A stretch of DNA of 64,000 bases from contig NZ_JABEQJ010000014.1 in the NCBI RefSeq assembly GCF_014174255.1, positions 62,001 through 126,000 of the forward strand, in the 5' to 3' direction. Below are positions 1 to 64,000 of the stretch, one piece after another. This DNA is from Gluconacetobacter sacchari (lineage in GTDB: Bacteria > Pseudomonadota > Alphaproteobacteria > Acetobacterales > Acetobacteraceae). Under the pieces are notes generated by a model. That model did no database searches, was not told the DNA's origin, and was given only the letters and a program-made list of their open reading frames with translations. Position 1 is the first letter of the stretch, and each line of letters begins with the position of its first letter. Position numbers and translations under genes: made by a program.

Positions 1-55
1 TGAAGTTGATCCGGGTGCCGTTGGGCACGAAGCGCAGAAGGGGGCGAGAGAACAT
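1..55 (-). CDS. secF: SecF, preprotein translocase subunit (N-terminal fragment)
   Basis: The first 18 codons of secF are visible before the window edge, reading MFSRPLLRFVPNGTRINF. This matches the usual SecF opening, a short cytoplasmic stretch with a V-P-x-x-T-x-I-x-F pattern just before the first membrane helix. It starts 11 nt after the secD stop, the normal secD-secF order. SecDF is an inner-membrane complex that uses the proton gradient to help pull proteins through SecYEG. Only the start is visible, so the call rests on this short match plus its place directly after secD. Confidence 0.8.
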   Translation of the reverse strand, partial: MFSRPLLRFVPNGTRINF

Positions 56-66
56 GGCGGGGCGCC

Positions 67-1623
67 TCAGACCGGCAGGACAGTGGGACGGGTGCGGGCA
101 TACCAGCGCACCATCAGCATCCGCGACAGCAGCAGCGTGGTGAACAGCGTCGTGACGATGCCGATCATGATCGTCAGGGCGAAATTCTGTACCGGCCCGG
201 TGCCGAAGGCGAACAGCATGATGTGCGCCAGCAGGGCGGTGGCGTTGCTGTCCAGGATGGTGGAGGTCGCGCGCTCGAAGCCCGCCTGCATCGCCGCCAG
301 CGGCGTGCGGCCGCGTGCCACTTCCTCGCGGATGCGCTCGTTGATCAGGATATTGGCGTCCACCGCCATGCCCAGGGTCAGCAGCATGCCGGCCATGCCG
401 GGCAGCGTCAGCGTGGCCTGGAACAGCGACAGGATGGCTACCATCAGCACCAGGTTGGCCAGCAGCGCGACATTCGCGTACCAGCCGAAGCGGCCATAGA
501 ACAGCGCCATGAAGACGATCACCAGGCCAAAGCCGATGCCCAGGCTGATCATGCCGGCGCGGATCGAATCAGCACCCAGCGACGGGCCGATGGTCCGCTG
601 CTCGATCACCGACAGGGGCGCGGGCAGGGCGCCGGCGCGCAGCAGCAGCGCCAGGTCGGTGGCCGATTGGGCGTCGAACCCGCCGCTGATCTGCCCGTTT
701 CCGCCGGTGATGGCGCTGCGGATGACCGGCGCCTGCACCACCTTGTTGTCCAGCACGATGGCGAAGCGGCGGCCGACATTGGCCCTGGTCGTGGCCGCGA
801 AGGCCCGCGCGCCCACGGAATCGAAGGTGAAATCGACCGCCCATTCCCCGGTCTGCTGGTCGATGGCGGCGGAGGCATTGGTCAGGTCGGAGCCATCGAC
901 ATCGACATGGTCGGCAACCGGCAGCTTCTGGTCCGGCGCGTTCATCATCGGCAGCAGGCTCACGCCGGGGCCGGGCAATCCGCCCAGCGCGCTGTCCTGC
1001 ACCATGTGAAAGGTCATCTTGGCGGTGGTGCCCAGCAGGTGCTTGACACGTTCCGGGTCGCTGATCCCGGGCAGTTCGACCACGATGCGGTCGTCGCCCT
1101 GGCGGGTGATCTCGGGGTCGACCGCGCCGGTCGCGTCGATGCGGCGGCGCACGATCTCGATCGACTGGCTGACGGCCTCGGTCGCGCGCAGGCGCATGGC
1201 GGCGGCCGACAGCGTGATGGCGATGGAACCGTCGGGCCGCTGGGCGACGGCGAATTCATTGGGCACCGCCATCGGCATGGCGCGTAGCGCCTTCAGGTCC
1301 GCCTCGGTCTCGGACGGCGCGCGCGGGGTAAAGGTCACCGCGCCGGCATGCGCGTCGGTCGCGACGTCGCGATAGCCCAGTCCCGCGCCCAGCAGCGCCT
1401 GGCGCGTGCCGTCGGCCAGTGTCCGCAGACGGTCGGCGGTCACGCTGTTCATATCCACCTGCATCAGCAGGTACGACCCGCCGCGCAGGTCGAGCCCCAG
1501 GTGAATCTGGCGCCACGGCACGCCGGGTCCGGGCTGGCGCATGGCGTTGGGAAGGCAGAGCAGCACTCCCAGAAGGCAAACGGCGGCGATGGAGGCCAAT
1601 TTGAGCCGGCTGTAATACATCAT
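67..1623 (-). CDS. secD: SecD, preprotein translocase subunit
   Basis: A 518-residue inner-membrane protein that acts with SecF to drive late steps of Sec export. One membrane helix lies at about residues 9-25, followed by the SecD signature GLDLRGGSYLL (about 43-53). A large periplasmic domain follows, then a C-terminal membrane block containing GMAVDANILINERI (about 417-430), the RND-type motif with the proton-relay aspartate. Length is typical of alphaproteobacterial SecD. Two adjacent ATG codons (1623 and 1620) could start it. yajC, often found upstream, is absent here; the upstream neighbour is an unrelated radical SAM gene 164 nt away. Confidence 0.96.
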   Translation of the reverse strand: MMYYSRLKLASIAAVCLLGVLLCLPNAMRQPGPGVPWRQIHLGLDLRGGSYLLMQVDMNSVTADRLRTLADGTRQALLGAGLGYRDVATDAHAGAVTFTPRAPSETEADLKALRAMPMAVPNEFAVAQRPDGSIAITLSAAAMRLRATEAVSQSIEIVRRRIDATGAVDPEITRQGDDRIVVELPGISDPERVKHLLGTTAKMTFHMVQDSALGGLPGPGVSLLPMMNAPDQKLPVADHVDVDGSDLTNASAAIDQQTGEWAVDFTFDSVGARAFAATTRANVGRRFAIVLDNKVVQAPVIRSAITGGNGQISGGFDAQSATDLALLLRAGALPAPLSVIEQRTIGPSLGADSIRAGMISLGIGFGLVIVFMALFYGRFGWYANVALLANLVLMVAILSLFQATLTLPGMAGMLLTLGMAVDANILINERIREEVARGRTPLAAMQAGFERATSTILDSNATALLAHIMLFAFGTGPVQNFALTIMIGIVTTLFTTLLLSRMLMVRWYARTRPTVLPV

Positions 1624-1787
1624 GACTGAAAAGGGTGCTCCCTACGCCCGGCCCAGCCGGCTCCCTGTTCCGTGTGTCGATGCCGCCTGACGGCCGGCGA
1701 CGCGGGAACATGCCGGGCCGGCGCGCCGGATGCAACCGCCCGGCGCGGCTTGGCGGCACGAATCCCGCCGTTTCGTCCGGGTATTCG

Positions 1788-2936
1788 TCAGAACAGCGAC
1801 AGTTGCGCCTCCGGCGGCGGCGGGGGCGGGGCGAAGAGCGTGCAGTCCAGGGCACGCTCCCGCGTCAGGCCCAGCGCCCGCCGCGCCCGCGTGAACCGCT
1901 GGGCCAGCAGGTCGGCATGCACCCCCTGGCCCCGCCCGCGCCGGCCGAAGGTCGAATCGTTCAGCGCGCCGCCACGCACCGCGCGGATGCGCTGCAACAC
2001 ATGGCGCGCGCGGTCGGGATAATGCCGCGCCAGCCAGTCCTCGAACAGCGGCGCGACCTCCAGCGGCAGGCGCAGCAGGGCATAGCCGGCATCGCCGGCC
2101 CCGGCCGTCGCGGCGGCGCCCAGAATCGCTTCCAGCTCATGGTCGTTCAGGGCCGGGATCATCGGCGCCGCCAGCACCCCGACGGGTATGCCGGCGGCGG
2201 CCAGCGCGGCGATGGCATCCAGCCGCCGGGCAGGGGTGGAGGCGCGCGGTTCCATCCGGCGGGCCAGGTCGGCGTCCAGCGTGGTCACCGACAGGCTGAC
2301 GCGCACCAGGTTGCGCGCCGCCAGCGCGCCCAGCAGGTCCAGGTCGCGCAGCACGCCGGCCGATTTGGTGACGATGGTGACCGGGTGCGAAAACCGCTCC
2401 AGCACCGTCAGAATGGCCCGCGTCAGGCCCAGATTCCGCTCCACGGGCTGGTAAGGGTCGGTATTGGTGCCCAGCGCGATCGGCCGCACCCGATAGGCGG
2501 GGTGGCTCAGTTCCCGCTCCAGCAGGCGGGCGGCATCGGGCTTGCAGGTCAGGCGGGTTTCGAAATCCAGTCCGGGCGACAGGCCGATCCAGGCATGGGT
2601 GGGGCGGGCGAAGCAATAGATGCAGCCATGCTCGCATCCGCGATAGGCGTTGATCGACCGGTCGAACCCCAGGTCCGGGCTGTTATTGCGGGTGATGATG
2701 GTGCGCGCCGGCTCGAAGGTCAGTTCGGTGCGCGGCACGGCCTCGTCCCCGGCCAGACTGTCCCATCCGTCATCGACCGGCGCCGATCGCTGCCGGGCGA
2801 AGCGGTCGGGCGGCGACAGGGTGGCGCCGCGCCCGTGGCGGATGCCACCCAGGCTGGACGATGCGTCGGCCAGCGTGCGCGGCGCATCGCGGGTCGCCAG
2901 TCCGGGGCCGATGCGGATGGGGGATGGGTCGGGCAT
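1788..2936 (-). CDS. Radical SAM protein, SplB-like / PA0069 family
   Basis: A 382-residue radical SAM protein. The [4Fe-4S] cysteine motif CEHGCIYC (C101, C105, C108 from the chosen start) has the standard CX3CX2C spacing. It follows an N-A-Y-R-G lead-in typical of the COG1533 group, which includes spore photoproduct lyase relatives. A TIM-barrel-like body follows. The C-terminus is proline-rich. The ATG at 2936 is chosen; a TTG at 2978 would add 14 residues but lacks support. The substrate is unknown, and most members of this family in non-spore-formers are uncharacterised. Confidence 0.8.
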   Translation of the reverse strand: MPDPSPIRIGPGLATRDAPRTLADASSSLGGIRHGRGATLSPPDRFARQRSAPVDDGWDSLAGDEAVPRTELTFEPARTIITRNNSPDLGFDRSINAYRGCEHGCIYCFARPTHAWIGLSPGLDFETRLTCKPDAARLLERELSHPAYRVRPIALGTNTDPYQPVERNLGLTRAILTVLERFSHPVTIVTKSAGVLRDLDLLGALAARNLVRVSLSVTTLDADLARRMEPRASTPARRLDAIAALAAAGIPVGVLAAPMIPALNDHELEAILGAAATAGAGDAGYALLRLPLEVAPLFEDWLARHYPDRARHVLQRIRAVRGGALNDSTFGRRGRGQGVHADLLAQRFTRARRALGLTRERALDCTLFAPPPPPPEAQLSLF

Positions 2937-3058
2937 GGCCGGTATGATGGCAGACCGGTTTCGCCTCTTCAAGAACAAAAAGGGAACATATACCCGGCGC
3001 CACTGGCCGATCGGGTCAGGGTGCTCTAACCCTTCGTCATCCTGGATGCGGAGAGGAC

Positions 3059-4102
3059 ATGATGGCGGGGCTGTTCGGTGGCGGAGCGGGACGGGATGTC
3101 GCGGCGCGGCAATTGCGGGTGGGCGTCATCGGTGCCGGCCATTTCGGACGGTTCCACGCGCTGAAGGCGGCGGCATCGCCGCGCGAGAGCCTGGTGGGCC
3201 TCCACGATCCCGATCACGCGCGGGCAGCCGCCGTCGGCGTCGAGGCCGGCGGCGCCCCCGCTCTGGCGCTGGACGATCTTCTGGCGTGCTGCGAAGCGGT
3301 CGTGATCGCGGCCCCGGCCGAACATCATTTCGCCCTGGCCGACCGTGCGCTGCGCGCCGGCCGCCACGTGCTGGTCGAAAAGCCGATCGCCTCGACCCTC
3401 GAACAGGCCGACCGCCTAGCCGCCCTGGCCGCCGGCACGGGCCTGGTGCTCCAGGTCGGGCATCTGCTGCGCTATTCGGCCGAACACGACGCGATTGCCG
3501 GGCGGATCACGCGCCCCCTCTATATCGAGGCGACCCGCATCGCCCCCTTCAAGCCGCGCGGCACCGATGTCTCGGTGATCCTCGACCTGATGATCCACGA
3601 TCTGGACCTGGTGCTGGCGATCGTGGACAGCGAGATCGTGGATGTCGACGCCCTGGGGGCGGCGGTCAGTTCGCCGCACGAGGACATCGCCAATGCCCGG
3701 GTCCGCTTCGCCAATGGCTGCGTCGCCACCATCACCGCCAGCCGGATCTCGCTGAAGACCGAACGGCGGATGCGCCTGTTTTCCGAGGAAGGCTATCTCT
3801 CGGCCGATTTCGTGAAGCGCGAACTGACGATGATCGGGCGCGACAAGGGCCTGCCCCTGCCCGGCACCGGCGGCTTCCGGCGCGAGGCCGTCAGTTGGAC
3901 CGACCACGACACCCTTGCCGCCGAGCATGCGGCCTTCGCCGCCGCCTGCCTGGATGGCGCCCCGGTGCTGGTGGATGCTCAGGCCGGCCGCCGCGCGCTG
4001 GCGGCCGCGCTGGCGGTGACGGACGGCATCGCCGCGGTGCGCGCCTTGTGGGAGCGGTCTGGCCTGGTCAGTGGGGCAGCGTCTCGATCCGCGCCGCCAT
4101 GA
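3059..4102 (+). CDS. Gfo/Idh/MocA family oxidoreductase
   Basis: A 347-residue NAD(P)-dependent dehydrogenase. The N-terminal Rossmann domain has GAGHFG (residues 25-30) as its dinucleotide loop, and the family's catalytic-region motif EKP lies at 107-109. The C-terminal half is the substrate-binding alpha/beta domain. The start has a good ribosome site (GGAGAGG) just upstream; two ATG codons are in tandem. Relatives include UDP-sugar 3-dehydrogenases such as GnnA of lipid A synthesis, but no lipid A gene lies nearby, so the substrate is not assigned. Its 3' end overlaps the convergent pterin dehydratase gene by 35 nt. Confidence 0.85.
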   Translation: MMAGLFGGGAGRDVAARQLRVGVIGAGHFGRFHALKAAASPRESLVGLHDPDHARAAAVGVEAGGAPALALDDLLACCEAVVIAAPAEHHFALADRALRAGRHVLVEKPIASTLEQADRLAALAAGTGLVLQVGHLLRYSAEHDAIAGRITRPLYIEATRIAPFKPRGTDVSVILDLMIHDLDLVLAIVDSEIVDVDALGAAVSSPHEDIANARVRFANGCVATITASRISLKTERRMRLFSEEGYLSADFVKRELTMIGRDKGLPLPGTGGFRREAVSWTDHDTLAAEHAAFAAACLDGAPVLVDAQAGRRALAAALAVTDGIAAVRALWERSGLVSGAASRSAPP

Positions 4103-4424
4103 TGAAATCGTTGCGATGCAGGCCGCCGATGGCATGGGTTTGCAGCGTCAGCCGCACATACCCCCAGCCGAAGGCGATGTCCGGATGGTGGTCGGCGGCT
4201 TCCGCCAGGGCGGCGATGCGCTCGACCAGGGCATAGGCATTGGCGAAGTCCGGCAGGACATACGATCGCAGCAGCAGCGTGCCGTCCGGCGACAGCGTCC
4301 AGTTGGGCAGGCTGGCCAGCAGGGTTTCGGCCTCGGCGCGCATCAGGGCCGGGCTGTTGCGCGGACAGGGGGCAATGACCTCGCGCGCGAGGGCGGTCAC
4401 GAGGGGGGTGGCGGAGGCGGGCAT
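4068..4424 (-). CDS. phhB: 4a-hydroxytetrahydrobiopterin dehydratase (pterin carbinolamine dehydratase)
   Basis: A 118-residue protein of the PCD/DCoH family, which dehydrates 4a-hydroxy-tetrahydropterin formed by aromatic amino acid hydroxylases. The active-site signature HHPD (H79-H80) and a later histidine in THAIGGL (H97) are present with the expected spacing. The start MPASAT at 4424 is chosen because a longer reading to 4505 would run into the neighbouring ABC-F gene and because 118 residues is close to family length. No phenylalanine hydroxylase gene is in the window, so its partner is not shown here; some bacterial homologues serve molybdopterin-related roles. Confidence 0.88.
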   Translation of the reverse strand: MPASATPLVTALAREVIAPCPRNSPALMRAEAETLLASLPNWTLSPDGTLLLRSYVLPDFANAYALVERIAALAEAADHHPDIAFGWGYVRLTLQTHAIGGLHRNDFIMAARIETLPH

Positions 4425-4459
4425 GGCGGTCTTCCTCAGCGCGCCACGCGCGGCACGGG

Positions 4460-6265
4460 TCAGGACGATCCCAGCGATTCGCGCAGCATTTCCAGTTCCA
4501 GCCAACGCTCCTCGGCCGCCGTCAGTTCGGCCTCGGCGCGCTCCAGTTTTTCCGTCCCCGCGGTAAAGGCCGCCGGATCGCGGGCATACAACCCGCCATC
4601 CGACAGGACCACCCGCAACTGGCCGATCTGCGTCTCCAGCGCCGCGATCTGGCCGGGCAGGCGGTCCAGCGCGTGCTGGTCCTTGTAGGACAGCTTGCGC
4701 GCCGGCCCCCTGTCCGATCGCTTCTGCGCGACCGGAGAGGCGCCGGTTTCGCCGCGTCCCCGGGCCGCCGGGGCCACGCCGCCGCGCTGGGCCAGCATGT
4801 CGCTATAGCCGCCGGCATATTCAACCCACCGTCCGGCCCCTTCCGCCAGCAGGACCGAGGTCGCCACCCGGTCCAGGAAGTCGCGATCGTGGCTGACCAG
4901 CAGCACGGTGCCGGCATAGGCGTCCAGCATCTCCTGCAACAGGTCCAGCGTCTCCAGATCCAGGTCGTTGGTCGGTTCGTCCAGCACCAGCAGGTTCGAC
5001 GGGCGGGCCAGCGCGCAGGCCAGCATCAGCCGCCCCCGCTCGCCACCCGACAGCGCGCTGACCGGTGTGCGGGCCTGTTCGGGGCGGAACAGGAAATCCT
5101 TCATATAGCCGATGACATGGCGCTTCTCACCGCCGACCTGTACCATGTCGCCACCGCCGCCGGTCAGCGTATCGGCCAGCGTGCGGCCCGGGTCCAGCGT
5201 CCGCCGCTGCTGGTCCAGGGTCACGACCGACAGCGCGGTGCCGATCCGGATCTCGCCGGTATCCGGCCGGTCCTGGCCGGTCAGCAACCGCAGCAGGGTA
5301 CTCTTGCCCGCGCCATTGGCGCCGACAATGCCCAGCCGGTCGCCGCGCAGCACGCGCAGATCCAGCCCGTCGATCACCGTGCGCGGGCCGTAGGCCTTGC
5401 GGACATCCTCGGCCACCGCCACCAGCTTGCCGGACAACCCGTCCTCGCTGGCCTGCATCTTCACGCCGCCGGGCGCGCGCACCGCCTCGCGCCGCGCCTG
5501 CCGCAGCGCCGCGAGTTCGCCGACCCGGCGCACGTTGCGCTTGCGCCGCGCGGTGACGCCATAGCGCATCCAGTCTTCCTCGCGCGCGATCTGGCGGTCC
5601 AGCTTGTGGGCGTCGCGCTCCTCCTGTTCCAGCACCTCCTCGCGCCAGGATTCGAAGCGGGCAAAGCCCTGGTCCAGCCGCCGCGTGACGCCGCGATCCA
5701 GCCACACGACGCCGCGCGACAGGGTTTCCAGCATCCGGCGGTCATGGCTGATGATTACCATGGCCGAGGACAGGGACAGCAATTCTCGTTCCAGCCACTC
5801 GATGGTCGGCATGTCCAGATGGTTGGTGGGCTCGTCCAGCAGCAGCAGGTCGGGCTCGGGCGCCAGCGCCCAGGCCAGCGCGCAGCGCCGGGCCTCGCCC
5901 CCCGACAGGGTCGCCGGGTCTTCCGCCCCCGTCAGCCCCAACTCGCCCAGCAGCAGGGCGGCGCGATGGTCGGGCCCGTCGGGCGGCATGCCCGAACGGA
6001 CATAGTCCAGCGTGGTGGCGAAGCCCGACAGGTCGGGCTCCTGCGCCAGGTAGCGCACCGTGGTGCCGGGCTGGAGGAACCGCGTGCCGTCATCGGGCGC
6101 CAACTGGCCGGCCGCGATGCGCAGCAGGGTGGATTTCCCGCTGCCGTTGCGCCCGACCAGGCAGATCCGTTCGCCGGACGAAACCCCGAATCCGGCACCG
6201 TTGAGCAGCGGAGCGCCGCCGAGCGTCAGGACGATATCCTGAAGAAGAAGGAGAGGAGGCGACAT
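4460..6265 (-). CDS. uup: ABC-F family ATPase, Uup-like
   Basis: A 601-residue soluble protein with two ABC ATPase cassettes and no membrane domain. Cassette 1 has Walker A GRNGSGKST (about 38-46), signature LSGGE (about 120-124) and DEPTNHLD. Cassette 2 has GANGAGKST, LSGGERGR and DEPTNDLD. A linker rich in charged residues separates them. The C-terminal roughly 80 residues form a predicted coiled coil opening YKDQHALDRLP, the Uup-type C-terminal domain that binds branched DNA or ribosomes in studied members. ABC-F proteins act on the ribosome or, for Uup, affect transposon excision and 50S assembly. Confidence 0.9.
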   Translation of the reverse strand: MSPPLLLLQDIVLTLGGAPLLNGAGFGVSSGERICLVGRNGSGKSTLLRIAAGQLAPDDGTRFLQPGTTVRYLAQEPDLSGFATTLDYVRSGMPPDGPDHRAALLLGELGLTGAEDPATLSGGEARRCALAWALAPEPDLLLLDEPTNHLDMPTIEWLERELLSLSSAMVIISHDRRMLETLSRGVVWLDRGVTRRLDQGFARFESWREEVLEQEERDAHKLDRQIAREEDWMRYGVTARRKRNVRRVGELAALRQARREAVRAPGGVKMQASEDGLSGKLVAVAEDVRKAYGPRTVIDGLDLRVLRGDRLGIVGANGAGKSTLLRLLTGQDRPDTGEIRIGTALSVVTLDQQRRTLDPGRTLADTLTGGGGDMVQVGGEKRHVIGYMKDFLFRPEQARTPVSALSGGERGRLMLACALARPSNLLVLDEPTNDLDLETLDLLQEMLDAYAGTVLLVSHDRDFLDRVATSVLLAEGAGRWVEYAGGYSDMLAQRGGVAPAARGRGETGASPVAQKRSDRGPARKLSYKDQHALDRLPGQIAALETQIGQLRVVLSDGGLYARDPAAFTAGTEKLERAEAELTAAEERWLELEMLRESLGSS

Positions 6266-6323
6266 GACCGGGGTTCTGGACCATGGCGCGGCCCCGGCGC
6301 AAGGGGAAAGGAGGCGCCGCGTT

Positions 6324-7058
6324 TCAGTCGAAACTGGGGCCGCCGGTAACGGCCTGATAGGTCGCGATCGCCAGGGTCATCGGCTCGAACGGCTTGGTGA
6401 TGACGAAGGCGGGTTCGATCGCCTCGCCCGTCAGCAGGCGTTCCGGATAGGCGGTGACGAAGATGACCGGGGCCTTGTGTCGGCGCAGGATGCTGGCGAC
6501 GGCCTGCGCGCCGTCGCCGCCCGCGCCCAGGTTGATGTCCGCCAGGATCAGGCCGGGCTTCGTCCGGCATGCCAGGTCCACCGCGTCGGCCTCGGTCGCC
6601 GCGACGCCGGCCACCTCGTGCCCGCACCAGCGGACGAGGTCCTCGATATCCATCGCGATGATCGGCTCGTCCTCGATGATCAGGATCGAGGTCTGGGCCA
6701 CCTTGCGCAGGTCCGCATGGGCCTGGGACAGGATCTCGGCGGCCTCGGCCTCGGCCAGGTCCACGACCCGCGCGGCATCGGCGATCGACAGTTCCTCCAG
6801 CGAGGTCAGCAGCAGCAGCTTGCGCTTCACGGTGTTCAGGGTCTCGGCGTCCGACGCCGGCCCGGGCTGGAACTGCCGCGAGATCCATTGATACAGGCAT
6901 AATCGCGCCGGCATCGGCCCGGGCTCGGCCACCGTCAGTCCCCGCAGGCTCTCGGCCACCAGAAGATCGCCGCGCGGCTGGCTACCGGTCAGGGCGCGCG
7001 CGTATCGCCTGGCATAAGGAAGGGCCCGGATCAGATCCTGCCGCCGCGATAGGGGCAT
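6324..7058 (-). CDS. phyR: PhyR, general stress response anti-anti-sigma response regulator
   Basis: A 244-residue protein with the diagnostic PhyR layout: an N-terminal sigma-factor-like region (about 1-120) joined to a C-terminal receiver domain (about 124-238). Receiver residues are visible: acidic pair E129-D130, phospho-acceptor D174 in LILADINLG, T202 and K222. When phosphorylated, the sigma-like part of PhyR binds NepR and frees the ECF sigma factor EcfG. It is divergent from ecfG, and nepR and a histidine kinase lie beyond, so all parts of the partner switch are together. No clear EcfG-type promoter (GGAAC-N16/17-CGTT) was found upstream. Confidence 0.96.
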   Translation of the reverse strand: MPLSRRQDLIRALPYARRYARALTGSQPRGDLLVAESLRGLTVAEPGPMPARLCLYQWISRQFQPGPASDAETLNTVKRKLLLLTSLEELSIADAARVVDLAEAEAAEILSQAHADLRKVAQTSILIIEDEPIIAMDIEDLVRWCGHEVAGVAATEADAVDLACRTKPGLILADINLGAGGDGAQAVASILRRHKAPVIFVTAYPERLLTGEAIEPAFVITKPFEPMTLAIATYQAVTGGPSFD

Positions 7059-7372
7059 CGAACGGTCAACTCCGCAAGGAACACGTTACGGTATGGATCA
7101 TGACAGCGATAAAATTGTCCGCAAGAGGAACTAGGAATTCGGCGCGCCCTTCGCCAGCTACCGTGTCGTGGCCGTGACATAATCCGCATGTCGCCGGCCC
7201 GGACGGTGCGCCGCGAGGGGATCGGGTTTCACAATTATGGCCGTAAATCACTATTATGGCGGGTTTTTAACGGGGGTTTGAGAGTTTCTAAACGCATCTC
7301 ACGCCTTCGTCATGATTAAAACACAACTCAGTCATTACACTGGTGCCAGTTCGGCAAGCGAGGAACAGAACG
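7059..7372. other. Divergent intergenic region between phyR and ecfG
   Basis: About 314 nt with lower G+C than its surroundings, especially 7240-7345. It must hold the promoters of both divergent genes. Two GGAAC sequences (7078-7082 and 7127-7131) resemble the -35 element of EcfG-dependent promoters, but neither is followed by CGTT at 16-17 nt. No terminator hairpin or RNA gene was seen. Confidence 0.5.
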
Positions 7373-7948
7373 ATGGCGAATAATTTCCACGACCAGGTGA
7401 TAGCGATCCTCCCGCGTCTCCGCGTCCAGGCCCTTGCCCTGACCAGAAATCGAACGATGGCGGAAGACCTGGTGCAGGACGCCGTGTGCAATGCGCTTGC
7501 CGCCCAGGACAGCTTCATACCGGGCACGAATTTTTCGGCGTGGATGCATCGCATCCTGCGCAACCGCTTCATTTCCGACCTGCGCAAGCGGCGGGAGACG
7601 ACGGATATCGAGGATATCCCCGCGTCGGTGCTGGCGACCACGGCGTCGCACGAGGACCGGCTGGCCCTCAAGGACCTGGCGATGGCGCTGGACCGTCTCC
7701 CCCAGGACCAGCGCGAGGCCCTGATCATGGTGGTCCTGCACGGCATGAGCTACGAGCATCTGGCCGAGGCGACCGGATGCGCCGTCGGCACGGCCAAGAG
7801 CCGGGTCTTCCGCGCCCGTCGCCAGTTGGAAAACTGGATGACCGGCGAGGATCCCGACGCGCCGCAGGTCAAGGCGCGGATCGCCCGCGTGCGCGGCCTT
7901 CTGGCGGAGCGGACGGCACCGCTCGGATCCGCCGCCGCGCACCCCTGA
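7373..7948 (+). CDS. ecfG: EcfG-type ECF sigma factor of the general stress response
   Basis: A 191-residue ECF sigma factor. Region 2 covers about residues 10-75 (AEDLVQDAVCNAL, then FSAWMHRILRNRFISDLRK). Region 4 follows (RLPQDQREALIMVVLHGMSYEHLAEATGC-type helix-turn-helix). Position beside phyR and nepR identifies it as the EcfG/SigT class that transcribes general stress genes. The ATG at 7373 has an AGGA ribosome site 8 nt upstream; a GTG at 7343 in the same frame is less likely. It is held inactive by NepR until phosphorylated PhyR takes NepR away. Confidence 0.93.
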   Translation: MANNFHDQVIAILPRLRVQALALTRNRTMAEDLVQDAVCNALAAQDSFIPGTNFSAWMHRILRNRFISDLRKRRETTDIEDIPASVLATTASHEDRLALKDLAMALDRLPQDQREALIMVVLHGMSYEHLAEATGCAVGTAKSRVFRARRQLENWMTGEDPDAPQVKARIARVRGLLAERTAPLGSAAAHP

Positions 7949-8109
7949 GCCATTACCCGGCAAGCCCTTCGCTTTCCCGAGCGGCATTTCCCGAGTCGAA
8001 CGGCTGGACGGTAGGACACGCGCTGCTCTACTGTTCGCCACCATCGACAGGACCGGGACGCGGCGCTCAGAGGGTTTGCGGGAGGATTAGTGGATCTCAG
8101 GGATCATCG

Positions 8110-8295
8110 ATGACGTCCCGCAAGGATTCCCGTCCGGCGCGGCCGTCGAAAGCCAGCAAGGCCACCCGGCGAGACGATCCGTTCGAGCTATGGCTCAAGC
8201 GCGGGCTGCATCAGCTTTTCGATGAGGTCGCTTCCGAGCCCCTGCCCGAGGAATTGCTGCGTCTGATCGAGAAAGACCGCGAGACCAAGGGCTAG
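8110..8295 (+). CDS. nepR: NepR anti-sigma factor
   Basis: A 61-residue protein not obvious by length alone, lying at the end of a longer open frame. The core DPFELWLKRGLHQLFDEV, followed by PLPEELLRLIE, is the conserved two-helix NepR signature that wraps around EcfG or PhyR. The basic, disordered N-terminus (about 20 residues) is typical. The start ATG at 8110 has an AGGGA ribosome site 6 nt upstream. Its stop codon is directly followed by the ATG of the kinase gene, so the two are probably translated together. Here nepR lies downstream of ecfG. Confidence 0.9.
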   Translation: MTSRKDSRPARPSKASKATRRDDPFELWLKRGLHQLFDEVASEPLPEELLRLIEKDRETKG

Positions 8296-10107
8296 ATGGG
8301 CAAGGGGGGCGGCCGGATCCGGCCGAGACGGAAGGGGCCTTGGGGCGGATGGCTTCTCCGGCTGTTCGGGGCGGTCAGCGTGCGGATGATCGCGATCATC
8401 CTCTGCGCCGCCGGCCCGATGGCCGTGATCGCCGGCCTCCAGGCATGGAACAGCTACCGCCATACGCTGGAAGCACCGGCATTCCGGGCGGACATGGCGA
8501 TCGGGCGGATCGACCTCGAAGTCCGCCACGACATCGATCATATCGCCGCCCTCCTGGCCTCGATCAGCCACATGTCGCTGGACGAGCAGGGGTTCATGCG
8601 GACCTTGCAGATGGCCCGGTCGCTGACTGGCGAGTTCTATCGCCTGGCATTGCTGGACGATCGGGGGAGGGTGCTGCTGTCGGTCAATGGCGACAACACG
8701 CTGTCATTGCCCGACCACGTGCCCTATGAGGAACTGCCGCGTTTCAACGGCGACGTGCGCGTGGTGCCGCTCGATATCCGCGGCGGCGATCCGGCCGGGC
8801 GCTCCTATATCCGCATCAGCCTGTCGACCTCGATCGCCGATTCAGCCGATTCAACGGGTGCGGTCCGATCGGGCTTCCTGACGGCCATCATGCCCGTCGT
8901 CTGGAGCCGGCGCCATCTCCAGATCGGCGACCCCCGCCTCGATTTCATGCAGAAGAGCGGCACGATCGATGCGTGGATCATCCGGCGCGACCACAAGATC
9001 GCGCCCCTGTGCGATGACTGCGCCTATCCGGAGTCGCCTCCTCCCGACGTCGTGCGCTGGATGGCGGCCATGACGTCGGTGCAGCGCGAAAGCCGGCAGT
9101 TGCTCAGCGTCGGCGACGCGGCCTTCGCCTTCGGCCCGATCGAGGGCGGCGTGTCGGCCTTGACGATGACCCGCCGCAATCCCGCCGAAACCCATGCGCT
9201 GGTCGTGTTCGTGATCTGGCTGTTCGTCATCATCGGCCTGCTGGGCTGCGGCCTGATCGGCGTGACCCAGAGCGCCAATGCATTGCTGGTCGCGCCCTTG
9301 CGCCGGCTGACCGGCTCGGTCGAACGCTGGCAGGCGGCAGGCGGCGTGTTCGACGGGCGGGCCAGTTGGGTGATGCCGGTCGAGATCCGCCAACTGGCGC
9401 GGGCCTTCACCCAGGCCACCCGCAGCCTCGCCCGCGACGAGCGGCGCCTGGCCCGCGCGGCGGTCCGGCAGGAACTGCTGCTGAAGGAGATGCACCATCG
9501 CGTCAAGAACAACTTGCAGATCGTCGCCTCGCTGCTGAACCTCCAGGCAAACCGCATCCGCCAGCCCGAGGCGCGCGAGGAATTCGCGCAGGCCCGCGAC
9601 CGGGTGCGGGCGCTGGCGACCCTGCATCGCTACCTGTATGCCGAAGGCGAATTGTTCAGCATGAACATGGAGCATTTCGTCAGCGAGCTGTGCGGCCAGA
9701 TCTTGCAGGCGGCAGGGCACGCGGGTAGCGGCCGGCTGGGCCTGTCGGTGCATGCCGCGACGCTGGAACTGGGGCCCGACCAGGCGGTGCCGCTGGCCCT
9801 CATCATCACCGAAATCGTCAGCAACGCCATCAAGCACGCCTTCAGCGACGGGCGGCGCGGCACCATTTCGGTCAGGCTGGACTACGCCGGCCCCGGCCAG
9901 GCGCGGCTGGATATCGCCGATGACGGGATCGGGCTCGCCAACGGCCACCAGGCGACCAGCGGGGAGCGAAGCGGCATCGGCATGCAACTGATCCGCGGCT
10001 TCGCGCGCCAGCTCGGCGGCAACCTGAAGATCGTCGAGGAAGACGGGACGCGCTATATCCTCCTGTTCCCGCTGAAGAAAGATCAGCCGGGGGAGGGCGT
10101 GCGCTGA
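8296..10107 (+). CDS. HisKA_2-type sensor histidine kinase, probable PhyR kinase
   Basis: A 603-residue membrane histidine kinase. It has a membrane helix at about residues 30-50, a periplasmic sensor region (about 55-298), a second helix (about 299-323) and a HAMP-like linker. The HisKA_2 dimerisation motif EMHHRVKNNLQ puts the phospho-accepting histidine at about 400-401. The ATPase domain has N-box NAIKHAF and G-box DDGIGL. This kinase class feeds PhyR in other alphaproteobacteria, and the gene abuts nepR with no gap, so a role in switching on the general stress response is likely. The signal sensed is unknown. Confidence 0.88.
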   Translation: MGKGGGRIRPRRKGPWGGWLLRLFGAVSVRMIAIILCAAGPMAVIAGLQAWNSYRHTLEAPAFRADMAIGRIDLEVRHDIDHIAALLASISHMSLDEQGFMRTLQMARSLTGEFYRLALLDDRGRVLLSVNGDNTLSLPDHVPYEELPRFNGDVRVVPLDIRGGDPAGRSYIRISLSTSIADSADSTGAVRSGFLTAIMPVVWSRRHLQIGDPRLDFMQKSGTIDAWIIRRDHKIAPLCDDCAYPESPPPDVVRWMAAMTSVQRESRQLLSVGDAAFAFGPIEGGVSALTMTRRNPAETHALVVFVIWLFVIIGLLGCGLIGVTQSANALLVAPLRRLTGSVERWQAAGGVFDGRASWVMPVEIRQLARAFTQATRSLARDERRLARAAVRQELLLKEMHHRVKNNLQIVASLLNLQANRIRQPEAREEFAQARDRVRALATLHRYLYAEGELFSMNMEHFVSELCGQILQAAGHAGSGRLGLSVHAATLELGPDQAVPLALIITEIVSNAIKHAFSDGRRGTISVRLDYAGPGQARLDIADDGIGLANGHQATSGERSGIGMQLIRGFARQLGGNLKIVEEDGTRYILLFPLKKDQPGEGVR

Positions 10108-10195
10108 ATCCGCATGGCGGCTGGCCGGCAGGCGCGGTGATTGGCGGTCGGGAATGGCTGTCCCTGGCCGAAAGCTTCGATTATAGGTCGCGATC

Positions 10196-11956
10196 ATGAG
10201 CGGTGACAAAATGGTGATGCGTGCCTGGACACGGGCGCAATCGCGCCTGGGGCGGCGGCCGGCGATGCCTGTCGTGGCCTGCGGCATGCTGGCCGGGCTG
10301 GTCGCCGTCGGCCAGGCCTGGTGCGTGGCGTCGATCCTGGCGCGCGGACTGGCCGGGCCGGCCTCGGCGCGCTGGCCGGGCGCCGGGCTGCTGCTGGCGG
10401 CCCTGGCCGGCCTGGCGGCGGTGCGCGCGCTGCTCATGGCGGGCGGCGACATGGCGGCGGCCCGGGCCGGGCAACAGGCCCGGCGGCGGCTGCGCGACGA
10501 GGTGCTGGCCGCCATCCTGCGGGGCGGCCCCGCCCTGCTGCGGCGTCGGCACAGCGCGGAACTGACCGCCCTGGCGGTGGACCGGATCGAGGCGCTGGAC
10601 GGGTTCTTCGCCCGCTGGATCCCGGCATCGGTGCTGTGGATCGCGGTGCCGGCCCTCATCGCGGCGCTGGCGGCCGTGGCCCAGCCCGGTGCGGCGGCGA
10701 TCATGATCCTCTGCGGGCTGGCCGTTCCCGTGGGGCAGGCGGTCTTCGGCATCGGGGCCGCCGTCGCGTCGCGCAACCAGTTCCTGGCCATGACCCGCCT
10801 GCAAGCCCGTTTTCTCGACCGGGTGCGCGGCATCGCCACCATCGTCCTGCTCAACCGCGCCGATGACGAGGCCGGGCGGCTGGCCGCGGCGGCCGACGAA
10901 CTGCGCCGCCGGACCATGAAGATCCTGCGGGTGGCGTTCCTGTCCTCGGCATCGATCGACTGCGCGATGGTGGTGGCGCTGGTGCTGATCGTGGTGCGCG
11001 ATGGCGGGGTCGTGCAACTGCTCCGGCATGGCGGCAGCCCGGCCGCGCTGGCCGATGCGGCGGCGCGCAGCCTGTTCGTGCTGCTTCTGGTGCCGGAATT
11101 CTTCGCGCCCCTGCGCGCGCTGGCCCTGGCCTACCAGGATCGCGCGCACGCGGCCGGCGCGGCCTCGGCGATGGGCGACCTGCCGGATGCGCCGGCCCAG
11201 GCCGCGCCGGCGCGCGATGCGCTGCCCGCCTTGGCGGCGGGCGGGGTGGCGGTGGCGTTCGCGCATGTCACCTTCGCGTGGGACGCCGCGCGCGGTCCGG
11301 TGCTGGACGATCTCAGCTTCGCGGTCGGCGCGGGCGAGATCCTGACGCTGGTCGGCCCGTCGGGCGCGGGCAAGTCGACGATCATCGAAATGCTGCTGGG
11401 CTTCATCGTGCCGGACAGCGGCCAGGTACTGGTCGGCGGCGCGGACCTGGCCGCCATGGCGCCCGCGACCCAGTCGGCCCTGGTCTCCTGGATCGGGCAG
11501 AAGCCGGTGCTGTTCGCCGGCACGCTGCGCGAGAACATCCTCTTCGCCCGCCCCGATGCCGATGAGCATGCGTTGCGCGCAGCACTCGACGCCGCCTCGG
11601 TCGATCGCTTCCTCGCCGACCTGCCCCAGGGCCTGGACACGCCGATCGGCGAGGGCGGGTTCGGCCTGTCGGGCGGTCAGGCGCAGCGCGTGGCGATCGC
11701 CCGTGCCTACCTGAAGGACGCGAAGCTGCTGCTGCTGGACGAGCCGACAGCCCATCTCGACCCGGAGACGGAGGGCGAGATCCTGGCCAGCCTGCGCGTC
11801 CTGGCGCGGGGCCGGACGGTCATCCTGTCCAGCCACGCGGCAGGCGCGCGCGCGTTCGCCGGCCCGTGCCTCGACCTGGGCCTCGACCTGGGGCAGCCCG
11901 GCGCCCTGGCGCCCCGGCCGGTCCCCGTCGAGGAGGGGCGTCATGTCCATGTCTGA
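10196..11956 (+). CDS. cydD: CydD, thiol reductant ABC exporter subunit
   Basis: A 586-residue ABC half-transporter with an N-terminal six-helix membrane domain and a C-terminal ATPase: Walker A GPSGAGKST (about 387-395), signature LSGGQAQR and Walker B LLLDEPTAHLD. With CydC it exports glutathione and cysteine to the periplasm, needed for assembly of cytochrome bd oxidase and periplasmic redox balance. cydC begins 14 nt before cydD ends, so the subunits are translationally coupled. The cydAB oxidase genes, often adjacent, are not in the window. The N-terminal membrane domain is very rich in alanine and leucine. Confidence 0.93.
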   Translation: MSGDKMVMRAWTRAQSRLGRRPAMPVVACGMLAGLVAVGQAWCVASILARGLAGPASARWPGAGLLLAALAGLAAVRALLMAGGDMAAARAGQQARRRLRDEVLAAILRGGPALLRRRHSAELTALAVDRIEALDGFFARWIPASVLWIAVPALIAALAAVAQPGAAAIMILCGLAVPVGQAVFGIGAAVASRNQFLAMTRLQARFLDRVRGIATIVLLNRADDEAGRLAAAADELRRRTMKILRVAFLSSASIDCAMVVALVLIVVRDGGVVQLLRHGGSPAALADAAARSLFVLLLVPEFFAPLRALALAYQDRAHAAGAASAMGDLPDAPAQAAPARDALPALAAGGVAVAFAHVTFAWDAARGPVLDDLSFAVGAGEILTLVGPSGAGKSTIIEMLLGFIVPDSGQVLVGGADLAAMAPATQSALVSWIGQKPVLFAGTLRENILFARPDADEHALRAALDAASVDRFLADLPQGLDTPIGEGGFGLSGGQAQRVAIARAYLKDAKLLLLDEPTAHLDPETEGEILASLRVLARGRTVILSSHAAGARAFAGPCLDLGLDLGQPGALAPRPVPVEEGRHVHV

Positions 11957-13634
11957 TCGCGCCCCTGCCGAACACGCCCCGTCCACCGGCCTGGACCCGA
12001 TCCTGCGCGTGCTGGCGCTGTGGCGGGGCCGCGCGCCGCGCCTGGCGGCCGGTGCGTTCCTCTCCCTGCTGGCGCTGCTCGCCGCGCTGGTGCTGATGCG
12101 CGGCGCGGGCGCGCGCGTGGCCGCGCTGGCGTTCGGCGGCGCGGTGGCCGGGATGGGGCTGCTGCGCGTCTCGGGCGTGGCGCGCGTGGTGCTGCGCTAT
12201 GTCGAGCGCCTGGTCACGCATGACGCGATGTTCCGCGCGCTGGCCGACCTGCGGGTCTGGTTCTTCCGCCGCCTTGCCGGCGGCGCGGCCGCCGGCCTGG
12301 GCTTCCGCCGCGCGGGCGACCTGCTGTCGCGGCTGGTATCGGATGTCGAGGCGCTGGACGGGCTGTATCTGCGGATCATGGTGCCGCTCGCCGGGGCCTG
12401 CCTGGTCCTGCCGTTCCTGGTGGTCGCGATCCTGCCGGTCGATCCGCTGCTGGCGGCGATCGTCGGCGGCCTGTTCGCGGCCGGCGCCTTCCTGCTGCCG
12501 CTGGCGGCGGCGCTGATGGGGCGGCGCGAGGCCGCGATCCTGACGCATCGCCTGGCCGACCTGCGGATCGGCGTGCTGGACCTGGTGACCGGACTGCGTG
12601 AAATCCGGGCCTTCGGCGCCGAGGGCCGCATGATGTCGCACGCGCGGGCCCGCGACGCCGCGCTGCTGCGGGGGCAGGCGCGGCAGGCGCGGCTGCTGGC
12701 CCTGATGGGTGGCGCGTCCTATCTGTGCGGCCAGGCGGCGATGCTGGCCGTGCTGGCCGCGATCCTGGGTGTCGGGCTGGGGCCGATTCCGGCGGCGCGC
12801 GGCATCGGGCTGCTGTTTCTCGTCCTCGCTGGGTTCGAGAGCGCGGGCGGCCTGACGCGCGCCGGCGCGCTGGCCGGCGGGATCAGCCGCGCGGCGGCCC
12901 GGGTGGTCGCGGTCGGCGAAACCGATGGCCCGCCGGTCATCGCCGGCACGCAGCCGGCCCCGCCCGGCACCGACATCCGCTTCGAACAGGTGTCGTTCCG
13001 CTGGCAGGCCGATCGCGCCCCGGTATTCGACGGGCTGAACCTGGACATCCGACAAGGCACCCGCGTCGCGATCCTGGGGCCGTCGGGGATCGGCAAATCC
13101 ACCCTGGCCGCGCTGCTGCTGAAGGTCGCGGCCCCCGGCGCGGGGCGGATCACGCTGGGCGGGCAGGACCTGGCGACGCTGGACAGCGTGTCGGTGCGCC
13201 GGCGCATGGCATGGCTGTCGCAGGCGACGCACCTGTTCGCCGACACCATCCGCGCCAACCTGCTGCTGGGCCGGCCCGAGGCGAGCGAGGCCGATCTGTG
13301 GACGGCGCTGGACCGCGCGCAGATGGGCGACACGGTCCGCGCGCTGCCCGACGGGCTCGATGCGTGGCTGGGCGAGGGCGGGGCATCGCTGTCGGGCGGC
13401 CAGGGCCGGCGGATCGCGCTGGCGCGCACGCTGCTGTCCGACGCGCCGATCCTGATCCTGGACGAGCCGGCGACCGGCCTGGACGGCGAGACCGAGCGCG
13501 CGTTCCTGACGACGCTGTACGACGTGACGGCGGGCCGCACGGTGATCCTGATCGCGCATCGCCTGGTCGGCGTGGAAAAACTGGACCGCGTCTGGCGGCT
13601 GGCGGACGGGCGGGCGGTCGCCGCCGCCGTGTGA
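11943..13634 (+). CDS. cydC: CydC, thiol reductant ABC exporter subunit
   Basis: A 563-residue ABC half-transporter, partner of CydD. The N-terminal membrane domain carries the transmembrane-to-ATPase coupling region (RAGDLLSRLVSDVEALDGLYLR), and the C-terminal ATPase has Walker A GPSGIGKST (about 379-387), signature LSGGQGRR and Walker B LILDEPATGLDGE. The heterodimer exports low-molecular-weight thiols. It overlaps cydD by 14 nt in another frame. The gene after it, recQ, is separated by 130 nt of sequence with three short G-rich repeats and is probably transcribed separately. Confidence 0.93.
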   Translation: MSMSDRAPAEHAPSTGLDPILRVLALWRGRAPRLAAGAFLSLLALLAALVLMRGAGARVAALAFGGAVAGMGLLRVSGVARVVLRYVERLVTHDAMFRALADLRVWFFRRLAGGAAAGLGFRRAGDLLSRLVSDVEALDGLYLRIMVPLAGACLVLPFLVVAILPVDPLLAAIVGGLFAAGAFLLPLAAALMGRREAAILTHRLADLRIGVLDLVTGLREIRAFGAEGRMMSHARARDAALLRGQARQARLLALMGGASYLCGQAAMLAVLAAILGVGLGPIPAARGIGLLFLVLAGFESAGGLTRAGALAGGISRAAARVVAVGETDGPPVIAGTQPAPPGTDIRFEQVSFRWQADRAPVFDGLNLDIRQGTRVAILGPSGIGKSTLAALLLKVAAPGAGRITLGGQDLATLDSVSVRRRMAWLSQATHLFADTIRANLLLGRPEASEADLWTALDRAQMGDTVRALPDGLDAWLGEGGASLSGGQGRRIALARTLLSDAPILILDEPATGLDGETERAFLTTLYDVTAGRTVILIAHRLVGVEKLDRVWRLADGRAVAAAV

Positions 13635-13764
13635 CGTCGGCCCCGCCATCTTTCCGGGCTGAAACGCAGGTTGACGCAAAGGCGGGCAGGGGGCACCAAG
13701 GTCTCCGGTCCAGTGAGTCGCGTGCAGGCGCAGGGCAGGGGCAAGGCAGGGGGCAAGATCGAGA

Positions 13765-15642
13765 TTGCAGCACTCTGACGCCCCGTTTGCCGAGCACATG
13801 ACGCTGGCCGAACACACGGACACGCCCCGGGCGATCCTGTCCCGCGTCTTCGGCTTCCCCGATTTCCGCGGCTTGCAGGAGCAGGCGGTCGAGGCGGTGA
13901 TGGCCGGGCGCGACTGCCTGGTGCTGATGCCGACCGGCGGCGGCAAGAGCATCTGCTACCAGGTGCCGGCGCTGGCGCGTCCCGGCACCGGGCTGGTGAT
14001 CTCGCCGCTGATCGCCCTGATGGACGACCAGGTGGCCGCCCTGCGGCAGGTCGGGGTCAATGCGGGGGCGCTGCATTCGGAACTGGAGCCCGACGACGCG
14101 GCGCGGGTGCGGGCCGACCTGGCCGCCGGCCGGCTGGACATCCTGTATGTCTCGCCCGAGCGCCTGCTGTCGCCCGGCACGCTCGACCGGCTGTCGCGGC
14201 TCGCGATCTCGGTGATCGCGATCGACGAGGCCCATTGCATCTCGGCCTGGGGCCACGAATTCCGGCCGGAATACCGGGCGCTGGCCAGCCTACCCGAGCA
14301 TTTTCCCGGCGTGCCGCGCATCGCGCTGACCGCCACGGCCGACCCGCGCACCCAGGCCGACATCCTGGGCGCGCTGGCGATGCCCGATGCCCAGGTCCTG
14401 CGCGCCAGTTTCCACCGGCCCAACCTGGACATCGCCGTGCGGGCGAAGACGTCGGAACTGCGCCAGGTGCTGGAGGTTCTGGGCCGGCACGCGGGCGAGG
14501 CCGCGATCGTCTATTGCGGCAGCCGCAGCAAAACCGAACGCGTGGCAAAGTCGCTGGCCGACCGCGACTGGCCGGCGCTGCCGTTCCATGCCGGCCTGTC
14601 GCCGATCGAAAAGCGCGCCGCCCTGGCCCGCTTCCGCTCCGGCGAGCCGGTGGTGATCGTGGCGACGGTCGCCTTCGGCATGGGGATCGACCGCCCCGAC
14701 GTGCGGACGGTGGTGCATCTGGACATGCCCTCGTCGCCCGAGGCCTATTACCAGCAGATCGGCCGCGCCGGTCGCGACGGCGAGACGTCCGAGACGGTGC
14801 TGCTCTATGGCGGCGACGATATCGCGCGGGCCCGCCACTGGCTGGAGCAATCCGCGGCGCCCGACGCCCAGAAACGGATCATGAGCGCCCGGCTGGAGGC
14901 GATGATCACCCTGACCGAGACCACCGGCTGCCGCACCCAGGCGCTGCTGGGCTGTTTCGGCGAGACGCTGGCCACGCCCTGCGGGCATTGCGACAATTGC
15001 CGCAACCCGGTCGCCTCGTTCGACGGCACGGTCGAGGCGCAGAAGGTCCTGTCGACGATCTATCGCATCGGCCAGAAATTCGGCGCGGTGCATGTGACGG
15101 CGGTGCTGCGCGGCAAGGTGAACGAGATGGCATCGCGCTACAGCCACGACCGGCTGAGCGTGTTCGGCATCGGCCAGGACCGGCCCGAGCCGTTCTGGCG
15201 CGGGGTGATCCGCCAGTTGATCGCGCGCGGCGCCATCCGCGTGACCGGCGACTACAACGCCCTGGCATTGAACGAGGCGGTGGCCCGCCCGATCCTGCGC
15301 GGCGAGGAAAAGGTGCTGCTGCGCGACGATCCGGTCGAGGACCTGAAGACGACGCGCGCGGTGCGGTCGGGGGGCGCCGGCCGGCCGGCGGCGGCACGGC
15401 CGGCGGTCGCCCTGCCGCCCGAGGCCGAGGGCCCGTTCGCCGCCCTGCGCGCCTGGCGGCTGGGCGAGGCGCGCGAGCAGGAAATTCCGCCCTATGTGAT
15501 CTTCCACGACGCCGTGCTGCACGACATCGCGATCGAACGCCCGGCGACGCTCGATGCGCTGGGGCGGATCAAGGGCGTGGGCGCCTCCAAGCTGGATCGC
15601 TACGGCCAGGCCGTCCTGCAGGTACTGGCCGAGGCGGGCTGA
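13765..15642 (+). CDS. recQ: RecQ, ATP-dependent DNA helicase
   Basis: A 625-residue superfamily 2 helicase. Visible motifs: Walker A TGGGKS (about 56-61), DEAH box with DEAHCIS (about 154-160), motif VI QIGRAGRDG, and the zinc cluster CFGE...PCGHCDNC (about 396-413). A winged-helix RQC region and a C-terminal HRDC domain (about 555-625) follow. RecQ unwinds branched DNA in recombination repair. The listed start is TTG at 13765 with an AGGGGG ribosome site 11 nt upstream; the ATG at 13798 is an alternative. Its stop is directly followed by glpR. Confidence 0.95.
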   Translation: MQHSDAPFAEHMTLAEHTDTPRAILSRVFGFPDFRGLQEQAVEAVMAGRDCLVLMPTGGGKSICYQVPALARPGTGLVISPLIALMDDQVAALRQVGVNAGALHSELEPDDAARVRADLAAGRLDILYVSPERLLSPGTLDRLSRLAISVIAIDEAHCISAWGHEFRPEYRALASLPEHFPGVPRIALTATADPRTQADILGALAMPDAQVLRASFHRPNLDIAVRAKTSELRQVLEVLGRHAGEAAIVYCGSRSKTERVAKSLADRDWPALPFHAGLSPIEKRAALARFRSGEPVVIVATVAFGMGIDRPDVRTVVHLDMPSSPEAYYQQIGRAGRDGETSETVLLYGGDDIARARHWLEQSAAPDAQKRIMSARLEAMITLTETTGCRTQALLGCFGETLATPCGHCDNCRNPVASFDGTVEAQKVLSTIYRIGQKFGAVHVTAVLRGKVNEMASRYSHDRLSVFGIGQDRPEPFWRGVIRQLIARGAIRVTGDYNALALNEAVARPILRGEEKVLLRDDPVEDLKTTRAVRSGGAGRPAAARPAVALPPEAEGPFAALRAWRLGEAREQEIPPYVIFHDAVLHDIAIERPATLDALGRIKGVGASKLDRYGQAVLQVLAEAG

Positions 15643-15643
15643 C

Positions 15644-16435
15644 ATGGCCGGCATTCCCTCCGAGGACCGCTATCGCGAGATCCTGTCGCTGGTGCGGGCG
15701 CGCGGCTACGTGGCCAACGAGGAACTGGCGCAGCGCCTGCGCGTGGCGGTGCAGACGATCCGCCGCGACGTGAACCACCTGGCCGGGATCGGCCAGTTGA
15801 CCCGCCATCACGGCGGGGCCGGGCTGGTCTCGTCGATCGAGAACATCGCCTATGCCGAACGGCAGGTACTCAACCGGCGCGAGAAGGAGGCGATCGGCCA
15901 GATCGCGGCGCGCGAGATCCCGGACCAGTCGTCGCTGTTCATCAATATCGGTACCACGACCGAGGCCTTCGCGCGGGCGCTGCTGCATCACCAGGGCCTG
16001 CGGGTCATCACCAACAACCTGCATGTGGCCTCGACCCTGGCGCCGCGCTCCAGCTTCCGGGTGGTGGTGGCCGGCGGCACGGTGCGCTCGCACGACGGCG
16101 GCATCACCGGCCCGACCGCGACCGCGATGATCGACCAGTATCGCGCCGATTTCGGGGTGATCGGCATCAGCGGCATCGAGGAAGACGGCACGCTGCTGGA
16201 TTTCGACCTCGACGAGATCGAACTGGCGCGGACGATCATGCGCAACGCGCGCACCGTGTTCCTGCTGGCCGACCACACCAAGTTCGGGCGGCGGCCGATG
16301 GGGCGGGTAGGGCACCTGTCCGACGTCCAGGCCCTGTTCACCGATCGCCCGCCGCCGCCATCGGTGCGCGCGGTGCTGGCGCAGCACCAGGTCGCCCTCC
16401 ACGTGTCCGGGCAGACGCCCAAGGAAATGTTCTAA
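15644..16435 (+). CDS. glpR: GlpR, DeoR-family glycerol-3-phosphate repressor
   Basis: A 263-residue DeoR-family regulator. The N-terminal helix-turn-helix contains EELAQRLRVAVQTIRRDVNHL, the family signature, followed by the sugar-phosphate-binding domain (about 75-255) with NIGTTTEAFARAL. It begins one nucleotide after the recQ stop and lies directly upstream of glpD-glpF-glpK, so it is taken as the repressor that responds to glycerol 3-phosphate. Two sequences matching the GlpR operator lie nearby, one over its own stop codon and one before glpD. Confidence 0.92.
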   Translation: MAGIPSEDRYREILSLVRARGYVANEELAQRLRVAVQTIRRDVNHLAGIGQLTRHHGGAGLVSSIENIAYAERQVLNRREKEAIGQIAAREIPDQSSLFINIGTTTEAFARALLHHQGLRVITNNLHVASTLAPRSSFRVVVAGGTVRSHDGGITGPTATAMIDQYRADFGVIGISGIEEDGTLLDFDLDEIELARTIMRNARTVFLLADHTKFGRRPMGRVGHLSDVQALFTDRPPPPSVRAVLAQHQVALHVSGQTPKEMF

Positions 16436-16444
16436 AACGAACAT
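16427..16444. promoter_or_regulatory. Putative GlpR operator 1
   Basis: ATGTTCTAAAACGAACAT is an 18-nt inverted repeat with 6-bp arms (ATGTTC/GAACAT), matching the E. coli GlpR operator form ATGTTCG-N4-CGAACAT apart from one inner base. It covers the glpR stop codon. Its centre lies 103 bp from operator 2, close to ten helical turns. Confidence 0.65.
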
Positions 16445-16530
16445 CTTTTCCACGATCGGCACGAAATCTTCGGATCATTGGCTTCGAAAGCGCGCTTCCT
16501 CGCTTCGTTTTGCGTTGATTTTTCCTTTTG

Positions 16531-16546
16531 TGTTCGTTTACGAACA
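16531..16546. promoter_or_regulatory. Putative GlpR operator 2, before glpD
   Basis: TGTTCGTTTACGAACA is an inverted repeat with perfect 6-bp arms TGTTCG/CGAACA and a 4-nt centre, the same as the known GlpR operator core. It ends 20 nt before the glpD start and just before the ribosome site GGGAGGAAG. A possible -35 TTGATT at 16515-16520 would put the -10 region inside the operator, which fits repression by steric block. Confidence 0.75.
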
Positions 16547-16566
16547 TCGCCGGGAGGAAGTGAGCC

Positions 16567-18144
16567 ATGTTGTCCGATCCATCGCGCGGGACGAATCCCG
16601 CACAGCAATCCCCCGCGCCGCAACTTTATGACCTGCTGATCGTCGGCGGCGGCGTCAACGGTGCCGGCATCGCGCGCGACGCCGCCGGGCGGGGGGCGTC
16701 GGTGCTGCTGGTGGAACAGCACGACCTGGCGTCCCATACCTCGTCCGCCAGTACCAAGCTGATCCATGGCGGGTTGCGCTATCTGGAATATTACGAATTC
16801 CGCCTGGTGCGCGAGGCGCTGATCGAGCGCGAGCGGCTGCTGGCGATCGCGCCGCACATCATCTGGCCGCTGTCGTTCGTGCTGCCGCATTCCAGGCTGG
16901 TGCGACCGGCCTGGATGCTGCGGATGGGCCTGTTCCTGTACGACCATCTGGGCGGGCGGATGACGCTGCCGCGCTCGCGCGGCGTGCGGCTGGACCGCGA
17001 CCCGGTCGGCAAGCCGCTGCGGCCGGCGTATCGGCGGGCCTTCATCTATTCCGACGCGCGGGTGCTGGACAGCCGGCTGGTGGTGCTGAACGCGATGGAC
17101 GCACGGGCGCGCGGCGCCGATATCCGTACCCGGACCAGGCTGGTCGGCGCCCGCCGGGTCGGCGGCGTCTGGGAGGCGACGATCGAGGACGCGTCCGGCC
17201 GGCAGACCGTGCGGGTGCGCGGTCTGGTCAACGCCGCCGGCCCGTGGGTCGAGCGCGTACTGCGCGACACGCTGGCGATCGGGACCACCAAGCAGGTCAG
17301 GCTGGTCAAGGGCAGCCACATCGTGGTGCCGCGCCGCTTCGAAGGCGAACAGGCCTATATTTTCCAGAACCCCGACCGCCGGATCGTGTTCGCGATCCCG
17401 TACGAGCGCGATTTCACCCTCATCGGCACCACCGACATCCCATGGACGGCCGATCCGGGCGACGTCCGGATCACCGAGGACGAAGTCCGCTATCTGTGCG
17501 ACAGCGTGAATCGCTATTTCACCAAACCCGTCACGCCCGGCGACGTTGTGTGGTCCTATGCCGGGGTCAGGCCGCTCTATGACGATGCGGCGCAGAATGC
17601 CTCGGCGGTAACGCGCGACTACGTGCTGGATGTCGATTCCCCGCCGGAAGGGGGCGTGCTGCTGTCGATCTTCGGCGGCAAGATCACCACCTATCGCCGT
17701 CTCGCCGAGCACGCGCTGGAAAAGCTGGCACCCTTCCTGCCGGTTGTGGGCGGGCGGGGCTGGACCGCCGGCCAACCGCTGCCGGGCGGCGACCTGGGGC
17801 CGGGCGGGTTCGATTCGGCGGTGGCGCGCCTGCGGGTCCACGCGCCCTTCCTGCCGCTCGACGACGCGCGGCGCCTGGTTCGCCACTACGGCACGCTGGC
17901 GTGGGACATACTGGGTACGGCGCAGAGCCGGGCCGATCTGGGCGAGGATTTCGGCGGCGGCCTGACGGCGCGCGAGGTCGAGTACCTGATCGCGCGGGAA
18001 TGGGCGGTGACCGCCGAGGATATTCTATGGCGCCGCTCGCGCCAGGGGCTGCATGTCGACGAGGACGGCCAGGCGCGGCTGGAGCATTATCTCGCGGCGC
18101 GGCGCCAGGGCGCGCCCGGCAATCGGCCCGCCATGGCCGACTGA
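16567..18144 (+). CDS. glpD: GlpD, aerobic glycerol-3-phosphate dehydrogenase
   Basis: A 525-residue FAD-dependent enzyme that oxidises glycerol 3-phosphate to dihydroxyacetone phosphate at the inner membrane and passes electrons to quinone. The N-terminal FAD-binding motif LLIVGGGVNGAGIARD lies at about 23-38, followed by the substrate-region motif SSASTKLIHGGLRYLE. The length and the C-terminal helical domain match GlpD. The start has a strong ribosome site (GGGAGGAAG) 6 nt upstream. It is the first gene of glpD-glpF-glpK and sits directly behind a GlpR operator. Confidence 0.96.
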   Translation: MLSDPSRGTNPAQQSPAPQLYDLLIVGGGVNGAGIARDAAGRGASVLLVEQHDLASHTSSASTKLIHGGLRYLEYYEFRLVREALIERERLLAIAPHIIWPLSFVLPHSRLVRPAWMLRMGLFLYDHLGGRMTLPRSRGVRLDRDPVGKPLRPAYRRAFIYSDARVLDSRLVVLNAMDARARGADIRTRTRLVGARRVGGVWEATIEDASGRQTVRVRGLVNAAGPWVERVLRDTLAIGTTKQVRLVKGSHIVVPRRFEGEQAYIFQNPDRRIVFAIPYERDFTLIGTTDIPWTADPGDVRITEDEVRYLCDSVNRYFTKPVTPGDVVWSYAGVRPLYDDAAQNASAVTRDYVLDVDSPPEGGVLLSIFGGKITTYRRLAEHALEKLAPFLPVVGGRGWTAGQPLPGGDLGPGGFDSAVARLRVHAPFLPLDDARRLVRHYGTLAWDILGTAQSRADLGEDFGGGLTAREVEYLIAREWAVTAEDILWRRSRQGLHVDEDGQARLEHYLAARRQGAPGNRPAMAD

Positions 18145-18228
18145 GGGACGGGACCGCGCCCCAGGACCAGCAGCCCGAACAGACGCCCCGAAAAGAAACC
18201 CGAAAAAACAAAGAGAAGAAGCGGGACC

Positions 18229-19095
18229 ATGGACAGGACCAGGCAATTCGTCGGAGAGCTGATCTCCGAGTTCATCGCGGTCTTCATCATCATCCTGATC
18301 GGTGATTCCGTCGCCGCGATGTATTCGCTGTACGATCCCAGCCCCTATCGCAACGCCTATTGGGGCGTGTGCATCGTCTGGGGCCTGGGCGTCACCATCG
18401 CCATCTATGTCACGGGCGCGGTGTCGGGCACCCATGCCAATCCGGCCGTCACGCTGGCGCTTGCGCTGTATCGCGGCTTTCCGTGGCGCAAGGTGCTGCC
18501 CTATGCCGCCGTCCAGGTTCTGGGCGGCATGGCCGGGGCGGCCATCGTCTATGTCCTCTACGCGCCGGTGATCGACCATTTCAACCTGGTGCATCATCTG
18601 GATCGCATGACCGACGGCGGCGCGGCGGGGGTGTTCTTTACCCATCCCGGCGATTTCGTGACGCCGCTCCACGCCCTGGTGGACGAAACCATCCTGACGG
18701 CGATGCTGCTGTTCGGGATCTTCGCCGTGACGTGCGAATATAACACCCAGGCGCCGCAGGCCAATTCCGGCGCGCTGATCATCGGCCTGCTGGTGGCCGC
18801 GATCGGCGGCTGCGCGGGCTATCTGGAAGCCTGGGCCATCAATCCGGCGCGCGATTTCGGGCCGCGCCTGTTCTGCTACCTCGCCGGCTGGGGGCCGTCC
18901 GCCCTGCCGGCCCCCGGCCATTACTGGTGGGTGCCCATCGTGGGCCCGCTGGCCGGCGGCGTGATCGGTGCCGGGGCCTATCAGTACCTGGTGCGCCCCT
19001 ACATGCCGCGCCTGCGCGACCGGGTGGCGCCCCAGGTCGGCGGCCCCCTGGCCGACCCCCAGACGGTCGAGGTCCGCGCGACCGGCCAGTCATGA
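18229..19095 (+). CDS. glpF: GlpF, glycerol facilitator (aquaglyceroporin)
   Basis: A 288-residue channel of the MIP family with six membrane helices and two half-helices. The two NPA motifs are at residues 71-73 and 205-207. The second reads NPARD; the aspartate after NPAR marks glycerol-conducting members rather than strict water channels. It lies between glpD and glpK in the same direction, which fits glycerol entry followed by phosphorylation and oxidation. The purine-rich stretch ending GAGAAGAAGCGGG supplies the ribosome site. Confidence 0.95.
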
Positions 19096-19123
19096 GAACG
19101 AGCGAAGATTGGGAGGAACGAGC

Positions 19124-20620
19124 ATGAGCAACAAGAACACGATCCTGGCGATCGACCAGGGCACCACCTCGACCCGCAGCATCATCTTCGACCGCGACGC
19201 CCAGCCGCTGGCGACGGCGCGTGCCGAATTCGCGCAGCATTATCCCGACCATGGCTGGGTCGAGCATGATGCCGAGGAAATCTGGCGCGACGTGGTCTCG
19301 ACCGCGCGCGACGTACTGGAACAGAGCGGCGGCGCGGACGGCGTGGCCGCGATCGGCATCACCAACCAGCGCGAGACGATCGTGGTCTGGGACCGCGCGA
19401 CCGGCAAGCCGGTCCACCGCGCCATCGTCTGGCAGGACCGCCGCACCGCCCCCCTCTGCGCGCGCATGCGCCAGGACGGGTACGAGGACCTGGTGCGCGC
19501 GCGGACCGGTCTGCTGCTGGACCCGTATTTCTCCGCCAGCAAGCTGGCCTGGATCCTCGACAACGTCGCCGGGGCCAGGCGCGATGCCGAGGCCGGGCGG
19601 CTGGCCTTCGGCACCATCGACAGTTTCCTGCTGTGGCGCCTGACGGGCGGGCAGGTGCATGCCACCGACGTCACCAATGCATCGCGCACGCTGCTGTTCG
19701 ACATCCACCGCCAATGCTGGGACGACGACCTGCTGCGCCTGTTCGATATCCCGCGCAGCCTGCTGCCCGAGGTGCGTGGCAACAGCGAGATCTATGGCGA
19801 GACCGACCCGGCGCTGCTCGGCCGCGCGATCCCGGTGGCGGGCATGGCGGGCGACCAGCAGGCGGCGCTGGTCGGGCAGGCCTGCTTCACCCCCGGCATG
19901 GCCAAGGCGACCTACGGCACCGGCTGTTTCGTGCTGCTCAATACCGGCGAGTCCCCGGTGGCCTCGGCCAACCGGATGCTGACCACGATCGGCTACCGGA
20001 TCGGCGGCCGCACGACCTACGCGCTCGAAGGCGCGATCTTCGTCGCCGGCGCCGCCATCAAGTGGCTGCGCGACGGGCTGCACCTCATCACCCACGCCTC
20101 GCAGACCGACGACATGGCGACGCGCATTCCGCACAGCCATGGCGTGTATATGGTGCCCGGCTTCGTCGGGCTGGGCGCCCCGCATTGGGACCCGGAGGCC
20201 CGCGGCCTGATCTGCGGCCTGACGCTGGATGCCACCGCGGCGCATATCGCCCGCGCGGCGCTGGAATCCGTTGCCTACCAGACCTACGACCTGATGGAGG
20301 CGATGGCGCAGGACGGCGGCGGCCAGGTGAAGACGCTGCGCGTCGATGGCGGCATGGCGGCCAATGACTGGTTCTGCCAGTTCCTGGCCGACATCCTGCA
20401 AGCCGGCGTCGAGCGGCCGACCCATCTGGAGACGACGGCCACCGGCGCCGCGTTCCTGGCCGGTCTGGCCTGCGGCGTATGGACCGACCTGGACGACGTG
20501 GCATCGCGCTGGTCGCGCGGCCACGTGTTCGAGGCCGGCATGGAAGACGCCCAGCGCCAGACCATGCTGGCGGGCTGGCGCGACGCGGTGCGCCGCACCC
20601 TCACGCCCAAGGCGGCGTGA
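19124..20620 (+). CDS. glpK: GlpK, glycerol kinase
   Basis: A 498-residue FGGY-family kinase that makes glycerol 3-phosphate from glycerol and ATP, trapping glycerol brought in by GlpF. The N-terminal phosphate-binding loop [10 protein letters not shown] (about 9-18) and the later [13 protein letters not shown] motif are both typical. The start ATG at 19124 is set by a strong GGGAGGAA site 5 nt upstream; the frame is open further upstream but only because of high GC. It is the last gene of the glycerol operon; convergent sequence follows with no clear terminator. Confidence 0.97.
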
Positions 20621-20647
20621 TCGCGTCCGATATTCCATTTTTATATT

Positions 20648-21160
20648 CTAGGGCGTCGCATCCGGCGGGGTGGCGTCCTGGGTATCGGCGGCGGCGCGGA
20701 CCAGGAAGGGGACGTTGCGGGTGGCGCCCCCCAGGAAGTGGAACGTGATGGTGACCTGCTGGCCCGGCCGCACGCCGTCGCCATAATCGGCGCAGATCAG
20801 GTGATAGCCGCCCGGCGGGAAAACCAGGGTGGTCTGGGCCGGCAGGGCAAGATGCGAGAACAGGGCCGCCGTCTCGCCCGTGCTTTCCTGTTCGGTATGG
20901 TGGGCGAACAGCCGCGGGCAGGCGGGTGACGAGACCCCGGCCAGCAGATGCACCGACTCGCCCCGGTTCTCGATCGTGAAATAGCCGGCGGCGATCCGGC
21001 GTTCGGGGCGCAGGATCTGGAGCGAGGCATCGCGGATCTCGATATCCTGCCCGGCGGTGGTCTGGTTGTCGTCGGGCGCCAGCGGCGCGGCCCGCGCGGC
21101 CGACAGGGCCGCCTGGCTGGCGAGGATCAGCATTCCGATCAGCAGCGCGTGTCGCGTCAT
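20648..21160 (-). CDS. PCu(A)C-like secreted copper-binding-family protein with altered ligands
   Basis: A 170-residue protein with an N-terminal signal peptide (about 1-24, cut near ARA-AP). The fold markers of the PCu(A)C copper chaperone family are present: AGYFTIENRG (58-67), H87-H88, and PPGGYHLI (115-122). In the usual family the copper site is His, Met and a C-terminal H-x-M; here H120 is followed by L-I, and the expected upstream Met position is Leu. Extra cysteines C81 and C123 are present. It may bind metal differently or not at all. It faces away from nrdR. Confidence 0.72.
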   Translation of the reverse strand: MTRHALLIGMLILASQAALSAARAAPLAPDDNQTTAGQDIEIRDASLQILRPERRIAAGYFTIENRGESVHLLAGVSSPACPRLFAHHTEQESTGETAALFSHLALPAQTTLVFPPGGYHLICADYGDGVRPGQQVTITFHFLGGATRNVPFLVRAAADTQDATPPDATP

Positions 21161-21306
21161 GGGCTCCTCGCCTTCTCGATTGCGGAAAGAGTATCACGGC
21201 GCCGGGAGGGCACAAGGCGGAGCCGACTTGCCCGCATGGGCTTGCGTCCGGTTGATTTCATGCGCATTTCCCACCGAGGAACACGCCGGTCAGGACAGAA
21301 GCCCGC

Positions 21307-21846
21307 ATGAGATGCCCTTTTTGTGGTCATGACGATACCCAGGTCAAGGATAGTCGTCCGCATGAAGACGGGGCGGCGATCCGTCGCCGGCGGATCTGCG
21401 CGTCATGCGGCCAGCGCTTCACCACCATCGAGCGGGTGCAGCTTCGCGACCTGTACGTGCTCAAGGCCGACGGCCGCCGCGTGCCGTTCGAACGCGACAA
21501 GCTGGCGCGCTCGGTGCGCGTCGCCCTGCGCAAGCGCCCGGTGGATGACGAGCGGATCGAGCGAATCGTCAACGGCCTGGTCCGCAAGCTGGAAGCGTCG
21601 GGCGAGACCGACATTCCATCGGGCGATATCGGCAAGCTGGTGATGGACACGCTGCGCGAGGTCGATATCGTAGCTTATATCCGTTTCGCCAGCGTGCATT
21701 GGGATTTTCGTGAAACCAAGGATTTCGCGGCGATCCTGGAATCGATCCCCGGACCGGCCGAGGCCCGGGCCGCCGCCGCCGGGGCACGGCACGACGGCGC
21801 CCCCCGGGATGACGCCTATGGACCTGGCGACGTAAAGAGGCGATGA
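21307..21846 (+). CDS. nrdR: NrdR, ribonucleotide reductase repressor
   Basis: A 179-residue regulator that senses ATP/dATP and represses ribonucleotide reductase genes. The N-terminal zinc ribbon has C3, C6, C31 and C34, followed by the ATP-cone domain (about 50-140) opening [16 protein letters not shown]. The C-terminal 25 residues are a low-complexity Ala/Gly/Asp tail beyond the usual length of about 150. The stop codon overlaps a possible nusB ATG (ATGA at 21843), so nrdR, nusB and thiL look like one transcript. Confidence 0.96.
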
Positions 21847-21887
21847 AGCCGCCTCTCGCGGAGAGCAGGCAGCAGGGAGACAGGCGC

Positions 21888-22451
21888 ATGACCGCATCGC
21901 AGGACGAAGACAGGACCCATGTGCGAACCCGCTCGCGAACCGCGTCTCGCGTCGCGGTGGTGCAGGCGCTGTTCCAGATCGAGCAGGGCGAGGACACGCC
22001 GGAGGCCGTGATCGGGCAGTTCCTGCGGCATCGGCTGCTGGCGACGCCGGACGCCGATCAGGATGCCGCGTACGAGGACGGGCGCGTGCCCGAGGCCGAT
22101 ATCCGCCTGTTCGAGCAGGTGGCGCGGTCGGCGGTGGCGGGGCGCGAGCGGATCGACGCCCTGATCGTCGACGTGCTGCCGCCGTCCTGGCCGGTCGGGC
22201 GCCTCGATCCGGTGCTGCGCGCGCTGCTGCGCGCCGCGGGCGGCGAACTGACGGTGGTCGACGGGGTGCCGACGCGCGTGGTCATCAACGAATATCTCGA
22301 CATCGCCCACGGCTTCTTTTCGGGTGACGAGCCGAAGATGGTCAACGGCGTGCTGGACGCGCTGGCCCGCCGGCTGCGCGCGCCCGACCCCGCGCCCCAT
22401 CCCGCGCCGGGCACCGCGGCCGAGGAGCCTCATGGGGCCGAAGGCGCCTGA
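21888..22451 (+). CDS. nusB: NusB, transcription antitermination factor
   Basis: A 187-residue all-helical protein that joins NusE (S10) on boxA RNA to stop early termination in rRNA operons. The family core is visible: RTASRVAVVQALFQIEQ at the start, then LIVDVLPPSWPVGRLDPVLRALLR, and VVINEYLDIAHGFFSGDEPKMVNGVLDAL near the end. The ATG at 21888 has an AGGGAGA ribosome site 8 nt upstream; the ATG at 21843, overlapping the nrdR stop, would add 15 residues. It has a C-terminal Pro/Ala tail. thiL starts inside its last codons. Confidence 0.94.
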   Translation: MTASQDEDRTHVRTRSRTASRVAVVQALFQIEQGEDTPEAVIGQFLRHRLLATPDADQDAAYEDGRVPEADIRLFEQVARSAVAGRERIDALIVDVLPPSWPVGRLDPVLRALLRAAGGELTVVDGVPTRVVINEYLDIAHGFFSGDEPKMVNGVLDALARRLRAPDPAPHPAPGTAAEEPHGAEGA

Positions 22452-23418
22452 TCCGATGGGCGGGTCCGCCCCCCTGCCGTCGGAATTCCGCTTCATCCGC
22501 CGGCATTTCAGCGCCCTGGCGGGCGAGGGCGCGCTGGGCCTGACCGACGACGCGGCGCTGGTGCGGCCGCCGAAGGGCCGCGAACTGGTGATCGCGGTCG
22601 ATACGATGGTCGAATCGGTGCATTTCCTGCCGGACGATCCACCCGACACGGTGGGGCGCAAGCTGCTGCGCTGCAACCTGTCCGACCTGGCGGCGATGGA
22701 TGCCACCCCCCTGGGCTACCTGCTGTCGGTCACCCGCCCCCACGCGCGGGGCGAGGACTGGTTCGCCGCCTTCGCGGCCGGGCTGCGCGACGATCAGGCC
22801 CATTATGGCCTGGCCCTGCTGGGGGGCGATACCACCGCCACGCCGGGGCCGCTGGTGCTGTCCCTGACCATCCTCGGCCATGTCCGCCCCGGCGGCGCTC
22901 TGCGGCGCGGCGGCGCGCGCGACGGCGACGACATCTGGGTCACCGGGACGATCGGCGACGGCGCGCTGGGGCTGCGCGTGCTGCGCGGCGAACTGGCCGA
23001 TGCCTCGGGCGTCCTGGCCCGGCGCTACCGCCTGCCCGAGCCCAGGCTGGGGCTGGGGCTGGGCGGCATCGCCTCGGCGGCGATGGATGTGTCGGACGGG
23101 CTGGTGCAGGATCTGGGCCACCTGGCGCGCGAAAGCGGCCTGGGCGCGTGGCTCGACGCCGCGAGCGTGCCCCTGTCCGACGCCGCCCGCCGGGCGGGGC
23201 CGGGCTGGCTGCCCACCTGCCTCACCGGCGGCGACGATTACGAATTGCTGCTGGCCGTCCCGCCGGACCACGAGGCTGCCCTGCGCCGGGCCGCCGCCCG
23301 GGGGGGCGTGCCGGTCACCCGCATCGGCCGGTTCGACCGCGCGCTGAAGGGAGTCGAGGTCCGCGACGGCGCAGGCGGCACGCTGGCGCTTGACCGCCCC
23401 GGCTGGAGCCACCTGTAA
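22432..23418 (+). CDS. thiL: ThiL, thiamine-monophosphate kinase
   Basis: A 328-residue AIR-synthase-fold enzyme that phosphorylates thiamine monophosphate to thiamine diphosphate. Visible motifs: the opening SEFRFIRRHF, the metal/ATP-binding LTDDAALV, AVDTMVESVHF, NLSDLAAMDATP, GGDTTATPG and DVSDGLVQDL. It starts 20 nt inside the end of nusB with a GAGGAG ribosome site, so the two are translationally coupled; an ATG at 22456, after the nusB stop, is a weaker alternative. The nusB-thiL pairing is common in proteobacteria. Confidence 0.95.
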   Translation: MGPKAPDPMGGSAPLPSEFRFIRRHFSALAGEGALGLTDDAALVRPPKGRELVIAVDTMVESVHFLPDDPPDTVGRKLLRCNLSDLAAMDATPLGYLLSVTRPHARGEDWFAAFAAGLRDDQAHYGLALLGGDTTATPGPLVLSLTILGHVRPGGALRRGGARDGDDIWVTGTIGDGALGLRVLRGELADASGVLARRYRLPEPRLGLGLGGIASAAMDVSDGLVQDLGHLARESGLGAWLDAASVPLSDAARRAGPGWLPTCLTGGDDYELLLAVPPDHEAALRRAAARGGVPVTRIGRFDRALKGVEVRDGAGGTLALDRPGWSHL

Positions 23419-23440
23419 AATTCATTGTTGGGTGCGTAAC

Positions 23441-23466
23441 CCGCGATCATAGACCGCGATCATAGA
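23441..23466. repeat. 13-bp perfect tandem duplication at the 3' end of the acetyltransferase-like gene
   Basis: CCGCGATCATAGA occurs twice in a row (23441-23453 and 23454-23466). It spans the last codons and stop codon (23447-23449) of the gene on the minus strand. Because 13 is not a multiple of three, the second copy is read in another frame, so the duplication defines the present stop. Confidence 0.85.
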
Positions 23467-24601
23467 CGCGGTAGCGCTTGCACGGCTCGGGGGCCAGGCG
23501 CTCGATCAGCCGGCGCATCGGCATGTTGGTCTCGACGATCCAGCCCATTTCGACCATGCGATAGGGTAGGGAATGGCCGCGCCGCATCAGTTCGGCAATC
23601 GCCAGCGCGGGCAGGATGGCGCCCAGCGCCGTCCCCTCCATTTTCGAGCTGACGCCCAGCAGGATGACGCGCGCGGACCGGAACCGGTGGCGCAGCAGCC
23701 GCGCCGCCAGCCGCACCCAGCCCAGCGGCGAGGGCGCGCCGCCCAGGTCGCCCGCGATGTCGTACAGGTTCGGCACCACCAGCGCCACGGCCACCGGTTC
23801 GCCGTTCTGCTCGATCAGCACGTAATGCTCGGGCTTCAGGATCGGCTTCATCTGCGCGATCATCGCCTTCATCTCGTCGGCGGTCAGCGGCAACGAGCCC
23901 CAGTTGTTGCGCCACGCGTCGTTATAGAGCTGGCGCAGGATCTCGCCGTCCTCGGCGATCCGCCCCTTGCGCATGCCGCGCGTGCTCACCGTGCCCAGCC
24001 GCCCCTCGCCCAGCCGCAGGCTGGAGGGCACGAGGTGCTTTTCCTCGGCCTGCGGGCCGATATCCATCTGGTAGGCCACGAAATCCATCGCCTTGGCGAA
24101 CCCGCAGGCCTCGATCAGCGGCGGCAGCCAGCGCGGGTGCCAGGGCATGGCGATCATCGGCGGGGCGTCATGCCCCTCGATCATCACGCCCAGCTCGCCG
24201 TTCGAATTCAGCGTGAACGGCCCACGGGCGGTCACCATGCCCCGCTCGCGCAGCCAGTCGCAGGCGGCGTCCAGCAGGGCGGTAACCACGGCCGCGTCGT
24301 CGATCGCGTCCAGCGCCCCGAAAAAGCCAATATTCTCGCCGAGTCTCTCGATGGCCAGATCGTCGATCTGCGCGGAGATCCGGCCCACCGGCCGCCCCGC
24401 GCGCATGGCCAGGAAATATTGCGCCCGCCCGTGGCCGAAAAACGCGCTCTTGCGCGGATCGAGCAGATCCTTCTGCTCCATGTCCAGCGGCGGCACATAG
24501 CCGGGCAGTCCCGCATACAGCCGGCGGGGCAGGCGGATGAAGTGCGACAACTGACGAAGGCCGGATACGGGGGTAATGACAAGTTGATCCGCTTCGTTCA
24601 T
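23447..24601 (-). CDS. GNAT-fold N-acetyltransferase-like protein of unknown substrate
   Basis: A 384-residue cytoplasmic protein resembling the large uncharacterised acetyltransferase group that begins with a lipid- or amino-acid-related acyltransferase-like region (VPPLDMEQKDLLDPRKSAFFGHG). The middle segment FTLNSNGELGVMIEGHDAPPMIAMPWHP and the GNAT-like core YVLIEQNGEPVAVALVVPNL are recognisable. The start MNEADQL at 24601 is chosen because the open frame continues upstream only through noncoding-looking high-GC sequence. It is divergent from the SDR gene. Its 3' end carries a 13-bp tandem duplication. Confidence 0.68.
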   Translation of the reverse strand: MNEADQLVITPVSGLRQLSHFIRLPRRLYAGLPGYVPPLDMEQKDLLDPRKSAFFGHGRAQYFLAMRAGRPVGRISAQIDDLAIERLGENIGFFGALDAIDDAAVVTALLDAACDWLRERGMVTARGPFTLNSNGELGVMIEGHDAPPMIAMPWHPRWLPPLIEACGFAKAMDFVAYQMDIGPQAEEKHLVPSSLRLGEGRLGTVSTRGMRKGRIAEDGEILRQLYNDAWRNNWGSLPLTADEMKAMIAQMKPILKPEHYVLIEQNGEPVAVALVVPNLYDIAGDLGGAPSPLGWVRLAARLLRHRFRSARVILLGVSSKMEGTALGAILPALAIAELMRRGHSLPYRMVEMGWIVETNMPMRRLIERLAPEPCKRYRVYDRGL

Positions 24602-24757
24602 GACCGTTCCGTCTTCTGGCCGCGGTTGGGTCCGCGCCGGGTCGCCGCGATGGCGGCGTCCGGCCGTGCCGTCCGGCGGGCAATTGGCTGAATCGCATGG
24701 CCACGACGGCCAGCCAGTGCTGATGACATGGAATTGGTAGCTAAAGAAAGGGGCCCG

Positions 24758-25573
24758 ATGGCCAAGACTCATCAGGGGGGCGAAATCCGTTTTGATCCGG
24801 CGACCGTCCTGATTACCGGAGCCTCCAGCGGGATCGGGGCGGAACTGGCCCGTTTCTATGCCCGTTCGGGCCGCCGGCTGGTCCTGTGGGGGCGCGATCC
24901 GGCCCGGCTGGAACAGGTGGCGCGCGACTGCCGGACCATGGGCGCCACCGTCGCGACGCGCACGCTCAATCTGGCCGACGGCGCCGCCGCGATCGCGGCG
25001 TTCCGCGCGGATGACGACACCCACCCGGTCGATCTGCTGGTCCTGGCCGCCGGGCTGGGGGACATGCGCCAGCGGCATGCCCTGACCGAGCGCGCCGAGA
25101 CGGTGCTGGAACTGGGGCTGGTGAATTTCGCGACTCCGGCCGCGCTGGCCACCGCCGGGGCGGAGCGCATGGTGGCGCGGCAGCGCGGCCATATCGTCCT
25201 GCTGGGCTCGGTCGCGGCCTTTCATGCCCTGCCGTTCGCCCCCGGCTATTCGGGATCGAAAGCCGGGCTGGCGCGTTTCGCCGAGGCGCTGCGCACGGGC
25301 CTGCTGGACCACGGCGTGGGGGTGACGCTGGTGTCGCCGGGCTTCGTCGACACGCCGATGAGCCGGCGGGTCAGCAGCACCAAGCCCTTCCTGCAAACCG
25401 CCCCCCAGGCCGCCCGCCTGATCGCCCGCGCGGTGGAGGAGGAACGGCCGCACCTGATCTTCCCCCGGATCTTCGCGGGGCTGCGCCTGCTGGACATCGT
25501 GCTGCCGCGTCCGGTACGGAATTTCGTGCTGCGGCGCCTCAAGGCTGAACAGGCGCCCCGCCCGACGACATGA
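24758..25573 (+). CDS. Short-chain dehydrogenase/reductase
   Basis: A 271-residue classical SDR. The cofactor loop TGASSGIG lies near residue 20, the NAG-like LVLAAGLG follows, and the catalytic Ser and YSGSK (Tyr-x-x-x-Lys) are in place. The sequence after the active site, VSPGFVDTPMSRR, is the usual substrate-loop lead. The ATG at 24758 is preceded by an AAAGAAAGGGG purine run; an ATG at 24728 would add 10 residues. The C-terminus is basic and hydrophobic (LPRPVRNFVLRRLK), as in lipid-acting SDRs, but the substrate is unknown. Confidence 0.85.
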   Translation: MAKTHQGGEIRFDPATVLITGASSGIGAELARFYARSGRRLVLWGRDPARLEQVARDCRTMGATVATRTLNLADGAAAIAAFRADDDTHPVDLLVLAAGLGDMRQRHALTERAETVLELGLVNFATPAALATAGAERMVARQRGHIVLLGSVAAFHALPFAPGYSGSKAGLARFAEALRTGLLDHGVGVTLVSPGFVDTPMSRRVSSTKPFLQTAPQAARLIARAVEEERPHLIFPRIFAGLRLLDIVLPRPVRNFVLRRLKAEQAPRPTT

Positions 25574-25622
25574 CGACCGGCCCCATGTGCCGGTGGACCA
25601 CCGCAGGGAGGCTGGACTGGCC

Positions 25623-26588
25623 ATGAAGGAAATCGTCGCCGTTGATATCGGCGGAACACATGCCCGCTTCGCGATCGCCACGGTGGAGGCCGGGCGCGTC
25701 GTCTCGCTGGGCGACGCCGTGACGCTGAAATGCGCCGAACACGCCAGCATGCAACTGGCGTGGGAGGCCTTCGGCCGCGAGATCGGGCGCGTGCTGCCGC
25801 GCGCGGCCGGCATCGCCGTCGCCTGTCCCATCCAGGGCGACATCCTGAAGCTGACCAACAATCCCTGGATCATCCGGCCCGCGCAACTGGCCGAGCAGCT
25901 TGGGGTGGACGAGCATGTGCTGGTCAATGATTTCGGCGCCGTCGGCTACGCGGTGACCCAGGTCGACGCCACCCATCTGCGCCATCTGTGCGGCCCCGAT
26001 ACCGACCTGTCGGCCAACGGCGTGACGACGATCGTCGGTCCCGGCACCGGGCTGGGCTCGGCCTATGTCGTCCGGCGCGACGGGCGCAGCCTGGTGTGCG
26101 AGACCGAGGGCGGCCACGTCGATTTCGCGCCGCTCGACAGTGTGGACGACCGGATTCTCCAGCGGCTGCGGCAGCGATACCGCCGGGTTTCGGCCGAGCG
26201 GATCGTCTCCGGGCCGGGGCTGGTGAACCTGTACGAAACCATCGCCGAACTCGAAGGTCAGCCGGCCCTGATCCACGACGACAAGGAATTATGGACCCTG
26301 GCGCTGGAAGGGCGCGACCCGATGGCCTCGGCGGCGGTCGAGCGGTTCTGTCTGGCGCTGGGCGCCGTCGCGGGCGACCTGGCCCTGGCGCAGGGCGCCA
26401 ATGGCGTGGTGATCGCCGGGGGCGTGGGCCTGCGGCTGGCGGACCATCTGCCGCGATCGGGCTTCGCCGAGCGCTTCGTGGCCAAGGGACGTTTCGAATC
26501 GATGATGGCGCGGATGCCGGTGAAGCTGATCACCCACCCGCAGCCCGGCCTGCTGGGGGCGGCGGCGGCCTTCGCCGAACGGTTCTGA
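25623..26588 (+). CDS. glk: Glk, glucokinase
   Basis: A 321-residue sugar kinase of the bacterial Glk family (not ROK). The phosphate loop DIGGTHARFAIA (about 7-18) opens the protein. The middle has ITN/LTNNPW-type and VLVNDFGAVGYAV motifs around the catalytic aspartate, then GPGTGLGSAYV and the glutamate-rich EGGHVDFAP. It phosphorylates glucose for the pentose phosphate and Entner-Doudoroff routes used by acetic acid bacteria. The start at 25623 has a GGGAGG site upstream. The purine permease gene follows after 79 nt. Confidence 0.95.
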   Translation: MKEIVAVDIGGTHARFAIATVEAGRVVSLGDAVTLKCAEHASMQLAWEAFGREIGRVLPRAAGIAVACPIQGDILKLTNNPWIIRPAQLAEQLGVDEHVLVNDFGAVGYAVTQVDATHLRHLCGPDTDLSANGVTTIVGPGTGLGSAYVVRRDGRSLVCETEGGHVDFAPLDSVDDRILQRLRQRYRRVSAERIVSGPGLVNLYETIAELEGQPALIHDDKELWTLALEGRDPMASAAVERFCLALGAVAGDLALAQGANGVVIAGGVGLRLADHLPRSGFAERFVAKGRFESMMARMPVKLITHPQPGLLGAAAAFAERF

Positions 26589-26667
26589 CCGGCTGCCGGC
26601 CTCTCTTGCATCGTAACGGAAGCGGTAGGACAGTCGCTGCCGGAGCAGGCGGGCAAGAGGACAGGCA

Positions 26668-28032
26668 GTGACGCATGACGGCGCCGGGGCAACCGGCTGG
26701 ATCGACCGCTTTTTCCATGTGACGCGCCGTGGCTCGACCCTGCCGCGCGAGGTGGTCGCCGGGCTGACCACCTTCGGGGCGATGGCCTATATCATGGTCG
26801 TCAACCCGGCCATCCTGTCCATGGCGGGGCTGGACCGCCACGACATGATCATGACCACCATCGCCGCCTCGGTGGTCGGGTCGCTGCTGATGGCGCTGCT
26901 GGCCAACCTGCCGATCGCCCTGGCCCCGGCCATGAGCAGCAACCTGGTCTTCGCGCAGGTCGTGGTCGTGCAGATGGGCATCGCGCCGCCGGTCGCCTTC
27001 ACCATGGTCCTGATCGGGGGGCTGTGCTTCGTCGCGCTGTCGCTGACCCATTGGCGGCAGAAGATCGTGATGGGCTTCCCGGTCTCGGTGCGCACCGGCA
27101 TCCACTGCGCGATCGGCGCCTTCATCGCCCATATCGGCATGGTCAGCGGCGGGCTGGCGGTCCGGGGCGGCGACGGCCTCGCCTTCGGCGCGCTGCGCGA
27201 TCCGGCGGTGCTGCTGGGGGTCGCCGGCCTGTTTCTGGCCGCCGCGCTGCGCCTGCTGCGCGTGCCGGCGGGCATGCTGCTGACCATCGTCGCGGTCACG
27301 GTGGCGGGGTGTTGCATCCATCGTGCCGACGGGCACGCGGTCACGTCGCTGCCCTCCGCGTGGCTGGAATGGCCGCGTTATCCGGCCCACATGCTGTTGC
27401 CCTTCGACTTTCACGGCTTCTTCACCCATTTCGGGCTGGTGCTGCCGGTGGCGCTGTATTTCTTCCTGGGCGATTTCTTCGACGCGACGGGTACCATGAT
27501 GGCGGTGACGCGCAAGGCCGGCCTGTCGGTCGAGGACGGGCAGCCGGTGCTGGGCCGCGCCGCCTTCGTCGCCGACGGCACGGCCAGCGTGGTGGGGGCC
27601 GCGCTCGGCACCTCCACCGTGTCGGCCTATCTGGAATCGCTGGTGGGGGCCGAGGCCGGAGGACGGACCGGGCTGGTCGGGGTCACGGTCGCGATCCTGT
27701 TCGCGCTGTCGTCGGTCCTGTGGCCGATCATCACCGCCGTCCCGGCGGTCGCGACCGCCCCGGTGCTGATCCTGGTCGGGCTGGGCATGCTGGCCGACCT
27801 GGGCCGGGCGGAGCACGACGGCGCGGCGGGTATCCTGGCGCCGCTGCTGATGGTGCTGGTCACGGTCATGACCGGCAATTTCATGGTCAGCCTGGCGCTG
27901 GGGCTGCTGCTTCACACCGTCCTGGCGCTGGCGGCGCGCCGCTGGAGCGAGATCACGCCGGTCCTGCTGCTGCTGGACGCGGTGTTCGTTTTCTATCTGG
28001 TGCTGGCCAGCGGCATCGGCGACAAGTCGTGA
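26668..28032 (+). CDS. NCS2 family nucleobase permease, AzgA-like (guanine/hypoxanthine)
   Basis: A 454-residue inner-membrane transporter with about 12-14 membrane segments. The opening TLPREVVAGLTTFGAMAYIMVVNP is diagnostic of the AzgA branch of NCS2, which imports adenine, guanine or hypoxanthine with protons. Later motifs include PAMSSNLVFAQ, FLGDFFDATGTMMAVTRKAGL and GTSTVSAYLESLVGAEAGGRTGL. The start is GTG at 26668, with AGAGGA upstream. The next gene starts inside its stop codon (GTGA), so three small genes follow it in one transcript. Confidence 0.88.
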   Translation: MTHDGAGATGWIDRFFHVTRRGSTLPREVVAGLTTFGAMAYIMVVNPAILSMAGLDRHDMIMTTIAASVVGSLLMALLANLPIALAPAMSSNLVFAQVVVVQMGIAPPVAFTMVLIGGLCFVALSLTHWRQKIVMGFPVSVRTGIHCAIGAFIAHIGMVSGGLAVRGGDGLAFGALRDPAVLLGVAGLFLAAALRLLRVPAGMLLTIVAVTVAGCCIHRADGHAVTSLPSAWLEWPRYPAHMLLPFDFHGFFTHFGLVLPVALYFFLGDFFDATGTMMAVTRKAGLSVEDGQPVLGRAAFVADGTASVVGAALGTSTVSAYLESLVGAEAGGRTGLVGVTVAILFALSSVLWPIITAVPAVATAPVLILVGLGMLADLGRAEHDGAAGILAPLLMVLVTVMTGNFMVSLALGLLLHTVLALAARRWSEITPVLLLLDAVFVFYLVLASGIGDKS

Positions 28033-28718
28033 AGGCGGCATGGGCGCTCCTGGTCTGGTCGGGCCTGGCCGTCGCGACGCCCGCCGCCGCGAACGAGCGA
28101 GGGACCATGTGGCCCGACACCCCCCGCGCGCGCCTGGAACTGGAAGCCCTGGTCGCGACGCTGGACGCAAGCCTGCTCTCCCACCCCAGCGCCACGCTGA
28201 CGCTGGAGGCCTGGTGCCGCGATCACGGCCTGGCGCCCGTCGCCCATGTGGTGGCGCACCGCGTCCCGGGCATCGCGCGTGCGCCCAGCGCCGAACAGCG
28301 GCATGATCTCGCCGTCGGCGCGGACGAGCCGGTCGCCTATCGCCGGGTGGCGCTGGCCTGCGGCGACCGCGTGCTGTCGGTGGCGGATAACTGGTACGTC
28401 CCCTCGCGCCTGACCCCGGCGATGAACGACCTTCTGGCGCGCACCGACACCGCGTTCGGCCATGCGGTGGCGGATCTGCGTTTCACCCGCCGGACCCTGG
28501 ACAGCACCCGCCTGTTCACCCCGCTGCCCGACGGGTGGGAGCGGCGCGGCCTGCCGCCGCCCGGCCCGGGCCCGCTCGCCATTCCCGCCGACATCCTGCG
28601 CCACCGTGCGCTGCTCTATCGTCGGGACGGCCTGCCGTTCAGCGAGGTGGTGGAAACCTACACCGCCGCCATGCTGGATTTCCCGCCGCCGCCCCAACCG
28701 AAGCGCGAGGCGCCATGA
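28029..28718 (+). CDS. Secreted protein with chorismate-lyase-like fold, function unknown
   Basis: A 229-residue protein that starts with GTG overlapping the permease stop (GTGA). Residues 1-24 form a signal peptide (hydrophobic run, then ATPAAANERG). The body shows the layout of the chorismate lyase/UTRA fold: paired RRV-L-C-G-D-R-V strands, a P-x-x-L loop, T-A-F-G-H, T-R-R-T-L, then HRALLYRRDGLPFSEVVETY. The fold is an inference from this pattern; the ERxR-type catalytic set of UbiC is not clearly matched. A secreted location would be odd for a ubiquinone enzyme. Downstream overlap is ATGA with the cupin gene. Confidence 0.5.
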   Translation: MKAAWALLVWSGLAVATPAAANERGTMWPDTPRARLELEALVATLDASLLSHPSATLTLEAWCRDHGLAPVAHVVAHRVPGIARAPSAEQRHDLAVGADEPVAYRRVALACGDRVLSVADNWYVPSRLTPAMNDLLARTDTAFGHAVADLRFTRRTLDSTRLFTPLPDGWERRGLPPPGPGPLAIPADILRHRALLYRRDGLPFSEVVETYTAAMLDFPPPPQPKREAP

Positions 28719-29173
28719 CCCCACCCGCGATCGACCTGCGCGATCCCGACCTGCCGGCCGAGGCCGTGCGCGCGGCCCTTTCCCTGTCGCCGCACCCCGA
28801 GGGCGGATGGTATCGCGAAACCTGGCGCGACACCCCGCCCGATGGCGGGCGCGGGGTCGCGACGACCATCCAGTTCCTGCTGGCGCGGGGCGAGCGCTCG
28901 CACTGGCACCGGGTCGACGCGGCGGAAATCTGGTGCTGGCAGGGCGGCGCGCCGCTGCGCCTGGGCATCGCCCGGGATGGCGTGGTCGAGCGCGTGACAC
29001 TGGGGCCATGCCCCGCCGAGGGCCATCTCCAGCAGGCGGTGGTGCCGGTCATGGCCTGGCAGGCCGCCGAATCGCTGGGGGCGTGGAGCGTCGTGGGCTG
29101 CATCGTCGCCCCGGCCTTCCAGTTCGCCGGCTTCGAACTCGCCCCGCCGGGCTGGGCGCCGGAGGGCGCATGA
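28715..29173 (+). CDS. Cupin_5 (DUF985) family protein
   Basis: A 152-residue single-domain cupin. The family markers are SPHPEGGWYRETWRD near the start, LLARGERSHWHRVDAAEIWCWQGGAPL in the middle, and the C-terminal VVGCIVAPAFQFAGFELAPPGW. The His-rich SHWHRVDAAEIW stretch supplies probable metal or sugar ligands. Function is not established; relatives have been linked to sugar or ligand binding. It overlaps both neighbours by the four bases ATGA, so it is translated together with the secreted protein before it and the Nudix enzyme after it. Confidence 0.85.
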   Translation: MTPPAIDLRDPDLPAEAVRAALSLSPHPEGGWYRETWRDTPPDGGRGVATTIQFLLARGERSHWHRVDAAEIWCWQGGAPLRLGIARDGVVERVTLGPCPAEGHLQQAVVPVMAWQAAESLGAWSVVGCIVAPAFQFAGFELAPPGWAPEGA

Positions 29174-29802
29174 GCACCGAACCCGACTGGCTGGCCTGGG
29201 CGCGCGAGATCCAGGCCATCGCGCAGACCGGCCTGACCTTCGCCGGCGACCCGTTCGACCGCGAGCGGTACGAGGCGCTGCGGACGATCGCGGCGCGGAT
29301 GATGGCGGCCGGCAGCGGCCAGCCCGTGGCGCGGATCGAGGCCCTGTTCGCCGATCAGGAAGGCTACGCGACGCCGAAGGTCGAGGTGCGCGCCGCCGTG
29401 TTCGACGATGCGGGCCGGATCCTGATGGTGCGCGAGGTGCTGGATAACGGGCGCTGGACGCTCCCCGGCGGCTGGGCGGACGTCAACCTGACCCCGGCCG
29501 AGAACGCGGTGAAGGAAGTGCGCGAGGAAAGCGGTTATATCGTCACGGCGCGCCGGCTGGCGGCGGTGTGGGACCGCGACCGCCAGGGGCACGAGCACAA
29601 GGCCTTCTCCTGCGCCAAGTTCTTCTTCCTGTGCGACCTGGCGGGCGGCGAGGCGGCCACCAGCATCGAGACGTCCGAGATCGCCTGGTTCGGCCCCGGC
29701 GAGATCCCCGCCGACCTGTCGCTGGGCCGGGTGCTGCCGGCGCAGATCCGGCGTATGTTCGACCATTACCGCGATCCCGGCCTGCCGGCCGATTTCGAAT
29801 GA
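29170..29802 (+). CDS. Nudix hydrolase with N-terminal helical domain
   Basis: A 210-residue protein. Residues 1-60 form the helical domain seen ahead of the Nudix fold in a subgroup of ADP-ribose or nucleotide pyrophosphatases. The Nudix box runs from GGWADVNLTP to AVKEVREESGY (about 97-120), with the key E-x-x-E-E metal ligands kept and Asp in place of the first Glu. It probably hydrolyses a nucleoside diphosphate linked to another group; which one is unknown. It starts inside the cupin stop codon (ATGA) and ends the operon. Confidence 0.86.
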   Translation: MSTEPDWLAWAREIQAIAQTGLTFAGDPFDRERYEALRTIAARMMAAGSGQPVARIEALFADQEGYATPKVEVRAAVFDDAGRILMVREVLDNGRWTLPGGWADVNLTPAENAVKEVREESGYIVTARRLAAVWDRDRQGHEHKAFSCAKFFFLCDLAGGEAATSIETSEIAWFGPGEIPADLSLGRVLPAQIRRMFDHYRDPGLPADFE

Positions 29803-29826
29803 CGCGCGATAGATATGACGCAGAGC

Positions 29827-29855
29827 GTTGAAATCGCGCTGTTCGTGACCCATAT
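29827..29855 (+). promoter_or_regulatory. Putative RpoH (heat-shock sigma) promoter of htpG
   Basis: GTTGAAA at 29827-29833 and CCCATAT at 29849-29855 are separated by 15 nt. This matches the heat-shock sigma consensus CTTGAAA-N11-16-CCCATNT at all but one position. It lies 42 nt before the chosen htpG start, as expected for a heat-shock gene. Confidence 0.75.
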
Positions 29856-29896
29856 CCCGCCACTGTGTGATTTCACGTAACGGAGAGATGTCCGAC

Positions 29897-31750
29897 ATGG
29901 TCGATCAGGCTGCGGGTGGCGAGGAACATGCATTCAGCGCGGAGGTCGGGCGCCTGCTCGACCTGGTGGTGCATGCGCTCTATTCCGAGCGGGAGATTTT
30001 CCTGCGCGAACTGGTGGCCAACGCCGCCGACGCCACCGACCGGCGGCGGTTCGAGGCCCTGACCGACGCCGCCCTGGCGCTGCCCGAGGGGGCCAAGGTC
30101 CGCATCGATCCCGACAAGGACGCCCGGCGCCTGACCATCAGCGACGACGGCGCGGGCATGAGCAAGGACGAGCTGGCGCGCAACCTGGGCACGATCGCGC
30201 GCTCGGGCACCCGCGCGTTCGGCGAGGAACTGGCCAGGCACAAGCCCGAGGAACGGTCGGGCCTGATCGGCCAGTTCGGCGTCGGCTTCTATGCCGCCTT
30301 CATGGTGGCGGACCATGTCGACGTGGTGTCGCGCCGCGCGGGCAGCGAAGAGGCCTGGCGCTGGTCGTCCGACGGCAAGGGAAGCTTCACCCTCAGCCCC
30401 GCGACGCGCGAGCAGCCCGGCACCGACATCATCCTGTACATGAAGGACGATGCCGACGAATTCCTCGACGCATGGCGCCTGGAATCGATCGTGCGCAAAT
30501 GGGCCGATCACATCGCCTGGCCGATCACGATCCGGAGCGATGGCGAGGAGAAGCCCGCCAATGCCGGAACCGCGTTGTGGCGCAAGCCGCGCAGCGAGGT
30601 GACCGAAGAGCAGCTCACCGAATTCTATCGCCATGTCAGCCATAATTTCGATACGCCCTGGGCGACGCTGCACTGGCATGCCGAAGGCACGATCGACTTC
30701 ACCGCCCTGCTGTTCGTCCCCGGCAGCCGCCCGTTCGAATTCGGCGAGCAGGTACGTGAGAGCAAGGTACGGCTGCATGTCCGCCGCATGTTCATCACCG
30801 ACGACGCGGCGCTGCTGCCGCCCTGGCTGCGCTTCGTGCAGGGCGTGGTCGATACCGAGGACCTGCCGCTGAACGTCTCGCGCGAGATGTTGCAGGCCAC
30901 CCCGGTGCTGCAACGCATCCGCAAGGCCGTGACCAACCGGGTGCTGAACGAACTGCGCACCCGCGCCAAGGACGCCGAATCCTACGCCAAATTCTGGGAC
31001 AATTTCGGCCCGGTGGTGAAGGAAGGCATCTGGGACGACGCGGAATACCGCACCGACCTGGCCGGTCTGGCCCGCTTCCGCTCCAGCACACAGGAGGGCT
31101 GGACCACGCTGGCCGAGTACGTGGCACGGATGAAGGACGGGCAGGAGGCGATCTATTACCTGACCGGCGACAATCCCGACACGCTGCCGGCCTCGCCGCA
31201 ACTGGAAGGCTTCAAGGCGCGCGGGATCGAGGTCCTGCTGCTGACCGACCCGGTCGATTCCTTCTGGCCCGACCGCCTGGGCACGTTCGAGGGCAAGTCC
31301 CTGCGCAGCGTCAGCCAGAGCCACGCCGATCTGGAGACGTTCGAGGCCCCGCCCTCCGAGGGTGAGAAGGCGGAGCTGGACACGCTGCTGCCGGCGCTGA
31401 AGGAGGCCCTGGGCGACGCGGTCTCCGAGGTCCGGGGCAGCACGCGGCTGGTCAGCAGCGCGGTGGTGCTGGCCGCCGCCGGCCACGGCCCCGACCTGCA
31501 ATTGCAGCGCCTGCTGCGGCGCAGCGGCCAGGCGGTGCCCGACCAGGCGCCGGTGCTGGAGGTCAATCCGGCGCACCCGCTGATCCGCGACCTGGCGGCG
31601 CGGGTGGCGCGGGGCGAGCCGATCACCGACACGGCGCTGATCCTGCTGGACATCGCCCGGATCCAGGAGGGCGAGAGCCTGAAGGACCCCACGGCCTTCG
31701 CCAGCCGCCTGACGGCGACCCTGACTCACCTGCAAGGCGGCAGCGCCTGA
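29897..31750 (+). CDS. htpG: HtpG, Hsp90-family chaperone
   Basis: A 617-residue bacterial Hsp90. The N-terminal GHKL ATPase domain shows [12 protein letters not shown] (with the catalytic Glu), [26 protein letters not shown] and [13 protein letters not shown]. The middle domain has [10 protein letters not shown] and the family sequence [11 protein letters not shown]; the C-terminal domain is the dimerisation part. Of three in-frame starts (GTG 29867, ATG 29888, ATG 29897) the last best fits the GGAGA ribosome site, and the heat-shock promoter just upstream rules out a much earlier start. It refolds or holds client proteins in the cytoplasm. Confidence 0.96.
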
Positions 31751-31762
31751 ACCCTGCCACGA

Positions 31763-31793
31763 CAGGTTCACGCGCATTCGGCGCCTGAACCTG
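31763..31793 (+). other. Stable hairpin in the htpG-mtnA gap
   Basis: CAGGTTCA (31763-31770) pairs with TGAACCTG (31786-31793). Inside it GCGC (31772-31775) pairs with GCGC (31781-31784) across a C-C mismatch, leaving a 5-nt loop ATTCG. That gives 12 base pairs. No T-run follows, so it is not a normal terminator; it may stabilise the htpG 3' end or be part of an mtnA leader. Confidence 0.6.
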
Positions 31794-31814
31794 CTAGAGG
31801 GTCGCGGGCTTGCC

Positions 31815-31850
31815 GCCGCGCAAACGGGGTGCTTCCCTGCGCGGCCTTTT
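31815..31850 (+). terminator. Terminator-like hairpin between htpG and mtnA
   Basis: GCCGCGCA (31815-31822) pairs perfectly with TGCGCGGC (31838-31845), with an inner GGG/CCC, followed by CTTTT (31846-31850). This looks like a Rho-independent terminator for htpG. It ends only 23 nt before the mtnA ATG, so unless mtnA uses a very short leader it could also act as an attenuator in the mtnA leader. Confidence 0.65.
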
Positions 31851-31873
31851 CCCAGCCATTGGAACCATGCGGC

Positions 31874-32986
<1,113 letters not shown>

Positions 32987-33023
32987 CAGGGGCGGCCCGG
33001 CCCGGCTTCCTCCGCCTTCGACC

Positions 33024-33056
33024 GAACGGGGCGCGTCGCGCCCCGTTCCTTGTTTT
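33024..33056 (+). terminator. Rho-independent terminator after mtnA
   Basis: GAACGGGGCG (33024-33033) pairs perfectly with CGCCCCGTTC (33039-33048) around the loop CGTCG, followed by CTTGTTTT. The 10-bp GC-rich stem and T-rich tail are a textbook intrinsic terminator, placed 38 nt after the mtnA stop and 22 nt before aspS. Confidence 0.85.
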
Positions 33057-33077
33057 CTGGCGACACAGGACCGGACC

Positions 33078-34889
33078 ATGCATCCCTACCGTACCCATAG
33101 CTGCGCCGCGCTTCGGGCCAGCGACGCCGGGCAGACCGCCCGCCTCTCCGGCTGGGTCCACAGCAAGCGCGATCATGGCGGCCTGCTGTTCATCGACCTG
33201 CGCGATCATTTCGGCATCACCCAGATCGTGATTCCCGCCGGCTCGCCGGTGCTGGAGGCGGTCGAGCGCGTGCGCGTCGAAAGCGTGCTGACGGTAACGG
33301 GCGAGGTCGTGCTGCGCGACGACGCGACGCGCAACCCCAACCTGCCGACCGGCGATATCGAACTGCGCGCCCGAGAAGTCGACGTGCAGTCGGCCGCCGA
33401 CGTGCTGCCGTTCCAGGTCGCGGGGCATGAGAACTATCCCGAAGACCTGCGCCTGACCTATCGCTATATCGACCTGCGCCGCGACAAGGTGCATCGCAAC
33501 ATCCTGCTGCGCTCGCAGGTCATCGCCAGCCTGCGCCGCCGCATGACCGACCAGGGCTTCATCGAGTTCCAGACGCCGATCCTCACGGCCTCGTCCCCCG
33601 AGGGCGCGCGCGACTTCCTGGTTCCGGCGCGCATGCATCCGGGCAAGTTCTACGCCCTGCCGCAGGCCCCGCAGCAATTCAAGCAGCTCGCGATGGTCGC
33701 CGGCTTCGACCGGTATTTCCAGATCGCCCCCTGTTTCCGTGACGAGGCCGCCCGCGCCGACCGCTCGCCGGGCGAATTCTACCAGCTCGATTTCGAGATG
33801 GCCTTCGCCACGCAGGAAGACGTGTTCGCGACGCTGGAACCGGTGATGGAAGGCGTATTCCGCGAATTCGGCGGCGGCCGCACGGTCAGCCCCGCGCCGT
33901 TCGAGCGGATTCCCTACGCCACGGCGATGGCGCTCTACGGCAGCGACAAGCCCGACCTGCGCAACCCGCTGCGCATCAGCGACGTGACCGAATCGTTCGC
34001 GGACTCCGGATTCGGCCTGTTCGCCCGCATCGTCGCCGGCGGCGGCGCGGTCCGCGCGATTCCGGCTCCCGGCGCGGGCGATCGCCCGCGCACCTTCTAT
34101 GACAAGCTGAATGCCTGGGCGCGCGAGGCCGGGGCAGGCGGCCTGGGCTACATCATCTTCGACGAGGAAGGCGGCAAAGGCCCGATCGCCAAGAACCTGG
34201 AGCCCGAGCGGGTGGAGGCGATTCGCGCCGCGACCGGCCTCAAGGCGGGTGACGCCGTGTTCTTCGCGGCGGGCAAGGGCGACGAGGTCGTGAAATTTTC
34301 CGGCCAGGTGCGCACCCGCGTCGCGACCGAACTGGACCTGATCGAGCAGAACGCCTTCCGCTTCTGCTGGATCACCGATTTCCCGATGTACGAGCGCAAC
34401 GAGGAAACGGGCCAGATCGATTTCTCGCACAACCCGTTCTCGATGCCCCAGGGCGGGCTGGAGGCGCTGAACAGCCAGGACCCGCTGACGATCACGGCCT
34501 ATCAGTACGACATCGTGTGCAACGGCATCGAACTGTCGTCGGGCGCGATCCGCAACCATCGCCCGGACGTGATGATCCGCGCCTTCGAACTGGCCGGCTA
34601 CCCGGCCAGCGAGGTCGAGGCCCGGTTCGGCGGCATGCTCAATGCGTTCCGCTACGGCGCGCCGCCGCATGGCGGCTCCGCGCCGGGCGTGGACCGCATG
34701 GTCATGCTGCTGGCCGACGAGCCGAATATCCGCGAGGTGATCCTGTTCCCGCTGAACCAGCAGGGCGAGGACCTGATGATGGGCGCCCCGGCCCCGGTCC
34801 CGCCCGAGCGGCTGAAGGAACTGTCGCTGGCGCTCGACCTGCCGCGCCCCAGGCCCGCGGCGGGCAAGGATGCCAAGCCGGCGGAATAG
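33078..34889 (+). CDS. aspS: AspS, aspartyl-tRNA synthetase
   Basis: A 603-residue class II synthetase. The N-terminal anticodon-binding OB fold contains [28 protein letters not shown]. The catalytic core has motif 2 [21 protein letters not shown], a bacterial GAD insertion (about 310-420), and motif 3 [13 protein letters not shown]. It charges tRNA-Asp. As in many alphaproteobacteria it may be non-discriminating and also load Asp on tRNA-Asn, but nothing in the window decides this. Its start lies 22 nt after the mtnA terminator, so it must have a short leader or a promoter overlapping that terminator. Confidence 0.97.
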
Positions 34890-34929
34890 CATCATTGCGC
34901 GGAACGACGCGATGGGTTCTGCTGGCGGG

Positions 34930-35727
34930 ATGACACGAAGCATCCGATGCGCCCTCATGGTTCTGCTGTGCGGGGCGGCCGCCCCCGCGCGGGCCGAAGC
35001 GCCGGTGGCGCTGGCGCCCCACCGCGCGGTGTACGATCTGACGCTGGTCGCGGTGACCGGCGGCGATACGATTTCCGCCAGCGGCACCATGACCTACGCG
35101 GTCAGCGACGCCTGTTCGGCCTGGTCGACCCAGCAGCAGCTCAAGCTGCAAACGGTCTCCCGCTCCGGCGCCGTGACCGAGATGGTCTCGGACTATGCGA
35201 CGCTGGAGGCCAAGGACGGCCATAGCCTGGTCTTCCGCACCGTCCAGACCGCCAACGGCCGCCCGGCCAGCCGGGTGGCGGGTGAGGCGACGATGACGCC
35301 GGCAGGCGGCGAGATCCGCTATACCCAGCCCGCCGCGCATACCGTCCGCCTGGCCGCCGGGGTCCTGTTCCCGATGGCCCATACCCGGGCGATCATCAGC
35401 GCGGCGGAACAGGGGAGCACGTCCATTTCCCCCGTCCTGTTCGATGGAACCGGCGAGGACGGCCCGCAGGATACCTATGTCATGATCCTGGGCTGGACCC
35501 ATCCGCCGTCCGCCAGCCCGTTCCCGCAACTGGCGCGCCTGCCGTCCGGCCGGGTGCATGTGGCGTTCTACACCGCGTCCTCGCACGACATGCGCCCCGA
35601 TTACGAGATCGGGATGCGCTATTTCGCCAACGGCGTCTCCGACGATCTGGATATGGATTTCGGCGATTTCCGCATGCACGGCACGCTGCACAGCTTCACC
35701 CCAGCCCCGGAAGGCCACCGATGCTGA
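34930..35727 (+). CDS. eipB: EipB-family (DUF1849) periplasmic envelope integrity protein
   Basis: A 265-residue secreted protein. Residues 1-22 are a signal peptide ending ARA. The mature part follows the DUF1849/EipB pattern: LAPHRAVYDLTL at the start, DACSAWSTQQQ with C62, and a C-terminus ending in Cys (C265). In Brucella EipB two such cysteines form a disulfide that closes the beta-spiral barrel; both are present here. EipB supports cell-envelope stability. The ATG at 34930 is chosen because it directly precedes the signal peptide. The next gene overlaps its end by 7 nt. Confidence 0.8.
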   Translation: MTRSIRCALMVLLCGAAAPARAEAPVALAPHRAVYDLTLVAVTGGDTISASGTMTYAVSDACSAWSTQQQLKLQTVSRSGAVTEMVSDYATLEAKDGHSLVFRTVQTANGRPASRVAGEATMTPAGGEIRYTQPAAHTVRLAAGVLFPMAHTRAIISAAEQGSTSISPVLFDGTGEDGPQDTYVMILGWTHPPSASPFPQLARLPSGRVHVAFYTASSHDMRPDYEIGMRYFANGVSDDLDMDFGDFRMHGTLHSFTPAPEGHRC

Positions 35728-37118
35728 ACCCCACGCCGATCGAGGACAGAACGCCGGATGCCGCGCCGGCCAACGGGGGCGGCTTGGCCCATTCGTTGCG
35801 CACCCGCCACGTTTCGATGATCGCGATCGGCGGCATGGTGGGCGCCGGCCTGTTCGTCAACACCTCGGTCATGATCCAGGGGGCGGGGCCGCTGGTGCTG
35901 CTGTCCTACCTCATGGCCGGGCTGATCGTCTTCCTGGTCATGCGCATGCTGGGCGAAATGGCCATCGACTGCCCCGAGGCCGGGTCGTTCGTCGGGCATG
36001 TGCGGCGCGGGCTGGGGCACCGCGCCGCCTTCGTCACCGGCTGGTCCTACTGGCTGTTCTGGGTCGTGGTCGCCTCGGTCGAGGCCAAGGCGGCGGCGCT
36101 GATCGTCGGGCCGATGCTCGACGTCGCCCAGCTTCCGGTGGCGCTGGCGCTGATCGCGCTGATGACGGCGGTCAACATGGGGTCGGTCCGGGGCTATGGC
36201 GAGTTCGAATTCTGGTTCTCGCTGATGAAGATCTCGGCGATCGGCCTGTTCACGATCATCGCCGGGCTGGCGCTGTTCGGGGTGTTCGGCACGTCGCTCA
36301 ACGGCGGCATCGCGCATCTGTGGGACCGGGGCGGCTTCATGCCGCACGGGTTCGGGGCCTCGCTGTCGCTGCTGCCGGCGATCCTGTTCACCTTCGCCGG
36401 GGCCGAGATCGCCACCGTCGCGGCGGCGGAAACCGACAATCCGGGCCATAACATCGTCCGGGCCATCCGCACCGTGGTCGTGCGGGTGATGCTGTTCTAC
36501 ATGGGCTCGCTGGCCGTGATCCTGTGCCTGATCCCGTGGAACCAGATCCGCCCCGGCCATTCGCCGTTCCTCGACGTCCTGCACCGTATCGGCATCCCCG
36601 GCGCCGAGGCGGCGATGACGGTGGTGGTGCTGGTGGCGATCGCCTCGTGCCTCAATTCCACCCTGTACGTCACCTCGCGCATCCTGTTCGAGATGGCGGC
36701 GCATGGCGACGCGCCGGCGGTGCTGGTCCGCACCGGGCCCAGCGGCGCCCCCCGCCGCGCGATCGGGATCGGCAGCGCGGTGGCCATGGTGCTGACGGTC
36801 ATCGCCGCGACCTTCCCGGGCGAGGTCTTCGGTTTCCTGCTCAACGCCTCGGGGGCGATCATCCTGTTCGATTACCTGATGGTGGTGTTCGCCCAGATCG
36901 CCCTGCGCGGGCGCATGCGCGGCGAGGGGCGGCAGCCGGCCTTCCCGATGCTGCTGTTCCCCTATCTGTCCTGGCTCACCGTGGCCGCGATCCTGCTGGT
37001 GATGGTGACGATGCTGCTGACCCCCGACACGCGGGTGCAGATCGAACTGGGCAGCGTGACGCTGGTCCTGATCGTGGCGCTGGGCGCGGTCACGCCGCGC
37101 CGCCGCGCCTCTTCGTAA
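35721..37118 (+). CDS. Amino acid permease, APC superfamily (AAT family)
   Basis: A 465-residue inner-membrane transporter with 12 predicted membrane segments. The first segment carries the APC signature HVSMIAIGGMVGAGLFVNTS. The following LLSYLMAGLIVFLVMRMLGEMA and the EFWFSLMKISAIGLF segment are typical of the AAT branch, which includes GABA, proline and aromatic amino acid permeases. The exact substrate cannot be told from sequence alone. It begins 7 nt before the end of eipB, which implies co-transcription although the two have no known shared function. Confidence 0.87.
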   Translation: MLNPTPIEDRTPDAAPANGGGLAHSLRTRHVSMIAIGGMVGAGLFVNTSVMIQGAGPLVLLSYLMAGLIVFLVMRMLGEMAIDCPEAGSFVGHVRRGLGHRAAFVTGWSYWLFWVVVASVEAKAAALIVGPMLDVAQLPVALALIALMTAVNMGSVRGYGEFEFWFSLMKISAIGLFTIIAGLALFGVFGTSLNGGIAHLWDRGGFMPHGFGASLSLLPAILFTFAGAEIATVAAAETDNPGHNIVRAIRTVVVRVMLFYMGSLAVILCLIPWNQIRPGHSPFLDVLHRIGIPGAEAAMTVVVLVAIASCLNSTLYVTSRILFEMAAHGDAPAVLVRTGPSGAPRRAIGIGSAVAMVLTVIAATFPGEVFGFLLNASGAIILFDYLMVVFAQIALRGRMRGEGRQPAFPMLLFPYLSWLTVAAILLVMVTMLLTPDTRVQIELGSVTLVLIVALGAVTPRRRASS

Positions 37119-37209
37119 CGGTTTCGCCTTTTCAACGCCACGAAGGTCGGATCATATCCAACCCGGCGGGACGGCAAAGATCCCGTGCGTAAATCAGGAG
37201 TTGGTTCGC

Positions 37210-37548
37210 ATGAACAGGCATATTGTCAGGGGCGCCCTGCTGGCGCTGGGTGTGGTCGCCGGCGGCGCCATGACGGTCGGCACCGCCGCTCCGGCCCAGG
37301 CGCAGGTCTATCGCTACGGTCCGGTCACCCCCGGCTGGGCACCGCCCCCCATGCCGCCGCCGCGTGCCGAAATCGTGCCCGTGCCGCGCCCCGGCTGGAT
37401 GTGGGTCGGCGGCGGCTGGGACTGGACAGATCGCGGCTATATCTGGGTTCCGGGCCATTACGTGCGCGGCTGGCACCGGGGCTGGGGCCCGGGACGGTGG
37501 GAGCAGCGCGGCCCGCGCTGGGTCTGGATCCGGCCCGGCTGGCGTTGA
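37210..37548 (+). CDS. Small secreted YXWGXW-repeat-like protein
   Basis: A 112-residue exported protein. A twin-basic start (MNRHIVRGALL) leads into a signal peptide that ends AQAQ at about residue 32. The mature part is rich in Trp, Gly, Pro and Arg, with repeated W-x-x-G-x-W style motifs (WVGGGWDW, WVPGHYVRGW, RGWGPGRW, RWVWIRPGW). Proteins of this type are small periplasmic or surface proteins of unknown role. The ATG at 37210 has AGGAG 9 nt upstream. Confidence 0.7.
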   Translation: MNRHIVRGALLALGVVAGGAMTVGTAAPAQAQVYRYGPVTPGWAPPPMPPPRAEIVPVPRPGWMWVGGGWDWTDRGYIWVPGHYVRGWHRGWGPGRWEQRGPRWVWIRPGWR

Positions 37549-37555
37549 GCGCATT

Positions 37556-37580
37556 GCCTGGCGCGGTATCCGCGTCAGGC
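37556..37580. terminator. Convergent hairpin between the YXWGXW gene and xthA
   Basis: GCCTGGCGCGG (37556-37566) pairs with CCGCGTCAGGC (37570-37580) around a TAT loop: 11 pairs, one of them a G-T wobble. It lies between two convergent genes and covers the xthA stop codon. There is no T-run on either side, so termination is plausible but not proven. Confidence 0.45.
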
Positions 37581-38351
37581 ATCGTCCAGCGTTATGACCA
37601 GCGGCACATGGTCCGACGGCTGGCCGCGCCCGCGCTCGTCCCGGTCCGGCCGGGCATCGCGCAGGCGCTCTGCCAGACGGGGTGACAGCAGGGCATGGTC
37701 GATGCGCAACCCGCAATCGCGCGGCCAGGCCCCGGCCTGATAATCCCAGAACGTGTAATACCGGCCATGCGGATGCAGCGCCCGCAGCGCATCGGTCAGG
37801 CCCAGCCAGATCAGCCGGCGAAAGGCCGCGCGCGATTCCGGGCGCACCAGCGCGTCGGTGGGCGGCAGGGCGCCGGGCGCGCAATCCTCGTCCGTCGGGC
37901 AGACATTATAGTCGCCCGCCAGCACGAAATCCCTCCCGGCCTCCAGCAGCGCCCGCGCATGCAGCGCCAACGCCTCCATGAAGGCCAGCTTGGCCTCATA
38001 TCCGGCACTGCCGCCGGAATTGCCGTTGGGCAGATACAGGTTGCCGAAGACCAGCCCCTCCGCCTCGATCTCGACATAGCGCGCCTGCGGGGCCTCGTCG
38101 GCCAGGAACGGCAGCGCCCGCGCGGTGACGGCCACCGGCCCGCGCGACAGGATGGCAACGCCGTTATAGCTCTTCTGCCCCACCACCACCGAGTCGTAGC
38201 CAGCCTCGCGGAACGCCTCGGCCGGGAACGCTGCCTCCTCGCACTTGATCTCCTGAAGGCCGAGCAGGTCGGGTTTCTCGCGCTCCAGCCAGTCCAGCAC
38301 ATGGGCCTGGCGCTGGCGGACGGAATTGACGTTCCAGCTTGCGATTTTCAT
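37575..38351 (-). CDS. xthA: XthA, exodeoxyribonuclease III
   Basis: A 258-residue AP endonuclease/3'-exonuclease of base excision repair. Active-site motifs are in order: SWNVNSVR at the N-terminus, LQEIKCEE (metal-binding Glu), AGDYNV (Asp-x-Asn), RIDHALLS, and the final SDHVPLV with the catalytic Asp-His. It cuts DNA at abasic sites and removes blocked 3' ends. The Fe-S carrier gene lies just upstream on the same strand, 18 nt away. Confidence 0.96.
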   Translation of the reverse strand: MKIASWNVNSVRQRQAHVLDWLEREKPDLLGLQEIKCEEAAFPAEAFREAGYDSVVVGQKSYNGVAILSRGPVAVTARALPFLADEAPQARYVEIEAEGLVFGNLYLPNGNSGGSAGYEAKLAFMEALALHARALLEAGRDFVLAGDYNVCPTDEDCAPGALPPTDALVRPESRAAFRRLIWLGLTDALRALHPHGRYYTFWDYQAGAWPRDCGLRIDHALLSPRLAERLRDARPDRDERGRGQPSDHVPLVITLDDA

Positions 38352-38369
38352 CTGCGAAAGGCGGCCCGC

Positions 38370-38738
38370 TCAATCGATCGAGAAACTGGTGCCGCACCCG
38401 CAGGACGAGGTGGCATTGGGATTGCGCACCGTGAAATGCGCGCCCATCAGCGAATCGTTGAAATGCAGTTCCGCGCCGGCCAGCAAATCCATGCTGGCCG
38501 GGTCGACCAGCACGCGGGACGCGCCCGCCGGCACCACGATGTCGTCGGCGCGTTCCGCGCCATCCAGGGCGAAACTGTATTGAAACCCGTTGCACCCCCC
38601 GGCGAGCACGCTGACCCGCAGCGCCGTCGCCGCGGTGCCGGCCCCCGGCTGGGCGGCGATGATCTCCCCCAGCCTGGCGGCGGCCTCGGGCGAGACGCGG
38701 AAAGCGGTGGCGGAGGAAGAAGGCAGCGGCATGTCCAT
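38370..38738 (-). CDS. erpA: ErpA/IscA-type iron-sulfur cluster carrier
   Basis: A 122-residue A-type carrier. The three conserved cluster-binding cysteines are present, one in AGGCNGFQYSF and two in the C-terminal SSCGCGTSF. These proteins pass Fe-S clusters from the SUF or ISC machinery to target enzymes. The start is uncertain: ATG codons at 38750, 38738 and 38732 are all in frame; 38738 is listed as a compromise with family length. It is divergent from dgt and precedes xthA. erpA beside dgt and xthA is a common alphaproteobacterial order. Confidence 0.88.
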   Translation of the reverse strand: MDMPLPSSSATAFRVSPEAAARLGEIIAAQPGAGTAATALRVSVLAGGCNGFQYSFALDGAERADDIVVPAGASRVLVDPASMDLLAGAELHFNDSLMGAHFTVRNPNATSSCGCGTSFSID

Positions 38739-38881
38739 CAGGATCACCATCGTCACGCGGCCCGGGGTCCACATGCCAGGTCGGCATGCTGGCCTTGCGG
38801 CGCCGGGCGGGTTATCGACAGGGGGCGGTCCGGTTCGTCCGGCACCGGGCACACGCCACCCATTCGGGATTGGTTTCATAT

Positions 38882-40045
38882 ATGAGCATCGCACCCTACG
38901 CTGTCCAGACCGCCACCGCCCGGGGCCGCCTGCATGCCGAGCCGGAATCGCCCAGCCGCTCGCCGTGGCAGCGCGACCGCGACCGGGTGCTGCATTCCGC
39001 CGGCTTCCGCACGCTGCAATACAAGACGCAGGTCTTCGTCAACCATCAGGGCGATTTCTTCCGCACCCGGCTGACCCATTCGCTGGAAGTGGCGCAGATC
39101 GCCCGCTCCATCGCCCGCAGCCTGTCGGTGGACGAGGACCTGACCGAGACCCTGTCCCTGGCCCACGATCTGGGCCACACGCCCTTCGGCCACGCGGGCG
39201 AGGACGCGCTGGCCGCCGCGATGGCCGACTGGGGCGGCTTCGACCACAATACCCAGACCCTGCGCCAGGTGACCAAGCTGGAACGCCGCTATTTCGACTT
39301 CGACGGCCTGAACCTGACCTGGGAAACGCTGGAAGGGCTGATCAAGCATAACGGCCCGGTGGACCACCCGACCGGCTATGTCGCGCGTTACGCCGACGGG
39401 CTGGGGCTGGACCTGTCCAGCTATGCGTCGGTCGAGGCCCAGATCGCCGCCATGGCCGACGACATCGCCTATCACGCCCACGACCTGGACGACGGCATGC
39501 GCGCCGGCCTGCTGGACCTGGCCGACCTGGCGGACCTGCCGGTGGTCGGCGCGGCGCTGGCCCAGGTCCGCGCCCTGGCCGCCGGCCCCGGCGAGGACCT
39601 GCACCTCCAGGACCGGATGCGGCACGAGACCATCCGCCGGGTGATCAACGCCCTGGCGGTGGACCTGACGGAGCAGACGCGGCGCAACCTGGCGGACCTC
39701 GCTCCCGGATCGCCCGACGACGTGCGGCGCGCGCGCGCGCCGGTGGTGGCCTACAGCCCGGCGATGGCGCGCGACAACGGGGCCATCCGCACCTTCCTGT
39801 ATGCGCGGATGTACCGGCACTGGCGGGTCAACCGCATGACGCGCAAGGCGCGGATGGCGGTCGAATCCATCTTCTCGATTCTGGCCGAAGACATCTCCCT
39901 CCTCCCCGACGCCTGGCGGCAGGAAGCCCGGGCCACCGACGCGACGGGTGCGCGCCGGATCGTGGCCGACTATATAGCCGGAATGACGGATCGATTCGCG
40001 ATGGAAGAACATCGACGGTTGACGGATCTGTCCGTGCCGGGCTGA
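38882..40045 (+). CDS. dgt: Deoxyguanosinetriphosphate triphosphohydrolase-like protein
   Basis: A 387-residue HD-domain hydrolase that cleaves dNTPs to nucleoside and triphosphate. Metal-binding residues of the HD core are visible: RLTHSLEV (His), AHDLGHTPFGH (His-Asp), and DDIAYHAHDLDDG (Asp). It belongs to the shorter dGTPase-like type (about 380-400 residues) usual in alphaproteobacteria. The true start is ATG 38882, opening MSIAPYAVQ; a longer frame exists upstream but overlaps the divergent erpA region. argS follows after 46 nt. Confidence 0.93.
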   Translation: MSIAPYAVQTATARGRLHAEPESPSRSPWQRDRDRVLHSAGFRTLQYKTQVFVNHQGDFFRTRLTHSLEVAQIARSIARSLSVDEDLTETLSLAHDLGHTPFGHAGEDALAAAMADWGGFDHNTQTLRQVTKLERRYFDFDGLNLTWETLEGLIKHNGPVDHPTGYVARYADGLGLDLSSYASVEAQIAAMADDIAYHAHDLDDGMRAGLLDLADLADLPVVGAALAQVRALAAGPGEDLHLQDRMRHETIRRVINALAVDLTEQTRRNLADLAPGSPDDVRRARAPVVAYSPAMARDNGAIRTFLYARMYRHWRVNRMTRKARMAVESIFSILAEDISLLPDAWRQEARATDATGARRIVADYIAGMTDRFAMEEHRRLTDLSVPG

Positions 40046-40091
40046 AACGCCCGTACTCATGTTCCAGTCGTTCAGTAGGAAGCCGCATCGC

Positions 40092-41885
40092 ATGTCCGAC
40101 AGCCTGTTCGTCCGCTATCTCTCGCATGTGCGCGACGCCCTGCGGCGGATCGTTCCGGACCTGCCGGAGGAGGTGACGGCGCGCGTGGAACTGACGCCGA
40201 CCCGCGATCCGGCCCATGGCGACATGGCCACCAACGCCGCCCTGCTGGCGGCCAAACCGGCCCGCCGCCGCCCGGCCGAGATCGCGGCCGACCTCGCGGC
40301 GGCGCTGGTCGAGGTCCCGGGCATCGCCCGGGCCGAGCCCGCCGGCCCCGGCTTCGTCAATTTGACGCTGGACGCATCGGTGCTGCGCGCGGTGGCGGGC
40401 GAGGTGCTGCGCGCCGGCGAGTCCTACGGCGACGCCACGCTGGGGCAGGGCGTGCGGGTGAATGTCGAATATGTGTCGGCCAACCCGACCGGCCCGATGC
40501 ATGTCGGCCATTGCCGGGGCGCCGTGGTCGGCGACGCGCTGGCCAATCTGCTGGCCAAGGCCGGATACGCCGTCACCAAGGAATATTACATCAACGATGC
40601 CGGCGCCCAGGTCGCGGCCCTGGCCTGGGCCGCCTACTGGCGCTACCTGGAGGCCATCGGCACGACCATGGACCGCGAGACGTTCGCCGAACTGGTGCCC
40701 GGCGGCATCCAGTATGGCGGCGACTACCTGATCCCGGTGGGCGAGGCCCTGGCCGAACGGCACGGCACCGGCCTGGCCGGGGTCGACGGCCAGCCGGCGG
40801 CGCCCGAACTCTGGATGGACACGGTCAAGCCCTTCGTGGTCGCCGCGATGATGGCCATGATCCGCGAGGATCTTGACGTGCTGGGGGTGCGCCACGACGT
40901 CTTCACCAGCGAGGCGAAGATCCTGGCCGACGGCGTGACCGACCGCGCCATCGCCCGCCTCGACGCACAGGGCCTGCTGTACGAGGGCGTGCTGGAACCG
41001 CCGAAGGGCAAGCTGCCCGACGATTGGGAGGCCCGGCCCCAGACCCTGTTCCGCTCCACCGCGTTCGGCGACGACGTGGACCGCCCGCTGCGCAAGTCCG
41101 ACGGCTCGAACACTTACTTCGCCAACGATATCGGCTATCACGACGACAAGATCCGCCGTGGCGCCGACCTGCTGATCGATGTCTGGGGCGCCGACCATGG
41201 CGGCTACGTCACCCGGATGAAGGCGGCGGTGCAGGCGCTGAACGCGGGCGCCGGGGCCACCGGCTTCGACGTGCTGCTGTGCCAGATCGTCCGCATCGTG
41301 CGCGACGGCCAGCCGGTGCGCATGTCCAAGCGGGCCGGCACCTTCGTCACCCTGCGCGACCTGATCGACGAGGTCGGGCGCGACGCGGTGCGCTTCACGA
41401 TGCTGACGCGCAAGGCCGACGCGCAGATGGAATTCGACCTGGACCAGGTGGTGGCCCAGACCCGCGACAACCCGGTCTTCTACGTGCAGTACGCCCATGC
41501 CCGCTGCCGCTCGGTCCTCCGCGCGGCGCAGGAGATGTTGGGCGAGGCCGCGATCGCCCCCGCCGCGCTGGCCGAGGCCGCTCTGGACGGCATCGGCTCG
41601 GATGCCGAACTGGCGCTGCTGCGGCGCCTGGCCCAGTGGCCCCGCACGGTCGAGGGCGCCGCCCAGGCGCACGAACCGCACCGCATCGCCTTTTATCTCG
41701 GCGAACTCGCGGGCGATTTCCATACGCTGTGGAATCGCGGCCGCGATGATGCGACATTGCGCTTCCTACAGGAGGACGACCTTCCCGCCACCCGGGCGAA
41801 GCTGGCACTGGTCGAGGCCACGGCCACCACCATCCGCTCCGGCCTGGCGGTGCTGGGCGTCCAGCCGGTCGAGGAAATGCGATGA
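40092..41885 (+). CDS. argS: ArgS, arginyl-tRNA synthetase
   Basis: A 597-residue class I synthetase. The HIGH-equivalent HVGH is at about 137-140 within SANPTGPMHVGHCRGAVVGD, and the KMSKS-equivalent is RMSKRAGTF. The N-terminal additional domain for tRNA D-loop contact and the C-terminal DALR anticodon domain (from about 470) are both present. It charges tRNA-Arg. It is the first gene of a seven-gene row; the SPOR gene starts inside its stop codon (ATGA). Confidence 0.97.
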   Translation: MSDSLFVRYLSHVRDALRRIVPDLPEEVTARVELTPTRDPAHGDMATNAALLAAKPARRRPAEIAADLAAALVEVPGIARAEPAGPGFVNLTLDASVLRAVAGEVLRAGESYGDATLGQGVRVNVEYVSANPTGPMHVGHCRGAVVGDALANLLAKAGYAVTKEYYINDAGAQVAALAWAAYWRYLEAIGTTMDRETFAELVPGGIQYGGDYLIPVGEALAERHGTGLAGVDGQPAAPELWMDTVKPFVVAAMMAMIREDLDVLGVRHDVFTSEAKILADGVTDRAIARLDAQGLLYEGVLEPPKGKLPDDWEARPQTLFRSTAFGDDVDRPLRKSDGSNTYFANDIGYHDDKIRRGADLLIDVWGADHGGYVTRMKAAVQALNAGAGATGFDVLLCQIVRIVRDGQPVRMSKRAGTFVTLRDLIDEVGRDAVRFTMLTRKADAQMEFDLDQVVAQTRDNPVFYVQYAHARCRSVLRAAQEMLGEAAIAPAALAEAALDGIGSDAELALLRRLAQWPRTVEGAAQAHEPHRIAFYLGELAGDFHTLWNRGRDDATLRFLQEDDLPATRAKLALVEATATTIRSGLAVLGVQPVEEMR

Positions 41886-42736
41886 GCGATACCGATCCCA
41901 CCGGCCGCGACCCATACGAGGACCGGCTGAACCGCGTGCGCGAGCGCATGAGCGCGGATTACGACGACGACCCGCCGCCGCGCACGCGCCCCGCCCGCCG
42001 GGCGGGCGGCCTGCTGGACAGCCTGCTGGGCGCCGATCCCACGACGCGGCGCCTGGCCTACGGCGCGGCCGGCCTGGGCGGCCTGCTGGTGATCGCCATC
42101 GGCGGCTGGGCCCTGGTCGGCCACCACCAGACGGGCATTCCCGTCCTCGGGCCACCGCCCGGGCCGGTGCGGGTGCGCCCGCTCGATCCGGGCGGCATGC
42201 AGGTTCTGGGGGCGGAAGCACCCAGCGGCGACGACGGCGCGGTGGCCCGCCTGGCCCCGGGCCCGGAACAGCCGCGCCCCGACCGCCTGGCCCAGCAATA
42301 CGGCCAGCCGCCGGAACCTCCGGCCGCACCAGCCGCCCCCGCATCCTCGCCCGCTCCGGCCCCGTCATCCGCGCCCGCAGCGGCGGCCCAGCCCACGGCA
42401 CCTCCGGCTCCGGCCGCGCCGCCCGCCGTCGCTCCGGCTGCGCCCGCCCCGGCGCCCGCGCCAGCCGCCACGCCCGCCCCCGTGGCCGAGGGCCGCTACG
42501 GCGTACAACTCGCGGCCCTGGATTCCCAGCAATCCGCCGAGAAGGAATGGGCGCGCCTGACCCAGCACTACCCGGACCTGTTCGGCGGCCACACGCCGGT
42601 CATCGAGCGGACTGAACGCAACGGCGCCGTTTTCTTCCGCCTGCGTACGCGCGGCTTCGCCAGCATCGCCCAGGCCACGTCGTTCTGCGAACATGTGCGG
42701 CTGAACGGCCTGGCCTGCACGCTGGCCGGGTTCTAG
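41882..42736 (+). CDS. SPOR-domain membrane protein
   Basis: A 284-residue protein anchored in the inner membrane. A charged cytoplasmic N-terminus (about 1-55) is followed by one membrane helix (about 60-78), a long periplasmic Pro/Ala-rich spacer (about 135-200) and a C-terminal SPOR domain (about 203-284) starting GRYGVQLAAL. SPOR domains bind denuded septal peptidoglycan, so the protein may locate to the division site. It overlaps argS by 4 nt. In related genomes a nagZ gene often follows; here scpA follows directly. Confidence 0.88.
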   Translation: MSDTDPTGRDPYEDRLNRVRERMSADYDDDPPPRTRPARRAGGLLDSLLGADPTTRRLAYGAAGLGGLLVIAIGGWALVGHHQTGIPVLGPPPGPVRVRPLDPGGMQVLGAEAPSGDDGAVARLAPGPEQPRPDRLAQQYGQPPEPPAAPAAPASSPAPAPSSAPAAAAQPTAPPAPAAPPAVAPAAPAPAPAPAATPAPVAEGRYGVQLAALDSQQSAEKEWARLTQHYPDLFGGHTPVIERTERNGAVFFRLRTRGFASIAQATSFCEHVRLNGLACTLAGF

Positions 42737-42746
42737 GGACCGGCCA

Positions 42747-43646
42747 TTGGGCAGCGAACCCGCCGGCCAGATCCGCGCGGAAGGGCAGGGGACCAGCCTG
42801 CCCGACGGCCTGACCGCGCCCATGCTGCACCTGGACGGGTTCGAGGGGCCGCTGGACCTGCTGCTGGACCTGGCGCGGGCGCAGAAGGTCGATCTGGCGC
42901 GGATCTCGATCCTGCAACTGGTCGAGCAATATCTGGCGATCGTGGACTCCGCCCGTCGCGTCCGTCTGGAACTGGCGGCCGACTGGCTGGTCATGGCCGC
43001 CTGGCTGGCCTGGCTGAAATCGCGCCTGCTGCTGCCGGCCGAGGACGGCGAGGACACGGACGCCGAAGAAGCCGCCGAACTGCTCCAGGCGCGGCTTCTG
43101 GAACTGGCGCGGATCGGTCGGGCGGCGGCGTGGCTGGGGGCCCGTCCCCAATTGGGCCGCGACGTCTTCGCCCGGGGCGAACGCGAGGACCTGACGGAAA
43201 TCGACCGCTCGGGCCTGTCGCTGGACCTGCCGCAACTGATGGGCGCCTACATGGCGGCGATGCGGCGCGGCGCGCGCAAGCGCGTCTACCAGCCCAGGCG
43301 CCTGCATTTCTGGACGGTGCAGGACGCGCTGGCCCGCTTGCAGCGCCTGCTGGGCGCCGAGACCATCCCCGGCGGCGGCGACTGGTGCGACCTCGGGGCC
43401 TTCCTGCCCGAAGGCGGCCCGGCGATCGACGGCGAGGACGTGGAGGCACGGACCCAGCAACGCCGGGCCGCGATGGCCGGCACCCTGCTGGCCGGGCTGG
43501 AACTGGCGCGCAACGGCATGATCGAACTGCGGCAGGACGAACAATTCGGTCGCATCATGCTGCGCCCCAACGCCGGGGGCGAACCGGCGGCCAACGATAC
43601 GGGCATGGATGGGCCGGAGATGGACAGGATGGACGCGGCGGAATGA
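42747..43646 (+). CDS. scpA: ScpA, segregation and condensation protein A
   Basis: A 299-residue kleisin that bridges the two heads of SMC in chromosome condensation. The N-terminal signature LHLDGFEGPLDLLLDLARAQKVDLARISI and AADWLVMAAWLAWLKSRLLLP are clear, and the C-terminal winged helix is present at the end of the long middle region. The start is a TTG at 42747 with AGGGA 7 nt upstream; the next ATG (42822) lies directly before the conserved core and would remove the leader. It overlaps scpB by 4 nt. Confidence 0.93.
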   Translation: MGSEPAGQIRAEGQGTSLPDGLTAPMLHLDGFEGPLDLLLDLARAQKVDLARISILQLVEQYLAIVDSARRVRLELAADWLVMAAWLAWLKSRLLLPAEDGEDTDAEEAAELLQARLLELARIGRAAAWLGARPQLGRDVFARGEREDLTEIDRSGLSLDLPQLMGAYMAAMRRGARKRVYQPRRLHFWTVQDALARLQRLLGAETIPGGGDWCDLGAFLPEGGPAIDGEDVEARTQQRRAAMAGTLLAGLELARNGMIELRQDEQFGRIMLRPNAGGEPAANDTGMDGPEMDRMDAAE

Positions 43647-44320
43647 CCGACGAACAGGACACTCCCGAGATGTCAGCGACCGGCGAGGACGCGGCCATGT
43701 CCGCCATTCCGCTGGCGATCCGCCTGGTCGAGGCCATGGTGTTCGCCAGCCCCGACCCGGTGCCCGAACGCGCGATCGCCGACCTGCTCGAAGCGCAGGA
43801 CCTGGTCCCCCCCGACACCGAGGACCTCGCCGCCTATGTGCGCGGGGTGATCGACGGCATGGTGGCGCTGTATGCCGGCCGGGGCGTGGCCCCGGTCCTG
43901 GTGGCCGGCGGATGGCAGTTCCGGACGATGGCCGACCTGGCGCCGCGCCTGACCCGCGTGCTGCACCGCCCCCGCCGGCTGGCCCGCGCGACGCTGGAAA
44001 GCCTGGCGATCATCGCCTATCACCAGCCCTGCACCCGCGGCGAAATCGAGGAGATCCGCGGCGTCTCGCTCAGCCAGCAGGTGCTGGACACGCTGCTCGA
44101 GGCCTCGCTGATCGTGCCGCGCGGCCGCAAGGAGGTCCCGGGCCGGCCGATCCTGTGGGGCACATCGGCCGATTTCCTGCGCCATTTCGGCCTGCGCGAC
44201 CTGCGCGACCTGCCCCGGCGCGAGGAATTGCTGGTCGACGTGCCCGACAATCCCGCCCTGCAAGCCGCCGCGCCGGACGCGTCGGGGACGGAAGCGGTTC
44301 CCGGCCCGACGGCGGCGTGA
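43643..44320 (+). CDS. scpB: ScpB, segregation and condensation protein B
   Basis: A 225-residue partner of ScpA with two winged-helix domains. Family motifs: the opening RLVEAMVFASPDPVPERAI, GWQFRTMADLAPRLTR, the strongly conserved LARATLESLAIIAYHQPCTRGEIEEIRGVS, and GRPILWGTSADFLRHFGL. It starts inside the scpA stop codon (ATGA), giving coupled production of the two condensin subunits. The C-terminal 30 residues are a low-complexity Ala/Pro tail. tatB follows after 84 nt. Confidence 0.94.
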   Translation: MTDEQDTPEMSATGEDAAMSAIPLAIRLVEAMVFASPDPVPERAIADLLEAQDLVPPDTEDLAAYVRGVIDGMVALYAGRGVAPVLVAGGWQFRTMADLAPRLTRVLHRPRRLARATLESLAIIAYHQPCTRGEIEEIRGVSLSQQVLDTLLEASLIVPRGRKEVPGRPILWGTSADFLRHFGLRDLRDLPRREELLVDVPDNPALQAAAPDASGTEAVPGPTAA

Positions 44321-44404
44321 TAGGTGTCCACCCTTTCCACGCGCCGTTCGCGTCACGCCAGATCCGAGTCCGTATAATGTCCAAGCCTGAGCCGGGGATC
44401 GGTC

Positions 44405-44971
44405 ATGTTTGATTTCGCATGGTCCGAAATGGCACTGATCGGTGTCGTCGCCCTGCTGCTGATCGGGCCCAAGGACATGCCGGTCGCGATCCGCACCATC
44501 ACCGGGCTGATCAAGAAGGCCCGCAAGATGGCCTCGGAATTCCAGTCCCATGTCGACGAGATGGTGCGCGAGGCCGACCTGACGGAGGCAAGGGACGCGC
44601 TGGGCGGCCTGCGCCGCCTCAATGTCCGCAACCAGATCATGCGCGCGATCGACGATGACGGCACGCTGCAACGCACCTTCGGCGAATCGCCGCTCGACGC
44701 TTCCACCCCGGCGACGGCCAGCCCGCCCGGTTTCGATCCCGACGGGGCGCACCGCTACGGCTACATCCCGCCGGCCCCGGCGCGCGACGACGGCGCGTTC
44801 CCGCCGCTCGCGCCCGCCGGGCCCGCGCCCGCCCTGCTGCCGCCCTCGGTCGCGCGCCGGCTGACCGCCGAATGGGCGCGGCTGCGTCCGCCCGCCTTCC
44901 TGCCGCCGGCGCGGGTCATGCACGGAGCGCGGCGGGTGCCCGTGGACGCGCCGGCGCGGGACCACACATAA
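44405..44971 (+). CDS. tatB: TatB, twin-arginine translocase subunit
   Basis: A 188-residue Tat component. The single N-terminal membrane helix with the hinge is MFDFAWSEMALIGVVALLLIG, with Glu at position 8 as in TatB, followed by an amphipathic helix and a charged, then Pro/Ala-rich cytoplasmic tail. TatB works with TatC as receptor for folded proteins carrying twin-arginine signals. It overlaps tatC by one nucleotide (TAATG). A separate tatA gene, usually just upstream, is missing from this cluster. Confidence 0.9.
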   Translation: MFDFAWSEMALIGVVALLLIGPKDMPVAIRTITGLIKKARKMASEFQSHVDEMVREADLTEARDALGGLRRLNVRNQIMRAIDDDGTLQRTFGESPLDASTPATASPPGFDPDGAHRYGYIPPAPARDDGAFPPLAPAGPAPALLPPSVARRLTAEWARLRPPAFLPPARVMHGARRVPVDAPARDHT

Positions 44972-45795
44972 TGAGCGCGCCCAAACCGGAAGAAACGATC
45001 CTGAACGACGATCCGATCAACGACCAGCCGATGCCGCTGCTGGAGCATCTGGTCGAACTGCGCCGTCGCCTGATCCGCTCGGCGCTGGCCTTCGGCCTGT
45101 GCTTCCTGCTGTGCTACCATTTCTCGGCGCGGATCTACCTGTTCCTCGCCCAGCCTCTGGGCGACGTGATGCGCGCGCAGGGCGAACAGCCGCACCTGAT
45201 CTACACGGCGCTGTACGAGGCCTTCTTCACCTATATCAAGGTGGCGATCTTCGGCGCGGCGTTCCTGTCCTTCCCCATGGTCGCCATGCAGGCCTGGATG
45301 TTCGTGGCGCCGGGCCTGTATCGCAGCGAAAAGCGCGCCTTCCTGCCGTTCCTGGTCGCAACCCCGATCATGTTCGTGATGGGCGCCGCGCTGGCCTATT
45401 ATTTCGTCTTCCCCTTCGCGTGGAAATTCTTCCTCTCCTTCCAGACCGCCGACGGGCAGGACGGATTGCAGATCCAGCTCCAGGCCAAGGTGTCGGAATA
45501 TCTGGCGCTGGTCATGAAGCTGATCATGGCCTTCGGCGTGGCGTTCGAACTGCCGGTGGCGCTGACGCTGCTGGCACGGGTCGGCATCGTCACTGCCGAC
45601 ACGCTCAAGCGCTTCCGGCGCTACGCCTATGTCGGCGCCTTCGTGATCGCGGCGATCCTGACCCCGCCGGACATCATCACCCAGACCGGCCTCGCGGTGC
45701 CGCTGATCGGTCTGTACGAAATTTCCATCGTCTGCGCGCGCCTGGTCCAGCCCAAGCGCCCCGCCGACCTGGACCAGGAGACCCAAGATGCATGA
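44971..45795 (+). CDS. tatC: TatC, twin-arginine translocase subunit
   Basis: A 274-residue inner-membrane protein with six membrane helices. The first cytoplasmic loop has [17 protein letters not shown], with the key Glu that reads the twin-arginine signal. Later [15 protein letters not shown] and [19 protein letters not shown] are family hallmarks. It forms the signal-binding core of the Tat translocase, which exports folded cofactor enzymes such as periplasmic dehydrogenases of acetic acid bacteria. It overlaps tatB by 1 nt and serS by 8 nt. Confidence 0.96.
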
Positions 45796-47062
45796 CCTCC
45801 GCGCGCTCCGCGCCGATCCGGCCGCCTTCGACGCGGCCCTGACGCGCCGGGGCGGCGCCCCGGTCGCCGCCCATATCGTCCTGCTGGACGAGGAGCGACG
45901 CGCCGCCGTGACCGCGTTGCAGGACCGTCAGGCCCGCCGCAAGACCCTGTCGAAAGAGGTCGGCACCCTGCGCCGCACCGGCGCCGACAGCACGCCGCAG
46001 GAGGCCGAGGCCGTCGCCCTGCGCGAGGAGATCGAGCGACTGGAGGCCGTGGTCCGCGACCGCGACGCCGAAATCCGCGACCTGCTGGTCACGCTGCCCA
46101 ACCGGCTTGACGATGGCGTGCCCGATGGCGCCGACGAGTCCGCGAACATGGTGGTCCATCAGGTCGGCGAACGGCGGAATTTCGCCTTCCCCCCAAGCGA
46201 GCATTTCGTATTGGGCGAGGCACTGGGCATGATGGATTTCGAAACCGCGTCCAAATTGTCCGGCGCGCGCTTCGTGGTCCTGCGCGGGGCGCTGGCGCGG
46301 ATGGAGCGCGCGCTGGGCCAGTTCATGCTCGACCTGCATGTCCAGGACCACGGCTATACCGAAACGGCGGTGCCGGTGCTGGTCAACGAGGCCGCGATGT
46401 TCGGCACCGACAAGCTGCCGAAATTCGCCGACCAGTCCTTCCGCACCGAGGACGGGCGCTGGCTGGTCCCCACGGCCGAGGTCCCGCTGGCCGCCAGCGT
46501 GGCGGGCGATATCCTGCCGGCGTCGGCCCTGCCGCGCCGCATGGTCGCCCTGTCCTCCTGCTTCCGTAGCGAGGCCGGGGCCGCCGGCCGCGACACGCGC
46601 GGCATGCTGCGCCAGCACCAGTTCCAGAAGGTCGAGATGGTCTCGGTCACGCGGCCCGAGGACAGCGACGCGGAACTGGAGCGCATGACCCGCTGCGCCG
46701 AGACGGTGCTGGAACGGCTGGGCATTCCCTATCGCCGCATGCTGCTCTGCGCCGGCGATACCGGCTTCGGCGCCGCGAAGACCTTCGACCTGGAAGCCTG
46801 GCTGCCCGGCCAGGACGCATGGCGCGAAATCTCCTCCTGCTCCACCACGCGCGCCTTCCAGGCCCGGCGCATGAACGCCCGCTTCCGCCCCGCCGAGGGC
46901 GAGGCGCCGGAGTTCGTCCATACGCTCAACGGCTCCGGCCTCGCGGTCGGGCGTACGCTGATCGCGGTGATGGAAAACTACCAGAACGCCGACGGCAGCA
47001 TCACGGTGCCGGAAGTGCTGCGCCCCTATATGGGCGGGCTGGCGGTGGTGGGCGCGCCCTGA
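45788..47062 (+). CDS. serS: SerS, seryl-tRNA synthetase
   Basis: A 424-residue class II synthetase. The N-terminal two-helix coiled arm for tRNA-Ser contact spans about 25-105. Catalytic motif 2 is [29 protein letters not shown] and motif 3 is [20 protein letters not shown]. It is the last gene of the argS-serS row and begins 8 nt before the tatC stop, so translation is coupled. The row ends against the convergent zinc operon with only 14 nt between stops. Confidence 0.97.
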
Positions 47063-47076
47063 CGCCCACCCCGCGC

Positions 47077-48240
47077 CTAGGCTTCCATGAGGATCTCGCC
47101 GGGCAGGTCGTTCGTCATCGTCTCGCCCGGGCGGTAATGCATGACCGACCGGATCGCCTCGCCCCGACGCAGCAGGTCGAACGCCCGGTTGATCTGCCCA
47201 TGGGTCATGTTGTGCGTGATGTACGGATCGACGCTGAACTTGCCCGACAGCCATTCATCCACCATGCCGGGTAGCTCCGAGCGACCTTTCACGCCGCCGA
47301 ACGCCGTGCCGCGCCAGACCCGCCCGGTGACGAGCTGAAACGGCCGGGTCGCGATTTCCTCTCCCGCGCCGGCCACGCCGATGACGGTGCATTCCCCCCA
47401 GCCCTTGTGGCAGCATTCGAGCGCCGCGCGCATCATATCCACGCGCCCGATCGCCTCGAAGGCATAATCGACACCCCCGCCGGTCATCCCGATGATGACG
47501 TCCTGAATCGGCCCGGCATGGTCGCCGGGATCGACCAGGTCGGTCGCCCCCAGGCGTTTCGCCAGCAGGAACTTGGCGGGATTGGTGTCGATGCCGATAA
47601 TCCGCGCCGCGCCCGCCATGACCGCGCCCTGGATCACCGCCATGCCGATCGCGCCCAGGCCGAACACGGAGACCGTCGCGCCTGCCTCCACCTTCGCGGC
47701 GTTCCTCACCGCGCCCATCCCCGTCGGCACCGCGCAGCCCATCACGCTGGCCTTGGCCAGGGGCGCGTCCCGGCTGATCCTGGCCACCGCGATCTCGGGC
47801 AGCACGGTGTATTCGCTGAAGGTGCTGGTGCCCATGTAATGCAGGATCTGGCGGCCCTTGTAGGAAAAGCGGCTGGTTCCGTCGGGCATCAGCCCCTGGG
47901 CCTGCGTTTCCCGTATGGTCGAGCAGAGATTGGTCTTGCCCGAGCGGATCATCGGGCAGTTCGGATCTTCGGGGATATAAAGCGGGATGACGTGGTCGCC
48001 GGGACGGACCGAGGTCACGCCCGTGCCGATATCCTCGACGACGCCGACCCCCTCATGCCCCAGAATGGCCGGGAAACGTCCTTCCGGATCACGTCCCGAC
48101 AAGGTGAACATGTCGGTATGGCACAGGCTGGTGGTCACGATGCGGACCAGGACCTCCCCCTCCCGGGGGCCTTCGAGATCGACGAGGTCGATTTCGAGCG
48201 GCATGTTCGGTTCCCAGGCTATCGCGGCTCTCGTTTTCAT
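47077..48240 (-). CDS. Class III-like zinc alcohol dehydrogenase with altered structural-zinc lobe
   Basis: A 387-residue zinc-dependent dehydrogenase closely resembling S-(hydroxymethyl)glutathione dehydrogenase (SRF-KGRQILHYMGTSTFSEYT, GEEIATRPFQLVTGRVWRGTAFGG). Catalytic-zinc ligands are present: C40, H62, C169. The structural-zinc lobe normally has four Cys with CX2CX2CX7C spacing; here the positions read D92, C95, I98 and C106, so two ligands are gone. The Rossmann motif GLGAIG (194-199) is intact. It is downstream of a COG0523 zinc-chaperone-type GTPase behind a Zur-type operator, so it is probably made when zinc is scarce. The substrate is not proven. Confidence 0.85.
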   Translation of the reverse strand: MKTRAAIAWEPNMPLEIDLVDLEGPREGEVLVRIVTTSLCHTDMFTLSGRDPEGRFPAILGHEGVGVVEDIGTGVTSVRPGDHVIPLYIPEDPNCPMIRSGKTNLCSTIRETQAQGLMPDGTSRFSYKGRQILHYMGTSTFSEYTVLPEIAVARISRDAPLAKASVMGCAVPTGMGAVRNAAKVEAGATVSVFGLGAIGMAVIQGAVMAGAARIIGIDTNPAKFLLAKRLGATDLVDPGDHAGPIQDVIIGMTGGGVDYAFEAIGRVDMMRAALECCHKGWGECTVIGVAGAGEEIATRPFQLVTGRVWRGTAFGGVKGRSELPGMVDEWLSGKFSVDPYITHNMTHGQINRAFDLLRRGEAIRSVMHYRPGETMTNDLPGEILMEA

Positions 48241-48248
48241 CGGCTCGG

Positions 48249-48262
48249 TTCTTTCGAAAGAA
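48249..48262. repeat. 14-bp perfect palindrome between the GTPase and dehydrogenase genes
   Basis: TTCTTTCGAAAGAA is fully self-complementary and ends 9 nt before the dehydrogenase start codon on the minus strand. It could be a regulator site or a small hairpin near the ribosome site of the second gene. No known operator is matched. Confidence 0.6.
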
Positions 48263-48284
48263 TTTCACGAACGCGTCCTTGCGG

Positions 48285-49532
48285 TCAGGCGTGCGCCACG
48301 CCCTCGGCATCACGGCGCCAGGCAGGGAAGGGGTCCGGCAGGCGGGCAAAGCGCGCCGGGTCGAAGATCGTCGCGCCGTCGTCGGGCACGAGGCAGGCAT
48401 CGAGCCTGTCCCGGATGGCGGCCTCATCCATGTCGCCGGTGCCGATAAAGACGATCTCCTGGCGGCGGTCGCCATAGACCGGGTCCCAGTTGCCCAGGAC
48501 CATGTCGCGCCACTGGTCGCTGTCCGGCCACTCGGCCTTCGGCACGGAGGCCCACCACAGGCCCATCGCCTGATTGCGGACCAGTGCCCCGGCCTGGCTC
48601 ATCTCGCCCACCCAGTCGGGGCGTGTCGCCAGCCAGAAATGACCCTTCGAGCGCACCAGGCCCGGCCAGCTCGTATCGAGGAATGTCTGGAATTTCCGCG
48701 GCACGAAAGGGCGGCGCGCCCGATAGACGAAACTGCGAATGCCGTATTCGTCGCTTTCCGGCACATGCCCGGCAAAGCCGAAGAGTTCCTTGTACCAGAG
48801 CGGATGCTGATGCGCCCTGTCATAGTCGAAGCGCCCGGTATTCAGCACGCGGCCGACCGCCACCCGGCCCATGTCGGCTTCGATCAGGTCGGCATCGGGA
48901 TTGAGGGCACGAATGATCTTGCGGGCGGCCTCCACCTGGTCCGGCGTGGCCGTCGAGACCTTGTTGACGACGACGACATCGGCAAACTCGATCTGCTGGA
49001 CCAGAAGATCCACCAGCGCGCGGTCGTCCTCCTCTCCGGCCGTCTCGCCGCGATCCTTCAGGAAGTCGGTCGAACCGTAATCGCGCAGCAGGTTCACCGC
49101 ATCGACGACCGTGACCATCGTATCCAGCCGCGCGACATCGCTCAGGCTCTCGCCCGCCTCGTCGCGAAACGCGAAGGTCGCGGCCACCGGCAGCGGCTCC
49201 GCGATGCCGGTGGATTCGATCAGCAGGTAGTCGAACCGCTTCTCGTCCGCCAGACGCCGCACCTCCTGCAAAAGATCGTCGCGCAGCGTGCAGCAGATAC
49301 AGCCATTGGTCATCTCGACCAGCTTTTCATCGGTGCGCGACAGGTTGCTCCCGCCCTGGCGCACCAGGTCGGCGTCGATATTGATCTCGCTCATGTCGTT
49401 GACGATCACCGCGACCTTATGGCCCTCGCGATTGTTCAGCACATGATTCAGCAGGGTCGTCTTGCCCGCACCGAGAAAACCGGACAGCACCGTGACCGGA
49501 AGCCGGTGATCCTCTCCAACCAGCATATCCAT
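48285..49532 (-). CDS. zigA: COG0523 GTPase, ZigA-type putative zinc metallochaperone
   Basis: A 415-residue G3E-family GTPase. P-loop GFLGAGKTT (18-26), the metal-binding CxCC motif CICC (78-81), Walker B region [11 protein letters not shown] and the NKVS base-recognition segment are visible. A C-terminal CobW domain follows (from about 290). Members under Zur control (ZigA, YeiR, human ZNG1) deliver zinc to client enzymes during zinc limitation. A perfect Zur-type palindrome lies 26 nt upstream of the start, and GGAGAGAGGG supplies the ribosome site. The next gene is a zinc dehydrogenase variant, a possible client or backup enzyme. Confidence 0.85.
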
Positions 49533-49557
49533 GCAACCCTCTCTCCGAACCGAATAT

Positions 49558-49580
49558 GTTATGTTATACTATAACATAAC
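49558..49580. promoter_or_regulatory. Putative Zur (zinc uptake regulator) operator
   Basis: A 23-bp perfect palindrome (11-bp arms around C49569). Its core TGTTATACTATAACA equals the Zur box core TGTTATA-N-TATAACA known from E. coli and related in alphaproteobacteria. It ends 26 bp before the start of the COG0523 GTPase gene, where it would cover the promoter, so zinc-loaded Zur should repress the operon. Confidence 0.85.
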
Positions 49581-49746
49581 GATGCTCCGCTCCGGCGGTC
49601 AAGCGCGGGTTTCATGCTCCCGGCTTCGCTCACGTCGAACGCCTCGCGCCGATGCCGCCCGCGCGGCAAAAGGCCAGTCGCTCAAGAATCTTCAGGTCCC
49701 GATCGCACCAACAGAATCGACATGCATGCGGCAAGATTTCATGGGT

Positions 49747-50115
49747 TCAGTTTTTCATATATAACATAAGAGCCTGTGGAGGCTGATCGGCAGTCACCGT
49801 ATGTTCTATCGCTCCCGTCAGGCTGACATGCTGACCTTCCTGGAAGTGGAGCTGATGATAGCCGGAGACAACGGCAACGGCTCGAACATCAGAAATACTT
49901 CCGTAGTCGCTGTCCGAATAACAGGATTTTTTTTCTAAATGCAGCAAAGGATAGGTATATGCGTCTTTTTTAGGATCGCTTTGTGCAGCAACGGATTCAA
50001 TCGTGATTTTTCCAGACAATAAAACAGTCTGATCCTGCTTCCAGCATGGAGCGCCGAATGCCATCGCGGGGGCCGCGACCAACCCCATCAATACGACGCT
50101 GGCAAAGTTTTTCAT
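49747..50115 (-). CDS. Small secreted protein, DUF4431-like
   Basis: A 122-residue exported protein with a signal peptide (about 1-22, MKNFASVVLMGLVAAPAMAFG). The mature part has two cysteines (in APCWKQD and KKSCYSD) about 41 residues apart and ends with YHQLHFQEGQHVSLTGAIEHTVTADQPPQALML. The strand pattern and C...C...G-x-x-V-x-x-x-G layout resemble DUF4431 periplasmic domains; this match is from memory of the family pattern. Base composition is clearly lower in GC than the neighbours, with A/T-ending codons, suggesting recent acquisition. No function is known. Confidence 0.6.
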   Translation of the reverse strand: MKNFASVVLMGLVAAPAMAFGAPCWKQDQTVLLSGKITIESVAAQSDPKKDAYTYPLLHLEKKSCYSDSDYGSISDVRAVAVVSGYHQLHFQEGQHVSLTGAIEHTVTADQPPQALMLYMKN

Positions 50116-50287
50116 TGCGAAACCCCGTTGAAGGAAATTCTCTCCCTGCTACACGCGGAATAAATGATCGTATTGTAAATTTTATATACATTCCAATGCG
50201 CCAGGTATCGAGTACAGGGATTTCCGGGGTGCGACGCGGCGTCTCCTTCAGTTGCCCCCGGCGATGCCCATCCTCCGATCATGTCCC

Positions 50288-52717
50288 TTATCGGCGGTGG
50301 GCGCGCACGCCAGCGGATTTGCCACCGCCGGGTTCGCCACCGCCGCCGCGCCCACGCTGGGGGCGCTTCGGCCCCGGCCGCGCGCGGTCGGCCTCGTCCG
50401 CCCGGGTGCGGCTGCTCTGCTGGCGCAGCACGTCCTCGATCCAGTCGTTCAGGCGCGCGGTCGCCTCCTCGGCGTCTTCTCCGGCGCGATAGGCATCGGG
50501 GAAGCGCAGCGCCAGCCAGCGCCACGCCACCAGCCGCTTGTGGCGCTTCTCCGCGCGTTCCAGTTCGATGCGGTCGGCCCGCTCGGCGGGCGGCAGGCGC
50601 CCGGTCCCGGGCGGAATCACCGGGCGCCCGGCGGCATGGTCGGCGGCCCATTGCACCAGACGCTGAATGCCGTTGTCGCGGTCGTCCACCGGACACATCG
50701 CATAGACCCAGCGCTGCGCCAGCGTCAGGCCGGTCACGCCTTCCAGCGCGGTGGCGATGGCAAAAGCCTGCTCCATGTTCGCCAGACGGTAATTCGGGTC
50801 GTCATGGCGCAGTACGGCGCGGCGAATGCGCGACAGCACGCCGAACAGGCTCTCCGACCCGATTTCCGCCGCCACCGCCTGGATGATGTCGGAATCGGGT
50901 TGGACCTGCGGGCGCAGGTCGGTGGGGTCGGCGGGGGGCGCCGCCAGCATGGCGCGCACGAACGCGGCGCTGCCCGCGCCGGCCAGCACCGCCACCACGC
51001 CCTGCTCATGCTTGCCGTAGCGCCCGGCGCGGCCGCCGATCTGCTTGACCTCCTGCGCGTTCAGGTCGCGGGTCTGCGTGCCGTCGAACTTGCGCAGCGC
51101 GGTAAAGATCACGCGGCGGATCGTCAGGTTCAGCCCCATGCCGATCGCATCGGTGGCGATCAGGATATCGGCCGCGCCGTCGTTGAATCGCTGGGCCTCG
51201 GCCCGCCGCACCTCGGGGCTCAGAGCGCCATAGACCACGGCGACCTTGCGCCCCCGCGCCAGCAGCGCCGCGCGAAAATCCAGCACCTCGCGGCGCGAGA
51301 AGGCGATCAGCGCGTCATGCGGCTTCAGGTCCTGAAGATGGACGGCCTCGCTGGCGGTCACCAGCGGCCCCTTGCGCTCCAGCCGCACCTCGTCCAGCGG
51401 GTCGCCGCACAGTTCGGCGATCCGGCGCACCATCGGCACGCAATCCGGCGCGCCCAGTACATAAAGATGCCGCGCCGGTGCGCCCATGATCGCCGCCGTC
51501 CACGCGGCGCCCCGATCGGGGTCGGCCAGCATCTGCGCCTCGTCGATCACCGCGACATCGACCGGGTTGTGCAGCGGGCACATCTCGACCGTGGCGGCCA
51601 GGTGCCGGCTGCCGGGCACATCGATCCGTTCCTCGCCGGTCGCCAGCGATGTCGGCACGCCCCGCGCGGCCAGCGCCTCGCGGAACTCGTGGGCCAGCAG
51701 GCGCAGCGGCGCCAGCGCCATGCCGCTTTCGGCCCGCGCCAGGGCTTCCAGCGCGGTATGCGACTTGCCGCTGTTGGTCGGGCCGGTGACGAGCGTGATC
51801 CTGCGCTTCAGCGCCCGCGCGGTCTTGAAATGCGCGGCATAGCGGTCCAGCGCCGCGACGCGGGCAATGACGGCATTGCCCACCTTGCGCGTGCCGGGAT
51901 CGGGCACCAGGGCAGGGGCCTGGGGGCCGCCGCCGCGCCATTCGGGCAGGCGGGCGCGCAGGGCCACCAGTTCCCGGGGGTCGAATTCCCACCGCTCCGT
52001 ACCGTCCGGCTGCGGGACCCGGCGCGCGACCGGCAGCCGGTTCTCGGCGATCCAGCGCAGCGCTTCCTTGCCCGAGCAATGGAGCAGGCGCGGAACCTCG
52101 GAAAACCCGACCAGACTGTCTTCCCAGTCCCGCAGCCTCTGTTCTTCCACATTGCGCCGGCTACGGGCGGCCTGTTCGATCGCCTCCTGTTCCCGCCGCC
52201 TGGCATCGGCATCGCGCCGCATGCCCTCGACGAAGCCCGATCGCGGGTCCAGGGCGAACGCCTCGGCCACCGCGCGCGACAGGGTCTCGGTCTCGGCGGG
52301 CGTCAGCACCCGCCCGGTGCCGTCGAACAGGTCGGCGCGCACGGTTTCCACCGCTGCCTCGGGGGTGGCGGCGCTGGCGCGCAGGCGCGCGCGAATCACG
52401 GCGGACAGCGCCTCCAGCAGGCGGGCGTCGTCGGGCTCCGGGTCGTCGATCGCGGCGGCGGCGGCCTCGGCATCCGCGCGCGTCACCCACACCTGGCCCG
52501 CGCGGCGGGTCAGGTCCATCAGGCGCGAGCCCCAGGGCTTGCGGCGCACGGCACATAGCGCCGCGCGGAAGGTGGCGTCGTCCACGCGGTCCTGTCCCGG
52601 CGTCAGGGCACGGGCGACGGTGCGCTCCAGCTTGGGCAGTTCGCGGGTTTCGACGGTCAGGCCGGTTTCGGCGATGGCGGCCGCAACGGCGCTGACGGCG
52701 GGGGAATGGGATGTCAT
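50288..52717 (-). CDS. Suv3-like DExH-box RNA helicase
   Basis: An 809-residue superfamily 2 helicase related to mitochondrial Suv3 (SUPV3L1). Core motifs: Walker A GPTNSGKSHTALEAL, motif II DEAQ, motif V TDAIGMGLNLTIRRVIF and motif VI QIGGRAGRYG. The Suv3 C-terminal region follows, and the protein ends in a Gly/Arg-rich basic tail suited to RNA contact. The N-terminal roughly 280 residues, before the helicase core, are charged and helical. Suv3 helicases unwind RNA for degradation with exoribonucleases. The ATG at 52717 is preferred over 52750. Confidence 0.88.
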   Translation of the reverse strand: MTSHSPAVSAVAAAIAETGLTVETRELPKLERTVARALTPGQDRVDDATFRAALCAVRRKPWGSRLMDLTRRAGQVWVTRADAEAAAAAIDDPEPDDARLLEALSAVIRARLRASAATPEAAVETVRADLFDGTGRVLTPAETETLSRAVAEAFALDPRSGFVEGMRRDADARRREQEAIEQAARSRRNVEEQRLRDWEDSLVGFSEVPRLLHCSGKEALRWIAENRLPVARRVPQPDGTERWEFDPRELVALRARLPEWRGGGPQAPALVPDPGTRKVGNAVIARVAALDRYAAHFKTARALKRRITLVTGPTNSGKSHTALEALARAESGMALAPLRLLAHEFREALAARGVPTSLATGEERIDVPGSRHLAATVEMCPLHNPVDVAVIDEAQMLADPDRGAAWTAAIMGAPARHLYVLGAPDCVPMVRRIAELCGDPLDEVRLERKGPLVTASEAVHLQDLKPHDALIAFSRREVLDFRAALLARGRKVAVVYGALSPEVRRAEAQRFNDGAADILIATDAIGMGLNLTIRRVIFTALRKFDGTQTRDLNAQEVKQIGGRAGRYGKHEQGVVAVLAGAGSAAFVRAMLAAPPADPTDLRPQVQPDSDIIQAVAAEIGSESLFGVLSRIRRAVLRHDDPNYRLANMEQAFAIATALEGVTGLTLAQRWVYAMCPVDDRDNGIQRLVQWAADHAAGRPVIPPGTGRLPPAERADRIELERAEKRHKRLVAWRWLALRFPDAYRAGEDAEEATARLNDWIEDVLRQQSSRTRADEADRARPGPKRPQRGRGGGGEPGGGKSAGVRAHRR

Positions 52718-52917
52718 ATCCGGTTTGTGCGCCATCGCGCGCCATCCCACAACGGTTCCGCATGGGGCAGGCCTGCCGTTGCCTCAACCCTCCGATCGCG
52801 GTTTTGTGCTGGCATCGGCGACGCGGGGTGCTTAAACATCTCTCCCTTCTGCACGAACGGGGCGCATGCCGCGGGCGTGGCCTATGAGTTCCTGTCATGA
52901 CGGAGAGTTCTGATCTC

Positions 52918-53808
52918 ATGTCCGATACGTTGACCAAGCCTATTGGGACCATGCCTGCCGGGACCGTGCCGAGCGGTCTGGAGCCCGTTCCGGGTGAGGC
53001 CGGCGTGTATCATCTGGCCGAGCCGACCAAGACCTACGGCCACCTGAACGCCGAGACGGTGCTGACCGTCCATCACTGGACCGACCGGCTGTTCAGCTTC
53101 ACCACCACCCGCGACGCCGCGCTGCGGTTCGAGAACGGGCAGTTCGCGATGATCGGCATCGAGGTCGAGGGCAAGCCGCTGCTGCGCGCCTATTCGATCG
53201 CCAGCGCGAATTACGAGGAACAGCTCGAATTCCTGTCGATCGCGGTGCCCGACGGCCCGCTGACCTCGCGCCTGCGGCACGTCAAGCCGGGCGACAAGGT
53301 GCTGATCGGCCGCAAGCCCACCGGCACGCTGCTGCTGGACAATCTGCGCCCCGGCCGCAATTTGTATTTCCTGTCCACCGGCACCGGGCTGGCGCCGTTC
53401 ATGAGCCTGATCAAGGACCCTTCGGTCTACGAGCGGTTCGACAAGGTCATCCTCAGCCACACGGTGCGGATCTCGGGCGAGCTGGCCTACGCCAACCACA
53501 TCCGCCACGAACTGCCGCAGCACGAGTTCCTGGGCGAGGACGTATCGGGCAAGCTGCTCTATTATCCGGCGGTGACGCGCGAGGAATTCGCGGTGACCGA
53601 CCGCATCACGAAGCTGATCGAATCCGGCAAGATCTTCACCGACCTGAACATCCCCGAGCTGGACCCGGCGCATGACCGCGTGATGATCTGCGGCTCGCCC
53701 GAAATGCTGGCCGATACCGAGGCGCTGCTGGAATCCCGCGGCTTCGACGAGGGCAACAATTCCAACCCCGGCGCCTATGTGGTCGAAAAGGCTTTCGCCG
53801 AACGCTGA
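52918..53808 (+). CDS. fpr: Ferredoxin--NADP+ reductase
   Basis: A 296-residue flavoprotein of the bacterial FNR class. The FAD-binding motif LLRAYSIAS (R-x-Y-S) and the NADP-binding STGTGLAPFMSL are present, and the C-terminus ends VVEKAFAER, as in subclass I bacterial FNRs. The N-terminal 35 residues extend beyond the usual length of about 257. It exchanges electrons between NADPH and ferredoxin or flavodoxin. The ATG at 52918 is supported by GGAGAG 10 nt upstream; 52897 is possible. gor starts 13 nt after it. Confidence 0.92.
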   Translation: MSDTLTKPIGTMPAGTVPSGLEPVPGEAGVYHLAEPTKTYGHLNAETVLTVHHWTDRLFSFTTTRDAALRFENGQFAMIGIEVEGKPLLRAYSIASANYEEQLEFLSIAVPDGPLTSRLRHVKPGDKVLIGRKPTGTLLLDNLRPGRNLYFLSTGTGLAPFMSLIKDPSVYERFDKVILSHTVRISGELAYANHIRHELPQHEFLGEDVSGKLLYYPAVTREEFAVTDRITKLIESGKIFTDLNIPELDPAHDRVMICGSPEMLADTEALLESRGFDEGNNSNPGAYVVEKAFAER

Positions 53809-53821
53809 TCGGAAAACCGCC

Positions 53822-55219
53822 ATGACGTATGATTTCGACCTGTTCGTCATCGGCGCGGGGTCGGGCGGCGTGCGCTGCGCGCGCATCGCCGCCGCGCATG
53901 GCGCACGCGTCGCCGTGGCCGAAAACCGGCATTGGGGCGGCACCTGCGTCAATCTGGGCTGCGTGCCCAAGAAGCTGATGGTCCAGGCCGCCGAATATGG
54001 CGACCTTGCGCGCGACAGCCACGGGTTCGGCTGGGACACCCGCCCCGGCCATCACGACTGGGCGGCGCTGATCGCCGCCAAGGACCACGAGATCGCGCGC
54101 CTCAACGGCATCTACGTCTCGATGCTGGAAAAATCGGGAGTCACGCTGTTCACCGGCACTGCCCGGTTCGAGGACGCGCATACCATCGCGATCGGCCCGG
54201 GCGATCTCGCGCCCGACGCGCCGGTCCGGCGCGTGACGGCGGCGCGGATCGTGGTCGCCACCGGGTCGCGGCCCGACCTGCCCGACATCCCCGGCATCGC
54301 GCACGCGATCTCGTCGGACGAGGCCTTTCATCTGAAGGCCCGGCCGAAACGGGTCTGCATGGTCGGCGGCGGCTATATCGGCGTGGAATTCGCCGGCATC
54401 TTCCAGGGGCTGGGCTCCGAGGTCGATCTCGTCTACCGCCAGCACCTGCCGCTGCGCGGGTTCGACCACGATCTGCGCACGGCCCTGCACGAGGCCATCG
54501 CGGGCAGGGAAATCCGCCAGCATGCGGGGCGGACGCCGGTGGCGATCCATACCCATGGCGGCCACTACACGGTCGAACTGGATGACGGCGCGACGATCGA
54601 GACCGATTGCGTCTTCTTCGCCACCGGGCGCAGCCCCAATGTCGGCGGACTATGCCTGAATCACGCCGGCGTGGCGGTGACGGCCGGCGGACGGATCGTC
54701 GTCGATCCGGTCGGCGAGACGAACGTGCCGGGCATCTTCGCCATCGGCGACGTGACGAACCGGGTGAACCTGACCCCCGTCGCCATCGCCGAGGGCCATA
54801 GCCTGGCCGACCGCCTGTTTGGCCAGGGCCACGCGCGCGAATGGTCGCTGGCGACCACGCCCAAGGCCGTGTTCTTCTCGCCCCCGCTGGCCAGCGTGGG
54901 CCTGACCGAGGCCGAGGCCGTGCGTGACGGCGCGGTCGATATCTATCTGGCGCGCTTCACCCCGATGCGCCACACGCTCACCGGCCGGGCGCGCAAGACG
55001 GTGATGAAGCTGGTGGTCGACCAGGCCAGCCAGAAGGTCGTCGGCGCGCACATGCTGGGCGACGATGCGCCGGAGATGATGCAGGGCCTGGCCATCGCGG
55101 TGACGGCCGGCCTGACGAAGCACGATTTCGACCGCACGGTCGGCATCCACCCGACCTCGGCCGAGGAATTCGTGACCATGCGCACCCGCACCCGCGTCAC
55201 ACAGCGCACAAGCGATTGA
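53822..55219 (+). CDS. gor: Gor, glutathione-disulfide reductase
   Basis: A 465-residue class I flavoprotein disulfide reductase. The FAD motif VIGAGSGGVRCARIAA is at the start and the redox-active disulfide is GGTCVNLGCVPKK (C42, C47). The NAD(P)-binding VGGGYIGVEFAGI and the C-terminal catalytic HPTSAEEF follow. GGTC-V-N-L-G-C-V-P with downstream features fits glutathione rather than lipoamide as substrate. It reduces oxidised glutathione with NADPH. With the upstream fpr it may share a transcript tied to redox balance. Confidence 0.93.
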   Translation: MTYDFDLFVIGAGSGGVRCARIAAAHGARVAVAENRHWGGTCVNLGCVPKKLMVQAAEYGDLARDSHGFGWDTRPGHHDWAALIAAKDHEIARLNGIYVSMLEKSGVTLFTGTARFEDAHTIAIGPGDLAPDAPVRRVTAARIVVATGSRPDLPDIPGIAHAISSDEAFHLKARPKRVCMVGGGYIGVEFAGIFQGLGSEVDLVYRQHLPLRGFDHDLRTALHEAIAGREIRQHAGRTPVAIHTHGGHYTVELDDGATIETDCVFFATGRSPNVGGLCLNHAGVAVTAGGRIVVDPVGETNVPGIFAIGDVTNRVNLTPVAIAEGHSLADRLFGQGHAREWSLATTPKAVFFSPPLASVGLTEAEAVRDGAVDIYLARFTPMRHTLTGRARKTVMKLVVDQASQKVVGAHMLGDDAPEMMQGLAIAVTAGLTKHDFDRTVGIHPTSAEEFVTMRTRTRVTQRTSD

Positions 55220-55248
55220 AAGCGAGAGGAAGCCGGCAGCGGATTGAT

Positions 55249-55284
55249 GCTCGGGAGGCGGCCTGAAAAACCGGCCTGCCGAGC
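55249..55284. other. Hairpin after gor
   Basis: GCTCGG (55249-55254) pairs with CCGAGC (55279-55284); inside it AGGC pairs with GCCT. It sits between the convergent ends of gor and the next gene. No T-run follows, so a role as terminator is uncertain. Confidence 0.4.
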
Positions 55285-55296
55285 GAGAGTGCCGCC

Positions 55297-55671
55297 TCAG
55301 CGCGGCGTCACCCAGCCATTGCCGGTGGCATCGCCCAGTTGTCCCTGCCCGTAGGGGCCGCTGCTCTGATAGGCGTTGCCGAAGCGCGACAGGTCGCTGC
55401 CGGTCACGGCATCGCGGTGTACGCCGGCCTCGTGGTCCGGGTCCGGTCCATGCGTCATGTCCATCGAGGGCGCGTCCTGGTATCCGGGCGGCAGGCTGCG
55501 GCGCCCCTGGACGGTCATGTTTTCGCCATGCTGGGCCTCGACTCCGTCCTGGCCCTGCGCGGGCTGCCGGGCCTTGGTCTCCGGGTCGCCGTGTGCGGCG
55601 AGAGCGGGCGCGGCCAGCAGGCAGAAGCCGGCCAGAAGCGGGATCAGGCTGGTGCGGAACGTGGCCAGCAT
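55297..55671 (-). CDS. Small secreted protein, unknown
   Basis: A 124-residue protein with a clear signal peptide (MLATFRTSLIPLLAGFCLLAAPALAA, about 1-25). The mature part is hydrophilic, rich in Gly, Asp, His and Gln (SMDMTHGPDPDHEAGVH), with no cysteine and no recognisable domain; it ends GQLGDATGNGWVTPR. The Met/His/Asp-rich patch could bind metal, but this is only a guess from composition. An ATG at 55686 would add five residues. I do not recognise the family. Confidence 0.6.
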   Translation of the reverse strand: MLATFRTSLIPLLAGFCLLAAPALAAHGDPETKARQPAQGQDGVEAQHGENMTVQGRRSLPPGYQDAPSMDMTHGPDPDHEAGVHRDAVTGSDLSRFGNAYQSSGPYGQGQLGDATGNGWVTPR

Positions 55672-55987
55672 CGGGAGTCCTTCCATAGGTGGGTGGGACG
55701 CAGCATGTCATGTACGCCGTGGCCGGTTAAGGCCCCGCTCCGTATCGCCGCCGAATCATCCCGTATCCGGCGGGTTTAGCCGATTGCGGCGCGTCGTTGC
55801 ACGCCCGAAAAACATGGCAGGCAGGCATGACGCGCGATACGCCGATCCTCTTTGCGTTGGGGCGGGATTTTCGACATAAAGACTGCCCCTTGCAAGGCCG
55901 GCCGTCGGGGCCGGGCCTGGGGAAGATGGCGGCGCGCATCGCTGGGATGCCGCGACCGGACGATCAGAGGAATTTTAGGAACCGACC
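55672..55987. other. Intergenic region upstream of aroG
   Basis: About 316 nt without a gene, between divergent genes. It holds a possible promoter for aroG, TTGCGT (55852-55857) with a 17-nt spacer and CATAAA (55875-55880), a moderate match to the vegetative consensus. It also has GC-rich stem-forming sequence around 55895-55918 in the leader and an AGGAA ribosome site before the ATG. No Trp-rich leader peptide was seen. Confidence 0.35.
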
Positions 55988-57403
55988 ATGAGTGCGACGC
56001 ACAGCCACGACAAATCTTCCCGGCAGGCCTGGACGCCGGAAAGCTGGCGGTCGTTTCCCATCCGTCAGGTTCCCAGCTATCCCGACGCGACCGCCCTGCG
56101 GGCGGTCGAGGACCGGCTGCGCCGCTATCCGCCGCTGGTCTTCGCGGGCGAGGCACGGCGCCTGAAGGCCGGGCTGGCCGCCGCGTCGCAGGGCCGCGCC
56201 TTCGTGCTGCAAGGCGGCGCCTGCGCCGAAAGCTTCAGCGAATTCACCGCCGACATCGTCCGCGACACCTTCCGCGTGCTGTTGCAGATGGCGGTGGTGC
56301 TGACCTTCGGCGCCAAGGTGCCGGTGGTGAAGATCGGTCGCATGGCCGGCCAGTACGCCAAGCCCCGCTCGTCGGATTCCGAGACGATCGACGGCGTCAG
56401 CCTGCCGTCCTATCGCGGCGACATCATCAACGGCGCGCCCTTCACGCCCGAGGCGCGCATCCCCGACCCGACGCGCATGGAAACCGGCTATTTCCAGTCG
56501 GCGGGGGTGATGAACCTGCTGCGCGCCTTCGCCGGCGGCGGCTACGCCAACCTGCACCAGGTGCATCGCTGGAACCTGGGCTTCGTCGAGCGCTCGCCCC
56601 TGGCCCAGCGCTACGGCGTGCTGGCCGAACGCATCGACGAGACCCTGGCCTTCATGGCGGCCTGCGGCGTCAACGGCGCCACCAGCCGGCAACTGGACGA
56701 GACCGAGTTCTACACCTCGCACGAGGCGCTGCTGCTGCCGTACGAGCAGGCCCTGACGCGCATCGATTCGACCAGCGGCGAATGGTACGACTGCTCGGCG
56801 CATTTCGTCTGGATCGGCGACCGCACCCGCCAGCCCGACGGCGCGCATGTCGAGTTCCTGCGCGGCGTGCGCAACCCGATCGGCATCAAGGTCGGGCCGA
56901 CGACCACGATCGACGACCTGGAACGCCTGCTGGAGATCCTGAACCCGGCCGACGAACCGGGTCGCATCTCGCTGATCTCGCGCATGGGCGCCGAGGGCGT
57001 GACCCGCAACCTGCCGCCGCTGCTGCGCAAGGTGGTGGCTTCGGGCCGCACGGTCACGTGGTTGTGCGATCCGATGCACGGCAACACGATCTCGACCGTC
57101 AACAAGGTCAAGACGCGCTCCTTCGAGTCGATTCTGACCGAGATTCGCGGCTTTTTCGACGTCTTCCAGGCCGAGAACGCCCACCCCGGCGGGGTGCATG
57201 TCGAGATGACCGGACAGAACGTGACCGAGTGCGTGGGCGGCGCCCACCGCTTGACGGAGGCCGATCTTGGTGAACGGTATGAAACCTTCTGCGACCCGAG
57301 GCTCAATGCCGAGCAGTCGCTGGAGATGGCATTCCTGCTGGCCGAGGAACTGACGGCCCGCCTGCGCGGCGGGTCCGGCACCAAAGGCACGGAGGCCGCA
57401 TAA
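55988..57403 (+). CDS. aroG: Class II 3-deoxy-7-phosphoheptulonate (DAHP) synthase
   Basis: A 471-residue class II (plant-type) DAHP synthase, the first enzyme of the shikimate pathway; it joins phosphoenolpyruvate and erythrose 4-phosphate. Motifs include [10 protein letters not shown], the substrate-binding [23 protein letters not shown], the metal-site [10 protein letters not shown] and [12 protein letters not shown]. Length matches the class. It is followed after 22 nt by the nicotinate phosphoribosyltransferase gene; the two may share a transcript. Confidence 0.96.
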
Positions 57404-57425
57404 CGGGAAGACCATCGGAGGAACG

Positions 57426-58607
57426 ATGTCGGCAGTCCAGTCCCCCACGGCTTTCGGCCCCAGCCAGGCCCTGGATGACGCAACCATCCGGGCGCGGACC
57501 GATGCCTATTTCAACCGGACGCGCGACATCGTCACCCGCTTCGGCGACCGGCGTGTGACCTACGCCCTGTTCGTCCGCCGTCCGGTCCTCTCCGCGACGC
57601 GGCTGATGACCGAGTGGCTGGACAACGTGGCCCGCGCGCGCGGCATCGTCCTGACGCACGAGGTGATGTTCCCCGAGGGCGCGTGGGTCGGGGCGGGCGA
57701 GCCGCTGGTCTACATCACCGGCTCCTTCGCGGCGCTGGCGGATCTCGAGACACTGCTGCTGCAAAAGCTCGGCCCGCCCTGCGTCGCGGCGCTGAATGCC
57801 TACCAGATGGCGATGGCGCTGCCCAAGGTGCGCTTCCTGGCCATGGAGGCCCGGCACTGCGCCGGCTTCGAAATGCAGGAACAGATGGCCTACGCCGCCT
57901 CGATCGGCAGCCTGGCGGCGCGGGGCGAAGGCGCGCTGGGCTTCGTCGGCGGCGCCAACGACGCCACGGCGGGCTATTTCGGCCAGCCGGCCGGGCTGGG
58001 CACCATGCCCCACGCCCTGATCGGCTACGCGGGTTCCACCCTGCGCGCGGCCGAGATGTTCCACGAGGCATTCCCCGAGTCCGACCTCGTGGTGCTGACC
58101 GACTATTTCGGGCGCGAGATCACGGACGGTCTGGCGGTCTGCCGCGCCTTTCCCCACCTGGCGGCGGCGGGGCGCCTGGCGGTGCGGCTGGACACCCATG
58201 GCGGCCGCTTCCTCGAGGGGCTGGACCCCCAGACGTCCTATGCGGCGCTGGAGCGCAACACCCCCGGTACCATCCGCCGCTACCGTTCCGAGACCGAATT
58301 GCGCAACCTGGTCGGCACCGGCGTCTCCGCCGCCGCGATCTGGCGCATGCGCGAGGTGCTGGACGAAGCCGGCTTCCCCAAGGTGCGGATCATCGTCTCG
58401 TCCGGCTTCAACGTCGAGAAATGCCTCGCGATGGCCGACGCCCACGCGCCGATCGATGTCGTCGGCACCGGCTCCTTCATCCCCGACCGCTGGTCGGAAA
58501 CCTATGCCACCGCCGACATCGTGTCGTATGACGGCGAACCCCGGGTCAAGGTCGGGCGCGAGTTCCTGCTGCGCCGCGCGAACGACCGGGCGGCCTCGGG
58601 CACTTGA
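57426..58607 (+). CDS. pncB: Nicotinate phosphoribosyltransferase
   Basis: A 393-residue enzyme of the NAPRTase family that makes nicotinate mononucleotide in NAD salvage. The opening TDAYFNRTRDIV, the GEPLVYITGSFAALADLETLLLQKL segment, MEARHC (phosphoribosyl region), GTMPHALIGYAG and VRLDTHGGRFL are visible. The SGFNVEKC and GTGSFIP motifs near the end belong to the phosphate-binding barrel. The start has AGGAACG upstream. It lies between aroG and a small unknown gene. Confidence 0.92.
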   Translation: MSAVQSPTAFGPSQALDDATIRARTDAYFNRTRDIVTRFGDRRVTYALFVRRPVLSATRLMTEWLDNVARARGIVLTHEVMFPEGAWVGAGEPLVYITGSFAALADLETLLLQKLGPPCVAALNAYQMAMALPKVRFLAMEARHCAGFEMQEQMAYAASIGSLAARGEGALGFVGGANDATAGYFGQPAGLGTMPHALIGYAGSTLRAAEMFHEAFPESDLVVLTDYFGREITDGLAVCRAFPHLAAAGRLAVRLDTHGGRFLEGLDPQTSYAALERNTPGTIRRYRSETELRNLVGTGVSAAAIWRMREVLDEAGFPKVRIIVSSGFNVEKCLAMADAHAPIDVVGTGSFIPDRWSETYATADIVSYDGEPRVKVGREFLLRRANDRAASGT

Positions 58608-58662
58608 TCCCACCCTCCCGCCGGGGCATGTCCCGCGGGCACCATCACAGGGAATTTCGCAT

Positions 58663-59049
58663 TTGACCGACACCCCCATCAGCCCCGATTCCACGCAGGA
58701 CGAGTCCGGCTGGCGCGTCCGGATCCTGGATCTGTCGGGCGGCGCCGAGGATGGAATCGTCGAGGATATCGGCGGCTTCGTCGATCTGTCCCATGCCAAC
58801 GCCTTCGCGCGCGCCTATGTCCGCGACAGTATCGAACGCTGCCGCGTCCCCGGCGCGTCCCCGCGCGAGGTGCTGCAAGCGTGGCTCTCCTTCGGCGAGG
58901 ACGCCGAAATCCTCGATGTGGGCGACGAGGGCTGGCGCTCGGCCAACGAGCTGGACGATTTCACCGCCAACCCCGCCACGCCGATGGAGCGCGACTGGCG
59001 CGCGCTCGACCCGCGCCGCCTGGTCGAGGACGACGAGGACGACGAATAA
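58663..59049 (+). CDS. Small acidic protein of unknown function
   Basis: A 128-residue protein between pncB and gltX. It probably starts with TTG at 58663, with AGGGA about 10 nt upstream; no ATG lies near the beginning of the conserved-looking part. The sequence is acidic, with RVRILDLSGGAEDGIVEDIGGFVDLSHANAFARAYVRDSIERCR near the start and an Asp/Glu tail (EDDEDDE) at the end. No signal peptide or membrane segment. I do not recognise a domain; coding is supported by the sense-like composition and position in a co-directional row. Confidence 0.65.
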   Translation: MTDTPISPDSTQDESGWRVRILDLSGGAEDGIVEDIGGFVDLSHANAFARAYVRDSIERCRVPGASPREVLQAWLSFGEDAEILDVGDEGWRSANELDDFTANPATPMERDWRALDPRRLVEDDEDDE

Positions 59050-59110
59050 GGGGCAAGCGGCGGCGGCCTTCCGGCTGGCCTTTCCGACGCGTCCGACGCA
59101 TATAGGCGGC

Positions 59111-60442
59111 ATGAAACTCCGCTTCGCGCCCAGCCCGACGGGCCTGCTCCATGTCGGCAACGCCCGTCAGGCGATTGCTAACGCCCTGTATGCGCGCCGC
59201 CACGGCGCCACGTTCCAGTTGCGCATCGACGACACCGACCGCGAGCGCTCGCGCGAGGACTATGCCGATGCCCTGCGCACCGACCTCGCCTGGCTGGGCA
59301 TCCGGTGGGACGAGACGTTCCGCCAGTCCGACCGGCTGGACCGCTATGCGGCGGCGATCGAGACGCTGAAGGATTCCGGCCGCCTCTATCCCTGTTTCGA
59401 AAGCGAGCAGGAACTGGCGGCCAAGCGCGAGGCGCGCATCCGCATGCGTAAGCCCCCGGTCTATGACCGCGCGATGCTGCGCATGACGGCCGAACAGCGC
59501 GCGCAGGCCGAGGCCAACGGCAAGGTGCCGTACTGGCGCTTCCGCCTGTCCGACGGCATGGTGGCGTGGGACGACCTGGTCATGGGCCGCTCGCAGGTCA
59601 AGCTGCCCTCCATTTCCGACCCCGTCCTGGTCCGCGCCGACGGCACGGTGCTCTACACGCTGGCCTCGGTGGTGGACGACCTGGAAACCGGGATCACCCA
59701 CATCCTGCGCGGCGAGGACCACCTGACCAATACCGGCGTGCAGATCGACATCGCCGAGGCCCTGGGTGCCCGCCCGGGCCGCTTCACCTTCGCGCACCTG
59801 CCGCTGCTGCTGGACGAGGCCGGGGGCAAGCTGTCCAAGCGCTTCGACGGCCTGTCGCTGCGCGCCCTGCGCCAGGACGGCATCGATCCCGCCGCCGTCG
59901 TCTCCTACCTGGCGCGGCTGGGCAGCGCGGACGATCCGGCACCGCTCTCCCTCGAAGAACTGGCCACCACCTACGATGTCCGCCGCGTCTCGCGTTCGGC
60001 CGCGCGTTTCGACATGCGGCAGTTGCTGGCGCTCAACCGCAAGGTGATGCACCAGAAGCCCTTCGAAGCGATGCGCGACCTGCTGCCCGAGGGCGCGACC
60101 GAGGCCTTCTGGCTGGCGGTGCGCGGCAATGTCGACCTGCTGTCCGAACTGCGCCACTGGTGGGACGTGGCCGGCGGCACGATCGTCCCGCCGGTGCAGG
60201 ACGACGAGGGCGCCTACCTGCTCCAGGCCCTGTCCCTGCTCCCCGCCGATCCGTGGGACGGCGAAACCTGGAAAAGCTGGACCGGCGCGATCCGTACCGC
60301 CACCGGCCGCAGTGGCAAGGCCCTGTTCCACCCGCTGCGCGTCGCCCTGACCGGCGAGGAAAAGGGCCCGGAAATGCGCGACCTGCTGCCGCTGATGGGC
60401 CATGAACGGGTCGCGGAACGGCTGCGCATCGCCGCGCGCTGA
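59111..60442 (+). CDS. gltX: GltX, glutamyl-tRNA synthetase
   Basis: A 443-residue class I synthetase. The HIGH-equivalent HVGN (14-17) within RFAPSPTGLLHVGNARQA and the KMSKS-equivalent KLSKR (240-244) are intact. The middle region RGEDHLTNTGVQI matches GluRS. The C-terminal anticodon domain is compact, which makes it a little shorter than the usual 465-480 residues. Many alphaproteobacteria have two GltX paralogues, and this shorter one could be either. The ATG at 59111 opens directly on the conserved core. Confidence 0.94.
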   Translation: MKLRFAPSPTGLLHVGNARQAIANALYARRHGATFQLRIDDTDRERSREDYADALRTDLAWLGIRWDETFRQSDRLDRYAAAIETLKDSGRLYPCFESEQELAAKREARIRMRKPPVYDRAMLRMTAEQRAQAEANGKVPYWRFRLSDGMVAWDDLVMGRSQVKLPSISDPVLVRADGTVLYTLASVVDDLETGITHILRGEDHLTNTGVQIDIAEALGARPGRFTFAHLPLLLDEAGGKLSKRFDGLSLRALRQDGIDPAAVVSYLARLGSADDPAPLSLEELATTYDVRRVSRSAARFDMRQLLALNRKVMHQKPFEAMRDLLPEGATEAFWLAVRGNVDLLSELRHWWDVAGGTIVPPVQDDEGAYLLQALSLLPADPWDGETWKSWTGAIRTATGRSGKALFHPLRVALTGEEKGPEMRDLLPLMGHERVAERLRIAAR

Positions 60443-60503
60443 AGCTGGATGGGATTTTGCCGCGGGCGGCCTCGTTCGCGGCAGACCCACCCGGGCCCTT
60501 GCG

Positions 60504-61664
60504 TCAGGGTGTCGATTCCCGGGGAAGGGCGGCTATTGCCGGCCTGTGGATCCGCTTCAGAAGGCCGCGCATCGCGGGTTCCGGATAGGCATCGACCAGT
60601 ACTGCCACGATGAATGCACCGAGTATCGCCACGGGGACCGCATTTGTTCCCAGAGAGGGGGCGAGAAGCGTGCAGATCAGGATCGTGACCGGGGCAGGCA
60701 CCAGATAGAGCGGATAGGTGATGCGCCCCATGAATTTCAGCACCCGGGTAAACTCTGGCCGCCACGAACGGGCGGCGAGGACCTGCGTGACGGACAGGAC
60801 GATCGCGGCGAAGGCAATCCACCAGATGGCCAGCGGAAACAGCGGATTGAGATCCATTTTCGTGAGGCGCGCGATAAGATCGTTCTGTCCGATGATCTCG
60901 AGCGAACAGCCGCAGCACAGGAGCATGCCGGTGATGAGGCGTATCCTGGTCAGGCCGCTTTCCGTCGCCTCCTTGATGAGAACGCCAAGGGCAAAGAAAC
61001 AGCCATGCTGGATCAGGCAAAGCTGAAAGATGCGCGCGGCGACGGCCTTGTGGGTCCAGAGCAGGGCGAAACCGGCATAGCGGCCATGGATATGCGGCAG
61101 AACAGTTTCTAGCGTCAGGGCGACGCACCAGAACGACAGGCTGACCATGCCGAATGCGAACATGATCCATTCGAGATGTCTCAGGCGGTCGATCAGCAGA
61201 AGATAGAAGACGATCGCATAGAACGAAATTTCCACACCCAGCGTCCAATAGACGCCGTCGATGGCGGAAAACGGCCAGAAAAGCAGGGTGCATACATAGA
61301 GTTTCATGAGAGTGAGTAGAGGATGCTCACCGAGGAACGCATATATAAGCAGAGAAATCGTCGCGCAGATCCACACGCCGGGAACAAGCCTGAGCATCCG
61401 GTTCACGGCAAAACTTGACGCCGTTCCGCGAGACGCGGAGTGATGGATGACCAGGCCGGAAATGACGAAGAATATCTCGACGCCAACCCAACCGAATTTA
61501 TCGGAAATGAAGAGATGGTCGGAAATAGGCCATCCGAACCGATTTAGTGGAAGTCCTCGCAGCCTGTAGAAGAAATTAACATGATATATCATGACGATCG
61601 TTGCCGCGAAGAAACGAACAAGATCGATGCCCATCAGATGGCGCTGGGGTGTGTTGTTTCTCAT
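60504..61664 (-). CDS. Acyltransferase 3 family (OafA/YrhL-like) membrane protein
   Basis: A 386-residue inner-membrane acyltransferase with about ten membrane helices. Family features: GIDLVRFFAATIVMIYHVNFFY with the conserved His in the first helix, WVGVEIFFVISGLVIH, the RMLRLVP motif, and WTLGVEISFY. These enzymes add acetyl or similar groups to surface sugars such as O-antigen or exopolysaccharide. GC content and codon use are clearly lower than the flanking gltX and trmJ, so it is probably acquired. It stands alone, with an AT-rich promoter region upstream. Confidence 0.87.
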   Translation of the reverse strand: MRNNTPQRHLMGIDLVRFFAATIVMIYHVNFFYRLRGLPLNRFGWPISDHLFISDKFGWVGVEIFFVISGLVIHHSASRGTASSFAVNRMLRLVPGVWICATISLLIYAFLGEHPLLTLMKLYVCTLLFWPFSAIDGVYWTLGVEISFYAIVFYLLLIDRLRHLEWIMFAFGMVSLSFWCVALTLETVLPHIHGRYAGFALLWTHKAVAARIFQLCLIQHGCFFALGVLIKEATESGLTRIRLITGMLLCCGCSLEIIGQNDLIARLTKMDLNPLFPLAIWWIAFAAIVLSVTQVLAARSWRPEFTRVLKFMGRITYPLYLVPAPVTILICTLLAPSLGTNAVPVAILGAFIVAVLVDAYPEPAMRGLLKRIHRPAIAALPRESTP

Positions 61665-61971
61665 GATGCTGTCATGATATCCTGATGGCTTCCAAGATAT
61701 CTGTTAAAAACTCATTATATTTACCGTATATTTATTAAGTTTCATGACGGTCATATTGTTGGCGGACAAGAATCCGTGAACGCGTCATCCGGCTGCTCCC
61801 GCCCCTCGGGTTTCATGGGCCGAACACGGTGTCCGAGACAGCCTTCCCCCGATGCCTGTCTTCTACCTGTCTTCGGGTGGACGATGTCCGTTTTCCGTCG
61901 CCGGGCTCAGGCAGGCGAGGAGCGGGTAGCGGCCGGGCTCCGCGACATGCATGCCAAATCGCGCGGATGTT
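61665..61971. other. AT-rich intergenic region upstream of the acyltransferase
   Basis: About 307 nt without a gene. The half next to the acyltransferase (61665-61760) is very AT-rich, unlike the rest of the window; the half next to trmJ returns to high GC near 61780. No insertion-sequence ends, tRNA or direct repeats were seen. Confidence 0.5.
61714..61719 (-). promoter_or_regulatory. Possible -10 element for the acyltransferase gene
   Basis: TATAAT on the minus strand, 50 nt upstream of the acyltransferase start and inside an AT-rich stretch. No good -35 hexamer stands at 16-18 nt, so this is a weak promoter call. Confidence 0.3.
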
Positions 61972-62760
61972 TCAGGCTTTGTCCCCGCCCGTCCGTGCCT
62001 TGCGGCCCCGGGCCAGTTCCGTCACCACGCCGTGCAGGGTACGCAGTTCCTGTTCTGTGACTTCGCCGCGGGTGAAGAAATGGCGCAGGTTTCGCACCAT
62101 GCCGGCGCGCTTCTGTTCGTTGCGCAGAAAGCCGCATTCGTCCAACTGGCCGATCAGGTTGCGCATGAAATTGTCCAGCTCGCCCTTGGTGGCGACATGG
62201 GTCTCATTGGTCATCAGCGTGCGCGGCGGGGTGGCGTCCTCGGCCATCCACCATTCATAGGCCATGATCATCACCGCCTGCGCCAGGTTCAGCGACATGA
62301 AGGCCGGATTCAGCGGGTAGCGGATCAGCGCGTCGGCGCGGGCCATGTCCTCATTGTCCAGCCCGGCGCGCTCGGGGCCGAACATCAGGCCCGTGCGCAG
62401 GCCGCGGCTGCTCATCTGCCGCAGTTCCGCCGCCCCGCCGCGTGCGGTCAGCACCGTCTTGACGATATGGCGCGGGCGCGGGCAGGTGGCGAAGACATGG
62501 TGCAGGTCCGCCACCGCGTCATCGACGCTCTCATGCACCGTGGCCGCATCCAGGATCCGGTCGGCGCCCGAGGCCGCGCGCCAGGCCCGCTCCAGCGGCC
62601 AGCCGTCGCGCGGCGCGACCAGGCGCAGGTGAAACAGTCCGCCATTGGCCATGGCGCGCGCCGTGGTGCCGATATTCTCGGCCATCTGCGGCCGCACCAG
62701 GATCACGACCGGGCTGTTGCCGATCGGGCCGATATCGGCCCCGCCGTCCCGCCCGGTCAC
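61972..62760 (-). CDS. trmJ: TrmJ-like tRNA/rRNA 2'-O-methyltransferase (SPOUT family)
   Basis: A 262-residue SPOUT methyltransferase. The opening VVILVRPQMAENIGTTARAMANGG, the GLMFGPERAGLDNEDM knot segment and PLNPAFMSLNLAQAVMIMAYE are the three SpoU/TrmH motifs. The length with a C-terminal helical extension fits TrmJ, which methylates the ribose of tRNA position 32. The start is a GTG at 62760 that overlaps the cysS stop codon (GTGA), so the two are coupled. The C-terminal extension contains NFMRNLIGQLDECGFLR, typical of the TrmJ group. Confidence 0.88.
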   Translation of the reverse strand: MTGRDGGADIGPIGNSPVVILVRPQMAENIGTTARAMANGGLFHLRLVAPRDGWPLERAWRAASGADRILDAATVHESVDDAVADLHHVFATCPRPRHIVKTVLTARGGAAELRQMSSRGLRTGLMFGPERAGLDNEDMARADALIRYPLNPAFMSLNLAQAVMIMAYEWWMAEDATPPRTLMTNETHVATKGELDNFMRNLIGQLDECGFLRNEQKRAGMVRNLRHFFTRGEVTEQELRTLHGVVTELARGRKARTGGDKA

Positions 62761-64000
62761 GCGCGCCTCCAGATCGTCCCGCCGGCACCGTCTTCCAGCA
62801 CGATGCCGCGCTCCGCCAGGCCGGCGCGGATGGCATCGGCCCGGGCGAAATCGCGCGCCGCGCGGGCCGCCAGCCGCTCGGCGATCAGCGCGTCGATCTC
62901 CGCCTCGCCAACCCCCGCGCCGGCGCGGAACCACGTATCGGCCGACTGGCCCAGCAGGCCCAGCAGCCGGCCGGCCGCGCGCAGGCCGCGCGCGGCGCCG
63001 CGGTCGCCGGCCAGGGCGCGGTCGGCCAGGCCATGCATCTCGGCCAGGGCGCGCGGCGTGTTCAGGTCGTCGCACATCGCGGCCACCACCGCGCCCGGCA
63101 CCGGCCCGGCCGCATCGGGCGGCAGGTCGCCGACGGCGCGATAGAATCGGTTCAGCGTCTGCTTCGCCTCGTCCAGCCCGGCGCGGGTGAAATTCAGCAC
63201 CGAGCGATACTGGGCATGCAGCAGCATCAGGCGCAGCGCCTCGGCCGGCGTGTCGGCCAGCACGTCGCGGATGGTCAGGAAATTGCCCAGCGATTTGGAC
63301 ATCTTCTCGCCATTCACCAGCAGCATCGCATTATGCACCCAGTGGTTGGCGAACCGCCCGCGCGGAAAGCAGCACTGGCTCTGCGCCAGCTCGTTCTCAT
63401 GGTGCGGAAACAGCAGGTCGCTGCCGCCGCCATGAATGTCGAAGCTTTCGCCCAGATAGCGATGCGACATCGCCGAGCATTCGATATGCCAGCCCGGCCG
63501 CCCGCGCCCCCACGGGCTCTCCCAGCCCGGCAGGCCGGGCTCCGAGGGCTTCCACAGCACGAAATCCCCCGCGTCGCGCTTGTAGGGCGCGACCTCGACC
63601 CGGGCGCCGGCCAGCAGGTCGTCGGGCGACCGGCCGGACAGCGCGCCGTAATCGGGAAAGCGCGCGACGGCGAACAGCACATGGCCCTGCGCCTCATAGG
63701 CATGGCCGCTGGCGATCAGGCATTCGATCAGCGCGATCATCTCGGCGATATGGCGGGTGGCGCGCGGCTCCACATCCGGCGGCAGCACGCCGACGGCGGC
63801 CAGATCGTCGTGGAAATCGCGGATGGTGCGCGCGGTCAGGCTGTCGATCGTCTCGCCGTTCGCGCGGGCGCGGGCATTGATCTTGTCGTCGACGTCCGTG
63901 ATGTTGCGGACATAGGTGACATGCGGATACAGGTGCCGCAGCAGCCGCACCAGGATATCGGCGGTCATCATGGCCCGCAGATTGCCGATATGCGCCAGGT
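62757..64000 (-). CDS. cysS: CysS, cysteinyl-tRNA synthetase (N-terminus beyond the window)
   Basis: 413 codons of a class I synthetase; the reading frame continues past the right edge. The HIGH-equivalent HIGN is visible at the edge (LAHIGNLRAMM), so the ATG at 63971 is internal and only the first few dozen residues are missing. Further motifs: YVRNITDVDDKI, the zinc-site WESPWGRGRPGWHIECSAMS, FPHHENELAQSQ and KMSKSLGNF. It charges tRNA-Cys. trmJ begins inside its stop codon. Confidence 0.96.
   Translation of the reverse strand, partial: LAHIGNLRAMMTADILVRLLRHLYPHVTYVRNITDVDDKINARARANGETIDSLTARTIRDFHDDLAAVGVLPPDVEPRATRHIAEMIALIECLIASGHAYEAQGHVLFAVARFPDYGALSGRSPDDLLAGARVEVAPYKRDAGDFVLWKPSEPGLPGWESPWGRGRPGWHIECSAMSHRYLGESFDIHGGGSDLLFPHHENELAQSQCCFPRGRFANHWVHNAMLLVNGEKMSKSLGNFLTIRDVLADTPAEALRLMLLHAQYRSVLNFTRAGLDEAKQTLNRFYRAVGDLPPDAAGPVPGAVVAAMCDDLNTPRALAEMHGLADRALAGDRGAARGLRAAGRLLGLLGQSADTWFRAGAGVGEAEIDALIAERLAARAARDFARADAIRAGLAERGIVLEDGAGGTIWRRA

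Follow-up and report, generated by a model that had tools for sequence, protein, structure and literature searches.

A candidate zinc-starvation operon in Gluconacetobacter sacchari with a class III alcohol dehydrogenase that lacks the four-cysteine structural zinc site

Within the stretch of Gluconacetobacter sacchari DNA analyzed here (the window, 64,000 nucleotides), two neighboring genes on the minus strand (49532-47077) lie behind a Zur-type operator. The operator, GTTATGTTATACTATAACATAAC, was located by sequence match at positions 49558..49580 (with no strand assigned) and is a perfect 11-1-11 palindrome, situated 25 bp from the ATG of the first gene. That gene (48285..49532, minus strand) encodes a ZigA-type COG0523 GTPase of 415 aa, with cobW and CobW_C domains and a GCICC motif, which scores 615.5 bits against the ZigA equivalog cut-off of 600 (NCBIfam NF038288). 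It is like other ZigA and YciC-type COG0523 GTPases of this family in its score, its GCICC motif, and its position adjoining a Zur-type box, and no difference from them was seen. A gap of 44 bp separates it from the second gene (47077..48240, minus strand), whose product is a class III (S-(hydroxymethyl)glutathione) alcohol dehydrogenase (ADH) of 387 aa, with 603.3 bits against a cut-off of 543.95 (NCBIfam TIGR02818). The original prediction had described a perfect Zur-type palindrome, a COG0523 GTPase with a CICC motif, and a class III-type ADH that reads D92, C95, I98, and C106 at its structural-zinc positions and keeps C40, H62, and C169. Family matches, alignment, and the palindrome search agree with each of these descriptions, and the coordinates given for them are correct.

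The palindrome is distinctive within the genome. Over 100 shuffles the mean number of matches was 0, and a genome-wide search allowing up to three mismatches returned the site at 49558-49580 as its sole match. Boxes were also scored with a 15-base matrix built from five Zur sites of Paracoccus denitrificans, as given in the available part of PMC5387054, taking the best site per 200 upstream bases. The window box scores 18.2 bits with this matrix, and shuffling the 200-base upstream region 300 times never produced a site as good. A sigma-70-like promoter match, TTGACC-18-TATGTT (49573..49602, minus strand, a consensus match only), places its second hexamer within the palindrome; the region holds three promoter-like matches against 0.6 expected, and just one of them is on the minus strand. 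A candidate regulator is encoded in the same genome, where a Fur-family protein has Zur as its top NCBIfam match (128.2 bits, under the cut-off of 167). Its gene and a ZnuA-family gene point away from each other, and a similar box, GTTACATTATAACGT, lies between the two. When up to one mismatch was allowed, a degenerate Zur pattern of 15 bases gave 13 matches in the genome compared with 8 in a reversed control, which is near chance. Sites were given weight only if they could be read on both strands. The genome contains only one HisI match and one FolE match.

Compared with other class III ADHs (TIGR02818), the window ADH is alike in its whole-length match over the cut-off, its catalytic ligands, and R110, and unlike in its structural positions, a longer C-terminus, and a different operon. 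The catalytic zinc ligands C40, H62, E63, and C169 are all kept, as is R110, which corresponds to the Arg at position 115 in vertebrate numbering. All of these residues are invariant in 18 aligned rows of the clade described below and in 101 other class III rows. The structural-zinc positions read D92, C95, I98, and C106 (D/C/I/C), so that the four-Cys site, which is usual in TIGR02818 though not demanded by it, is absent. By alignment, residues 92-106, which made up the structural-zinc lobe, are encoded at 47923..47967 (minus strand). Sequencing error as the cause of this ligand loss is ruled out, because no change from Cys to Asp or from Cys to Ile can arise with fewer than two base changes, and the pattern is seen again in 20 further loci. 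An AlphaFold model of the ADH, computed from 16 sequences, has a mean pLDDT of 55.7, with values below 50 over residues 88-115, too low for the model to be of use. Ile98 is unable to bind zinc. Asp92 alone proves nothing, because Asp at the first position binds zinc in archaeal enzymes, according to the available text of PMC9895041. Since the catalytic site is kept and the four-Cys structural site has been given up, the ADH probably needs one zinc per subunit rather than two.

A second class III ADH with all four Cys, for which the original prediction had proposed a search, is present elsewhere in the genome (G000:C24) and is 60% identical to the window ADH. An S-formylglutathione hydrolase gene lies directly behind it, and the two genes are predicted to be the usual glutathione-dependent formaldehyde pathway. 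The same coexistence of copies is found in all 11 of the other searched genomes with a D/C/I/C copy, and so in 12 of 12 when that of the window is included. In one of these genomes (G346) the four-Cys copy is found as two pieces at contig ends.

Relatives of the window ADH were sought in samples of increasing breadth. Among 200 genomes of its own family the gene was found in the window's genome alone, with the next match 64% identical, and the 29 other own-family loci (L012-L040, the best-scoring) have four Cys in every case. One of 384 other genomes in the class sample carries it at E <= 1e-180, and one of 397 others in the phylum sample at E <= 1e-175, these two samples partly overlapping. 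A scan of genome contigs, from which the best 80 of 586 confirmed matches were taken, gave nine loci at 76-81% identity (L041-L049) before the next match at 69%; their hosts are Rhodobacterales, Hyphomicrobiales or Rhizobiaceae, and one Erwinia (L048). A plasmid collection added nine loci at 79.5-90% identity, with the next match at 67%, in Gluconobacter, Paracoccus, Tritonibacter, and Sagittula. Together with one locus each from the class and phylum samples these make up 20 relatives, 76-90% identical to the window ADH and all with D92, C95, and I98, or 21 loci with the window. The lineage occurs in Alphaproteobacteria and in at least one gammaproteobacterium, the Erwinia, and nine of its records are on plasmids.

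Residues were counted in 18 rows (the window, L041-L049, L121-L123, and L125-L129), leaving out L124, which has a broken frame, L133, and L134. D92, C95, and I98 are kept in 18 of 18; at position 106, 17 rows have Cys and the Erwinia copy has Ser. Other class III rows have four Cys in 100 of 101, these being nearest homologues rather than a random sample. Whether the D/C/I/C pattern is also common in homologues without a link to Zur had been raised in the original prediction; in this set it is not, the single exception being L080, from a Desulfurellaceae MAG. In trees made with a quick IQ-TREE method, which omitted L124 and the near-identical partner of L121 (L122), 19 D/C/I/C rows form one clade with SH-aLRT 100, with the lobe columns in or out. 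The stem branch of this clade is long, at 0.45 changes per column. L080 joins the clade with the lobe columns (SH-aLRT 97) and does not join it without them, and its motif may therefore stem from recombination or convergence; a single origin of D/C/I/C that includes L080 is supported only when the lobe columns are used. Within the clade, dN/dS is 0.023-0.122 in ten gene pairs (an eleventh pair was saturated), and the protein is therefore under strong purifying selection.

The altered lobe could still bind metal through Asp92, Cys95, Cys106, and a water, perhaps weakly, which would make the gene mainly an extra copy for times of zinc shortage rather than a truly zinc-sparing one. The near-invariance of these three residues favors such a lobe, and we count in the same direction the FolE and HisI copies of a Gluconobacter plasmid island described below, which keep their zinc ligands as judged by eye from the motifs. 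On the other side stand the Ile at 98 in all copies and the Ser at 106 in Erwinia, which suggests a site no longer under metal-binding constraint. Two comparisons from the available portions of the literature also speak for retained binding, namely archaeal MDR enzymes reading D-C-C-C or E-C-C-C, in which Asp or Glu binds structural zinc (PMC9895041), and other Zur-linked paralogues, some of which keep their zinc ligands (PMC2770081). We consider a metal-binding lobe unlikely overall; the retention of C95 and C106 outside Erwinia may mark a weak site or another role for these residues.

The opposite departure, in which the catalytic site also holds another metal (iron or cobalt), perhaps supplied by the COG0523 protein, so that the enzyme is zinc-free, seems to us quite improbable. 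Other metals have been proposed for some Zur-linked paralogues in the accessible text of PMC2770081, and both iron and zinc reportedly bind to an ADH of E. coli (PMC11397123). Against this, the catalytic C, H, E, and C are present in 18 of 18 clade rows and match those of the 101 other class III rows.

The link to zinc limitation was examined by scoring boxes in front of the ADH genes. A site scoring at least 11.8 is present within 200 bases before the ADH at 12 of the 21 loci (L042-L044, L048, L049, L123, L125-L129, and L134), compared with 5 of 70 four-Cys homologue controls given the same treatment. Scores above 17.4 occur at nine of the 21, and the highest among the 70 controls is 17.0. 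L080 was removed from these controls and scored apart, and it has neither a box nor zinc-response neighbors. Four-Cys paralogues in the same genomes, that of the window's genome included, have a box in 0 of 12 cases, with no score above 10.2; this scoring was made without L156, in which the pattern used found no motif and whose genome has the four-Cys L165, and without the split copy of G346. At five loci the box precedes the leading gene of the operon, which is zigA in the window and L041, and folE in L121, L122, and L124. At L045 and L133 it lies approximately 200 and 430 bases upstream of the ADH. Altogether a box is found before the ADH or its operon, or further upstream, at 19 of 21 loci, a count that includes the near-identical L121 and L122 and a latitude that the controls were not given. 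L046 has a weak site only (8.8), and L047 has no box at its ADH and one before its hisI.

Gene neighborhoods, searched by tblastn with neighbor proteins, point in the same direction. At least one zinc-response gene is present in the examined flank of 16 of 20 relatives, which belong to several families, and is the sole such neighbor in three of them (DUF1826 in L043 and L044, hisI in L048). The examined flanks of L042, L045, L133, and L134, which reach 1.2 to 4 kb upstream, contain no zinc gene, and each of these loci has a box. Across the relatives the neighbors include zur, folE, hisI, zigA, gamma carbonic anhydrase, cysS, znu, and azt genes. For example, in Gluconobacter plasmids a Fur-family gene, with Zur as its top NCBIfam match though under the cut-off, and a DUF1826 gene are divergent from a run of folE, hisI, zigA, ADH, and carbonic anhydrase, for which the family match indicates the gamma (hexapeptide) type. 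Paracoccus plasmids present three settings: the ADH is near zigA, DUF1826, other COG0523 genes, and aztABCD in one, near hisI, cysS, and a Fur-type repressor in another, and near hisI, DUF1826, and a COG0523 gene in the third. In Sagittula it is near a repressor, a zinc ABC transporter, and DUF1826.

This setting could be coincidental and the change in the lobe ordinary drift, given that other MDR enzymes are known to have lost their structural zinc (available text of PMC9895041) and that L080 reads D/C/I/C with no zinc link. The excess of boxes within 200 bases over the controls and the neighbors of 16 of 20 relatives speak strongly against that account, which we regard as highly improbable. 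The boxes and neighbors at relatives bear out the link to zinc starvation that the original prediction had drawn, and this link appears mostly conserved.

The suggestion made alongside it, that the ADH is perhaps loaded by the GTPase as a dedicated pair, is weakened by the same survey. At 12 of 21 loci a box of the ADH's own lies within 200 bp, and a COG0523 gene is absent from the examined flank in 8 of the 9 relatives of the genome contigs scan, so that a dedicated GTPase-ADH pair is out as a general rule. In many cases the two genes do not share an operon. They therefore look more like parts of a common regulon than like a chaperone paired with a client of its own. In some hosts the ADH gene is no longer intact. 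Two Acetobacter plasmids keep the island (Fur-type repressor, DUF1826, folE, hisI, and zigA, with thrS annotated in one) and have an ADH remnant only, residues 227-384 in two frames; two further Acetobacter plasmids give the same partial match, and a Gluconobacter oxydans plasmid has a broken ADH frame. The gene is therefore dispensable in those hosts.

What the enzyme does is addressed by genes around the two types of copy. S-formylglutathione hydrolase is beside the four-Cys gene of the own genome and is near 6 of the 13 second class III copies in genomes that carry D/C/I/C; it is beside 0 of the 20 relatives in the flanks examined, and none is present in the window. Its absence next to the variant is compatible with a stand-in relying on the same hydrolase, and equally with a copy that has another substrate. 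The copy might be under Zur on account of another job, acting on S-nitrosoglutathione or another alcohol or aldehyde, and not replace the four-Cys enzyme. The hydrolase distribution is consistent with this, as are the long stem branch of the clade and a GlxA/AraC-type regulator that adjoins the ADH in 11 of the 12 Rhodobacterales loci. The TIGR02818 score over the cut-off, with R110 and the other active-site positions examined unchanged, argues against it, and we hold a separate job to be unlikely.

The interpretation that we favor, with fairly high confidence, is that of a zinc-starvation operon in which a putative one-zinc ADH, derepressed through Zur, would stand in for the four-Cys enzyme. 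As zinc falls, the genome's Zur would leave the box that overlaps the promoter, and the ZigA-type GTPase and the second class III ADH would be made. This ADH would keep its catalytic zinc, having let go of the structural one, and would take the place of the four-Cys enzyme, the partner of S-formylglutathione hydrolase. We infer Zur binding, induction, the one-zinc stoichiometry, and S-(hydroxymethyl)glutathione as the substrate. What would be expected of a low-zinc paralogue is found here: a box at the operon, recognized by sequence, a four-Cys counterpart, and ligand loss, confined to the structural site. For the lineage as a whole, we lean towards a half-sparing class III ADH that has dropped the structural zinc and kept the catalytic one, as a Zur-switched replacement for the two-zinc housekeeping enzyme.

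If this is true, glutathione-dependent aldehyde or formaldehyde oxidation joins the zinc-starvation response, with a saving of one of two zincs. Class III ADH also acts on S-nitrosoglutathione, and the response might extend there too. Two class III ADHs in the same cell, one with two zincs and the other putatively with one, would also provide clean material for studies of metal allocation by COG0523 proteins. Why and how medium-chain dehydrogenases lost their structural zinc is a question posed in the available text of PMC9895041, and zinc economy selected under Zur would be a direct, testable answer for one lineage.

Related systems share parts of this picture. Yeast xylitol dehydrogenases, as described in the part of PMC9895041 available, likewise keep the catalytic zinc and replace structural Cys with Asp and other residues (e.g. 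D-S-M-D); unlike the window ADH, they are polyol dehydrogenases, and no link to zinc starvation is given for them there. A proposed link between Zur and an ADH gene is found in a 2018 review (PMC6103462), the accessible text of which names adhP, for Neisseria, and adhA, with zinc-free alcohol dehydrogenase paralogues under Zur. For adhA of C. glutamicum, the available text of PMC2823685 reports neither binding by Zur nor any effect of a zur mutation and calls the enzyme zinc-dependent. Unlike the window operon, neither case, in these portions, describes a class III enzyme losing only its structural site. The full-text literature available, which includes few subscription papers, yielded no account of a class III ADH that is linked to Zur and has lost that site. 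Counting against the favored interpretation, no dehydrogenase is named in the main text, as available, of a study that followed Paracoccus denitrificans under zinc limitation by RNA-seq. The closest parallel is provided by Haas et al. 2009 (PMC2770081), who describe nine families of zinc enzymes for which, in beta- and gamma-proteobacteria, Zur-linked paralogues lie close to COG0523 genes; zinc ligands have been lost in some of these paralogues and kept in others. The nine do not include class III ADH, and the word 'dehydrogenase' is missing from the portion of that paper's text available. The shared features are a zinc-enzyme paralogue behind a Zur box, often with COG0523, folE, hisI, carbonic anhydrase, and cysS; the difference from the families in that portion is that the window ADH loses the structural zinc site only and keeps the catalytic one. 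Zur-linked low-zinc paralogues are thus a known kind, to which class III ADH would add a further family.

The D/C/I/C clade, made up of the class III alcohol dehydrogenase of the window and its relatives, has in common a tail at the C-terminus (TM..N.LPG.I), roughly 18 residues long and corresponding in the window enzyme to residues 370-387 (47080-47133, minus strand). This tail is absent from the four other sequences compared, from loci L080, L002, L050 and L012. The D/C/I/C lobe (residues 92-106) also occurs in the class III dehydrogenase of a Desulfurellaceae MAG (L080:4001-5107), where neither zinc-related neighbours nor a Zur box were found at the locus, and when the lobe columns were removed from the tree this protein fell outside the clade.

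Divergent from the D/C/I/C dehydrogenase gene, a gene for a GlxA/AraC-type regulator is present in 11 of the 12 Rhodobacterales loci and in Erwinia (for example L123:6863-7873, L125:6860-7873 and L128:6860-7876, with further loci alike), and the one such protein scanned contains a DJ-1/PfpI domain. The promoter region that the two genes have in common usually holds a Zur-type box, and the GlxA/AraC-type protein would be a second regulator, perhaps one linked to the substrate. In the Acetobacter plasmids L149 and L150 the folE/hisI/zigA island is present, with the dehydrogenase reduced to a decayed remnant behind zigA (4966-5424 in both); in L149 a thrS gene also adjoins the Fur-type repressor.

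Among the 70 four-Cys controls, the top-scoring site with the Zur matrix was GTTATAATATAACAA (17.0 bits), upstream of the dehydrogenase of Marinomonas alcarazii (L083). Another match in the window, at 61581-61595 (16.3 bits), lies some 70-80 bases within an ORF (60504-61664, minus strand) that by eye encodes an acyltransferase-like membrane protein, and may be due to chance. One-mismatch matches to the Zur pattern are near chance level in number in the window's genome; one of them, on one strand only, is upstream of a gene (L145, contig C40 near 32858) whose product looks by eye like a TonB-dependent receptor but matched no Pfam family at the cut-off applied. A Zur-like box is located upstream of an S46-family peptidase gene both in the window's genome (L141, contig C13 near 90675) and in Gluconobacter plasmids (L121:2178 and L124:186), which hints that the zinc-starvation response may include a peptidase.
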